From: Sipunculus nudus
Taxonomy: Eukaryota; Annelida; Sipuncula; Golfingiida; Sipunculidae
Direction: 5' to 3'
DNA: 64,000 bases
Assembly: GCA_026874595.1 (NCBI GenBank)
Contig: CM049320.1
Location: 20,593,714-20,657,713 of the forward strand
The first letter of the stretch is position 1. Each line of letters opens with the position of its first letter. Position numbers and translations under genes: made by a program. The notes beneath the pieces are model-generated. The model did no database searches. It was not told the origin of the DNA and worked only from the letters and a program-made list of their open reading frames with translations. Below, piece after piece: positions 1 to 64,000 of the stretch.

Positions 1-42
1 TGAATAAAATAGCAATTAGTTGATAATAAACTACTTAATAAC

Positions 43-877
43 CTCGTTTGATTTTAACCAAAATGACATTTGTTCCTCGCTCTAGCCGGTTGTTCTTCAC
101 GACATACCCTAAATTGAGTCAGAGTCATAGACAAGCTGTACATGACAAGGTTCAGCCTTAAGAACACAGCAGTCTCCAGTTGTCCGTGGAATGATACCGA
201 CATCATTAACATGACCGACACGGGCTTCGTATTTCTCATTTTCGGGTATCGTGAACACCTTGAAACATATATATATATATACCAGGCTAATAGTGCTACA
301 ATGGTTATCTATAATCCTCACACTTTCAAAACATACTGTAACTGGAAGTATATTTAACTGATATTTTGTATTATTTACATAAGCAACATTTAACATAATA
401 AAAAAAAATAATTAATTTATATTAATTTTTCTTATATTTTATATTTTTATACAAAGATACATATCAGATAATTATTAGATGTTAACAATTACGTGAGTTA
501 AACGTTTTAATGACCAATTAATCTAACAGATAATTCTACATTAGGTCACATGTTAAAATAAAATAAAATCCTTAGGATTTAAACCTTGTTGCAAATCACT
601 CGTGTGGTTGACAAAAAGATTATAGGAATTGGGTGATATTACATTATTGAAACAAGCCCCACAGCTGTGACTGTGATATATGATTTGTTGTAGAGACGGT
701 ATCTGTCTTGTCCTAGGTTATCCCACAGGCTTTATTCTATCTTCCCTGTCTTTTTTGCAACGAATTCCCGGATTACGACTGTGCCGGACACATCAATACC
801 AACAGAGAGGAGGAAATTCAATTAGTTGCCTTGTGTCTCTGGCATATCCCTGGCAGCGGTACCTGACTTGTAAATTA
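43..877 (-). pseudogene. Copy 0 of the secreted-protein gene, decayed (exons A and B)
   Basis: Minus-strand remnants match the open copy at 8897-10479. Exon B survives at 43-258. It is 216 nt instead of 241 because of an internal deletion, and a 1-nt deletion after the VQLVYDSDS stretch leads to a stop. Its 3' donor (CGAG|GTTATT) and 5' acceptor AG are still present. Exon A survives at 661-877 and keeps its acceptor (tatatag|TAATTTAC). It has an in-frame TAA where the open copy reads NCLN, and its last codons and donor are removed by a deletion of about 90 bp relative to copy 2. Exon C would be off the left edge. Not expected to make a full protein. Confidence 0.75.
259..660. other. Intron-like spacer of copy 0
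   Basis: AT-rich sequence between exon remnants B and A of copy 0. It aligns with 44104-44577 in R. The right end is shortened by the deletion that removed the exon A donor. No other feature is seen. Confidence 0.6.
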
Positions 878-1404
878 CTATATAACAAAGGTAGATTTAT
901 TAAGTAGGAAATACGACTCATTGTTATCGTGAGAATCGAGAAATGTATTTTGAGCTAACCCCTGTTTATGAACCAAGAACATGAAGGATCTACATCTAGG
1001 TCTCTAAACGCAATGGTTACTAGTACGCTAGAAATGACAATTTTAACCAGATTCATTGAATATATAATTCATGACATATTTTTATCTACTTTGGGATAAC
1101 GTACCACCGGACACTCATTTTAAAAGTTTAATAATATTAGATAGTATATAAAATAGAGTAAATAACTATAAATTACATTTTGTTACTAAGGATAAGATAC
1201 AGGGATCTTCCTGATTGATTTGGGAATCATTCGTTTATTGACACTTGTGATAAAAAGTCCGTAATCCTACCAACTGTACATTGAAACTTGTATACAGTCT
1301 TGTCTCAATATAAAGAGTTATGCAAGTTTAGTTTTCACTAAACAACAAATACAATCACAAATCACAAGTGCGAACATCAAGAGGTGTGTTAGAAAGATGC
1401 AATG

Positions 1405-1406
<2 letters not shown>
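878..1406. other. AT-rich spacer, no feature seen
   Basis: Up to about 916 it matches the sequence next to exon A in R; the rest has no partner in R. No open frame with recognisable similarity was found. Confidence 0.5.

Positions 1407-1467
<61 letters not shown>
1407..1467. repeat. (AT)n array at the 3' end of Penelope element 1
   Basis: About 61 bp of pure AT dinucleotide repeat. It directly adjoins the hammerhead-bearing 3' end of the minus-strand Penelope-like element; a second (TA)n array sits at the element's other end (3511-3569). Confidence 0.95.
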
Positions 1468-1468
<1 letters not shown>

Positions 1469-1492
1469 CTCTAAAGAAAAACAACACTGTTA

Positions 1493-1540
1493 ATTCACAA
1501 CAGTCTGTTTCAAGGGATGCGACCCGATCATCAGGAGAAT
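1493..1540 (-). ncRNA. Hammerhead-ribozyme-like motif (type I layout) of Penelope element 1
   Basis: On the minus strand the order is: stem I 5' side ATTCTC (1540-1535), core CTGATGA (1534-1528), a 16-nt stem II region with a GGG/CCC pairing, core GAAAC (1511-1507), a short loop AGACT, then GTT (1501-1499) as the GUH cleavage triplet, and stem I 3' side GTGAAT (1498-1493). Five of six stem I positions pair. The A15.1-U16.1 and C15.2-G16.2 stem III pairs are present, and stem III is minimal, as known for ribozymes in Penelope-like elements. Stem II is weak next to the core (no G-C at 10.1/11.1), so it may be degenerate. It lies on the same strand as the RT, 3' of it. Confidence 0.6.
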
Positions 1541-2065
1541 GTGGTTAGAATGAAGCTAACGGCGTGGTTTGAAACGCCGAGACTTTACGAGATTACGAGA
1601 TTATGCTTTGTGCGATTCGGGGCGGGGGAGGGGGGCATGTGAAAGACTGACACTGAGCCTATTGTCCTCGGATGCACAATAGGATTGGTCGGGGTACACG
1701 TGCGATACTGGAACATAACAGGGCAGGGCAAAGAGGTTATTTATTGCTTTAAATTTTATAAATAATACAAAGATATATACCAGGATGCTCAATTAGCATA
1801 TTGAACTGATTTCTAATAGGTTCTTGGAAGCAGTAAACATATGAGTAGTATACATAAAAATACACACATACTATGAAAATACACAATATACAAGGCAAAT
1901 ATACAATATAAAAGGCAAATATACTATTCTATACTCATACCAAATGCGATCCACTCGGTAAACTCACCATGATGTAGTGGTAACGCCATGTCCCTCATCA
2001 CTGCAAAGCAATGAGAGAACAACTACCTGAACAGGTAAGTTTGCCCAGCGGATCCTCGTTGGGGA

Positions 2066-2077
2066 GGGGGGGGGGGG
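2066..2077. repeat. Poly-G tract
   Basis: About 12 consecutive G on the plus strand, just 3' of the Penelope endonuclease frame. Length is likely unstable or uncertain in sequencing. Confidence 0.8.
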
Positions 2078-2104
2078 TTAAGGGGGTGAATATTAGTACG
2101 AATG

Positions 2105-2749
2105 CTAGGTTTTAAAATATTCCAGGGTGAATTTGTTTTGATGGCGGCACTTAGAGAGAATTTCAGGTCTTGAGTTCAACAATGATCCGGGGGGGGGGGG
2201 GGGGGGCGTTGCTATAAGTAGCTTTTCAGACAAGCAGAGATCACACTTCCCACAGAAGTAATGTGCAGCCTTGGCAGATATTTCCAAGGAGAGCTTGTAA
2301 TTGATATTGTTGTCTTTTAGTGACCACATGTGTTTAGACAGTTCAGTATTTTTAGCGTGGGATCTGTTCCGAAAGGATTGCTTGTGGTTATTGTATCTTG
2401 TCTTGAAATCACCTTCAGTACACCCTATGTAGTGTTTCACGTCATTGTCTGTTCTAACTGTTGCCTTATAGACAATGCATTTCAGTTGACATTGACCATT
2501 CATAGGACATTCGTCTTTTTTACGGCAGTTACATTGTTTTTGAGGTACATTCACAGCATTGTCAGTATTTAAAACCTTCATATTATGGTTGCTGATCAGG
2601 TTAGATATGTTGGGTAGACAGCTATAGCTAATTTTCAAATTGTTCCTGTTGAATAACCTGTGGTACCTGTGATGTTGAGGGAAGTGTTTTTCAACTAGTT
2701 TCATGAATTGTCCGCCAATGTTGGTTTTTACATGACGGCTGTAGGGGGG
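2105..2749 (-). pseudogene. Penelope element 1: GIY-YIG endonuclease segment
   Basis: Minus-strand open frame; the 199-residue part from Met at 2704 is clear, and the same frame reads upstream as NPPYSRHVKTNIGGQF, a linker typical of these elements. Visible are a cysteine cluster (CNCRKKDECPMNGQC), the GIY-YIG core (VYKATV, then HYIGCTEGDFKTRYNNH with its arginine), the NTELSKHMW stretch and a C-terminal CDLCLSEK motif. The family nicks DNA to prime reverse transcription. A poly-G tract at 2189-2206 adds a run of prolines near the C-terminus. It is separated from the RT frame by a 1-nt shift near 2758. Confident as to family; probably not functional as it stands. Confidence 0.85.
2189..2206. 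repeat. Poly-G tract inside the endonuclease frame
   Basis: About 18 G on the plus strand, read as prolines on the minus strand. Its length determines the frame of the last residues of the endonuclease. Confidence 0.85.
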
Positions 2750-2750
2750 A

Positions 2751-3510
2751 TTAAACCATATTTTTCCTTTTCCTGTTTCTTTTGCTTTTCACTGTGGGTT
2801 CAACATATTTTAAGCTTTCTGAGAACCCGCTTTTCGCTAAAGCTTTGTCATACATAGGTTTGGCTTTCATAAATAGCTCTTTATTGCAGGAGTTGTCAGA
2901 TACACGTTTGCTGATCATCATAGGTATCTGCCTAATGATAGCTTGGGTTTGATTGGATTGTGCGTGGATATAAAGCGGGTCATTGTTCGGTTTTCTGTAA
3001 GGGTAGAAAATGTCATTTTGGAGGTCAAATGTTACGTCTAAGAAATCTGTGCAGGTCAGGTTAGTTTCAATGGTTATCTTTAACCCAACATTGGAAAAGA
3101 GTTTGATCATTTTCTTACGGGTGCTGTCTGCTTTGGGTCCAGACATGTTGGGGAAACAACCTAAACCGTCATCACGATACAGGCCTAGAGCATTTTCACC
3201 AAATTCCTTTTTCAACATATCTAGGATGTATAAACCAACAATTTTGCATACTTCAGCGCCATCAAAACTGCCCATGGTGACGTCAAAACTAGTATGATTT
3301 TTTTTTCACCCAGGTGTTACCGTTGCTAAACAGTAAGCTTTTCTTGCTGTGCAGGATCGTTTTAATAACATCCTTTGGAATGGAGACCATGGTTTTGGCA
3401 AATTCGAGGGCTTTCATGAGGAGATCTTCTGTGATCGAGGGGTAAAAGTCAACAATATCAAACTTTATGAACTTAGATTTTTGTTTCAGCTTCAATTTCT
3501 TGAACCAAGA
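2751..3510 (-). pseudogene. Penelope element 1: reverse transcriptase, frameshifted
   Basis: Minus strand. The frame reads WFKKLKLKQKSKFIKFDIVDFYPSI (in pieces: WFKKLK at the truncated start, then FIKFDIVDFYPSI, RT motif A with its aspartates). At an A9 run near 3300 the frame shifts, then continues with the FDVTMGSFDGAEVCKIVGLY region and motif C as YRDDGLG, followed by thumb sequence up to KRNRKRK. A second 1-nt shift near 2758 puts a stop before the endonuclease. The catalytic Asp pairs are retained. The 5' part upstream of motif A is lost at a (TA)n array. RNA-dependent DNA polymerase of a retroelement; the family call is secure, activity unlikely. Confidence 0.88.
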
Positions 3511-3514
3511 TATT

Positions 3515-3569
<55 letters not shown>
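3511..3569. repeat. (TA)n array at the truncated 5' end of Penelope element 1
   Basis: Nearly pure TA repeat with one CA step. It begins right where the RT frame loses homology. Confidence 0.95.
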
Positions 3570-3571
<2 letters not shown>

Positions 3572-6500
3572 CTCGAGAAATCTTTGCCGGGTGCTTGAAT
3601 CTTGGGGTTCAAGCGTCCGATGGAAGAAAAATTCAGGGTGTATTACCAAGAGAATCAAAGTGCAGGGTGTCTCGAAAACTACACAGACAGTTGAAATAAC
3701 TTTAACTGAAATCAAATGATCAATCAATGACAAGGTTTCTAACCATATAATACGATATTTAAACAAATATATAAGATATGAATTCTTTATAACCATTACA
3801 AATTTAATAATGTAATGACGCTTGTAAACGCTCCAAACTCAGAACAAACTTTTACGACATTTTGGCCTTAGATTGTTCGTAAATCAGTCACATATCCGAA
3901 TAAATAAAGCGAATATTTGAATATTGAATAGGACAAAATGCTACAATATAAAAAGACTTTATACTGCGCGAGTTTTGTATGAATTTCACTTTCCATTGAG
4001 CACGACATTTGTATTGCCATGGTAACCAAAAACGGCACTAGAACAGTCATTCTGAAGGCAAAGGTTGGTTGTTAACTCCAGGCCAGCAGGATTTACACTG
4101 ACACTGGCAGGTAGTGCATTTAGTTTTTTTTCATTCATACTTCGGGAATAAGGAATCCATTGACATTTTAATGAACGCATGCAACTGGTTTTACCAAATG
4201 CCATGAAATGACTTGGGGTTTTCTCAGGAAAATTCAGCTTATAGGGTTCCTAAGATAAATCATGACCTGTCAACAACGTTTTTGCCGGAAAATTTGTTTT
4301 GTGCAATTGCTAAAACACATCATTTATGCTTTTGCCCGGTAAAAGCCATTCAGCGACTCAGTCGTTTGTCACACAATACACCGTGTATAGAGCGCACCAT
4401 AAAGATCTTTTACAATGAAGAGTCACGTGTGTAGACAAATGTATTATTACTGAATAATGTCTTACCAAAATTAACTGCGTGTTATATTTATTCTCCTCGG
4501 CCTAGAGCAAAGCATTTTTTTCTGCAAAGGAAATTATGTTCACATAATGTTTCTAAATAATACAATTATCTGGGGAATTTAATTTTTCTCCTCGGACCTA
4601 TATCATTATTTTTTATTCCTGTGTATGGTGTTCCTGGTCGGCTCATCAAGTGCTTGCAAAGTATTTACCCGACAGTGGATATTTGTTTCTTATATCCATA
4701 TTTTCCCATCGAGACACGTATGTAAACTACATTTGAACGTTTGTTCAGAATGTTCTTGTGTTTAGCACGTATGTTGGCCAGTTCCTTGCCTCCTTAGAAG
4801 TTGTACCTGACTGATAATTTCATCAAGATGTTAGATTTGTTGATTTTATGATACATGTGACTGTAAACCTATCCTGTTTGTCTGTCAGGCTTAAAAGATG
4901 TATTGATATTTCTGTTTCTTTAAAGAAATGTTGCTCGGAAGCTTGCGTAATTGGCCGAATACTGTCATGGGAAAGTACATTCTGGAGTGTACTTCCATTC
5001 TGCCTGGTTTACTAAAATGTCATTTAACATAAAGCCCTTTCATAAACACGTTTTGTTTTCTCACTACTTTAATCATGAAATATAACTCAAACTGCATTGA
5101 AATCCAGATATCAGGTATGTATTTAACCAATCTTATGAACCCAGAGCTGCCAATTACTGGTATTAAAGCGGTCATTAAGGCTGGCCAGGCTTATGCTGAT
5201 TAACGTCAAGAGAGAGGGTGCAGTGATCAGGATAACTTGTATCCAGCTAAAAGAGATCTCTAGTCACCGTATCACCAATCAAACAAAAACCACATCTATT
5301 GGGGAAATATTTTTTTATCCCGACGTCAAACTTATGGTTTCATGCACACCCTACTTGGGTAAAGTTAATTAATAGGTGTTCTTTCACCTAAAGAAAATAT
5401 AATCATTTCAGCAACGCATTTTCGCGACAAGATAGATATATAAGAAATGAACGAATGCTTCACAAATTTCAGTCCTTAATAAGACCATCGTCAATGTCTG
5501 AATTACTTGGTGGAATAAACAAATTTTCGGCAAATATTATCTTTCGTAAACCAATATTCAACATATTCAACAGGCCGCTTAAATCTGGGAAGTATCATAT
5601 ATAAGTATTGTAATGTAATGCTTAGCGTCAGCTATTTTGTAATTTTCTCCTATGTGTTGTGGAACATAAAATGTATGCAAGTAAAGTGTTCTGGCAGAAA
5701 AAAGCACATTATGCTATATATGGACAGTGGATCAATGTATTTCTGGAAGAATATGGTCACAGTAATAGTTACAATGAGGCGAAAAGGGTTTCTACTAATT
5801 ATTGCTGCAATAATCCTGTACATATTACATGGCCGATTGTACCTGCTGGCTAAAGTGAAAGAGGTGGGCTCAGAAACTATTTGTTGCAGTTATTGTATCT
5901 CTTCTGTAGAGGACACCACTGTCTCATAACATAGGCTACGACTAGGTATGGTTACGGAAAGGAATCTATAGTCAAGTACCCGATTTTTTATTATCATTTA
6001 GTTAAAGGGATATGCAGAGGAGGGTGAATATAACTGTATATCTTTGTGAATAAAGTCAAGTTTACAACTGTATATAGAAAACTTAAAATATATATCAGCA
6101 AGCTAGTCGAAGGGCATTAAATCGTGGCATTTTGTTAATTCACACCTGCTTAAAAAACTTGGTAATTGTAGCTTCGAAACACCGTATGTGGGACCATGAA
6201 TGATCCCGAGATCAGTATCATAAGGTTATTCCACAGAAACTCTCAGGTAAGGTTAACAATAAATAAGAATTACATGATATCTAAAAAAAAGTATTTCTTT
6301 CTTCTTCTGTCTACTTTTGTTTAAGATTCCACGGGTTATGTATTTTCTATCTTTTAACTGACTTCATTCACTACGAGTTTAAAATGTTATATGCGTCATT
6401 CACGACTTCACCTAAAATTTACATGATTTTGCCAATAAATGGAGATGATTCTTGAAATATATATTTTTGTTTTGTTTCAAATGATTGTATAAGTAGTTAT

Positions 6501-7036
6501 AATGACCAAAACTCCTTCCATGACTCGGATGCTCACGTGCTTTCTGTAGGGGTGAATGCAGTCTGCAGGGGTGAATGAATCCAGGAGACTGGAAGAACCA
6601 CCAACATTGGTTGGGCCACTCTCGAAGCCAAGTCGGAAATCGAAATTGGGTTGGAAGCTGAGACAGCCGAGTGTGTTAGATACTGAATGTGATTTCAATC
6701 CTATACTTAAATATTTAAATAGATCCGAGTCTATGTTAGATAATGTGACAGATAAAAAGGGTGATATTATTTCTTTATTGTAACCGATTTACAAATGTGT
6801 CAGGCCAATATGTCCATACCCAGTTAGTATATTACATACAATGGACAACCTGCTAGAACTTTCAGTTGCAATATAACCTGCATGCTTAACCTGAGATGAA
6901 TATCGATCGCCCAAGTTGATTAGAGGCAGCACAGGTAATATTATCTCCCGCCTGTGCTTCAAACCCCATTACGTTATTGATAAAACTAAGTGGCCGTGCA
7001 TAAATATGTGACAAGCGAGCTTGAACCACTAAATTG
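3570..7036. other. Repeat-derived spacer shared with R (44860-47556)
   Basis: From 3689 it matches R closely. Two blocks (3912-4297 and 4915-5184) are missing in R. Small open frames at 5618-5929 and 6556-6783 look coding by length only. In R the first is shifted by an A-run length change and the second acquires a stop, so neither shows selection. No domain recognised. Confidence 0.7.
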
Positions 7037-7640
7037 CGTAATTCCAAAGGCGTACTGCTCTGTACCGAGCCCACACAAGGCATCATTGTCATGAGAATAC
7101 TAAGTATCCAATCAGAATGTAAATACGCTGTTTCTGGCAATTATGGACTTTAAACATTGTCATTTCACCAATTACAAACTTGAGAGTCCAGAAGTTTGGT
7201 AAAATCCGAGTTGCTATTTGCGGCAGCATGTCGTGTCAGCAATACCGAGTCCACTCTGTTTACGACACAGATGTCAACGAAAAAACGATTTTCCCATCAC
7301 TGCATCATCTTTTTCTGATTCCCGTTTTCTTTGGAAGCATGTTTTGGTGACAACCGTCCTCGAACGCTGTGGCATTCTGACACTTTTCTGGCGGCACAGT
7401 TACACAGAGAGTGATAAGGGTTTTTATCCAAAGACCACGTGCCTCATTAGCTTAAGATGGTGGATGAACTAGGCGTGACCTGAAAAATGCTAGTCAAAAG
7501 TGAAAACAAAAGTTGGCCTTGCACAACAAACAAGTATTTTAGATCACGCATTATCAGCCTGGTTTATCCCTTTGATTACAACGGGACTCGCAGATATGAT
7601 TTTTTTCCCATAGACTTTCACGTATCCTGATTGCAGGTAT
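7037..7640. other. Spacer shared with R, no gene recognised
   Basis: This resumes the alignment with R (49626-50230) right of the second Penelope insertion site. The short frame 7218-7472 persists in R with changes, but has no recognisable domain. Confidence 0.5.
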
Positions 7641-7806
7641 CAGGTGCAGTTATTCTGGGTCCGTTGCCGCCAGTTAGGGTCAGGTACCGCTAGTCGGCGC
7701 CCTGTGCCGCCAGTCGAGGTCCAATGCCACCAGTCAGGTCAAGTACGGCTAATGGGGTCTCGTGCCGCCAGTCGGGGTTCAGTGCCACAAGTCAGGATCG
7801 AGTACC
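7641..7806. repeat. GC-rich 20-bp minisatellite, 8 units
   Basis: Eight near-exact 20-bp steps (7641, 7661, 7681 and so on) share a core like TGCCGCCAGTCGGGGTC; two phases alternate between gccgccagtc and gtaccgctag types. It is strongly GC-rich in an AT-rich region. The same array occurs at 50230-50395 in R. Confidence 0.85.
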
Positions 7807-8405
7807 TTGTAACGAACTTTTTAACTTGATTTTTTTTTCAACATCTCGGTCAAGTCATATAATTACGGAAATTCATATGGTTACCGTATCTCAGGATCTC
7901 TACTTCACATTTATGCATTATGGCTTTATATAAATCGCCAAGCAATTTAAAGCAACATCTTGTGCTAGCCAATGAATTATTATTAAGTATGCACAAGAAA
8001 TTGTCACATGAACACAGAGCTATTGTAGTTTGGGAGAGTAAATTGCGTCATATTAAATCAAATCAAACAGCCGGCGACCAAAGCCCTATCATCGTGTATG
8101 TTTTTTTGCCGTCTCTCCGTAGATTTTAAAAAAAATCCTTAAAGGTAAAGTCTTCAAACTTTGTCAACAGAATAGAAACCTGTTAATTTCTATGCGCCCA
8201 TGGTCAACAGGAGGCGTTGAAATGGAAAGATGTGTGTTTATTTATTTGAAATGTGAAACTAACTCTATCTACCGGAAACCCATAACTTTTCTAATTGTGT
8301 CAGAGTCGGCATCCTGCTCGTCGGGAAGGACCTTCTGCCCTGAAGACGGCAGAATTAAGAAAAAAAAAACGGTGAAAAATGGCATTTGAGGTGAAAAAAT
8401 ACTTA

Positions 8406-8424
8406 ATTTGCATAGAATGCAAAT
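8406..8424. repeat. Palindrome made of two octamer-like sites
   Basis: ATTTGCAT, 3-nt spacer AGA, then ATGCAAAT: a perfect inverted repeat of 8 bp. ATGCAAAT is the classic octamer motif bound by POU proteins. It is kept unchanged at 50996-51014. Function is not shown. Confidence 0.6.
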
Positions 8425-8609
8425 TGCAATCCAATTTATTATTTAAATAATAATACAAAGCAACTTTATATTTCTTTATACCCATCTTACATTTGATGTA
8501 CAAATTGAGACATGAATTGTACATGAAACTGATTTACGTCCCTCTAATTGCAACTGTTATTTACCATGGCCTGTTGTTTACAACAATACAAAATTGTAAA
8601 TTTATCAGT

Positions 8610-8615
8610 TTTATT
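8610..8615 (-). promoter_or_regulatory. Candidate polyadenylation signal AATAAA of gene copy 1
   Basis: AATAAA on the minus strand about 280 bp after the stop codon at 8897. It is conserved at 51201-51206 in copy 3. Other AATAAA words occur nearby, so the choice is tentative. Confidence 0.4.
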
Positions 8616-8896
8616 GACAGTAAAGTACAACATTTAATAGGCACACCTCTAAATTAAGCATAGGATTTCATTGTTGTAGTTCAGTTCATTTCAAGCGCTA
8701 AAAATACAAGCATTATGAAGAATCTGCACATTTGAAATATACAATATACATAAGAATAAAATATGTTTAAATGTGTGTATATAATTGTCATGCATGTCGT
8801 CCGTTATCTCGTTTGCATGCAGTCCATATCAGCTTTCTGACATTTTACATTGTTTCAGGGTATTTGTTCAAGAAGAAACAGTAATCCCTCTGAAGC

Positions 8897-9297
8897 TCAA
8901 ATATTTTCCACGTCAACAGAATAAAGCCCCACTGCCGCTCTATGGGGCTCGATAATACGAATGTTGATTGTGGAGTTCATTCGCTCAGATTTCTCAAGAT
9001 CCGTGTAACATGTGAATCCGCAGCGTGTGTGCTCTTCAGCCAAACGATTCTCAAAGCGACAACGCCGATAAAGGACCCCCCTTCCGTCTTCCTCGGTAGA
9101 CACTGGCCAGTAAACATACACGTTGTCACACCCGATGTCTCTTACATACACATTCACAAAGAGGTCGGGTAAAGGGAAAAGGTAGTCAAGCTGGACACTG
9201 AGAATTCCAGGAGGATGAGTAGGTACCTGGACGAATGTACCAGCCATGCTCCCCTCAGGAAACCAGGGGTCTCTGCCCATCACTGTAATGATTGGAT
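8897..9297 (-). CDS. Gene copy 1, last exon (C): C-terminal domain of a probable secreted protein
   Basis: The 401-nt exon begins after the acceptor tatcttcag and ends at TGA. Its first two bases complete a GAT codon with the last base of exon B, so the phase fits exactly. It encodes about 132 residues with GTFVQVPTHPPGILSVQLDY, VYVYWPV and a cysteine-containing tail (RRCRFENR, TRCGFTCY) ending MNSTINIRI and GLYSVDVENI. The NST sequon and spaced cysteines suggest an extracellular domain. The open frame continues upstream of the acceptor but loses similarity to copy 2 there, which supports the splice choice. I do not recognise the family with certainty. Copy 3 has the same length with about six substitutions. 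Confidence 0.8.
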
Positions 9298-9492
9298 CTG
9301 AAGATACATCATGTAAAAGGACTTCAGAAAAGAATAGATTTTCAATGTCATCAATTAATGGTAATCTGGCATAGGAGCATGACCAGAACATCATTTGCCA
9401 CGACAAAATTTATTTAATCAAAACAAGTTAAATGATTTGTAATCAAAAACTAAATAAAATAGCATAAAATTGATAATAAACTACTTAACAAC

Positions 9493-9733
9493 CTCGTTTG
9501 ATGTGAACCAAAATGGCATTGGTTCTGCGCTCATGCCGGTTGTTGGTAACGGTATACCCTACAGGGAGGCCAGAATCATAGACAAGCTGTACATGAGTTG
9601 GTTCAGCCTTTAAGCCACAGCAGTCTCCAGTTGTCCGTGGAATGATATTAGCACCACTAGCATTCATACTGTGAACCCCAACCACCTGACCAACATGGGC
9701 CTCGTATCTCTCATCTTCGGGTATAGGGAATAC
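9493..9733 (-). CDS. Gene copy 1, middle exon (B)
   Basis: The 241-nt exon lies between acceptor tgattcaag|GTATTC and donor CGAG|GTTGTT. It starts in phase 0 and ends in phase 1, matching exons A and C. It reads VFPIPEDERYEAHVGQVVG, then a loop MNASGA (N-glycosylation sequon), TGDCCGLKAEP, HVQLVYDSGLPVGY and ILVHIKR. Residues of the form V-F-P-I-x-E-D-x-R-x-E-x-x-V-G-x-V-V-G follow exon A as one continuous extracellular beta-rich domain. Reading straight through instead of splicing gives a stop three codons later (RGC stop), so a shorter isoform ending here is conceivable. The 195-bp intron to exon C is short. Confidence 0.8.
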
Positions 9734-10252
9734 CTTGAATCATATAAGCACTGAGTGTGATGTAATGTTTGTGAGTAATATGCACACTTTCAAGACATAT
9801 TATCACTGCTAGTATATTTGACTGGTATAAACTTTCGGAGTACTTAATAGAAGATAGTTAATAGATAATTTAAAAAGTTTATATCTATCAGATGTTACAC
9901 AGATCCAGACCCTGTGAGAAAAGTCATAGACAGGTATTAGATCAATATAACATATATAATATATACATATACTATTAATATAACGTACGCTTTACGTTTT
10001 AATGGCCATCTTATCTAGAACAGCGTTCATTGTGTTACATAACCCGTGATGATAAAACAAATCCTTATAATATTAACTTTGTCTTGAATTACTTGTTTGG
10101 TTTACATACGTTTTTAGGTATTTGGTAATATTACACTAAATCGACAATACTTCAGGGTTCTCTTTTGCTTTATATACAGTATAAAGATTTAGGAACATTC
10201 CAGGATAATGCAGTTAATGTTCTTTCTTCATAAAAAAACAGGGGGTACCTAC

Positions 10253-10479
10253 CTGGCGGCCCACTGATGTAACTGTGATGTATGTTTTGTTATACAGACG
10301 GTATCTGTCTTGTCCAAGGTTATCCCAAAGGCTTAACACTGTCATCCCTGTCTTTTTTGCAACAAATTCCCAGGCTACGACTGTGCCGGACACATTAATA
10401 CCAACAGCGGGGAGAATGTTCAGACAGTTACCTTGTGTCTCTGGCAAGTCCCTGGCAGCGGTACCCGACTTGTAAATTA
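10253..10479 (-). CDS. Gene copy 1, first recognised exon (A)
   Basis: The 227-nt exon lies between a strong acceptor (tttgttttacag|TAATTTAC) and a strong donor (GCCGCCAG|GTAGGT). It enters with two bases of a split codon and leaves in phase 0. It reads YKSGTAARDLPE, then GINVSGTVVAWEFVAKKTG, VLSLWDNLGQDRYRLYNKTY and ITVTSVGRQ. The aromatic and Val/Ile alternation suggests a beta-sandwich, and NVS and NKT are sequons. The pattern (VVxWxFxAKxTG, LxxW, YxLxxKTxI, GRQ) recalls repeats I associate with large secreted invertebrate proteins, but this is from memory and unverified. A signal peptide and upstream exons must lie further right; none was identified. Confidence 0.8.
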
Positions 10480-12649
10480 CTGTAAAACAAAGGTAGAATT
10501 ATAAAATCGAAGTTATGACTCACTGTTATCATGACACATTTCCTAAATAGGACCATGTGATAGAACCGCTATAAAAGGACTATAACCGCTCCTATATTTG
10601 ATCTTATATTTCAATTACACGGTATTCCTTCTGAAGAGCATACAAAGCAAAAAAATATGCATAATTCCCTTATGAACAGCAAGCCATTCTTATCAAATGG
10701 TGTTTTCATCTGTATGATTTTTGTAATTATACTGTTATTGTTATGTCCAAAAGAAAGCTAACACCATATGTAGTGATGAGGATATAATATGATAAAAGTG
10801 TGAACCATATAATTATAAACCGACGTAAGCTTTAGTATTGCGCCAGATTTTCTAAAGTCCTGAAACATTTTAAAAGACAGTGTCATGTTCGGAAAACTAA
10901 ACTATGACAAGTTTAGATTTGATCAATATAAGAGATAGCCGCTTATACTTTCGAATTTCGAATACATCCTCTAAGAGTCGAGTGTCACCATCCCGTCGAT
11001 TTTGGATGTCATAGAATACAGGTCCTTTTAGGTATGTTAGTCTAGTACATATTCCATACCATGATTCTCCTATCGGATTTACGCAATTTTGGGATTATTC
11101 TGCTTACAAATGCTTATATGCTCCCTTTTTGTGGATCCCCCCCCCCCCTTATCATTGAACCCCTCCTCCTGCAATACTGAGTCTTTCTATAATGACTTGG
11201 GTAAAAGTCTCCTTTCCAAGCCCTGGTTCAGCCGTTTCTACTGGTCATAATAACCTATTTTGATACCTCTCGCTTTCCGGAAAGTTCACCGCTGGACGAC
11301 GGGATATTGTTACATGTTTTCTTTTAAACGACGGTTGATAGTAAGGGCCACACTAGTTAATTGTAAATTGGTTCTAATTTTAAATCCCTAATGAATATTT
11401 TGCTTGATTACATGAGACAAACTGACAAGCTGTTAGCCAAACATATAGTTTGTGCCCAGATAGTTTATTTAGACTGTTTTACCAGCAATATTTCTATATA
11501 TGGGTCTTATATCACAGAGAGTGGACTGTTTGATCGAACGAAGTGATACATCATTGGTCAGCTTTCTATTGAAATTAGAAAAAAACAGTGGTTTATTACA
11601 AAGGACTATTTGCCTCAAATGGAAACCTATCCTGGTCTTTCACCTGCCAGTATCGTTATTCGAGTGAGGATCAAGGACGCTGAGCCAGGTATTGCTTGTA
11701 AGGTGCCTTCTGAATCCTACCGTATCGTTCGAGCTATAAGGTGAGCCCCTGCATTTGTTAATCTATTATTGGGGAAAACATTCTCCAAAACCTTAACTAT
11801 TTTTGCCGTGTAAATGTTAGTATATTATTGAAGACTGTCATTATAAATACCATTAATAATCAAGGATAAGCCGAAGTTGCAATTGGAGTCACAATTTGAT
11901 CTTGTTTTCATACTCCATCTGATATCTCATGCCCATCCTATATCTGTAGATATAGAAACATATGTAGCAACGTGTATTTACTTATAAGAAAACAATGTCA
12001 GCTGGCTGTAATCGTTTTGACCAATCTAAGGACGGTCATTAGTTGGAATTTACTGTTTCTTTGCAGTATTGTATCCCTGGATAACCCACTCCCAATACAA
12101 AACCTGCTTGGCCGCATTACGAAGATACTATTATGATTCTTAAGTTAGGAGAAGATTTGGAATAATACACCCAGGTCAGACAAGGAAAGAAAGACTCTTC
12201 TCATCGGAAAAATTATAAATCTGGACAAATATTAAGTATGTACACTGAAAGTAAACTGCCGGATATATAAGTGAGCAGCCAGGCCTTGTGTGCCAGTCGC
12301 CTAGTTACTTTTTTTTTTTCATTTAAGCATTTTAGGATATGTGTATATAAATAAGGAGACAAGTCAATATGACAGAGCGTGTACAAAACATACGTTACAT
12401 CCATTTTACTTTATTTTGTCGTTTCTGTCATAATGGTGTAAACGGTTAGGTCATTTTCCATGGAGAAAGAAACAGGCTGAAACTCAAACTTACACTCTAA
12501 AAGACAAATAAGTTACGAGTAAACAAGACAAATAAATATTTATATATATATTAAAAAAGAATGCACTCACACATCTCTGGAGAGGCGCTCAATATATATA
12601 AACACTGATCACAAGCGTTCAATAAGAACACAAAATCTCTAAGAATTTT
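10480..12649. other. Upstream intron or spacer of copy 1; repeat-derived
   Basis: It matches 53069-55230 in R. Parts near 11500-12340 match gamma (34420-34930) and beta (24540-24960) at lower identity, so the stretch is an old copy of the same repeat unit. It holds a C run at about 11137-11147. An open frame 11545-11742 ends at a good-looking donor (ATAAG|GTGAGC) but is frameshifted in R. No signal-peptide exon was found on the minus strand. Confidence 0.6.
10990..11340 (+). pseudogene. Possible fragment of a tyrosine-recombinase retroelement polyprotein
   Basis: The plus-strand reading, clearer in R at 53569-53832, includes CLYAPFLW and, later, GKSLLSKPWFSRLYW. This resembles the stretch just after RNase H in DIRS-type polyproteins (aromatic-P-P-F, then P-x-W-x-x-x-x-W-F-x-x-L). 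L is interrupted by stops and a C run. Weak evidence; chance is possible. Confidence 0.3.
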
Positions 12650-13189
12650 TAAGTGAAAGCATAAAGCCAGGTTTTGACATGATAAGTAATAGTGCAGTGC
12701 CCTTACCAGTGCATATGGATAATCATAAGTAAGCTGTGTTATACAGAGAGGCCAAGGAGGCAGAAATAATGAAAGAAATACCATTGTGAAAGTATGTGTG
12801 GTGTGGGACTTGATCAAGTATCATTAGTTCGCTCGGGGCCATTCCGAAAGAGGATGGAACAATAAGACACATTCATGACTGAAGTCTGCCTGCAGACAGG
12901 GCTGTCAATGATTATGCTGAATAAGAGTATCAGGCTAAGTTCAAAACAGTTGATCATGCAGCTAAACTGGTCACAACAGGCTAAAGTGAATCTTAAATCT
13001 GCGTATCTTTCAGTTAGGATTTCTGATAGAGATATTTAGTCATAAAATAACCTGACTTTCTTTAACTGATTTGAATGGTTTAACTAGTTATTTCTATGAC
13101 ACTACACTACCGTTTGGTGCAAGGCAGGCGCCCGTAATTTTTAACCGTTTAACACAAGCATTGACAAGATTTATTATTTATCAAGGGTT
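12650..13189 (+). pseudogene. DIRS-like reverse transcriptase, 5' half (L)
   Basis: Conceptual reading across stops gives SLGAIPKEDGTIRHIHD (fingers of DIRS/Ngaro-type RT), a LKSAYLSVRISDRD motif A region (canonical DLKSAYRSVRI) and PFGARQAPVIFNRL (motif B). The frame is broken by several stops and small indels. The same region in R (57050 on) carries different lesions. After 13189 homology to R stops abruptly, because the catalytic motif C region is replaced by a 1.1-kb unrelated block. The element class replicates through RT and a tyrosine recombinase; no recombinase domain is visible here. Confidence 0.75.
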
Positions 13190-14309
13190 ATAGGGGAATC
13201 TATATATAATAAATATCAGCAATGTATTACCATAGAGATAGAATTTATTCTATCTTCATATTATTAATATCCAAGTAAATCCCCATCCTGATTAACCTAG
13301 TCTTGAGAATTTGCTTTGAATGTGCCCCCTCCCCCTCATGACAGACTGTATTATGTCTGAGTGGTCCGCATGCTATCTCTGTACAAAATGTCCTGTGAGT
13401 TGAGATTCAGGTTCCTTGTCACTGATATTTTTGTGTCAGATTGGTCAGCATACTGTACAGGCAGGCCAAATCAGCTCAACTCAGCAGTACATAACCATGA
13501 GTATTCCACATAAAATTGAGCATTGAGACAGGGATTTTCAGCAAGAAAGTGAACGTTAGTCAGCAATCTAATTTGGAGTATCATGTGAATCAGCCCTGTT
13601 CTTGAGGATGTACATGTCAAGGTGAATCTGTAAAGACTGGCCTACACGGAGTTATTTCTCCGTACAGCCGGAAGATGATACAGCTGATGAAAGACATGGA
13701 GACGGGGTATAAAGATAATGGGGAGTTCAGTGTGTGTCAGTGATCAAGACCAATGTGAAAACTGCCTTTCGCGGCATTTGGTGTGTGACAACTAACCTGC
13801 CACACACCTGCTTGGACAAATGAAAATGCTTAAGATAACAGGAATAAAGCAAATTATTTTCATTCTGAAACTTGTAAGGATATTTATTTTTTTTACTTAA
13901 TCAACATGAAGCAACAAAACCCCCCTGAGAGGAATACATTCATATGACCAGGCTGAGCACATGGCTCCATTTATGTTTACTATTCATAGGCTCCACCCTG
14001 TTTATCCATGTGACTTAGTCATGTGACTTATACCGGCAAATTCAAAATGGGTATTACCACTGACTGTTGTTTATTCTCTCATATATTACAACAAACAGGT
14101 GAGGAGTTGAGTGTTTTTACTTAGCTCATTTTATTCACAATACATTAATCTTTACCTCAGACAAAAACTGGATGTATACAGATTGTTTTAAACTTAATAA
14201 CTCCAAAATTGTGTAAAAATCTGCCTGAGCTCTGTACTGCAAGCACAGACCACCCCCACTGATGGTGGGCTCCCATTGGGCCCTTTATATACCCAGCGTT
14301 CCCCTTTAA
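13190..14309. other. L-only block inside the DIRS-like RT
   Basis: These 1.1 kb are absent from R, where the RT reads through. It contains a small hairpin (13236-13255, arms AGATAGAA/TTCTATCT) and a short open stretch near 13655-13742 (GVISPYSRKMIQLMKDMETG), not assigned to a family. No clear target-site duplication, and it replaces about 25 bp of RT, so insertion with deletion is likely. Confidence 0.6.
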
Positions 14310-15174
14310 GATGATTTTTTTTAAATTATTTCTGACAACAAATGTGATAGTGCCTTGGGTATGTACACTTTGGTTGGAATACTTAGGAAGCTTTGGTTTA
14401 TGATTGGATGGAATAAGATAGTTTGACCTTGCCAGTGTTTAACTTTTCTTGGGATTAATATAGATGCATTAAAATGTGTTTAAGTTTGCCAGCGGATAAA
14501 CTCAGCAGCATAAGAGAGGAGCTGGTGAGTGCGTTTGTCATTGAAGCGTATGACAAAACGCCAATTGCAAAGTCTTATCGGTTAACTTACTAATCAACAT
14601 ATGTAGTCAGAGGCGGGCGAGTATTTCTCCGGAAACGTATTAATACTGTTACCATGATGAAGAACAAAATTGATCCGCGGCTGATAGACCATCAAATGAG
14701 AAGTGATATTCATCGATGGTATAATTGGAACATCTATTTTAACGGGTTTGCATTTATTTTTCATTATAAACCTATACTGGGGGGTTTACACGGATGCCTG
14801 TAATCAGGGATGTGCCGGAGTTTTGGCACAGACTGGTACTACTGCAGCTGGGCATTGGAATTACCAACATGTACTAATTTACATATTTTAATGCCAAAGA
14901 GACGCTAGCAGTGATTATAACAGCCTACAGATATGCATCACTGTGGCGTAATAGACGTGTCATAATAATGTCGGATAACAAAACAACTGTCTCAAACATT
15001 AACAGCGGTGTAACTAGGAAAAATATGGTTATGACTGCCCTGAGGGGCTTATTTTGGTTGTCAGTGTTGTTTACTTTTCATTTGACTGCAACTCATATAG
15101 AAGGCAAGGTTAACAAGGTCGCGGATTGTTTATTACACCTACATGATCCAGTCTATTCCCGGTGCATGTTATAA
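14310..15174 (+). pseudogene. DIRS-like RT end and RNase H (L)
   Basis: The end of the RT resumes at the DD codons of motif C (gatgat), then the thumb region including a LPADKL-like segment. RNase H follows from about 14780: GVYTDACNQGCAGVLAQTG (first Asp), AKETLAVIITAYR (Glu), VIIMSDNKTTV (second Asp), then LTATHIEGKVNKVADCLLHL (final Asp). This D-E-D-D layout with H-I-x-G-K-x-N-x-x-A-D is typical of RNase H fused to RT in DIRS/Ngaro-type elements. Stops and frameshifts break it; the part after 14911 is open for 87 codons. Relic of a mobile element. Confidence 0.78.
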
Positions 15175-15435
15175 TAGGAATTTTACCTTGAACTGTTTCC
15201 TTTAACTTATCATATGTCACTTAGGTTTATGTGTAAGTTTTGTTGCTGTAAGCCAACAGCCAAGGTACAATTTCCTTCAGGAGCTAGCTGGAGTCTAATT
15301 CAATTCGACCGAATGTGGATTCTCTTTACATCCCAGATGAATAGACCAAAGTGGATTTATTGTTTAGCTTGCTTCATTTGCTCAGCGGAGGGGTTAGGAG
15401 GGGGATGTCACCTTATTATCATTATATTCAATTAT
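15175..15435. other. Spacer after RNase H
   Basis: L and R differ strongly at 15255-15435 against 58550-58660, but L here matches beta (about 22560-22730) and gamma (about 32450-32565). So L keeps the older form and R was rearranged. No tyrosine recombinase is seen. Confidence 0.5.
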
Positions 15436-16130
15436 GTTTAAGTTTTACATTGTGGAAAGTATGGTCCTCTATACCTAGCTAGTGACAGTAAATATTTCTT
15501 TCTACGTCCCGTCAGAAATATCCAAGGATGCGTTCACCAATTATTTAAATGAATTATTATTAATAGACAGGATGTGGCAATTATTTTTGTCAAAATAATT
15601 GAGAAGCTGTTGATCATAATTTTACATTCGGGAGGTGTTGATATAACTTTTATTTATTTTCACCCACAAAACATCCATTGTAGGTTGATGCAGGTAAACG
15701 AGAACCCACACTATTACACATAACTCTTTGTGATAAAAACATACCTATCTGCTCATTTTTAATCTGACTATATTCAATTTTGCATAGGTTTTACAGGAAA
15801 TTATGGTCTCTTTTACCATGGTAGTTAAAGTAAACATTTCTGTGTACATTACGGTAGAAGCATCCTCATATATGTTCACCAATTATTTAGAGGAATTATT
15901 TATTATCAATAGACAGGATGTGGCAATTGATTTTTCAAAAGATTTGCTAGGTTGTTGATTGTAGTTTTACATTGAGGCTGTGTTGATATAACGGTAAATC
16001 GTTATCGTCCACACAACATCACTTGTAGGTTGAGGAAGGTACAGGGAGAAGCACACTGTTGCAAAAAGCTCCATGTCTAATAAAAATGTCTATCGACTTA
16101 ATTAATTTGACTTATGGACCAATAAAATGA
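15436..16130 (+). repeat. Two direct repeats (T1, T2) of ~346 bp after the DIRS-like relic
   Basis: T1 (15436-15781) and T2 (15782-16130) share blocks such as gtaaacatttctgtgtacat versus gtaaatatttctttctacgt, ttcaccaattattta, gacaggatgtggcaatt, gttgatataac and tgtaggttga. The order is the same, about 346 bp apart. The pair recurs in R (58660-59350). Related single copies with a ~410-bp insert lie at about 22730-23800 and 32570-33670. Confidence 0.75.
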
Positions 16131-18751
16131 ATATTAAAAATATCTTAATATGTTTGTTGTTAGCTACATCCATACACATTAAGAAAAACCCCAAAAGGCA
16201 TAATTATAACTAGGATTTGTATTCAGCAAACATCATGTCTTATAGCATTACATTTACACAATGGCATATTACACATGATCAAATTGTTAACCTCTAAAAC
16301 CCAATTTATTACACCTTCTCTACTTGGTCATAGTTCAAAAGAACTGCGTTCACCGGAATTTAGTTTCCTATTTTTATTAATAACCGGAACAATTCCACCT
16401 CCCTGCGAGTGACAAAGTAGGCGAAATAATATGAAGGCAAGTCAAGCCATACAAAAACGAAAGGCAATACGCTATAATAAGTCGCTCTAGCGACCTTAAC
16501 AGCATTACACAAAACATTAATGATTGAGCAGCCGAGCAGTCAGGGGAAGTGGAGGTAGCGATGTATGGGAAAATGCTATTAGTGTGAGTGAAAACAACAG
16601 CGGCAGATGAGAGGGCTCCATGAATCACAGTCGCAAATAGCACATTTTTGCTAGCCAAAAAAGGGAGGGGGCAAGAAGTTTTATAGCAGGAGCAACGGGT
16701 GTTATATCTGTCGCCAGGAGCAGTGGAGATCACAGCGAGCGAGGAGAGGGCCTCACTGAATAGATTCAGAACCTTCCTGAAATCTCCAAGGACGTTGGAA
16801 AATGAAAGTATGTTTCCGATACCAGTACATCCTTAACATACAGGGATTGATTAACAGACTAAAGTATGTAGTAGAAGACAACAAACCTTCCTCTGGAATC
16901 TCATTATGAGCCAAGTGTTCATATGTAAACACTCACGGGCTTCAGTAATATGGGTTCAAAATATGTAATGGTGATTTTTTCACATTATAAATATGAACCC
17001 GGGACACTGCTTAACAGAAGAGCGCCATATACGTGAATTATTTTGCAACTTCTTACAAAGACATTATTATTAATATTAATCATATATTATTTTATATAGA
17101 ATACGTGACACGACAATAAAGACACGACAATAATATTCCCGCATGCTTTGCACTTATTGGTATGATAACTTACCAAAATACGCACATGCGCCATGATTCG
17201 GATGACTTTTTGACAATTTAAATTAATTGATTAACAGTTTGTTCTGACATTTAATTAAATCAATGATTAAACTTAGCACATTAATAACTATTATTGTCAT
17301 GTTGTTTTCAAACATTTCGTTAAAATAATATGCAGCCATTTCGTTTGCATTTGAAATGGAGACATCAGTCAGGTCAGATATGTTTGTAATAAGCTATTTT
17401 TAAAAGAGGACGATCTAAAAAATCTTTTCCAAAACCGTTTCATAATGAAAATGAACATATACTTATTTCAAACAAATAGAATAAACAAATATGATCACTC
17501 ATGTCTCTGGTATGAATCAATGTTTCTAACGATTAATTTAAAAATAATACTTTTATTACTTTAAAATCGAAACATGAGAATAAAACGGCGGTGCTACGCC
17601 GGTCAAGGATGTTAACGTGTCGTTCTATTACATCGTTACCAGTGTATTGCCATTGATTTGTTTGATGGGAATCGCTAGAGCATGACATAGAGCGTGTTAC
17701 ACGTGTTCACTACATAAACAATGGTGGTCTACCCTTATGTGATGTATCCTCGCGACAGCTTGCTTGCTAAAGTCACAGGATTTTTTTTGGTGAATTCCCA
17801 ACTGCTGTTCTCGCTTTACTGATAATGGAGACACACATGTATAATATATAGGAGGAAACACTTACAACGGTTAACATGATATATCCTGGTAAGGGATAAC
17901 TATGGCGCCACAATCACAATAAAAAATATAGAAGCGTAATATTTTTTGCATGTCGATAGAGTAAGTATTACAATGGAAAATTTACTAGGATATATGTGTC
18001 TTACTTAATCGACATTCTGATCAATATTAGTTTGTAAAAAAATTTACATTAAGTTACACAGCTGGGTTGCATTTGAATTAATTGTCATAAAAGGACCTTT
18101 GCCAAACAAAATATATGTTATTATTTAAACTCTAATGTTTATGGGTAAATAAAAAGCTCCGTGGGAAGATTATATATTCGACTTTTTATGGCAATTCTAA
18201 TCAAGTAATACCACGCAAACTTGCGTGCAGACATAAGAGTTGCTTACACAAGAATTCCTCATCTGGTGCTATTGCATACGGTTTTTTGCTTGCTGCAAAA
18301 CAATTTAACCTGATGTGAAATAAATGAAATAATTTATAAACACATAGGCCTCTCAGAGAATTGTAATTAAAAGAAAGACTTGAATCAGAGCGTTAGCTTT
18401 TAATTTCAATTTTAAGTTTAAATTATAATGTTTGACATTCTAAGATGAAATTAATAAAAATACTGGGATAAGGTAGATAAAAGACTTATTTAACAGATTT
18501 ATATATGTGATCAGACTGCATGTGATATAAATGAATTTCCTCAAATTGACTGGTCCATCTGATTTGCTTTTTTTTTTTTTTGCTTTGGTGTGAAATAACG
18601 GTATATCGAAATATTTGTCTACGTAAATAAATCGATAGAATTATCGATGGTTTTGGCTAGACTCATTCTTTGACTGACGTCCCTGATATTCGTGTAAAAA
18701 GAAGCGCACTGTTCTTATTTCGCTGAATCGTGCTAACGTTGGTACCGGGAG

Positions 18752-18753
<2 letters not shown>

Positions 18754-18819
<66 letters not shown>
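18754..18819. repeat. (AT)n array
   Basis: About 66 bp pure AT. The R copy (62014-62056) is about 43 bp with the same left flank (ggtaccgggagcca), so the array is length-variable between copies. Confidence 0.95.
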
Positions 18820-18825
<6 letters not shown>

Positions 18826-19121
18826 TCTTTCTGTGCATCAAAAGCGACCTGTATAACTATGGTCTGAAGATATGATGACATTTCATTAATTTCGTATACC
18901 CTAGTTTTCAAATTAGTAATATATTTTACATCACATTATTGCAAAATTTAATGTTTCATATAATAATATGCGTCCATATGGCTTAATTCCGGTTCTTGCA
19001 TTTTGTCGTCATATGATTTGTTAAAGTTTCACTGTCTCGGGGGTGGGGGGGAAGCAATATTGGTAAAAATAACAGGGAAATTAAAAAAAAATCAAATAAA
19101 AGTTTTTAAGAAAAAATACTT

Positions 19122-19135
19122 GGGGGGGGGGGGGG
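19122..19135. repeat. Poly-G tract
   Basis: About 14 G, shortened to 6 G in R (62398-62403), so unstable between the copies. Confidence 0.8.
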
Positions 19136-21151
19136 CAAACGTCCCTGAGAACCCTCCACCTCTCAGCCCTACCCCTTAGATCCACAGCTAGTTGTTTTTG
19201 AGTTCTTAAAATCTGCAGGAATTATTTAATATTTGCTTTAATACCTGGGTATCATAATATCATGAGAATGAACAAATCATGTCACATTCCTAATCATCGT
19301 TTTAAATTTAGTTATTTCTGAACGGTTACACTTAATTTTTATTTGCGGAAACGTTTACACATTTTTGTAAATGATTCCTATTAACAGATTGAAATCAGAG
19401 CCTATATTTATTGTAAAAAAATATTCTTTTATACGACAATTTGGGATTGGGGTCTTTTTCAGGCCTCTTAAGTTGGAAAATGAAATTGACTTTTGAATAT
19501 AATGTCGGCAAAATATATGATTAGGGAAACGAAGCTTACGACAGATCAGCTGTCACTGGTCCTATCTTCGCTCTCAATGCGGCAATTGAACGTGCAGAAT
19601 TCATAATCTGTACTTAAGGTCATTTGAAGAGTACGTTAAATAATTCAGCTAATATATTAATAAAGATAATAGCTACGGCCCATGCGGCTTGAAAACAGAA
19701 GGCAGGTTAGTGGAAGGAAATATAAGTTACTATGTCAAACCAGAAATAAGAAGTTGCAATAGTCACTAACAATAAAATCACTATTTTAAATGGTTTTATA
19801 TAGATCCTCTAATCACCATAATTTTCAAGATGCAAACTGAGTTGTTAATCAGGTCATCAAAGTTTAAAGTTTTTTAGTGGACCAACACACAATCTATTAG
19901 GCCCATCTGATTCTTCAAACTGGGAAGAACTGATCTGATCTCTAGTTCAGTATCAGTTGTACTTTTACGTTAAGATGTGGCTTTGGCGCTGTTTTAACCT
20001 ATCACATCTGTTAAGTAACTGTTAGATTTTTAGAATGTCAGATAAAGTAAATAATTCCACCGGATGTTCACCATTAACGTTTCACCTTTGATGGGACATT
20101 GTGGCTTTTGAACGAACACTTCCTGAAAGTACCCACTTCTCACCCAACTACATAGAGATATATTCGACAAATAAATGAACACTATACTTTACAATGATAT
20201 GTACAATACTTATACATTATATCAATAATTAAGGGTTTTATTCATCTATTATCATAGGAAATGTAATATAAATGTCTTTACAACAACTGCTGTAAATATA
20301 ATTTAGTGATAACCAATAACACAAACATACACACATAAATATACATATATAACTAATAAACCAATATAAAAAAGATCATGTCATTTATAAGGGATGCCAA
20401 ATTTTATTCCTAACATAACTGGAGCGGGCATGAAAATGTCTATGTGAACACCTGATGATATTTTTGACATTGTGCGTTCTTCTAACTGTTTATAAGACTC
20501 TCACTTTAATACATTCACCTACATAAATATATATAAATAAACAATAATTTTATGCGGGGAGGAATTTAATTTGACTACAGCAATCGAGAAAATAAATAGA
20601 TAGGTGGTATGCTTTTGTAAATATCATTGATCGGTGAAGGGTGATTTTCCCTCCTCTCATTGAGGGTATCCCCGTGTCTGCTTACAGAAAATTAGCTGCA
20701 TTGATTGCCACTCAAATGAAAAGTCTGACCAGTGATTCAATGATCTTGACACGCTGCAAAGAAGCTGCACGCATACGACTGGGTGATCGTTAACCCTGCA
20801 TCATCTTCCATACAGGAAACTTTATATAAATGAAAATATATCAGTTTAGAAAATAACAAAACGGAATGTCAGGTTTCTGTAGTATTTATGTTCCCCCTCA
20901 GATTCCATTTTCATTTATTTTCGTTTTAGCATATGTAAGAGCTTCAATGTTTATATGGTCAGAAAAGCTACTCATTTGACAACGCTTTATTGGAGACTGC
21001 AAATTTTCCACAGAGGTATGATATAATTTCCGCCTCCTTGATATCGAAAAAGTGTAAGGGTAGACCTAATTTCACTGAAATATAGTGCCTCCTAATCAAT
21101 CTATGAACCTAACTAGAGAAAGTTATGTATTTAATATTATATAATATTTAA

Positions 21152-21164
21152 GTATAGGATGTTT
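21152..21164. repeat. Target-site duplication, left
   Basis: gtataggatgttt, repeated exactly at 22231-22243. The empty site with one mismatch (gtataggacgttt) is at 32019-32031 in gamma. Confidence 0.85.
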
Positions 21165-22230
21165 ACTATTTTAACTATTTCTATTTAATTAAGCTTAATA
21201 CTTAGTACCTAGTGATGTACTGATTACCGGGCCTGAAGTACGGGTTGTATTTATCTTAAGCGAAACACTAAACTATGTTAATAATCAGGATGGGGTGACA
21301 AGTATGGTATGGGGGGGGGGGGGGGGGTGCTCATTTCAGAGAATGATATGATGAACTTTAAATTACTCCATATCATATCATATTTCATATATTTTCAAGT
21401 GTGGGTGTAAGATGTATAGCAATAGTAAATAATTAATAATGTCATTCCTATTATGACCTTATTGGCAGGAAGGCCAATATTAAATATTAACAAATAAATA
21501 CAACAGTAAAATAATTATAAAAATAAAACTCCAAATGTCGTCAAACCACATATACTATCTTTCCTGTTCGATCACAGTTGTGTGGAGCATTTCTTTACAT
21601 TTTGTGCAACTGTTCTACACTGTTAGTGTCTTGGGCAGGAATAGATGGTTGATGAGATGATGTCATATATCTGGTATCAAGATCAGTTTACCATGTCTTG
21701 TTTTAAAAGTACCAGTTATATTCACATCATCTTGTCATGGAGTTCAGAACACTCTCAGAGGTTCTGTACTCCCAGAAGCTGTGGTTGGGTTCTAACTCTA
21801 CCTTCATGCAGAACACAACATGAGTATTCTGATATGTTAATATATGTTGCAGTAAGCATATTACTGTTTAAACTTCAAGTTTCATGTTGGATTTTCTTTC
21901 AAGTATTACATATATTTTGTTTATTTGTTTCATTTAGTGTGTTATATCATCTACACTCCTATCGTGACTATCAAAGGGAGATATACAACTTCAGATACAA
22001 GGTACATGTAAAATTGAAATATCCAATTTTATGTCAAGATTGAAACTCTTTAGTTTAAATGTAAGGGGCCTAAATATTCAACTTAAACGTAGGTCTGTCT
22101 TCAGATGGGCAAAAAAGATTAATGCGACTTGTTTTCGTGTACATGTACCGTGTCTTAGTTTATATGTATGCAGACTAGCATGAATGTTATTGCATAAAAA
22201 TGTAGATTTCTTTGGAGTGAATAAAAAAAC
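21165..22230 (+). mobile_element. L1-like non-LTR retroelement insertion, internally deleted
   Basis: This 1066-bp block is flanked by a perfect 13-bp direct repeat and ends in an A-rich tail (aataaaaaaac) right before the second repeat. Gamma has the uninterrupted single site, so this is an insertion after the beta/gamma duplication. Near its 3' side is the start of an endonuclease frame (22031). There is a G run of about 17 at 21311-21327 near its 5' side. Having the beginning of the endonuclease plus a short 3' tail, but no RT, suggests an internally deleted, non-autonomous derivative mobilised in trans. Confidence 0.75.
22031..22183 (+). pseudogene. Start of an L1/Tx1-type apurinic endonuclease frame
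   Basis: A 50-codon frame from ATG. It starts MSRLKLFSLNVRGLN, which fits the conserved N-terminus of the endonuclease of L1/Tx1-type elements (LxxxSLNVRGL with the catalytic Asn), and continues with KRRSVFRWAKKI, as in that family. After about 33 residues similarity stops and a stop codon follows, so the domain is truncated and cannot be active. Confidence 0.65.
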
Positions 22231-22243
22231 GTATAGGATGTTT
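22231..22243. repeat. Target-site duplication, right
   Basis: Exact repeat of 21152-21164, directly after the A-rich tail. Confidence 0.85.
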
Positions 22244-22729
22244 CAGTGTGGTATTCTTAGTAGTTGCAGAGCTGTAAGTATAGTGTCTATTAACTGCAGA
22301 CCTCGATGTTGAGTATAATCAATGATCATCCGTAAAATTTCTTTAATTTTTCCTCACCAGTTAGAGGCTATAAAAACATCCATATTAATCTCCCAGTTTA
22401 ATTAAAAAAATAGAGTGAGATTTACACTCAAAACTTAATTGCAATATACATTGGCTGGCTCACCTTTTGTTGAGTACGTAATGTGTAGTTCCATAAACAC
22501 AAGCAAAATGTCTAGAAGGTACATAGTGACGCGGATGTTTCTAAAACTCCCTTTGAGAATGGCTGTACTTGACTGGTGTCTAATTCTATTCAACCGTCTA
22601 TGAACACTTTTCACATCCCCACTGGATAGACCATGGTAAATGAATTATATAGCGGGTTTTGTTTGGTCAAACGGAATATGTTTAAGCAGTGTGATGTCAT
22701 CATGTTAAATTATGAATTAGTTTAATAAC

Positions 22730-23800
22730 TGTGGTTCCTTTTACCAGGGTAGTGTGAAGTCAAACATTTCTGGGCATGTCACGGCAGAAATATCCCCGCA
22801 TGTGTTCACAAATTATTGAGAGGAATTATTTTTTATTTATAGATAGGACCTTGGAGGTGTAGGCTGAAGACCTTTTGAGACTGAAATAAAGTTATTAGAA
22901 TGTTATGGGAGGGCAAGATAATACATTTGAAAAGGGAAATGTACATGCCTATTTCGATCAATCACCAATTTCACTTACTATTAGACATAAGCGGAAGAGG
23001 TTTCAGGATTTGATAGGTTTAAGGCAAAAGTGAGTGAGCTTTACCCCACCGGTCAGTCGGTCTTCAATTGTCACTCTATCGTACACGATTGGTAATTGTT
23101 TTCTTATGTTTGTGTGTCGCTCTATTTGCTCAATTGGCTATTGGTTTATGACAGGTTTCCCTGGGTCATAAGAAGTTTGTTGAATCTGAAGCGCACTGAG
23201 GTTGATAAATATATCATAAAGGAAAAACAAAACTGATTTACAAGAAAATGCTAAAAAAATTTTATTTTTGCAACCGATTTCCAAAATATTTGAGAGGTAA
23301 TTGATCGTAATGCTAAATTGAAGCGGTATTGATGTAACACTGTCAGTTTTACTATTAAAGAACCTCATAAACTATAAAACGGTTTTGTAACGGATCATAA
23401 AATATAAATACGGACTTGGATATGTTTCTCCTTATAATGATGCAACTATGTTGTTTTCATCAGAATGGAAGAAATATATAGCAATAACATCACCTTGATA
23501 ACATCATATTATTCGATGTTTAAAAGAAAAACGATCTGCGGAGGGAGTTTTAAAAAAAAACGGATCAGGTAATCTGGCTGCGTGGGAAAGACAAGGAGGC
23601 TTACTAGACACAGGAGATCAAAAGGCGGCAAGCAAACTGCTATAAAATATATTTTGGCAATTGTTTTGAGAGTCCATTGATTCTCCGGCTTTTTCTAAAT
23701 AGAGGCTATGTTGAGGAAAGTACACAAGGAACAACACTAATGCTCATAGATATATGTGTAATAAAAGATTTATTCTGACTTAATTAAACAATAAATTGCA
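22730..23800 (+). repeat. T-type repeat in beta, interrupted by a ~410-bp block
   Basis: Same word order as T1/T2 at 15436-16130, but after the word atagatagga a block (about 22850-23265) is present that T1 and T2 lack. The block holds the exon-like minus-strand frame. Relative to gamma, 44 bp between two GTTGA words are deleted near 23712. Confidence 0.65.
23045..23185 (-). pseudogene. Decayed beta copy of the exon-like frame (see 32870-33011)
   Basis: Same sequence as the gamma exon candidate, but 1 nt shorter near its start and with an in-frame TAG after PVINQ. The right half still reads PIEQIERHTNIRKQLPIVYDR and the GTAAAG donor word remains. Not translatable as one exon. Confidence 0.35.
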
Positions 23801-26661
23801 TAACCCAACATGTTAATATGTCTCTTGGTCTTTCCTTTAAGAAACATTAAACCATTATTAACAATGGAAAAATTCTAACTTCGATTGATATACTGAACAC
23901 ATATTGCCTGACTGCATTAACTATACACAATGACATTCACACATAAGAAAGCGAAAGTATGATTGCTAATGTACCCCTCACAAATGGAGAACCTTTCACA
24001 ACCCATTATATCTTTTGTACATGGCCGCCGGTTAAAAGAACTATGTTTACCGGATGAAGTTTCTTTATTTTTAGAATAAGCAGAACAGATGACTAGTCTG
24101 CGAGTGAAAATCAAGGCGATATATTATAGAGACAAGTCATATAAGGGAAAACAATAATCTATAATGATTCACTCTGGCAACCTCCACAACATTGCACAAA
24201 ATATTGGCCATGGGGCAGCCTAGCATTCAGAGCTTAACTAATTCCAGTTTCCAATCTTTGCCCAATCAATGACCTGGGAACGGCATGGCGGGTTTCTGTT
24301 GCAACAATAATGAACCCACTACCTGTATTACATAGGGAATATAAAACATTCTCCAACTCAATCTCCAACAAAAAAGAGATTTTCAGGGCTTAAAAGGGAT
24401 AATAAATCATCAGGAAACATTAACGTTATGTGATGATAATAATAATAGCAAATAGCAAAAGTGATATCGTTGAAATGTTTGGCTTAAGTGTCCATTGTAA
24501 ACTTTCAGTGAAGCTACATTTTTATCAATGGGTCCTGCATTGAAGAGAGTGGACTTTTGGACTGTTCGGTGTAATATTTTACCGGTCAGATTTCTATTGA
24601 ACTTTGCAGTTCTAAAGGTGCCTCATAGACATTAACACATAGAAATACACATTTTAACGTAGTATGTCACATTAAATGCCGTGAATAACGGTGGATAATA
24701 CGCAGCTGTATCTGCCGTCACAAAAGCATCTTGTTTTTCATGCTCTATCCGATTTCGTTTAATAGGTATGCAACCTTTATTTTGGCATATAAAGTGAAGG
24801 CAGTTGTCAGTTTAGAAATGCATGTAATGAGCTATTTACAAAAAGTACGACCCATTTTTTTCCCAAACCGGTCCTTGATGAACATGATCATATACTTACT
24901 TAGGCAAAATAAAAGAAACTGCCCAAGTAAAAAAGCACCGAGGAAAATCAGTTACATACGAACTAAATGTAGTGCCTAATAGCACAGATCTGAATGCCAT
25001 ACAGGTGACAATTGAAATAACATGTTTCACAATATCTTTTACCAACATGTCATGATAGACACGATAGAATGATTTATCATAAACCAATCGTTGAAAAAAA
25101 AAACAAGCAGAAAAAAATTTAATTGCTGTATATTTCCTGTCTTTGAAGATGGTATATGAATTTCCTTCAAAGTGAGCTAAGTGTCTAGACAGTTATAAAG
25201 GCCGTTCCTCTTTCAGATTAAATTAACAAATTTTAACTGGAGAACTGATAGTAACCCCGGTCAGACTAATCCGTACAAGGATGTTTTACCTTTCTCCATT
25301 GTCACATAGACTTCGTGATAGACAGGTTTGCCTGTGTTCATAGAGTTCAATTATATGTCAATTTCAATTACAAAGAAATTATTCACATTCTACTTCACAA
25401 AATAATTAAAATATACTGACATAAAAGAAATATTGAAGAAAATATATACGATGAGACTTAGCGTGGAAAAAATAATTATGCTCAAATTGATTACTCTATC
25501 TCAAAACGTTTCCATTGTCGTATAATATTAGTACATGTAAATCAAAATATCAATAAACATGAGGATTATCGTTGGTTCTGACAGAAAACAATGTAAATAA
25601 CGAGGGGTTTTACCAGAATAATACCCCGACTGATGATTTAACAGTCTCTCCTGTAAAACGGAAACAATTAATGATTTTGTCTCATCACCTCGTCATTCAT
25701 CAACTTGAACCTGCAACCCACAAAAGACCGCGTTTTGTGCATGGCTCACGAACTGATTTGTGTATATATAAAATAAGGCCCAGTATATATAATATATATA
25801 CCAGAGTGCGGCGTATGTCCTTTGCAGATATTTACCAAGATAATGTAATTCCTAAAAAGCAATTTTTAAGGAAAATATAGGCGAATATTTCGATAGACAT
25901 ATATTCCTTCAACACACACACACATATATAACCTATTAGGATATGAAATTGTTCCGAAAATATAGTATAATCTTCACAGTATGTCAATATCATCCGTTAT
26001 ATAAAGAAGTCTTGAATTGATATATCGATACGTATTGATACACATTGGACTGCTAATAAAAATTGTTACAAGCACAATCCGAACATACTGTAAGGCTTAA
26101 GTCCATTCAACTGCCTTCCGAAAAAGAATTTATGTGATTTCTGTCCTTGACTCTGTAAATATAAATGATCCAAGGGTAATTTGCATGTGAAATGTCTTAT
26201 AAGGTCTTCGTAATAGATGAATAAACATGTTTATCAAAAACGTGTTTGTAAACACAGCTTTATTGGCAAATGGGAAAGCATATGACCTACGGCGGTATTT
26301 TGCACATATACGGATGTAGAAAGGTCACTTGTTACAAAACGCTATTTGCAAAGGTCTGGCTTATTTGACTTGCTGCCAGATGCCTTTGTTCATTTAGTTT
26401 TAATTATTTTGGCAGGCCTCCACATATTATAAACACGTTACTGTAACAAATCAAGCGGCTTGTGTGCAGTAATATCCACGTTTTCTTGCCTTTTTTTATA
26501 AAAGCTCAAGGGAGTACCTTTATAAAGGTCGGATACGTGACTGCGCCCTTTTAAATGTGAAGACATAAATTCACATGAAGTATCGCATTGTTCAACTGGA
26601 TACGGAATTTACACTTGCCGGTGCTTCCATGATCATGATCAAAAGCCGTTGATAGAGGAAT

Positions 26662-26666
<5 letters not shown>

Positions 26667-26714
<48 letters not shown>
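26667..26714. repeat. (AT)n array
   Basis: About 48 bp of pure AT repeat near the right end of beta. Confidence 0.95.
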
Positions 26715-26719
<5 letters not shown>

Positions 26720-28339
26720 AATAAATAGTAATAGTAGTATTACTTATCTTTTTAATTTTTAAGGATAAAATGTTACATAAAGAAAGATGAAGCATTGGAT
26801 TTCTTTGGGTTTATGCATCAATCATCCTGAAATATGACATTACAGTACGTAGTACTGGTAAAATGCATATATTTAAAGTATGATCACCCATCAAAATCAC
26901 ACTTTCTTTGAAAAACGTATATTTGATGACAATGAACACCATTTCAACCCTAACGCGGTAGACAAAATATTCAGTCTCTATTCTACACTTTTTTTCAATC
27001 CTCCCGATTTTTTTTAGACAGAATGTCATATCCATATATGCCTGTACTTTTGCTATTGCGTTTAACTAATATACATTAAAAAGATATAAATAGTCATTGT
27101 CCAGTCTGCAATATTGACATCTTGGTTTATATTTGTAGTGAAATAGTTGTAGGTCCAAGGCAAATATCTGGCTATTAAAACGCTAAAAGAAAATACAAAT
27201 CTTAATTTATTCATATTAATGGATCCGTATAATTTCTTAACGGTATAGCTTACAATAAAGAGTGGATTATTTACAAACGATATGGCAGTAAACTGAACAC
27301 AATCATTATTTTACAATATTGCCCTGGGGGCTCTGTAGTCTAGAGCCTTAGCAAAAGTAGTCTTAGTAGTTTAATACCTAAGTACCTCATTTGCGATACC
27401 ACCTACCGGATGGCTCTATTAATAAACATGTAGAATATATCAGTTATTTTATGATATACATCCAATTCATTGTTCATTGTCCATCAGATAATATGTATTA
27501 ACATGCATTAAAACTGCCAACCATGACCATTTTCTTGAAAACCATGTTGTTTTGTCGGAACAAAAGCAGTGAGAAAAAAAAAATGCAAACTGTGAAAATA
27601 TAATCGTCAATGAAACTAAATGTAATAACATAATAAATAAAACATACCAAAAATATGAACATATGCATATAATTTCACCATAAAGTAAAGCGATTTGGGG
27701 CATTTCGATTTAATTTACAGTACATTAATTGAAATCGTACGTAAATATTTAAAAAGTGATGTATACATACAGAAAATAGTGTTAACATTATTATCATCTG
27801 TTGGAAAAATAACCGGGAACATATGTTTGTCGACGGAAGTTCAACGTTTATTAAATACAGTGGTAGTTTTCGAATTGCTTGAATCGCATTAATTATATAA
27901 CTGAATGTTAAGCACGTCGGAACATATTGTTATTAATAGAGTAGTAGATGGTACCAAGACTCGGGCGATATCTAGATAAGTGTCACTCTTGGGTGACCCA
28001 GCTGGTACTATTCCTTTCACTCTGCACGGATGCATTATTTACCTGTCACTTTTGTTTTTTATTTTCTCCTCCGTACAGAGGTTGCATTGATACGAGGTAC
28101 GTTTAATTGTGCTGAAGTGTTGCATAATTAATAAGGTAGTTGAATATTGCCTGTTCTTTCTCTTAAGAGTCCAAATATGCTTCAAAGTCCTGTTTTTTTT
28201 TCTCGTAACATTCACAAAAGCGACAAGTCAACAATCCTTTTTTACAGGCGTAGTGAATAAGTTCCTGAATACCGACACCTACCGAACTGGCCAAAGAGAA
28301 GGTCACAGCACCATCTAGATCCCCGAGTGCCAAAGAACA

Positions 28340-28560
28340 TCTGAGACTGAGATGAAAGGATTAGGATTTTTATGAGCGGGTGGAGATAATATTTTGAAAA
28401 TATAAATGAATGTGTTTATAAATCAATCAAAGTTTTCAACATTTACGGGGGCAGTGTCAGGACTTGAAAGCTTCAGGCAAAAGTGAAAGGACGCTTTTTG
28501 GCACCTGTCAGTTGATGTAAACGTGGCAGTCCTCAACGTATTATTGGCTTCTGATGAGTT
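28340..28560. repeat. Delta: diverged copy of the exon-bearing block
   Basis: It shares gagactga, ttttgaaaa, the cagg(a)ttg...aggcaaaagtga words and the gtcagt region in order with 22870-23080 and 32720-32910. The exon frame is not kept. Confidence 0.5.
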
Positions 28561-29946
28561 TCGCTTGATGGTTAGAAGTTGTTAACTATAAATAAGAAAT
28601 ATAATTGGCGCACTAAATACATGTACTAAAAATCTGATACTATTCTAAAGCTGTCGTAAACAAAATGTCTCATGCTCCCCGTGTACTACGGAACATTAAA
28701 ATGACTATCGCAGGTCTCAGAATAAGCCGATCTAAGGCGTCAATAAGCAAAATTAGGTGAATCCCCACAGAGCAGTTCCCTCTGCCGCCTGTCATATAAA
28801 AATAGTCACAGTTAGGACATGAATGCATACCTCCCTGCTCTAACACTGTCAGATTTCCAAAGCAGACCATCATGCCTTAACTTTTGCATGTACACATTAA
28901 AAAACCTCAAATAATCCGGGAAAACACGGGCAATTACTTTCATCCAAGATATGGGCTTGAAATTTTCTGATGAAGAAGCTTGATAATTACAGTAGAGCGG
29001 CGGTGATACATATTGCGAATAATTTGTGTACCCTAGCGCAGATATTATGTGTGAAAACACCACCCGGCAGGTCGGTGTTGTCCTTGGCTTGCTTTTATCA
29101 AAGTGCCGAGGCCTGAGTAATTAACTTGTACCAAAATCATGGTACAACAGACAATAACTAAGCAGCCGACCGCAGGTAGGTGTGATAAGCCCCTCTGGCC
29201 AGTGTAATCTCGGCTTAGCTTTGATCAGGGTGGCATTAAAGGATATATCTTATTTTCGTTCCGGTAGATGTCCAGGCCTCGAGTACTACCGTGTGCAGAT
29301 GTTAATATATGTGCTCTTCCGTTATTTACAAATTCTATTGGCCAGATTATTCCTGCTTGAAATATGGGAATTTCGAAAGGTTAGAATCGCCACTTATGAG
29401 AGCGGTTTGAGGAATCAGTATATCTGGTAACGTACGAAACTCGGCGCTAATCATAGTGATTCCAAGTCGTCTCATGCATATCGTTCATCCGAAAGATCGT
29501 TTATCTAAACATGAATCTTGTGCCCGAAGCTTTCTACTAAGCGTTGCACTACTGTATATGTATTATAAAAGAGAAAGTACCACAACCGCATTTGTTTATA
29601 TTTGCGTTGTCCCAACCTTAATATTGATACATTTAAAGCACATCTGTGTAAAATGCCAGTTGTTTTCATAACTAATCAAGCCTCGTGTTTGCCGTCTTGC
29701 ACGATGTTAAACTGACAAAAGACAGCGGCTCTTTTAGGTTTACCTACTTAAACCATTGAAAAAGTATGTAATGTTTAGGGGTGTAGTACATATATTAGCT
29801 ACGGCTCCTGGGGCTTGAAAACAGAATGCAGGTAAGGGGAAAGAAGATACTATGTCAAATCAGAAATAGGAAGTTGCATTAGTCACAAAACATTAAAAAT
29901 CTTTATTTTAAATGGTTTTATATAGAGCCTATAATCACCATAATTC

Positions 29947-30768
29947 TATAAACTCTAAGTTTTGAGAGGATTTAAAATTCGGGGTTTCCTAGCCTTTCAA
30001 CCATTTATCAACAAAAAGTTTGTCATTGTATCGGGATGTTTTATAAAGAAATTCAGACGTGATTAGTCTAATGATGAAATAACCAACAAATTTATAATCT
30101 TAAAGGTTGTTCTACAATCCTTTCAGTAGATAACCATTTATAACAAGGCTAGCATCTCTTTATACTAGACAAATGCTTTCAAAGTTTTTGACAGCAATAT
30201 AAGCATCATATTTTAGTAACACATTGCTACATAATTACAAAATCTTAAAATCAGGCACCGGTTCAGACAGCTTATATATAAATACGTTAAATCAAATAAT
30301 TTTCGTGTAAGGAAAGTAGACGGACATGGCAATTTATTATGTAAAGAGAACATTAGTGTTTTAGTACCATTCAAGAAGACCAATAGCTGTAGCCGGAGTT
30401 GGATACCATAACGTCCTGTTTTTTTCTGTTAATTTTTACTATGCATGATATGGGGAAACCTGCCCAGAAGTTTTCAAATTAATGCAGTCATTTTATTTAT
30501 AGGTCTGAAAGGATCTTCTACAAAGCGGAAAAACTAGAAACAACCTTTACCTTAAGAATGATAGATGTATGCATTCAAGATTATTGTATCACTAAGTCGC
30601 ACAGATACATGGCACATATCAAGTTTGTATATACAAGGATTAAAATCAACCCTGATGTTTTAGCATGAGCAACAGATAAAAGCATATATTCTTAGTGTTT
30701 ACACGTTTTATTGTGTCGCAGTAGTATGTAAATTCATGCATTTATTTGACGAAACTATCCCTTTGGTT
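29947..30768. other. Gamma-only block, nothing recognised
   Basis: About 0.8 kb not found at the matching place in beta (near 19830-19880) or R (63080-63140). AT-rich, no domain, no obvious terminal repeats. Confidence 0.5.
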
Positions 30769-32018
30769 AGTGCACCAACACACAATCTATTAAGCCCATT
30801 TGGTTCTTCAAACTGGGAAGAACTGATCTAATTTCTAGCTTAGTATCAGTTGTACTTTTACAATATGATGTGGCTATAGTAAGTTAGCGAGATGTTCATC
30901 ATTAATGGTTCACAATTGACGGGACATTTTGGCTTTCGAACGAACATTTCATGAAAGTACCCACTTCTCACCCAACTGCATCCAGATATATTCGACTTAT
31001 AAATGAACACTATACTTAACATAAACTAAAAAATGATATGTACTATACTTATACATTATATCAATAATTAAGGGTTTTGTTCATCTATTATCATAGGAAA
31101 TGTAAAAACAATTGCCTATACAACCACTGCTGTAATTATAATTTAGTGATAACCAATAACACGCAAATACAAACACACACACATATATATATATGCATAT
31201 AAAACAAATAAACCAATATAATAAGACCATGTCCTAACATAACTGCAGAGGGCATGAAAATGTCTATGTGAACACATGATGACAATTTGTCAATGTGCGT
31301 TCATGTAACTGTTTATAATACCCTCACTTTAATCAATTCACTTTAATTTATTATATATACAATAACAATAATTTTATGCGACCTGAATGAGAATTATCAG
31401 CAGGGGCTTGGAGGTTTTTTATTGGACCACAGCAACCGCGGAAATGAATAGTCAGAAGGTATGCTTTTGTAAATAGCATTGATCGGTGAAGAGTGATTTT
31501 TCCCTCCTCTCACTGAGGGTGTAAACGTGTTCGCCTTAAGAAAATCGCCTGCCTTGATTGCCACTTATAGGGATACCCTGACCAGTGATTCAATTATCTC
31601 TATCAAACCTTGAATTTATTGACAAAAAAAAACTGTCTCCAAATAAGCTGCACGTATACGACTGGGTGATCTTTGACCCTGAATGAACCTGCATAAATAA
31701 AAATATATCAGTTTAGAAAATATCAAAAGGGAATGCCAGGTTTCTGTAATTTTTGTCTTCCCCCTCAGTTTCCATTTTCATTTGATTCCATTTAAGCATA
31801 TGTAAGAGCTTCACTGTTTAAATGGTCAGAAAAGCTACTCATTTGGCAACGCTTTAATTGAGACTGCAAACTTTCAACAGAGGTAGGTATAATTTGCCGC
31901 CTTTTTGATATCGAAAAAGTGTAAGAGTAGACCTAATTTCACTGCAATATATTGCCTTCTAATCAATCCATTAACCTAACGAGTGAAAGTTATGTATTTA
32001 ATATAATATAATATTTAA

Positions 32019-32031
32019 GTATAGGACGTTT
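32019..32031. other. Empty target site of the L1-like insertion
   Basis: A single gtataggacgttt followed by cagtgta, matching the two flanks of 21165-22230 joined. Confidence 0.85.
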
Positions 32032-32869
32032 CAGTGTAGTATCCTCAGTAATAGCAGAGCTGTAAGTATTGTATAAATTAACTGCAGACCTCGATGTTGA
32101 GTATAATCAATGTTCAATTTCCTTGATTTATTCTCACCAGTAAAAGAGGAATGGGACTATAAAAACACTTATCTGGCTTCTTCCGAAACAACTCTTTAAC
32201 TGTGAACTTGACATTTGACCTACTGATCCAACAATCAAGGATGTCTGCCTTAACCCCTATATTATCCTCCCAGTATATATTTTTTTTTTATATTGGAGTG
32301 AGATTTAAACTAAAAAAACTTAATTGCAATATACATAGGCTTGCTTACCTTTTGTTGAGTACGTAATGTGTAGTTTCATTAACACAAACAAAATGTCTAG
32401 AAGGTACATAGTGATGTTTCTTGAAACTCCATTTGAGAATGGCTGTGCTTGACTGGTGTCTTATTCGATTCAACCGTATATGAACACTTTTCACATCCCA
32501 GCTGGATAGACCATAGCGAATGAATTATATAGCGGATGTCATCATGTTAAATTATGAATTAGTTTAACATTGTGGAACCTTTGGTTCTTTATACAAAGTT
32601 AGTGTAAAGTCAAACATTTCTGGTTATGTCACGGCAGAAATATCCCCGGATGTGTTCACAAATTATTAAGAGGAATTATTAATTATTTACAGATACGACC
32701 TTGGGGTGTCGGCTGAAGAACTTTTGAGACTGAAATAAAGGAATTAAGAAGTTTTGGGAGGGCAAGATAAAACTTTTGAAAAGGGAAATGTAAATGTTTA
32801 TTTCGATCAAACATAAGATCAAGATTCAGGATTTGGTATGTTGAAGGCAAAAGTAAAAGTGAGCTTTAC

Positions 32870-33011
32870 GGCATCGGTCAGTCGGTGTTCAAGTGTCGCT
32901 CTATCGTACACGATTGGTAAGAGTTTTCTTATGTTTGTGTGTCGCTCTAATTGCTCAATTAGCAATTGGTTTATGACAGGTTTCCCTGGGTCATAATAAG
33001 TTTTGTTGAAT
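32870..33011 (-). CDS. Exon-like frame of 47 codons in a repeat; possibly aminopeptidase-derived
   Basis: Minus strand. It is open between a possible acceptor (gatgcgcttcag|A) and a possible donor (GATGCC|GTAAAG) and extends as an 86-codon frame without them. Key stretches are FNKTYYDPGKP, LLIEQLERHTNI, LPIVYDRATLEHRLTDA. This loosely recalls the part of M1 aminopeptidases where a Y-Y-x-V-N-Y-D segment is followed by an L-x-x-x-x-x-I-P-V-x-N-R-A-x-L segment, but the match is weak and from memory. The beta copy is broken and alpha lacks the block. It may be a captured gene fragment or chance. Confidence 0.25.
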
Positions 33012-36000
33012 CTGAAGCGCATCGAGGTTGATAAATATATCATGAAAGGAGAACTAAATTGATTTACAAGGAAATGCAAAAAAAAAATTATTTTGGCAAC
33101 CGATTTCTAAAATATTTGAGAGGTAATTGATCGTAATGCTAAATTGAAGCGGTATTGATGTAACACTGTCAGTTTTACTCTTAAAGAACCTCAAAACCTA
33201 TAAAAACGGTGGTATTGTAACGGATCTTAAAATATAAATACGGACCTGGATATGTTTCTCCTTAAAATGACGCAACTATGTTGTTTTCATCAAAATGGAA
33301 GAAATATATAGAAATAACATCATCTTGATAACATCATATTTTTCGATGTTTAAAAGAAAAACGATCTGCGGAGGGAGTTATCTAATTTTAGAAGAAAACG
33401 GATAAGGTAATCTGGCTGCATGGGAAAGATCTCCTGTCTACTGGACACAGGAGATCAAAAGGCGGCAAGCAAACTGCCATAATCTTTATTTTGGCAATTG
33501 TTTTCAGAGTGCATTAATTCTCGGCTTTTTCTAAATAGAGGCTATGTTGATATCATAATATATCATTATCACCGGCAAAATTTCACTTTCCGGTTGAGGA
33601 AAGTACACAAGGAACAACACTAATGCTCATAGATCTATGTTTTATTAAAGATTTATTCTGACTTAATTAAACAATCAATTGCAGAACCCAACATGTAAAT
33701 ATGTCCCTTGTTCCTTTCTTTAAGAAACATTAAACAAATATTAACAATCGAAAAATTCTAACTTCGATTGATAAACTGAAAGCATTTTGCCTGACTGCAT
33801 TAACTATATACAATGGCATTCACACATAAAAAAAAACAAAAGTATGATTGGAGAACCTTTCACATGCCATTCATTATATCTTTTGTACATGGCCGCCGGT
33901 TAGAAGAACTATGCTTACCGGATAATGTTTCTTTATTTTCAGAATAAGCGGAACAGTTGATCAGTCTGCGACTGAAAAGCAAGACGATATATTATAGAGA
34001 CAAGCCATACAAGGAAACAATAATCTAAAAAGATTTCCACTGGCAACCTCCACAACATTGCACAAAATATTGACAACGGGGCAGCCTAGCATTCAAAGCT
34101 AAACTTGTTCCAGTATCCAAGTTTTGCCCAATCAATGAATCGGGAACGGCATGGCTGGCTTCTGTTGCAATAAAGTACCCACTATCTTTATTACATAGAG
34201 AATATCAAACATTCTCCATCTATATCTCCCACCAAAAAAGATTTTGAGGGCTTTAAAGGGATAATAAATCATCAGAAAACGTTGTCACATTAACGTCATC
34301 TGAAGATAATAATATTAACAACTAGCAAAGTAAAATCATTCAAACTGATTAGGTTTAGTGACCATTGTGAACTGTAAGAGAAGCCACAATTTTTTTTTTG
34401 CGAGTCCTGCATTTAAGAGAGTGGACATCAGAATTGTTGGTTGTAAAATTTTACCGGTCAGCTCTCTATTGAACTTTGAAGTTCTATTTGAGTCGTAGCC
34501 TAATACACATTAACACCTAGAAATACACTTATTAATGTAATATGTCACATCAAAAGCCGTGAATGACCATGGATAATACGCAGCTGTAATTGCCGTCACA
34601 AAAGCATGTAGATGTAGCACATATAGAAAAGCATATTTACATAACCAGTCAAAGAAAGATTGCTGTTATGTCTTGTTTTGACAAATTAAGGAGGGGTTTT
34701 CCAAATCTAAATGTTGATTTTGGATGTTTGCTGTTAATGTTAAGTTAGTGCTGTTTGTTACTCCAGCAATGTTTGGACACTACATCCATGTAGATTGGGA
34801 ACGAGAGTCTCTTCTCATCGAGACATATCAATATGGACAATACATCAGAATAAATTATGTATACTGAAAAAAAATCTCAGTGAACAGCAAGGCATTTGTC
34901 CAACAGCCAACTATCTTTACAAGCATTACATGATAAACACGATCCTAAACCAAACATTGAAAAGAAAAACAAGGTGAAAAATCTAAATTGCTGTATATTT
35001 CCTGCCTTTGAAAATGAAATATGAATTTCCTTTAACGTGATCAAAGTATCCAGACAGCTGTAAAGGCCATTCTTCCCTTTAGACTGAATAGACAAATTTT
35101 AACTGAAGAACTGATAATAACCCAAGTAAGACTCATCCGTATAAGGACTTTTTACAATACTCCAATGTCACAAAGACAGTTTATTTTGTACTTTCGGCAT
35201 TATAAACTTCTTACTTCATTTAAACATATCAGGTCTACTTGTTTCAATGTTAGCAAGGCTTAATTGAAACATGAAAAGAACACAGTTTTTACAAGTTATT
35301 AAAACTAAAACATAATGTTCAATGTAAATGTCAATTTCAATTACAAATAAATTTTTGACAAGTTGCTTTCCAAAATAATTAAAACATACTCACATTAAAG
35401 AAATATTCAAGAAAATATATACGATGAGACATCACGTGATATTAAATAATACTGATTTTAAATAAATATTATAGAAAATATGTGCAATGATGCTTAAAGT
35501 GATGTAAATGAATATGCTAAAATTATATATTCTGTTTGCAAACGTTATTTCCATAGTGGTAATAAATTAGTATATGTACATGTATATCAAATATCGACCA
35601 ACGTCAGGATTATTGATGTTTCTGACAAGAATGAATGTAATTATTACACGCGTTTCAGGGTTTGTACTATAAAATCGAAACATCAAAAGAATCTGGCTTT
35701 CAAACAATAATATCGTGTTGCACTATTACTTCATTACCAGTCCATTGCCACTGGTGTGTTTGATGAGAATAGGTAGGGCATGTGATGCTTGTGCACGTAA
35801 TATCCAAAGGTGGGCATCAACCAGTTCTACTGAATTCAAAATATAAAAAAAACCTGAAGCATTATGAAAAAAACTGTGGGTTTTTCTTAATTTCGGAAGG
35901 GAAGAAAGATGCTGTGACTCGGGTATTTTTAAGGGGGGAGAACTTAGGGACTTTTAATTGTATTATAAATTTTGGATTCATAGGTCGGAGAGGCCAAACG

Positions 36001-36687
36001 GACAAAGGACGAAGAGCGTTGCTTGTAGCTCAGATGACAACGTCAGCTGAGCTAAACATTAGCAGAAAATGTATAAACATATAATTTGTAATTGAAAATG
36101 TTAATTCCTTGATCCTTTAAACCTACGGGCCAGGTTGGTTGTGGTCCAAATGAAAAGTAAGCTGACAGATAATGGAAGTAACTCCAGGTTGAAGATGGTG
36201 GGCGGTACATAAAGGGTGTCGTAGGTTTAGTTGTTTGACCAGCGCAGGTCCCCTTGTAGGTGATGATTCTAGTAATCGTTCCTTTACCATCGCATTAGTG
36301 TTGGGTGAACAGATATCCAGTTTCATTTAAAATGTTAGCAGACATATTGGCTACTTTCAATTTATTACATCTAATCTTTCCAAATTATATCAGACTACAT
36401 TGACATTTGGGAATGATATATACCAATCAAGACCAGAAATATGCAATTAATTTGGTGGGAAAGATAATGGCCCTTGTCAGATCAGTCACTTCAGCAACTG
36501 GAGCGCTCACTTTAGCTGTCAGATTAATTTTAGACGGAGCACATTTGAGTCATGAGGTCCACCTGTGTCGTACTTCTCCTGGATCCCAGAGAACCTTTAC
36601 ATATAAAATACCTTCCCGTCATATACCAATGATCATTCATTGGCAGGACACTGTCTGAGACACCAACAAGGTTACAATCTTTTTTTT

Positions 36688-37060
36688 AAAAAAATTACAA
36701 ATTGATTAAAACAGTATTCTTTAACGTTTTTATTTCACTCTGCTTTTACACATATTTGTCTAGGGTTTATTATTAATCCGTAAACATATTCAATATATTA
36801 CATTTTAATATTTTATTTCCGGTGCCTTTCAGCAGGCATTAGACTGCACTTTTAAAGTGCAACAAAGAGGTTCATTTAAGTGACAATATATTGTCATGTT
36901 TTATATTTTAATTACAATATAATTCTATATTTTAATTTTTTTTTCAAATCTTTTTAAAAAAATTACAAATTGATTAAAACAGTATTCTTTACTTCTTTAT
37001 TTCACTCTGTTTTTACTCTATGTTTTATATTTTAATTACAATATAATTCTATATTTAAAA
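36688..37060 (+). repeat. Interlocked local direct repeats
   Basis: A ~37-bp word containing ttacaaattgattaaaacag occurs at 36688 and 36956 (268 bp apart). A second ~35-bp word containing ttaattacaatataattc occurs at 36898 and 37022 (124 bp apart). The two repeats overlap in range, giving an A-B-A-B order. Confidence 0.8.
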
Positions 37061-38627
37061 TTTTTTAAACTATTTTATTTCCCTTACAGACCTCTCCCGC
37101 AAATCTACCGTTGTTCCTATAACAGTCGTGTTCTGTGAACAGCTCCAGAATGAGAAAACGTTTCCTTTCGTAACTTTTATGTCGATAAATACATCAAAGC
37201 CCGCCTGTATTAAGTTGTGTTGGTTGTTTCATTGATTCCTCTGGATTATTTCCCTACACAATACTTTTTACCAAAACTCAGACAGAAAAAAAGAACAGAC
37301 ACGGGGGTCTTCCTTTCGAAAAACTTTTCTTGGTAAGCTTAACACTTGTGTACACAAAATGAATGTACGAGAGTCTTGAATTTTAGAGTATTTTACAAGT
37401 CAATATCAGATTTGTGCTAACCAGTAGATAAAAAATAGACATTTAAATTTAATATCAACTTACCAAGGGCCTAGGTAATGATTGGTTAATTGAATCTTAC
37501 GTTATAGGTAATTTGTCCATATCAGACAGCTTTTTATTTTTTGTCAGTTTCAGAAATAAATACATAAACGGCTAAGAATATAACCTTAGCTAATAGATAT
37601 GCTTATAAAATAAATACAAACATAAGAAAAATACAAGAGCGCGAGTAATCTTGGGTTAAGAATATAAGAACTAAGTCCCATCATAAATGATTTTTGGTTT
37701 CCTTGGTCGCCTGTGTTTGAATATATACTTTTTTTTTATTAGTCGAGGTAGTTTACACAGGCCTTTCGGTCTATCATAACCTTTCAACAGTTTCAAAGCT
37801 GCTCATCCTGCCAGATGTTTGGACCACCTTAACCAAAAGACCAAATGAAATACCGAGCGTCACACACCCTGCCATTCTACCATCAATAGGGGTGCCTAAA
37901 CGTTAGATGAGTCCTCCTAAGGAAAATATGTAGTATAATTACGTTTTAAAATCAAAATATACATCGCTAGTTAACCATACCTAATTGGAAACTGGTCAGT
38001 AAGCTTACCGATAAGCTCGATACTTCTAACAGAATAGATATAATTTCTGAAAATGCATAACATAAATATGTAATGGATAAATTATACTTTCAATAAAGCA
38101 TAATTGAAATTGGATTATGTATTGTATTAAAGTTTGTTTAAATATTGGTAAAGTTAAATCAGCCATTCCAAATATGAGTAGCACTTGCATTCAGCTATCA
38201 TTTATAAAATATTTACCTGTGCAGATGATTAGCTTATATTAAGATTTGAAATGTCACAATATTGTACTTATGATAGTGATCATCTGATCAATGCTAATGC
38301 AAAACTAATCCTTTTTTTATGAATTTGGAAATAATATGATAATAATTGTGTTATTTCTGAAGGAACTGAATCGTTTATTGCATTTAGTTCAGATTTGTTG
38401 TAGTCGAGCCTTAGGATTCGACATGAGTAGAATTGTTGTGTTTAGTGTCTATACCAAAGCAAACCAAGCTTGATAAATTTATCATTGTCATTAAAAATCA
38501 CGAAAACGGCCTTTTGGCCTGAAAACCAGTGTATAGTTGAGTCATTTAAATATTGAGTCAATACATGTACCTGAAATTTGTCAAAAATAAATTTTATACA
38601 TAATCAATAATTGAGATAATATATAAA

Positions 38628-38628
<1 letters not shown>

Positions 38629-38687
<59 letters not shown>
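38629..38687. repeat. (TA)n array
   Basis: About 59 bp with one early GT step, followed by tcgccaggagcca. Confidence 0.95.
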
Positions 38688-38688
<1 letters not shown>

Positions 38689-41166
38689 GCCAGGAGCCAT
38701 GTTTAACTGACCAACCACTAAGAAAGATTTAAATCATCAATAAGAAATGTTTCGCATATAATGTTTATGGTGAAATATTCCTTTGAAAGGAAATGGTCCT
38801 CACAGTTTTTTTAATAAAAGCTAAGCCAATTAGCAGAATTTCTGCTGAAGTCATTTTTATAATGTCAACACAATTGTTAAAAATACAAAATGTACGTGTT
38901 TGCAGAGAAAAACTGTCCCTTTAGGAACCGATGAAATGTATTGAAGTAGGTCCTTAAATTAGCGCAGTATAAGCTCCCGCAAAAATTGTAATATTGTCAA
39001 TTCGTAAAGGTTCGGTCTGAATAAATAATCTTACAATTTGCTGTAAGGAATGTTATTTTCCAGTTCTTACTATGGTTTTGTAATTAGATAATATGAATGA
39101 TAATTCCCCAATATCAGAAGCGATAATGTTTTACCAATTAGTTAAAAGTTGAACACCTGGGTCGGAGGATAACTGCTACGCTGTTCTACGTTGAAATGAT
39201 TTAAGTTTGTCATAGATTCGGGGTTAGCCTTCCACACCATATTTTCCGTGCAGCTGCCGATAATCCACAGCTTAAACTAATTTCAGTGTCTTGCTTTATC
39301 CTCAAAGGAACAATATATGCGTCCTGAATGCATGGGGCAGTCGTTTATTTGCATCACAGATGTGCAAGCAGTGAATCGATATAACAAAGAGAAAATAATA
39401 CGCTGTCCCATCATTCAACGCATACACTGGTGTAACAAGACTTTTAAAGCAGCTCAAACGGAAATCTATTACGTCAGGATGACTCAGATATAAATCTGTC
39501 AAACCGGATGTGAAAAATTAATCAATATGTAGCGCTTGTGAATGTTTCTGGGGAAGTGAACATCAATTATTTTAAATCTTAATGAACAGAAAGAGGCTAA
39601 AAAGTGTTTGATAAAATTATGAAAAAGCAAAAGGCTAATGCGTATTAAATAAAATAATTTCTTGAGCTTTCAATAAAAGTTAGTCGCAGTGTGCACATCC
39701 TGAGGTGAACATGTTGTTTGATTTGTTCATATTCATATAAATCAGTCGAACCCGATATTTATAAATAATAAATTTGCCATTTACATCACGTGCTCTAACC
39801 AAAAATAAATAGCGACCTCTGAAGTCCGCACATGCGCAGTCAACCGATCACATGATTCTGTCAACTTGTCAGAGTGGACACTGGTACCGTTTAGCTTGAA
39901 TATAACAGTGCTTGTACGTCTTTCACAGGGGCCTGAAAAATCTTTTGTCACCACGCATTATATGCAGTTCCCAGATTTTCCCAGATCTAAACTGGGCGGG
40001 GGTTCCATAAATGTTACAAATAAGACCGGGGAGTTTTCTCATTTTATTATTTTCTGTATCTACTTTTTTTATATTTTCAGATAATCTGAACGTTAATTAT
40101 TTTAAATGGTTTGATGATGGATAAAATTTGCTAATGTGATCAAATGTACTCACTGATGCAGTGTTGCTATATTTTATAACATGAAAACAGCACACATGAC
40201 CAAAAATATTTCTCTAAACGGTCAAGACATATTAAACATTTTGTAAAAAGGAATAATGCCTTCGTGTTTTGTTTGGGTTGTATCATTTAAAAAATATTCA
40301 TCCGTTATATCTACCGTTTGTTCGTGATATGAATGACATAAGTATTTACATGTTCGATATTTTTTAACAGGCTGTGAAAGAACTCAAGTGGTGTAATCAC
40401 CAAGTTGAGAGAACTTTTATTAAACAGACTAAAAATTTACATCAATATAAAACAAACATTTTGAAACAACGAATAGTTATACTTATAGCATATCATTTTA
40501 GCATTATTTGATCTCTTTATAAACAGATAGTTATATACCGTTTATAACTATATTTAAATGTTGGAAAACTTAGCAAAATGGCACAAGGGTACAAATATCT
40601 TAATCTACAGTCCAGCACTTTACGGGGTTGTTTCACATTACAATACAGAGAGTTGTTTAAACAAAGGATCTGACAATCCAAGCAAATTTTGCAGTTACGG
40701 CACCATTCCCACTTGTTTAATCCTGTAGCGACTCAGATCGATATATTCGAGCAAGTATTTTTTCTGATGGCCTTTAAGCTTTGGTGGAATGAAGCAGGAG
40801 GATTTTACGCTGTCAAAATAGTACACCTAGTTTTCACAGAGATAAAAATTTGCTAGCTAAGAGTAGCTTCAATCTTCAAATTATATTTTAATGGAATTTG
40901 TATTGTACACTCCTTTAAAGTAAAATAATGGAATTTTGTCACGCAATCTCGTCAATCTTCAACTTGAACTTGCAACACACAACAGACCGCGTTTTGTGTG
41001 CATAGCTTACGAACTGATTTGTGTAGATATAATATAAAGCCATATATACCTACGAAACTATGGCATATGTCCGTTGCAGATATTTACAAAGATGATGTAA
41101 ATCCACTAAAACAAAAAATATTAAGGAAAATATGGGCAATCATTTCGATAGACATATATTCATTCG

Positions 41167-41226
<60 letters not shown>
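41167..41226. repeat. Compound (AC)n(AT)n array
   Basis: About 20 bp of AC followed by about 40 bp of AT. Beta has only a short acacacacac then tatata at the matching place (25910-25930). Confidence 0.95.
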
Positions 41227-41228
<2 letters not shown>

Positions 41229-41985
41229 AATTTGGATATGAAATCGTACTGAAAAGGTTTTACCGGCCATATTATAATCTTCACAGTATGTCATTATCAT
41301 CCGTTCTATAAAGAAGTCCTGAATCGAAATATCGATACGTATTAATACACTATGGTTATACGATTCCTGATATCCTTTTTTGTATTCGTCGTATCAAGGG
41401 GACAAAATGACTGTTGATAAAAATTGTTATAAACACAATCCGAACACAATATAAGGCTTAAGTTACTTTAAAGTTGTCCATTTATCTGCCTTTTAAAACA
41501 GAATTTATGTGATTTCTGGCTTCATCTGTGTAAATATAAATGATCCAAAGGTAATTAGGTTTATGAAATAACTTGTAAGGTCGCCGTAGAAGATGTATGA
41601 ACTTGGTAATCAACAAATTGGAAAACATGTAACCTACTGTGGTAGGTTGTATATAAACAGATGTAGAAAGGTCACTTGTTAATAAACGATATTTGCAAAG
41701 ACCTTGCCTATTTGACTTAGATGCTATTGTTTAATTTTTTTTTTATTTTTGCGGGCCCCCACATATTATAAACACGTGAATATTACAAAACAAGCGGCTT
41801 GTGTGCGGTGATATCCACGTTTTCTGGTCTTTCTTTATAAAGGCTCGAAGGCGATTACCTTCATAAAGGTCAGATACGTGACTGCGCCCTTTTAAATTTA
41901 TGTTTTTCTTTGAAGACATAAATTCACGTATTATCGCAAGTATTTTTGTAGTCAAGGCGACACACGGAATACAGGTGACATTTAA

Positions 41986-43302
41986 TCTATGTCTGTAAAT
42001 ATTGTAAACCTTAAACTTATTATCACATGAAACAATGGACAATTTTAAAGGCAAACGTATAAAAATAACTTCTATTCGCTTTTAAAAAGAAATTAAAAAG
42101 TTATCTGAAAATATAAGAAATGTCACCTCAATTCTGTGACCTTCAGTCCATAGACAATATATTCGCTGTCACAACAAGTTGTCAAAACCTATTTAGGAGT
42201 TAGGGCGACATTGGCATATAATATTACGTAATTATACATATGTTGCCCTAATTTAAGCCTTTTGGCTTTATGTACATGGCAAAGTTATTCAAAGCTTCAT
42301 CTTGTGTTGACGTGGGAAATAACATTAAGTTCCCTGATTCTCGTTTCGGCGATGTACAAATAAATTGAGGAAGAATGTACAAGAAATACTTACATGATCA
42401 CACATTTATTGTAGTTTGGGATAGCTGATTGCATCATATTAAATGAAATCAAAAAGCCGGCGACCATACCGTGTCGTCGTGTATGTTTGTTTGCCGTCTC
42501 TCCACATTTTTTCTAAGACATTCCAAAGGACAGGGTCTTCAAACTTTGTCAGTATTGACCATTATTCACTTCTTCCTACCCATTGTCTACAGGAAGCCTT
42601 GGAGAACATTATGAACTGTAAAGGTGTGTGCTTATTTATTAGAAAGCTTGATGCTAACGCTATCTACCTAAACCCCATAACTTTTCTAATTGCCTCTCAG
42701 GGTCGGTAGGCTGCCAGCCGGGAAGGGTCCTATAACTGTTTACGGCAGACTTGGGATAAAACCCCGGCAGGAAATAAAAAGAAATTGGCATATAGGGTGA
42801 AGAACCTGTTAAATATGACAATAATTCATATTTCATCACATTTTTCATTTAAAAAATATGCAATATGGAAATTACTTATTTATAACTATCATTCATTTGA
42901 TGAAGAAGTTAAGATAAATAATTTCACAGGAAAATGAGGTATGTTCCTTTTATTTCAATCAATATTTACTACTGTTTGTTCTTTTCAATAATACAAAACA
43001 GTATATTTATGTTTTTTCTTGAAAGTAAAATACAAGATGAAATAGGAACACCTTTCAGTTAAGCATAAGATCTCATTTTTGTTGTTAAAATCATTCCCAG
43101 TACTAATAAATCCGTGCAGTTTTAAAAAATCTGCACTTATTTGAAATATAAAACATATATCAAAATATACTCCAATAAATATATGCATAACTGTCGTTAA
43201 TTGTTCACTTTTTAATCACGTGTGCATCCAGTGCACATCAGCTTTTATCCGCTTTACAGTGTTTCAAGGCTCCGTTCAAGTAAAACCGGTGATCACTCCG
43301 AA
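41986..43302. other. Spacer and 3' flank of gene copy 2
   Basis: From about 42280 it aligns with the 3' flank of copies 1 and 3 (7950-8890; 50540-51480), sharing gccggcgacca and gtcttcaaactttgtca. An imperfect inverted repeat (42200-42210 with 42241-42251) lies left of that. No gene seen. Confidence 0.6.
42200..42251. repeat. Inverted repeat, 11-bp arms
   Basis: ttagggcgaca and tgttgccctaa, one mismatch, 30-nt loop. Could fold as a hairpin; no transcript evidence. Confidence 0.5.
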
Positions 43303-44804
43303 GCTAAAATATTTACGATGCCAAGAGAATAAAACCTCACTGCCTCTCCATGAGGCTGAAAGATACGGATATTGATTGTAGACTTCATTCGCTCAGAGTT
43401 GTCAAAGTCCGAGAAGCAAGAGAATCCACAGTGTGTGTGCTCTCAAAATGGTTCTCTAAGCGACACAGCCGGTAAAGGACTCCTCTTCCTTCTTCTTCAG
43501 CATATATTGGCCAGTAAACATAGACATGGTCACACCCAGTGTCTCTTACAGACACATTCACAGAGAGGTCGGGCAGAGGGTAAAAAAGGTAGTCAAGATG
43601 AACACTGAGTATTCCAGGAGGATGAAAAGGTACCTGGACAAATGTACGAGACAGGCTACCCTCAGGAAATCTGGGATCTCTCTCAATAAGTTTAATGATT
43701 GGACCTGATGAAAACTCATGTTAAAGGATTTCAGATAAAATAGATTTGTATAGTATTTAATTAACGTGTAAACCGGCATGATCAGAACATTTGCCATAAA
43801 AAAAATATATCAACGAAAAAAGTTTAATGATTATCAATACAAAATTGAACAAAATAGCAATTAGTTGATAATAAACTACTTAATAACATCGTTTGAGTTT
43901 AACCAAAATGGCCTTTGTTCCTCACTTTAGCCGGTTTTTCGTCACGACATACCCTTAATTGAGGCCAAAGTCACAGACAAGCTGTACATGACAAGGTTCA
44001 GCCTTAAGAACACAGCAGGCCCCACTTGTGCGTGGAACTATACCGACACCATTAATATGACCGACACTGGCTTCGTATTTCTCATTTTCGAGTATCGTAA
44101 ACACCTTGAAACATATATATATATCAGGCTAATAGTGCTACACTGGTTATCTATAATCCTCACACTTTCAAAACATACTGTAACTGGAAATATATTTAAA
44201 TGATATTTTGTATTATTTACATAAGCAACATTTAACATAATAAAACAAATTAATTAATTTATATTAATTTTTCTTATATTTTATATTTTTATACAAAGAT
44301 ACATATCAGATAATCATTAGATGTTAACAATTACGTGAGGTTAACGTTTTAATTACCAATTAATCTGACAGATAATTCTACATTAGGTCACATATTAAAA
44401 TAAAATAAAATCCTTAGGATTTAAACCTTGTTGCAAAGCACTTGTGTGGTTGACAAAAAGGTTAAAGGAATTGGGTGATATTACATTATAGAAACAATAC
44501 TTTTATTGTGGTTTGCTTTATACAGGGCATTCAGGTTTATATTCTTTCTTCATTCAAATAAAATAGAGGATTCCTACCTGACGGCCCACAGATGTGACTG
44601 TGATATATGATTTGTTGTACAGACGGTATCTGTCTTGTCCTAGGTTATCCCGCAGGCTTAATACTATCTTCCCTGTCTTTTTGGCAACAAATTCCCGGGC
44701 TACGACTGTGCCGGACACATTAATACCAACAGAGGGGAGAATATTCAGATAGTTGCCTTATGTCTCTGGCAGATCCCTGGCAGCGGTAACTGACTTGTAA
44801 ATAA
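43303..44804 (-). pseudogene. Copy 2 of the secreted-protein gene, decayed (exons C, B, A)
   Basis: All three exons are recognisable. Exon C (43303-43704) keeps the acceptor (ttttcatcag) and frame through FVQVPFHPPGILSVHLDY and VYVYWPIYAEEE. A 4-bp deletion near 43450 then shifts it to a stop, and the normal stop is lost. Exon B (43888-44103) has an in-frame TAA after the DFGLN stretch and carries T instead of G just before the donor GT. Exon A (44578-44804) keeps the donor GTAGGA, but its acceptor AG is TG and a CAA codon has become TAA. Most lesions differ from copy 0. It lies 8 kb from intact copy 3, as copy 0 lies 9 kb from copy 1. Confidence 0.8.
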
Positions 44805-44859
44805 CAATATAACAAAGGTAGATTTATTAAGTAGGAAATTCGACCCAGAAAGTTGAAAT

Positions 44860-47556
44860 AACTTTAACTGAAATCAAATGATCAATCAATGACAAGATTT
44901 CTAACCATATAATACGATATTTAAACAAATATATAAGATATGAATTCTTTATAACCATTACAAATTTAATAATGTAATGTCGCTTGTAAACGCTCCAAAC
45001 TCAGAACAAACTTTTACGACATTTTGGCCTTAGATTGTTCAAAAATCAGTCACATATCCGAATAAATAAAGCAATTTTTTAGTGCAATTGCTAAAACAAA
45101 TCATTTAGGCTTTTGCCCGGTAAAAGCCATTCAGCGACTCAGTCGTTTGTCACACAATACACCGTGTATAGAGCGCACCATAAAGATCTTTCACATTGAA
45201 GAGGCACGTGTGTAGACAAATGTATTATTACTAAATAATGTCTTACCAAAAGTAGCTGCGTGTTATATTTATTCTCCTCGGCCTAGAGCAAAGCATTTTT
45301 TTCTGCAAAGGAAATTATGTTCACATAATGTTTCTAAATGATATTCAATTATCTGGGGAAATTAATTTTTCTCCTCGGACCTATATCATTATTTTTTATT
45401 CCTGTGTATGGTGTTCCTGTTCGGCTCATCAAGTGCTTGCAAAGTATTTTTCCCGACAGTGGATATTCGTTTCTTATATCCACATTTTTCCATCCAGACA
45501 CGTATGTAAACTACGTTTGAACGTTTGTTTAGAATGTTCTTGTGTTTAGCACGTATGTTGGCCAGTTCCTTGCCTCCTTAGAAGTTGTAGCTGACTGATA
45601 ATTTCATCAAGGTCTTAGATTTGTTGATTTTATGATACATGTGACTGTAAACCTATCCTGTTTGTCTGTCAGGCTTAAAAGATGTATTGATATTTCTGTT
45701 ATTTATAGGCTTATGCTGATTAACGTCAAGAGAGAGGGTGCAGTGATCAGGATAACTTGTATCTAGCTAAAAGAGATCTCTGGTCACCGTATCACCTATC
45801 AAACAAAAAACACATCTATTGGGGAAATATTTTTTTATCCCGACGTCAAACTTATGGTTTCATGCACACCCTACTTGGGTAAAGTTAATAAATAGGTCTT
45901 CTTTCGCCTAATGAAAATATCATTATTTCAGCAACGCGTTTTCGTGACAAGATAGATATATAAGAAATGAACAAATGCTTCACAAATTTCAGTCCTTAAT
46001 AAGACCATCGTCAATGTATGAATTACTTGTTGGAATAAACAAATTTCCGGCAAATATTATCTTTCGTAAACCAATATTCAACATATTCAACAGGCCGCTC
46101 AAATCTGGGAAGTATCATATATAAGTATTGTAATGTAATGCTTAGCGTCAGCTGTTTTGTAATTTTCTCCTATGTGTTGTGGAACATAAAATGTATGCAA
46201 GTAAAGTGTTCTGGCAGAACAAGCACATTATGCTATATATGGACAGTGGATCAATGTATTTCTGGAAGAATATGGTCACAGTAATAGTTACAATGAGGCG
46301 AAAAGGGTTTCTACTAGGTATTGCTGCAATAATCCTGTACATAATAGATGGCCGATTGTAACTGCTGGCTCAAGTGAAAGAGGTGGGCTCAGAAACTATT
46401 GTTGCAGTTATTGTATCTCTTATGTAGAGGACACCACTGTCTCATAACATAGGCTACGACTAGGTAAGGTTACGGAAAGGAATCTATAGTCAAGTACCCG
46501 ATTTTTTATTATCATTTAGTAAAAGGGATATGCAGAGAAGGGTGAATATAACTGTATATCTTTGTGAATAAAGTCAAGTTTACAACTGTATATAGAAAAC
46601 TTAAAATATATATCACCAAGCTAGTCGAAGGGCGTTAAATCGTGGCATTTTGTTAACTCACACCTGCTTAAAAAAACTTGGTATTTGTAGCTCCGAAACA
46701 CCGTATGTGGGACCATGAATGGTCCCGAGATCAGTATCATAAGGTTATTCCACAGAAACTCTCAGGTAAGGTTAATAAAAAATAAGAATTACATGATATC
46801 TTTAAAAAAGTATTTCTTTCTTCTTCTGTCTACTATTGTTTAAATTTCCACGGGTTATGTATTTTCTATCTTTTAACTGACTTCATTCAATACGAGTTTA
46901 AAATGTTATATGCGTCATTCACGACTTCACCTAAAATTTACATGATTTTGCCAATAAATGGAGATGATTCTTGAAATATATATTTTTGTTTTGTTTCAAA
47001 TGATTGTATTAGTAGTTATAATGATCAAAACTCCTTCCATGACTCGGATGCTGACGTGCTTTCTGTAGGGGTGAATGCAGTCTGTAGGGGTGAATGAATC
47101 CAGAAGACTGGAAGAACCACCAACATTAGTTCGGCCACTCTCGAAGCCAAGTCGGAAATCGAAATCGGGTTGGAAGCTGAGACAGCCGAGTGTATAAGAT
47201 ACTGAATGTGATATTCAATCCTATACTTTAATATTTAAATAGATCCGAGTCTATGTTAGATAATGTGACAGATAAAAAGTGTGATATTATTTCTTTATAG
47301 TAACCGATTTACAAATGTGTCAGGCCAATATGTCCATACCCAGTTAGTATATTACATACAATGGTCAACTTGCTAGAACTTTCAGTTGCAATATAGCCTG
47401 CATGCTTAACCTGAGATGAATATCGATCGCTCAAGTTGATAAGAGTCAGCAGAGGTAATATTATCTCCCGCCTGTGCTTCAAACCCCATTACGTTATTGA
47501 TAAAACTAAGTGGCCGTGCATAAATATGTGACAAGCGAGCTTGCAACACTATATTG
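44860..47556. other. Spacer shared with L (3689-7036)
   Basis: Repeat-derived, no gene recognised. The small frames that look coding in L are shifted or stopped here (for example near 46220 and 47192). Confidence 0.6.
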
Positions 47557-47690
47557 ATTCACTGTAAAATAAGTAACCCAAGGGAATAATATGACAAAGG
47601 TTTCTTTTGCGACATCATGAAAAATTCACTTTAAAATAAATGACCCAAGGGAATAACATGACAAGGGTGTCTGTTGCAACATAATAACAA
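47557..47690. repeat. Two tandem 67-bp units at the element border
   Basis: Units start at 47557 and 47624 with attcact, sharing cccaagggaataa and atgaca. They abut the insertion border. Confidence 0.85.
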
Positions 47691-47873
47691 CCTATATGAA
47701 GCAAACATAACAGAGAGAGAGAAAAAAACATTGAAAAAGGAATATTGATATTCTGTAGGGAGTTTGTGTGTCTAACAGTTACACTTTTGAAAATAAAAAC
47801 ATTAACCCAGCAGGTAACAGCAAAAAATCACAAATGGTTTGACTAGTTTGAGAAAAACATGTTTCCTTGCTCA

Positions 47874-47995
47874 AATAGGTCAAATATTAACCATATTCAA
47901 CATATAAATTGCAATAGGTCAAACTGTTAACAAAGTGAAAAATTGTTACCTCTAATAGGTCAAAATGTTAACAAAATGTCAAATGTTAATTTCCA
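47874..47995. repeat. Short scattered repeat aataggtcaaa-tgttaac
   Basis: Three aataggtcaaa words plus a partial one, each followed by a (t)gttaac or tattaac word, inside the non-coding part of Penelope relic 2. Confidence 0.7.
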
Positions 47996-48298
47996 GTATA
48001 AACCCAGGGTAAAGATTGGGTGGTCCGGAGAAATATAATGAAAATTGACAAATATGGTATGATACTTATAAAACAATAATAATATAAGGTAGTCAGTATG
48101 GACGTGTACAAGATATTTTTCACCAGTGTCCGTAGAAATATATATAAATATATCTCACTTTCTGTTATTCTCTCAGTATTATCTTTAGGCTACTCTCGAT
48201 ATTGCGTGACACAATGGACTGCTAATTTGACCTTATTAATTTCAACTGTTTAACTAAAGTATGGAACTAGAAAACACAGAAAAGCCGATTATATATGT

Positions 48299-48313
48299 GT
48301 GTGTGTGTGTGTC
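48299..48313. repeat. (TG)n tract
   Basis: About 15 bp of GT repeat in the non-coding 3' part of Penelope relic 2. Confidence 0.8.
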
Positions 48314-48379
48314 ACAGTCAGTCTGTGAAATCAATCATTTCATGAAAATTGCTAAACAAATTTTAGAAAAATTGTAGGT

Positions 48380-49480
48380 GGTAGAAAAAACAGGGTCCGC
48401 TGTTAGAAGGGGTTGTTACCTCTGTGCAACTCTCCTTAAATGCTTGAGATGTGGGTGCTTAGTTACGATCAGTGGTGTTCGGTTATTTTTTCGGAGTTTT
48501 CTTTCATACATTTTCACGTGGAATGTTGGTGGCTTTGGTTATATGTTTATCTATGTTATGTCGTTTGTATCCCTTGTTGATGAATACCTTCTTTAGTTTG
48601 AGGAGTTGTTGTGATATTTCTTACAGCTTGACTATAAATGATTGATATGCCGACAAAGGGTGGATGGTAGCTTGGTAGATGCGAACAGTTGTGACGATCA
48701 GTACGCTTACGGTAAAGTGAAGTCTGGATATTTCCGTCGGCTAGTTTAATCGTTGTGTCCAGAAAATTGATTGTGAAATTCTAAAAGTTTATTCTCGCCG
48801 TGGTGCCAAATTATAAATATGTCGTCAATGTATATTGTATAAATTAGTGTTTTAAGAGATTGATTAGCCAAGAAATCTTGCTCCAAGGTAATCATGGAGC
48901 AATTAGCATACTGTAGTGCAATACGCGTACCAATAGCTGTGCCCTTTATTTGCAGATACATATTTTCTTCGAATTCAAAATTATTGGATGTAAGGATAAA
49001 TTCAGCCAAATCAGTACTGATATCCGGTGTTATATCATTATGTTTATTATTATAAATTAGGAGTTTCTTGCATGCCTTGAGGCCATCCACGTGAGGTGTA
49101 TTGGTGTATAAACTATTGTCATCAAAAGTTACCAAAATACTGTCTTCTGGAATATTGTTGATCATGTTAATTTTGTTAAGAAAATTGATAGTATCGCGGA
49201 AATAGCTATAATAATTTTAAATGATAGGCTTTAGATTGGTTTCACAAATCCAAAAATAAGTTCAGTAAGAGTTCCTTTACAGTAAAATAAATAGGTTTGC
49301 GTGGATTTTTTTTCTTATGGATTGTTGGGAACGTGTAGAATATGTTTGTTTTTGGGTTTTAAGGTATGTACTTAAAACGTTCCAGTTGGATGTGTTTTGG
49401 AAAAATTATCATGATTATTTGTTCCCATTCTTTTAAGAATTTTTCAGTTGTATCTCGGTCTATTTTTCTGTAATGTTTTT
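48380..49480 (-). pseudogene. Penelope element 2: reverse transcriptase remnant
   Basis: The 139-residue open part (49165-48746) has ILVTFDDNSLYTNTPH (motif A; the canonical form has D-V-x-S-L-Y-T-N-I-P), IKGTAIGTRIALQYANCSM (motif B) and TIYIDDIFIIW (motif C). Downstream, in other frames, are INFLDTTIKLADGNIQTSLY, YRKRTDRHNCSHLPSYHPP and LKKVFINKGYKRHNI, the thumb and C-terminal part typical of Penelope RTs. Stops and shifts separate these, so it is inactive. Upstream of the open part the frame is heavily decayed to about 49480. Clear family assignment. Confidence 0.9.
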
Positions 49481-49625
49481 ATCATTTTTTAAAGGACCGT
49501 TTGTGGCATTCGACAGTCGACATGGTTTGGGACTATTATTCGAAATGGCGCGCTGTACCATGCACGGAGGGCTGCATTTTGGACCGAGCGACTCTTCGTC
49601 ATAATGTGGATGAGGTCGACCTTCG

Positions 49626-50229
49626 CGTAATTCCCGAGACGTACTGCTCTGTACCGAGCCCAAACAAGGCACCATTGTCATAAGAATACTAAGTATCCAA
49701 TCAGAATGTAAATACACTGTTTCTGGCAGTTATGGACTTTACACATTGTCATTTCACCAATTACAAACTTAACAGTACAGAAGTTTGGTGAAATCCGAGT
49801 TGCTATTTGCGGCAGCATGTCGTGTCAGGAATACCGAGTTCACTCTGTTTACGACACAGATGTCAACGCAAAAACGATTTTCCCATCACTGCATCATCTT
49901 TTTCTGATTCCAGTTTTCTTTGGAAACATGTTTTGGTGACGGCCGTCCTCGAACGCTGTGGCATTCTGACACTTTTCCGGCGGCACAGAAACACAGAGAG
50001 TGATAAGGGTTTTTATCCAAGGACCACGTGCCTCATTGGCTTTAAGATGGTGGATGAACTAGGCGTGACCTGAAAAATGCTAGTCAAAAGGGAAAACAAA
50101 AGTTGGCCTTGCACAACAAACAAATATTTTAGATCACGCATTATCAGCCTGGTTTATCCCTTTGATTACAAAGGGACTCGCAGATATGATTTTTTTCCAT
50201 AGACTTTCACGTATCCTGATTGCAGGTAT
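49626..50229. other. Spacer shared with L (7037-7640)
   Basis: Resumes the L alignment after the Penelope insertion. No gene recognised. Confidence 0.5.
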
Positions 50230-50395
50230 CAGGTGCAGTTATTCTGGGTCCGTTGCCGCAAGTTAGGGTCAGGTACCGCTAGTCGGCGCCCTGTGCCGCC
50301 AGTCGAGGTCCAATGCCACCAGTCAGGTCAGGTACAGCTAATCGATTCTCGTGCCGCCAGTCGGAGTTAAGTGCCACAAGTCAGGATCGACTACC
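50230..50395. repeat. GC-rich 20-bp minisatellite, R copy
   Basis: Same array as 7641-7806 with a few substitutions (for example atcgattctc for atggggtctc) and the same number of units. Confidence 0.85.
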
Positions 50396-51487
50396 TTGCA
50401 ACGAACTTTTAAACTTGATTTTTGTTTCAACATCTCTGTCAAGTCATATAATTAAGGAAATTCATATGGTTACCGTATCTCAGGATCTCTACTTCACTTA
50501 TGCCTAATGGCTTTATATAAATCGCCAAGTAATTCAAAGCAACATCTTGTGCTAGCGCGTGAATTATTATTAAGTATGCACAAGAAATTGTCACATGAAC
50601 ACAGAGCTATTGTAGTTTGGGATAGTAAATTGCGTCATATTAAATCAAATCAAACAGCCGGCGACCAAAGCCCTATCATCGTGTATGTTTTTTTTGCCGT
50701 CTCTCCGTAGATTTTTTTAAAAAATCCTTAAAGGTAAAGTCTTCAAACTTTGTCAACAGAATAGAAACCTATTAATTTCTATGCGCCCATGGTCAGCAGG
50801 AGGCGTTGAAATGGAAAGATGTGTGTTTATTTTTTGAAAACGTGACACTAACTCTATCTACCGGAAACCCCTAATTTTTCTAATTGTCTGTCAGAGTCGG
50901 CATCCTGCTCTTGGGGAAGGACCTTCTGCCCTGAAGACGGCAGAATTAAGAAAAAAAACGGTAAAAAATGGCATTTGAGGGGAAAATACTACTTAATTTG
51001 CATAGAATGCAAATTGCAATCCAATGTATTATTTAAATAATAATACAAAGCAACTTTATATTTCTTTATACCCATCTTACATTTGATGTACAAATTGAGA
51101 AATATTATTTAACATGAAACTGATTTACGTCCCTCTAATTGCACCTGTTATTTACCACGGCCTGTTGTTTACAACAATACAAAATTGTAAATTTATCAGT
51201 TTTATTGACAGTAAAGTACAACATTTAATAGGCACACCTCTAAGTTAAGCATAGGATTTCATTGTTGTAGTTCAGTTTATTTCAAGCGCAAAAAATACAA
51301 GCATTCTGTAGAACCTGCACATTTGAAATATACAATATACATAAGAATAAAATATGTATAAATGTGTGTATATAATTGTCATGCATGTCGTCCGTTATCT
51401 CGTTTGCATGCAGTGCATATCAGCTTTCTGACATTTTCAATGGTTTCAGGGTATTTTTTCAAGAAGGAACAGTGATCACTCTGAAGC
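50396..51487. other. 3' flank of gene copy 3
   Basis: Matches 7807-8896 closely. Holds the conserved palindrome (50996-51014) and an AATAAA candidate (51201-51206). Confidence 0.7.
51201..51206 (-). promoter_or_regulatory. Candidate polyadenylation signal of gene copy 3
   Basis: AATAAA on the minus strand, about 280 bp after the stop at 51488; the same position as in copy 1. Confidence 0.4.
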
Positions 51488-51888
51488 TCAAATATTTCCC
51501 ACGTCAACAGAATAAAGCCCCACTGCCGCTCTATAGGGCTCGATAATACGAATGTTGATTGTGGAGTTCATTCGCTCAGATTTCTCAAGATCCGTGTAAC
51601 ATGTGAATCCGCAGCGTGTGTGCTCTTCAGTCAAACGATTCTCAAAGCGACAACGCCGATAAAGGACCCCCCTTCCGTCGTCCTCGGTAGACACTGGCCA
51701 GTAAACATACACGTTGTCACACCCGGTGTCTCTTACATAGACATTCACAAAGAGGTCGGGCAGAAGGAAAAGGTAGTCAAGCTGGACACTGAGTATTCCA
51801 GGAGGATGAGTAGGTACCTGGACGAATGTACCGGCCATGCTCCCTTCAGGAAACCAGGGGTCTCTGCCCATCACTGTAATGATTGGAT
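51488..51888 (-). CDS. Gene copy 3, exon C
   Basis: 401 nt with acceptor tatcttcag and terminal TGA, identical in layout to 8897-9297. About six amino-acid differences from copy 1, including LFLLPD for LFPLPD, RDTGCDN for RDIGCDN, LTEEHTR for LAEEHTR and DVGNI for DVENI. All four cysteines and the NST sequon are kept. No stop or shift. The copy pair is the best evidence here that this is a real coding exon, since decayed copies 0 and 2 show what happens without constraint. Confidence 0.8.
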
Positions 51889-52083
51889 CTGAAGATACAT
51901 CATGTAAAAGGACTTCAGAAAAGAATAGATTTGCAATGTCATCAATTAATGGTAATCTGGCATAGGAACATGACCAGAACATCATTTGCCACGACAACAT
52001 TTATTTAATCAAAACAAGTTAAATGATTTGTAATAAAAAACTAAATAAAATAGCATAAAATTGATAATAAACTACTTAACAAC

Positions 52084-52324
52084 CTCGTTTGATGTGAACC
52101 AAAATGGCATTGGTTCTGCGCTCTTGCCGGTTGTTGGTAACGGTATACCCTACAGGGAGACCAGAATCATAGACAAGCTGTACATGATTTGGTTTAGCCT
52201 TTAAGCCACAGCAGTCTCCAGTTGTCCGTGCAATGATACCAGCACCACTAGCATTCATACTGTGAACCCCAACCACCTGACCAACATGGGCCTCGTATCT
52301 CTCATCCTCGGGTATAGAGAATAC
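52084..52324 (-). CDS. Gene copy 3, exon B
   Basis: 241 nt between acceptor tgattcaag|GTATTC and donor CGAG|GTTGTT, same phases as copy 1. Starts VFSIPEDERYEAHVGQVVG and ends ILVHIKR plus one base. Differences from copy 1 include GAGIIARTT for GANIIPRTT and NNRQERR for NNRHERR. The MNAS sequon and the double cysteine (DCCGL) are retained. Confidence 0.8.
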
Positions 52325-52841
52325 CTTGAATCATATAAGCAATGAGTGTGATGTAATGTTTGTGAGTAATATGCACACTTTCAAGACATTATCACTGCTA
52401 GTATATTTGACTGGTATAAACTTTCGGAGTACTTAATAGAAGATAGCTAATAGATAATTTAAAAAGTTTATATCTATCAGATGTTACACAGATCCAGACC
52501 CTGTGAAAAAAGTCATAGACAGGTATTAGATCAATATAACATATATAATATATACATATACTATTAATATAACGTACGCTTTACGTTATAATAGCCATCT
52601 TATCTAGAACAACGTTCATCGTGTTACATAACCCGTGGCGATTAAACAAATCCTTATAAAAATTTTACTTTGTCTTGAATTACTTGTTTGGTTTACATAC
52701 ATTTTTAGGTATTTGGTAATATTACACTAAATCGACAATACTTTAGGGTTCTCTTTTCCTTTATATACAGTATAAAGATTTAGGAACATTCCAGGATAAT
52801 GCAGTAAATGTTCTTTCTTCATAAAAAAAGAGGATACCTAC

Positions 52842-53068
52842 CTGGCGGCCCACTGATGTAACTGTGATGTATGTTTTGTTATACAGACGGTAATTGTCTT
52901 GTCCAAGGTTGTCCCAAAGGCTTAACACTGTCATCCCTGTCTTTTTTGCAACAAATTCCCAGGCTACGACTGTGCCGGACACATTTATACCAACAGCGGG
53001 GAGTATGTTCAGATAGTCGCCTTGTGATTCCGGCAAATCCCTGGCAGCGGTACCAGATTTGTAAATTA
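52842..53068 (-). CDS. Gene copy 3, exon A
   Basis: 227 nt between acceptor tttgttttacag|TAATTTAC and donor GCCGCCAG|GTAGGT, same phases as copy 1. Open throughout: KSGTAARDLPESQGDYLNI, then GINVSGTVVAWEFVAKKTG and YRLYNKTYITVTSVGRQ. NCLN in copy 1 is DYLN here, so the exon A cysteine is not conserved and probably does not form an essential disulphide. Upstream exons were not identified to the right. Confidence 0.8.
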
Positions 53069-55230
53069 CTGTAAAACAAAGGTAGAATTATAAAATCGAA
53101 GTTATGACTCACTGTTTTCATGACAAATTACCTAAATAGGACCATGTTATAGAACCGCTATAAAAGGACTATAACCGCTCCTATATTTGATCTTATATTT
53201 CAATTACACGGTATTCCTTCTGAAGTGCATACAAAGCAAAACAATATGCATAATTACCTCATGAACAGCAAGCCATTCTTATCAAATGGTGTTTTTATCT
53301 GTGATTTTTACTGTTATACTGTTATTGTTATGTCCAAAAGAAAGCTAACACCATTTGTAGTGATGAGGATATAATAGGATAAAAGTGTGAACCATAGAAT
53401 TATAAACATACGTAAGCTTTAGTATTGCGCCAGATATTCTAAAGTCCTGAAACATTTTAAAAGACAGTGTAATGTTCGGAAAACTAAACTATGACAAGTT
53501 TAGACTTGATCAATATATGAGATAGCCGCTTATACTTTCGAATTTCGAATACATCCTCTTAGTGTCGGGTGTCACCATCCCGTCGCTTTTGGATACCACA
53601 GAATACAGGTCCTTTTAGGTATGTGAGTCTGGTATATATTCCATACCATGATTCTCCTATTGGATTTACGCATTTTTCTGATTATTCGGCTCACAAATGC
53701 TTATATGCTCCCTTTTTGTGGATCTCCACCTTATCATTGAACCCCTCCTTCTGCAATACTGAGTCTTCCTATAATGACTTGGGTAAAAGTCTCCTTTCCA
53801 AGCCTTGGTTCAGCCGTTTGTACTGGTCATAATAACCTATTTTGAGACCTCTCGCTTTCTGGAAAGTTCACCGCTGGACGAAGGGATATTGTTTACATAT
53901 TTCCTTTTAAACGACAATTGATAGTAAGGGCCACACTAGTTAACTGTAAATTGGTTCTAAATTTAAATTCCTATTGAATATTTTGCTTGATTACATGAGA
54001 AAAACTGACAAGCTGTTAGCCAAACATAGTTTGTGCCCAGATAGTTTATTTAGACTGTTTTACCAGCAATATTTCTATCTGTGGGTCTTATATCACAGAG
54101 AGTGGACTGGTTGATCGAACGAAGTGATACATTTTTAGTCAGCATTCTATTGAAATTAGAAAAACCAGTGGTTTATTACGGAGGACTATTTGCCTCAAAG
54201 GGAGACCTATCCTGGTCTTTTCACCTACCAGAATCGTTATTCGAGTGAGGATCAAGAAAATTGAGCCAGGTGTTGCTTCGGAGGTGCCTTCTAAATCCTA
54301 CTGTATCTTTCGAACTATAAGGTGAGCCCCTCCACCTGTTTATCTTTTCTTTGGGAAAACATTCTCCAAAACTTTAACTATTGTTGCCGTATAAATGTTA
54401 GTATATAATTGAAGCCTGTCATTATAAATACCATGAATAATCAAGGATAAGCCGAAGGTGCAATTAGGGTTACAATTTCATCTTTTTTCATACATCATCT
54501 GAAATCTCATGCTCCTCCTATATCTGTAGATATAGCACCATATGTAGCAACGTGTATTTACTTATAACGAAACAATGAAAGCTGGCTGTTATCGTTTGAC
54601 CAAACTAAAGACAGTCATTTCAAATTAAAATTTAAGTTGGAATTCTTTGCAGTATAGTATCCCTGGATAACCAACTCCCAATACGAAACCTGCTTTAGAA
54701 AGATACTATTATGATTTTTAAGTTATGAGAAGATTTGGAATAATACACCCAGGTCTGACTTGGGAAGAAAGACTCTTCTCAACGGAAAAAAATATGAATC
54801 TGGACAAATATTACGTATGTACACTGGAAGTAAACTGCCGGATATACAGGTGGGCAGCAAGGACTTGTGTGACAGTCGCCTTATTGCTAATTTTTTTCAT
54901 TTAAGCACTTTGAGATATGTGTATATAAATAAGGAGACAAGTAAATATGACAGAGCGTGTATCAAACATACGTCACATCCATTTTACTTTTATCTTGTCG
55001 TTTCTATCACACCCCGAAGGGTGTAAACGATTGGATTCTTTCAAGTGAAAAAAAGAAACAGGCTGAAACTCATACATACACTCTAAAAGACAAATAATTC
55101 ACGAGTTAACGAGAAATCAATATATATATATATAGATTAAAAACGAAGGCACTCACATAACTCTGGAGAGGCGCTCAATATATATAAACACTGATCACAA
55201 GCGTCCAATAAGAAACACAAAATCTCTAAG
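53069..55230. other. Upstream intron or spacer of copy 3
   Basis: Matches 10480-12640. Frames 53569-53832 (see 10990-11340) and 54760-55026 are open by length. The latter starts MGRKTLLNGKKYESG and has no recognisable domain; its L partner is stopped. No upstream exon identified. Confidence 0.5.
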
Positions 55231-55553
55231 TCCGTTTATCACACTGCAAAGGGAAGTTCTCCTTGTTTACACTTCTACCGATCACATGACGATCGCGCAC
55301 ACGTGACATCGAAGTCTAGCTGCTGGCATCACAGTTCGCTCGCTCTTGTGTATATGCACAGGGTCCAACCACCAACAATTGCTCACCAGAGTACTCATTT
55401 GCCCCTCAAGGCAAAGTTCACGCAGCCCTGATTGAAAGACGCTCAGCCTATTCTATCTGAACCAAGAATCAATGCCTTTCACAGCAGTGGTCTCCTAGAA
55501 TTATCGAGCTCTAGGTAACTGAATCTGTCTCTACACGACGATATCCAATACCT

Positions 55554-55718
55554 CTACAGTTTCGCGTGTAAAACAAATGTCCTTGGCCTGTTCCGTGAAG
55601 CGCTCACAACAGATACAAATCGGCATATTACCAGTCCGTCGACAATTGCGATTTCCGCTCGGAAGTCCGTTACAACATGGCCTTCCTCATACACCAACTC
55701 TTTACGCCCTTTAGGCAT
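55554..55718 (-). CDS. Unassigned 54-codon frame downstream of a TATA-like word
   Basis: Starts MPKGRKELVYEEG and ends FVLHAKL. No domain recognised. It begins about 120 bp after a TATATAAG word on the same strand. It could be the 5' end of a retroelement or chance; there is no second copy in the window to test conservation. Confidence 0.15.
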   Translation of the reverse strand: MPKGRKELVYEEGHVVTDFRAEIAIVDGLVICRFVSVVSASRNRPRTFVLHAKL

Positions 55719-55838
55719 CATCTCTCAGCCGTCCAGACTCTGATGTACGCAGACATGCCTCTAGATTGCAGGCATTGTCAGACTTCACTCATTGGTGCGC
55801 TGAACAGTCAATTAAAGCGAATTTCTTCACAATCACGG

Positions 55839-55846
55839 CTTATATA
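55839..55846 (-). promoter_or_regulatory. TATA-box-like word
   Basis: TATATAAG on the minus strand within a GC-richer segment, where such a word is less expected by composition. Core promoter role is inferred only. Confidence 0.3.
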
Positions 55847-57055
55847 TGCTTGCTGATGTCATAAGTCCTGACCGTCTTCTGGTCAATCATCCCTTTCCAT
55901 CATGCCAACTGTCAATAATTACTTGAATATGATGATGGATACGTGACTCTGAGAAAAACAAACTAAGCAGGTGTTCGACCTTTGATGTCTACAATAAACA
56001 ACGTTACTATGGAGATCGTCTAGACAGAGACGGCTCTCATGGAATTAAACTGTGCTGAAATTAACACCAAACGAGGCACGTGACCTTTCAAACCTAAGTT
56101 CTCAAGCTAATCATGTTACTGGATATCAATGTACAATAAATTATAAAATCCATTATTTGGTTATCATCCCTACTTGAACAAGAAATAATATAACTTGTTC
56201 ACAGTCCACTGAGGAGATTTTTTTTTTGGAGTGGCAATACTCTTTTCCCCGCAAATGTAGTATTTATTGGAGATCAAGGTGTAAATTTAAGCAAACAAAA
56301 ATTACGCGTTACCCAGGAAATGTTTTTATCACGGATACAACACCGACGACATACTTACTAAACTTTTTCTCTGTAAATAGTTCTGGTCGCCTTATTTGAT
56401 TGATTAAAGACAATTAAAGACAGTTAAATATGCCCTATGTAACAGAGTGTGATAGAAACGTATTTACTAAAAATGACTTTTATCACAATTTTTTTTCCAC
56501 GTAAGTTTATAGATATGATTATCGATAGCTCTGGCATGAATAATTCTGTTACTGATGCCTCTGATGGATCGATATATAAAGAAATGCAGTCTTCTTATTT
56601 AGTTGAACCTTGAAAACATTAATGCCAGGAGCCATTGTATAATATGTATATGAATTATATTATTTCTGTACTCATCAAAAAGATCGAGTGCCTATCTATG
56701 ATCGCTTGCTTTTAGTTGAAATTATAATTTCTTTGAAACGGCTCTTTTGTATGGACAAACAGTCTCGAATTTCCATTCCGCAAGACAACTAACCTCAATA
56801 TATTTTGCCAATAATAATAATCTAAGATGGTATTGTACACATAATGCAACCGGTGCACATAATGCAAAATCGCAATGAATAGCAATATTCTTGTTTTGAA
56901 TTGGCGAAAGTAACAGAGAGAACGGAACAATGCCTGCATCTGCATTAGTTTTGACATTAGCAAGACCCGGTTTGTGTCTAACAGTTGTGTTTAAATGATC
57001 CTGAAATGCAAAGCTATCTTGATGAAACAAATGATCCGAATAGAGAATTTATATG

Positions 57056-58480
57056 TGAAGGCATAAAGAAAGGTTTTGACATAGTAAGTAATACTGCAGT
57101 GCCCTTACCAGTGCATATGGATAACCATTAGTTAGCTGTGTTATATAGAGAGGCCATAGAGGCAGAAATAATGAAAGAAATACCATTGTGAAAGTATGTG
57201 CGGTGTGAGACTAAACCAAGTACCATTAGTTCGCTCGGGGCCATACCGAAAGAGGATGAAACAATATGACACATTCATGAATGAAGTCTGCCTGCAGACA
57301 GGTCGGTCAATGATCTTACTGAATTAGAGTATCAGGCTAAGTTCAAAACAGTTGTTCATGCAACTAAACTGGTCAAGCCTGGCTAAAGTGGATCTTAAAT
57401 GTGCGTATCGTTCAGTTAGGATTTCTGATAGAGATATTTAGTATGAGAATAACCGGACTCTCGTGGACTGATTTGCATGGTTAAACTAGATATTTCTATG
57501 ACATTAAACTACCGTTTGGTGCCAGGCGGGCGCCCGTAATTTTTCACCGTTTACTACAAGCAGTGACAAGATTCATGGTTTATCAAGGGTTTAGAAATGT
57601 GATCGCTGATCTGGATGATTTTTTTAATTATTTCTGACAACAAAAATGATTGTGCCTTGGGTATGTACACTTTGATTCGGATACCTAGGAAGATTGGGTT
57701 TATGATTGAATGGAATAAGGTAGTTGGACATTGCCCGTGTTTAACTTTTCTAGCGATTAATATAGATAACATTAAATTGTGCTTAAGTTTGCCAGCGGAT
57801 AAACTCAGCAGCATAAGAGAGGAGCGGGTAAGGGCGTTTGTCATTGAAGCGTATGACAAAACGCCAATTGCAAAGTCTTATCGGTAACTTTACTTATCAG
57901 CATATGTAGTCAAAGGCGGGCGAGTATTGCTTCGGAGACGTATTGATACTGTTACCATGATGAAGAACAAAAACGATCGGCGGCTGCTAGACCATCAAAT
58001 GAGAAGTGATATTCATAGGTGGCATAATTGGGGCATCTATTTTAACGGGGTTGCATTTATATTTCATCCTTAACCTATACTAGGGGTTTACACGGACGCC
58101 TGTGATTAGGGATGTGCCGGAGTATTGCCACAGAATGGTACTACTGCAAATGGGCATGTAATTTGCCAACATGCACTTATTTACATTTTAATACCAAAGA
58201 GACGGTAGCAGTGATTATGACAGCCCACAGATGGGCATCACGGTGGCGTAATAGACGTGTCATAATAATGTCCGATAAAAAAAAAGTCTTAAACTTTAAC
58301 AGAGGAGTAACTAGGAATAAGGTGGTTATGACTGCCCTGAGGGGCTTATTTTAGTTGTCAGCGTTGTTTACTTTTCAATTGACTGCAACTCATATTCAAG
58401 CAAGGTTAACAAGGTCGCGGATTGTTTATCACGCCTACATGATCCAGTCTATTCCCGGTGCATGTAGGAATTTGATTTTT
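57056..58480 (+). pseudogene. DIRS-like RT and RNase H relic (R)
   Basis: Unlike L, the RT is uninterrupted by the 1.1-kb block. Visible are SLGAIPKEDE, AKVDLKCAYRSVRISDRD (motif A), LPFGARRAPVIFHRL (motif B) and VIADLDDFF (motif C, canonical YLDDF). Then come the open 90-codon thumb region 57615-57887 (IEWNKVVGHCPCLTFLAINI, LSLPADKLSSI) and RNase H motifs (GVYTDAC, TKETVAVIMTAHR, VIIMSDKK, LTATHI). There are several stops and shifts: one right after SDRDI, one in the RNase H around TDACD, and one after ATHI. Inactive relic of the same insertion as L. Confidence 0.8.
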
Positions 58481-58659
58481 ACCTTGAACTGTTTCCCTTA
58501 ACTTATCATATGTCATTGAGGTATACGTGTATGCTTTGTTGCTGTAAGCAAATCTTAAATCGTATGTAGGTTATTGTAAGCAAACACACACACGTTGGTG
58601 CCATTAAACCATAGGGAATAGTTGCGTTATGTAGCTTACTTACCTAATATATTGTGTTT

Positions 58660-59350
58660 TTCGTCAATGAGGCAATATTTGAACATTGGTCCTCTTTACC
58701 TTGTTAGTGACAGTAAATATTTCTCTGTACGTCACGTCAGAAATATCCCATCATGCGTTCGCCAATTATTTTAATGAATAGTTATTAATAGACCGGATGT
58801 GGCAATTATTTTTTCAAAATATTTGAGAAGCTGTTGATCGTAATCTTACATTCGGACGGTGTTGATATAACCTTTATCTATTATCACCCACAAGACATCC
58901 ATTGTAGGTTGAGGCAGGTACACGAGAAATCACACTGTTACACATAACTCTATGTGATACAAAACATATTTATTGACTCATTTTTAATCTGACTATAATC
59001 AAATATGCATAAGTTTTATATTGTGGAAATTATGGTCCCTTTTACCATGGTAGTTAAAGTAAACATTTCTGTGTACATTACGGTAGAAGCATCTTCACAT
59101 TGTTCACCAATTATTTAGAGAAATTATTTATTATTGATAGACATTATGTGACAATTGATTTTTCAAAATATTTCAGAGGTTACTGATTATCATTTTTACA
59201 TTGAGGCGGTGTTGAAGAACCGTATATCATTTTCGCCCTCATAAGATCACTTGTAAGTTGAGGAAGGTACACGGGAACTCAAACGGTCGCATATAGCTAC
59301 ATGTATCATAAACATGTCTATCGACTCAATTAATTTGACTAAATGAACCA
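58660..59350 (+). repeat. T1/T2 direct repeats, R copy
   Basis: Same two ~340-bp direct repeats as 15436-16130. The second begins near 59006 (gcataagttttatattgtgg). Confidence 0.7.
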
Positions 59351-62011
59351 TAAAATGCATAATAAAAATATCTAAATATGTTTGTTGTTAACAACATAAA
59401 TAAACAAAGAAAAAACTGCAAAAGGCATAATTCTAACTACGATTTGTATTCAGCAAACATCATGTCTTATAGCATTACATTTACACAATGGCATATTACA
59501 CATAATATGGTCACATCACTAATGATAAAATTGTTAAAATCTAAAACCCAATCCATTATGCCTTCTCTACTTGGCCACAGTTCAAAAGAACTGCGTTCAC
59601 CGGAATTTAGTTTCCTGTTTTTTTTTATAATAACCGGAACTATTCCACCTGCTTGCGACTGACGAATTAGTCGAAATAATATGAAGGCAAGTCAAGCCAT
59701 AAAAAAACGAAAGGCAATACGCTATAATAAGTGGCTCTAGCGACCTTAACAGCATTACTCAAAATATTAATGATTGAGCAGCCGAGCATTCAGGGGGAGT
59801 GGAGGTAGCAATATGTGGGGATATTGAAAATCTGCTACTAGTGTGACTGAAAACAACAGCGGCAGGTGAGAGGGCTCCATGAATCGCAGTCGCAAATAAC
59901 ACCTTTTTGCTAGCCAAAAATTGGGAGGGGGCAAGAAGATTTATAGCAGGAGCAACGGGTGTTATATCTGCCGCCAGGGTCAGTGGAGATCACAGCGAGC
60001 GAGGAGAGGGCCTCCATGAATCACAGTATAGATTCAGAACCTACCTGAAATACCCAAGTACGTTGGAAAATGAAAATATGTTTCCGATAACAGTACATCC
60101 TTAACATACAGGGATTCCGTTAACAAACTAAATATGTAGTAGGAGACAACAAACCTCCCTCTGGAATATCATTATGAGCCAAGTGTTCAAATGTAAACAC
60201 TCACGGGCTTCAGTAATATGGGTTCATATATATAATGGTGATATTTGAACATTATTAATATGAACCCCGGACTCTGCTTAACAAAAGAGAGCCATATACA
60301 TGAATTTTTTTTTGCAACTTCCTACAAAGACATCATTATTAATATTAATTATATATTATTTTATATAGAATACGTGACACGACAATAAAGACACGACAAT
60401 AATATTCCCACATGCTTTGCACTGATTGGTATGATGACTTACAAAAATACGCACATACGCCATGATGCCGAAGACGTTTTGACCATTGAAATTAATTGAT
60501 TAACAGTTTGTTCTGAAAAATTAATTAAATCAATTATTAAACTTAGCCCGTTAATGACCATTATTTTCATGTTGTTTTCAAACATTTAGTTAAAAGTAAT
60601 ATGCAGCCATTTCGTTCGCATTTTAACTGGAGACATCAGTCAAGTCAGATATGTATGTAATAAGCTATTTTTGAAAGAGGACAATCTAAAAAAAAAGCTT
60701 TTCCAAAACCGTTTCATAATGAAAATGAACATATACTTATTTCAAACAAATATAGACTAAACAAATATGATCACTGATGCCTCTGGTATGAATCAATGTT
60801 TCTAACGATTAATTTAAAAATAATACTTTTATTACTTTAAAATCGAAACATGAGAACAAAACAGCGGTGCTACGCTGGTCAAGGATGTTAACGTGTCGCT
60901 CTATTACATCGTTACCAGTGCATTGTCATTGATTTGTTTGATGGGAATCGCTAGGGCATGACATAGAGCATGTTACACGTGTTCACTACATAAACAATGG
61001 TGGTCTACCCTTATGTGATGTATCCTCGCGACAGCTTGCTTGCTAAAGTCACAGGATTTTTTTTCTGTTGAATTCCCAACTGCTGTTCTCGCTTTACTGA
61101 TAATGGAGACACACATGTATAATTTATAGGAGGAAACACTTACAACGGTTAACATGATATATCCTGGTAAGGGATAACTATGGCGCCACAATCACAATAA
61201 AAAATATAGAAGCGAAATATTTTTTGCATGTCGATACAGTAAGTATTACAATGGAAACTTGACTAGGATATATGTGTCTTATTTAATCGCCATTCTGATC
61301 AATATTAGTTTGAAATAAAATTTACATTAAGTTACACAGCTGGGTTGCATTTGAATTCATTGTCATAAAAGGACCTTTGTCGAACAAAACATATTTAAGA
61401 TTATTTAAACACTAATGTTTATGCCTAAATAAAAAGCTCCTTGGGAAGATTATATATTTGACTTTTTATGGCTATTCCTATCAGGTTAATACCACGCAAA
61501 CTTGTGTGCAGACATAAGAGTTGCTTACGCAACAATTCCTCATCTGGTGCTATTGCATACGGTTTTTTGCTTGCTGCAAAAACAATTTAACCTGATGTGA
61601 AATAAATAAAATAATTTATAAACACATAGGCCTCTCAGAGAATTGTAATTATTAGAAAGACTTGAAACAGAGCGTTAGCTTTTGATATCAATTTTGAGTT
61701 TAAGTTATAATGTTTGACATTCTAAGATAAAATTTATAAAAATACTGGGATAAGGTAGATAAAAGACTTATTTAACAGATTTATATATGTGATCAGACTG
61801 CATGTGATATAACTGAATTTCCTTAAATTTTTTTTTTTTTTGCTTTGATGTGAAATAACGGTATATCGAAAAATTGGTCTACGTAAATAAATCGATAGAA
61901 TTATCGATGGTTTTTAGCTAGACTCATTCTTTGACTGACGTCCCTGATTTCGTGTTAAAAGAAGCGCACTGTTCTTATTTAGCTGAATCGTGCTAACGTT
62001 GGTACCGGGAG

Positions 62012-62058
<47 letters not shown>

Positions 62059-62935
62059 CTGTGCATCAAAAGCGTCCTGTATATCTATGGTCTGAAGATA
62101 TGATGACATTTCTTTAATTTTGTATACCCAAGTCTTCAAAATAGTAATATATTTACATCACATTATTGCATAATTGAATGTTTCATATAATAATATGTGT
62201 CCATACGGCTTAATTCCGGTTCTTGCATTTTGTCGTCATATGATATGTTAAAGTTTCACTGTCTGGGGGGGGGTGGATGTAGGCGGGTGATCCCTTGGAA
62301 AATTTCGTTCATAATGTCAGCAATTTTGAAGCAATGTTGGTAAAAATAACAGGGAAATTAAAAAAATCAAATAAAAGTTTTTAAGAAAAAATTCTTAGGG
62401 GGGGCAAACGTCCCTCAGAACCCTCCACCTCTCAGTCCTACCCCTTAGATCCACAACTAGTTGTTGTGAGTTCTTAAAATCTGTAGGAATTATTTAATAT
62501 GTGCTTTAATACCTGGGTATCATAATATCATGAGAATGAAAAAATCATGACACATTCCTAATCATCGTTTTAAATTTAGTTACTTCTGAAAGGATACACT
62601 TAATTTTTATTTGCGGAACGTTTACACATTTTTGTAAATGATTCATATTAACAGATTGAAATCAGAGCCTATATTTATTGCAAAATAACATTCTTTTATA
62701 CGACAATATGGGAATTGGGGTCTTTTTCAGGTCTCTTAAGTTGGAAAATGAAAATGACTTTTTGACATAATGTCGGCAAAATATATAAGATTAGGAAAAC
62801 AAAGCTTACGACAGATCAGCTTTCACTGGTCTTATCTTCGCTCTTAATGCGGCAATCGAACGTGCAGAATTTATAGTCTGTATTTAAGGTCATTTGACGA
62901 GTACGTTAATCAACTAATATATTAATAAAGATATA
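59351..62935. other. Alpha block, R copy, no gene
   Basis: Pairs with 16131-19670. The frame at 59378-59662 is disrupted in L. Nothing coding recognised. Confidence 0.55.
62014..62056. repeat. (AT)n array, R copy
   Basis: About 43 bp against 66 bp in L (18754-18819); flanks identical on the left. Confidence 0.95.
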
Positions 62936-64000
62936 AGCTACGGCCCCTGCGGCTTGAAAACAGAATGCAGGTTAGTGGAAGGAAATATAAGTTACTATGT
63001 CAAACCAGAAATAAGAAGTTGCAATAGTCACTAACAATAAAATCACTATTACATCGGTTTATATAGATCTTCTAATCACCATAATTCTCAATATGCAAAC
63101 TGAGTTGTTAATCAGGTCATCAATTTTTAAAGTTTTTTAGTGGACCAACACACAAACTATTAGGCCCATCTGATTCTTCAAACTGGGAAGAACTGATCCA
63201 ATCTCTAGTTTAATATCAGAGATATAATTCCACCGGATGTTCATCATTAACGTTTCACCTTTGATGGGACATTTTGGCTTTTGAACGAACACTTTCTGAA
63301 AGTACCCACTTCTCACCCAATTGCATAGAGATATATTCGACATATAAATGAACACTTTACTTAACAATGATATGTACTATACTTATACATTATATCAATA
63401 ATTAAGGGTTTTATTCATCTATTATCATAGGAAATGTAATATAAATGTCTGTACAATAACTGCTGTAAATATAATTTAGTGATAACCAATAACACAAACA
63501 TACACACATAAATATGCATATATAACTAATAAACCAATATAAAAAAAAGATCATGTCATTTGTAAGGGATGCCAAATTTCATTCCTAACATAACTGGAGC
63601 GGGCATGAAAATGTCTATGTGAACACACGATGATATTTTTGTCATTGTGCGTTCTTGTAACTGTTTATAATGCCCTCACTTTAATACATTCACCTTAATT
63701 AAATATATATAAATAAACAATAATTTTATGTGACCTGAATGCGAATTATCAGTTGGGGCTGGGAGGAATTTAATTTGACCACAGCAACCGAGAAAATAAA
63801 TAGATAGATGGTATGCTTTTGTAAATATCATTGATCGGTGAAGGGTGATTTTCCCTCCTCTCATTGAGGGTATCCCCGTGTCTGCTTGCAGAAAATTAGC
63901 TGCCTTGATTGCCACTCAAATAAAAGTCTGACCAGTGATTCAATTATCTCTATCAATCCTTGAATTTATTGACATAAAAAATGTCTCCAAACAAGCTGCA
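62936..64000 (+). repeat. Start of a further beta-type copy
   Basis: Begins agctacgg, as at 19671 and 29797, and runs off the window. It lacks the ~75-bp segment seen in beta near 19985-20050 (also missing in gamma) and keeps a segment near 63730-63760 that L lacks and gamma has. Confidence 0.85.

Follow-up and report, generated by a model that had tools for sequence, protein, structure and literature searches.

A probable worn copy of a minimal type I hammerhead in an abundant Penelope-like family of Sipunculus nudus

A 48-nucleotide stretch on the minus strand of a Sipunculus nudus contig (CM049320.1) recalls the hammerhead ribozyme, and the locus raises the question of whether it derives from a true hammerhead, which element carries it and whether this copy could still cut. 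In what follows, the window is the whole 64,000-nucleotide stretch of DNA that was analysed. The evidence indicates that the feature is very probably a minimal type I hammerhead in a single, worn copy, placed at the pseudo-LTR/ORF junction of a Penelope-like family that occupies thousands of places in the genome.

At positions 1540-1493 (-), the two core boxes of the hammerhead are accompanied by the cleavage triplet GUU, by a stem I with five of six pairs and by a stem III of 3 bp, arranged as in type I with the open end at stem I (Table 1), in agreement with the sequence-only reading, which had described the boxes, a GUH triplet and a 5/6 stem I in the right order and strand. The core CUGANGA...GAAA, together with A15.1-U16.1 and H17, is complete. 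The mispairs are a U·U at 1.2-2.2 in stem I and, in stem II, where only GGG/CCC is paired, a U·U and a C·U at the positions adjoining the core. The G10.1-C11.1 pair at the base of hammerhead stem II is strongly conserved, although not absolutely, and it is absent from the window copy. Stem III is self-complementary except for its central A (4/4 outer pairs), so that 8 bp are available in a dimer. The Penelope-like coding pieces end about 0.7 kb 5' of the motif, and an (AT)n array follows it after 25 nt. At 1468-1492, and at the equivalent place in other copies, the series TTAAC...TTGTTTTTCTTCAG followed by AG (CTTTAG in the window) resembles a branch point, a pyrimidine tract and a 3' splice site; the Penelope-like element may hold an intron end just after the ribozyme.

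Table 1. Positions of the hammerhead parts and of the host-element features in the window
Feature	Position	Strand	Basis or remark
Stem I 5' strand, ATTCTC	1535..1540	-	5/6 pairs with 1493-1498; family form ATTCAC
Core box CTGATGA (C3-A9)	1528..1534	-	sequence reading
Stem II region TCGGGTCGCATCCCTT	1512..1527	-	GGG/CCC paired; U·U at base and adjoining C·U
Core box GAAA (G12-A15.1)	1508..1511	-	sequence reading and numbering
Stem III ACAGACTGT	1500..1508	-	ACA/UGU, loop GAC (3 nt), 3 bp as monomer; A1508 common to the GAAA box
GTT triplet, H17 = T1499	1499..1501	-	hammerhead numbering
Predicted cleavage site, T1499 (H17) / G1498	1498..1499	-	from hammerhead numbering
Stem I 3' strand, GTGAAT	1493..1498	-	pairs with 1535-1540
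31-nt stretch, cleavage site to (AT)n array	1468..1498	-	ends in ...CTTCAGAGTTATA in most copies read
3' non-coding part (pseudo-LTR and 3' UTR)	1541..2209	-	position between end of EN frame and hammerhead
C-terminal piece, YIGC...FK.R..NH motif, KCDLCLSEKL end	2210..2761	-	motif reading
Reverse-transcriptase palm piece (MGSFDGAEVC, YRDDGL)	2760..3293	-	motif reading
Upstream reverse-transcriptase piece (IKFDIVDFYPSI), other frame	3301..3486	-	sequence reading
(AT)n array at element 3' end, likely insertion target	1407..1467	.	33/46 copies read run into (AT)n
(AT)n array at apparently 5'-truncated element end	3510..3569	.	sequence reading

The host element is represented by three coding pieces (3486-3301, 3293-2760 and 2761-2210), which are found in different frames on the same strand as the hammerhead. 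We take FDxxDFYPSI, MGSFDGAEVC and YRDD to be Penelope-like reverse-transcriptase (RT) signatures, and the GIY-YIG-endonuclease-like YIG motif with H...W.LK and a CDLC end at 2210-2761 to mark a Penelope-like endonuclease (EN). Pfam gave no match above cut-off for the RT or EN pieces and a PDB sequence search gave no credible one, and the Penelope identity therefore rests on the motifs read by eye and on anatomy; AlphaFold models of the protein pieces (mean pLDDT 33.6 and 35.4) were too poor for a structure search. Scans of viral contigs (two protein pieces, two exact DNA patterns) and of prokaryote genomes (a single exact DNA pattern) yielded no relative. Each of the two frame changes lies near T runs on the plus strand, and two long G runs (about 12 and 18) are present at 2066-2206, toward the 3' end of the element; these may reflect slippage or errors of assembly. 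Since (AT)n arrays lie on both sides, the element looks 5'-truncated.

The surroundings are themselves repeated, positions 1-20750 and 43846-63950 of the window being direct duplicates in pieces, about 88-97% alike with indels between them. The second duplicate has no counterpart of 921-3680, the segment in which the Penelope element lies. The paralogous segment at 44.8 kb was considered as an empty site and rejected, because it lacks 921-3680 entirely, which is more than the element; a third copy remains similar as far as about position 935, and thus no clean target site can be derived from the 44.8-kb paralogue. An eroded piece at 28221-28060 (-) resembles the end of a second Penelope-like endonuclease, with 36% identity to the first. 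The family hammerhead model gave no second strong match in the window.

With motifs this short, chance has to be considered, i.e. two short boxes and weak stems happening to lie 3' of a retroelement. The box pair with 8-30 bases between occurs three times in the window, against a mean of 0.17 in 100 shuffles, and the two further pairs come without the remaining hammerhead features, as accidental pairs might. A looser descriptor (CTGANGA core, stem I of at least 5/6, 1.1-2.1 paired, stem III of at least 2 bp) gave 0.13 matches per random 64 kb on both strands (60 random sequences); the fuller combination of CTGATGA...GAAA with a stem I of at least 5/6 and a stem III of at least 3 bp is rare: a single case turned up in 300 random 64-kb sequences (both strands), and the real window also holds one, which speaks against an accident. 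Judged from the window copy alone, the chance of such an origin would be small, not negligible.

Two further results are in line with an accident. Rfam release 15 gave no match of any kind in the window at the gathering score, no hammerhead among the matches at E <= 10 around the site, and none at the gathering score in three loci with consensus-type copies either; Rfam thus missed all copies in the sequences scanned, and Rfam-based counts of genomic hammerheads may be too low. Folding energies are also weak. For the window copy, the hammerhead fold was calculated at -1.6 kcal/mol as monomer and -14.3 as dimer, against predicted minima of -9.2 and -25.3 kcal/mol; the family form reached -7.5 against -12.4 kcal/mol as monomer, that is 4.9 kcal/mol above the minimum, and -26.1 against -31.7 kcal/mol as dimer. 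Compared with shuffled sequences there was little or no advantage (z 0.99 to -1.43), and the tail is predicted to form a competing hairpin with the hammerhead.

It is the other copies that decide this point. The genome (1.43 Gb, 153 contigs) was searched with the 640-base 3' part of the element, including most of the tail; the best 40 of 2,104 candidates were scored, with 43 matches. The 39 scored places read, the window's own being left out, held 48 hammerhead stretches, reduced to 46 copies in 38 loci by dropping the two of L039, which overlaps L020; L046 carries a deletion, leaving 45 ungapped copies. The family form is ATTCAC CTGATGA T CGGG TCGCAT CCCG T GAAA CAGACTGT T GTGAAT. The core is intact in 41 of the 45 ungapped copies, and 29 of them also have every one of the 13 pairs (6 bp in stem I, 4 in stem II and 3 in stem III), a frequency of the complete form that in our reading already refutes chance. 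Moreover, the 35-nt family core was found with up to two mismatches at 1,529 forward and 1,442 reverse places, 2,971 in all, and a backwards-pattern control gave 0. Thus the proposal that the 3' part of this Penelope element includes a hammerhead of type I whose stem III is tiny is borne out, since the motif is a standing part of the family in its genome copies. Two findings had been named as counting against a hammerhead: the poor Rfam score, which did occur for the window and the three consensus-type loci, and loss of the core from other copies, which did not. An accidental origin is accordingly extremely improbable.

The same copies separate what is peculiar to the window. At the base of stem II, U·U is present in 44 of 45 ungapped copies and C·U in one. 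Position 2.2 is A in 45/45 and 11.2 is G in 43/45, and the window has T at both; its C·U, which replaces the family C-G, recurs in a single one of the 46 copies (L030), and its stem I U·U in none. Relative to the family form, the window copy has thus lost one pair in each of stems I and II. The weak stem II had been suspected of being either degenerate or an unusual variant, and it proves to be both: the basal U·U is a family-wide variant, and the C·U is a change of the window copy shared with L030.

In 43 of the copies, three with foreign or divergent upstream sequence being dropped, divergence from the consensus is 1.06% in the core, 1.85% in the stems, 2.58% in the loops, 2.84% upstream and 1.74% in the tail. 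The core value, compared with 11 random upstream sites, gives P = 0.02, and this gradient is weak evidence because most differences probably arose after insertion. Among 26 distinct rows, window included, 94.7% of cells are paired, against 37-45% with the partner slid by 1-3 columns. None of the pairs in these rows carries a change in both partners, and in covariation score the rows do not rise above shuffles (440/500 at least as high); without covariation inside the family, the helices are supported by their presence in the common form only. A model built from the rows (R1) scored the window copy, itself one of the 26, at 80.9 bits and the next best match at 13.3. A candidate divergent hammerhead at L009:2781-2834 was rejected, being a truncated copy of the same family outside the 46. 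In L035, a single element has hammerheads as a direct pair, one preceding the ORF and the other at the 3' end, on the same strand as RT/EN.

The way in which the copies end bears on what the motif may do. Among the 46, 33 tails run into (AT)n, 12 continue into the element and one has another sequel, a sample biased toward the tail end because the query included most of the tail. In most copies the inserted end falls about 30-35 nt past the predicted cut site; L036:358-412 is shorter. Eight loci with inverted pairs (L049-L056, of which L056 repeats L037) were chosen by eye among the approximately 100 matches listed for the 35-nt core alone, and the inserted end lies past the tail in 8/8. Their copies are arranged head-to-head; the cores are 9-48 nt apart in seven loci and 610 nt apart in L056. 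In L051 and L054 both arms share private tail changes, as would be seen if one arm were a copy of the other; the arms of L049 and L055 differ. Supposing that reverse transcription of the hammerhead-strand RNA produced these ends, that RNA was not cut at the hammerhead, in agreement with the Anolis element PAc, whose insertion in vitro is unaffected by catalytic mutations (PMC11167929). Head-to-head inverted layouts are known from rotifer Penelope elements, according to a part of PMC3846280. The features published for Penelope-like elements (PLEs), namely tandem and inverted pseudo-LTR copies, a short tail and an AT-rich target, are all present here.

A search for the canonical pattern, with G10.1 and C11.1, gave 275 + 254 = 529 matches, against 15 + 11 = 26 in the control, and about four further families can be distinguished by stem II among the approximately 100 canonical-pattern matches listed. 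From these, 15 small loci were picked by hand and 16 motifs were read; as the core and the basal G-C were demanded by the search pattern, only the remaining features count as evidence. Stem II has 8 bp in one family, 4 bp followed by a bulge and more pairs in another, 7 bp in another and 3 bp in another. Stem I is, for example, GTCAC/GTGAC or GTT/AAC, and one family has only 0-2 adjacent pairs beside the core; the third pair of stem III can be A-U, C-G or U-A. Stem III is fully self-complementary in 13/16 motifs (G-U counted), as expected for dimer cleavage. These different stems around one core are a further argument against chance. The additional families are presumably Penelope-like as well, as seen for the abundant U·U family.

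Downstream of the 16 motifs, (AT)n was found within 80 nt in nine, a GCTC...GAGC hairpin in five and neither in two; the hairpin is also present after the tail in L011, a Penelope-like copy that continues into the element. In L011, L061, L063, L064, L069 and L071, from families that otherwise differ in sequence, this hairpin occurs about 45-50 nt after GAAAC, and other copies run into (AT)n at a similar or shorter distance.

These data allow another explanation of the conservation, in which the stretch is kept for some other job, as a protein binding site or as a dimerisation or priming signal, and the family hammerhead is a dead relic. The predicted best folds are indeed other folds, the tail is conserved along with the motif, no covariation is seen inside the family and the insertion ends read fall downstream of the cut site; moreover, cutting is dispensable for insertion of an Anolis element in vitro (PMC11167929). 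However, the core is the part that diverges least, the other families in the genome have changed their stems around it, and the mispair at the base of stem II is the best tolerated one at that position, according to the part of PMC3088659 that deals with it. On balance, we consider a relic unlikely.

For a minimal hammerhead that still functions in the family, a mechanism can be proposed. In tandem or paired transcripts, two copies would join through the self-complementary stem III, with 8 bp around an A·A, and the joined copies would be cut 3' of U17, leaving a 5' piece that ends in ...CUGUU and a 3' piece that starts with GUGAAUU. The family form, being weak as a monomer and predicted to fold otherwise, would be expected to cut as a dimer or within a protein complex, also because PLE hammerheads may cut as dimers and the hammerhead of the Anolis element PAc showed no activity in the absence of its protein.

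Cleavage by the window copy is likely to be poor, if it occurs at all. A fully active copy, tolerating U·U and C·U in stem II and U·U in stem I and cutting as a dimer or aided by protein, seems quite improbable to us: its core is intact, but it has two broken pairs beyond the family U·U, its stem II is 3 bp behind two mismatches, and the element is only partial, with no second hammerhead in the window. Some published ribozymes make such activity less surprising, since U10.1-U11.1 hammerheads have been described (in the relevant part of PMC3088659), the axolotl HHR_Amex2 cuts despite its U U mismatch, by 22% in 1 h as monomer (PMC7229834), and cleavage of the Anolis PLE hammerhead was not observed when its protein was absent (PMC11167929).

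A broader scheme would treat the region as a signal block shared by several families, in which a hammerhead whose stem III is self-complementary is followed by about 30-50 nt of tail and then by a GCUC...GAGC hairpin, with inserted 3' ends that stop between tail and hairpin, downstream of the cut. The ribozyme would then be a gated switch and not a processor of the template 3' end: held uncut by the competing hairpin formed with the tail, it would dimerise through stem III and be cut only later or on other transcripts, and a stem II weakened by U·U would have been selected in the most abundant family. This scheme is speculative and we regard it as rather improbable.

The genome thus offers a natural series, in which an abundant U·U family (2,971 places) coexists with about four rarer families whose stem II has the canonical base (529 matches to the pattern), and most motifs read in the latter combine a dimer-type stem III with shared flanking signals. 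Such a series may be of use since a review (PMC7761336) regards what hammerheads do in Penelope-like elements as a mystery. The same review describes the minimal type I hammerheads of PLEs and Terminons (Cervera and de la Pena 2014; Lunse et al. 2017), which reside in pseudo-LTRs and may cut as dimers. These resemble the family found here in type I order, tiny or missing stem III, pseudo-LTR location, tandem copies and the proposed dimer cleavage, and would differ at the stem II base, where the present family has U·U in place of G-C.

The closest element described in detail is PAc (Poseidon, Anolis carolinensis), which shares the position at the pseudo-LTR/ORF junction, the AT-rich sites and tail ends downstream of the ribozyme (PMC11167929). 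In PAc, however, the ORF starts at stem II and the cut falls 26 bp after the start codon (PMC11167929); a comparable start at the ATG inside CTGATGA was considered here and rejected, as this ATG opens only 13 codons before a TAA. The main text of PMC11167929 does not mention a U·U, which in the present family occupies the stem II base, and it reports that catalytic mutants of PAc were unaffected in insertion in vitro.

Counterparts for the mismatch are found elsewhere. HHR_Amex2, the hammerhead of an axolotl retrozyme, has U U at the base of helix II and a short stem III and works better as a dimer; differently from the family here, it is a type I hammerhead with loop-loop contacts and belongs to small non-autonomous retrozymes, not to PLEs (PMC7229834). 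Likewise, repeat-type hammerheads with palindromic stem III and U10.1-U11.1 hammerheads, in the part of PMC3088659 devoted to them, match the U·U at the stem II base and the self-complementary stem III for a dimer, and were reported from other organisms. The family-wide U·U is thus a family trait and not decay, corresponding to a published exception among accepted hammerheads; indeed, every trait has a published counterpart, so the kind of hammerhead carried by the Sipunculus family is one already known.
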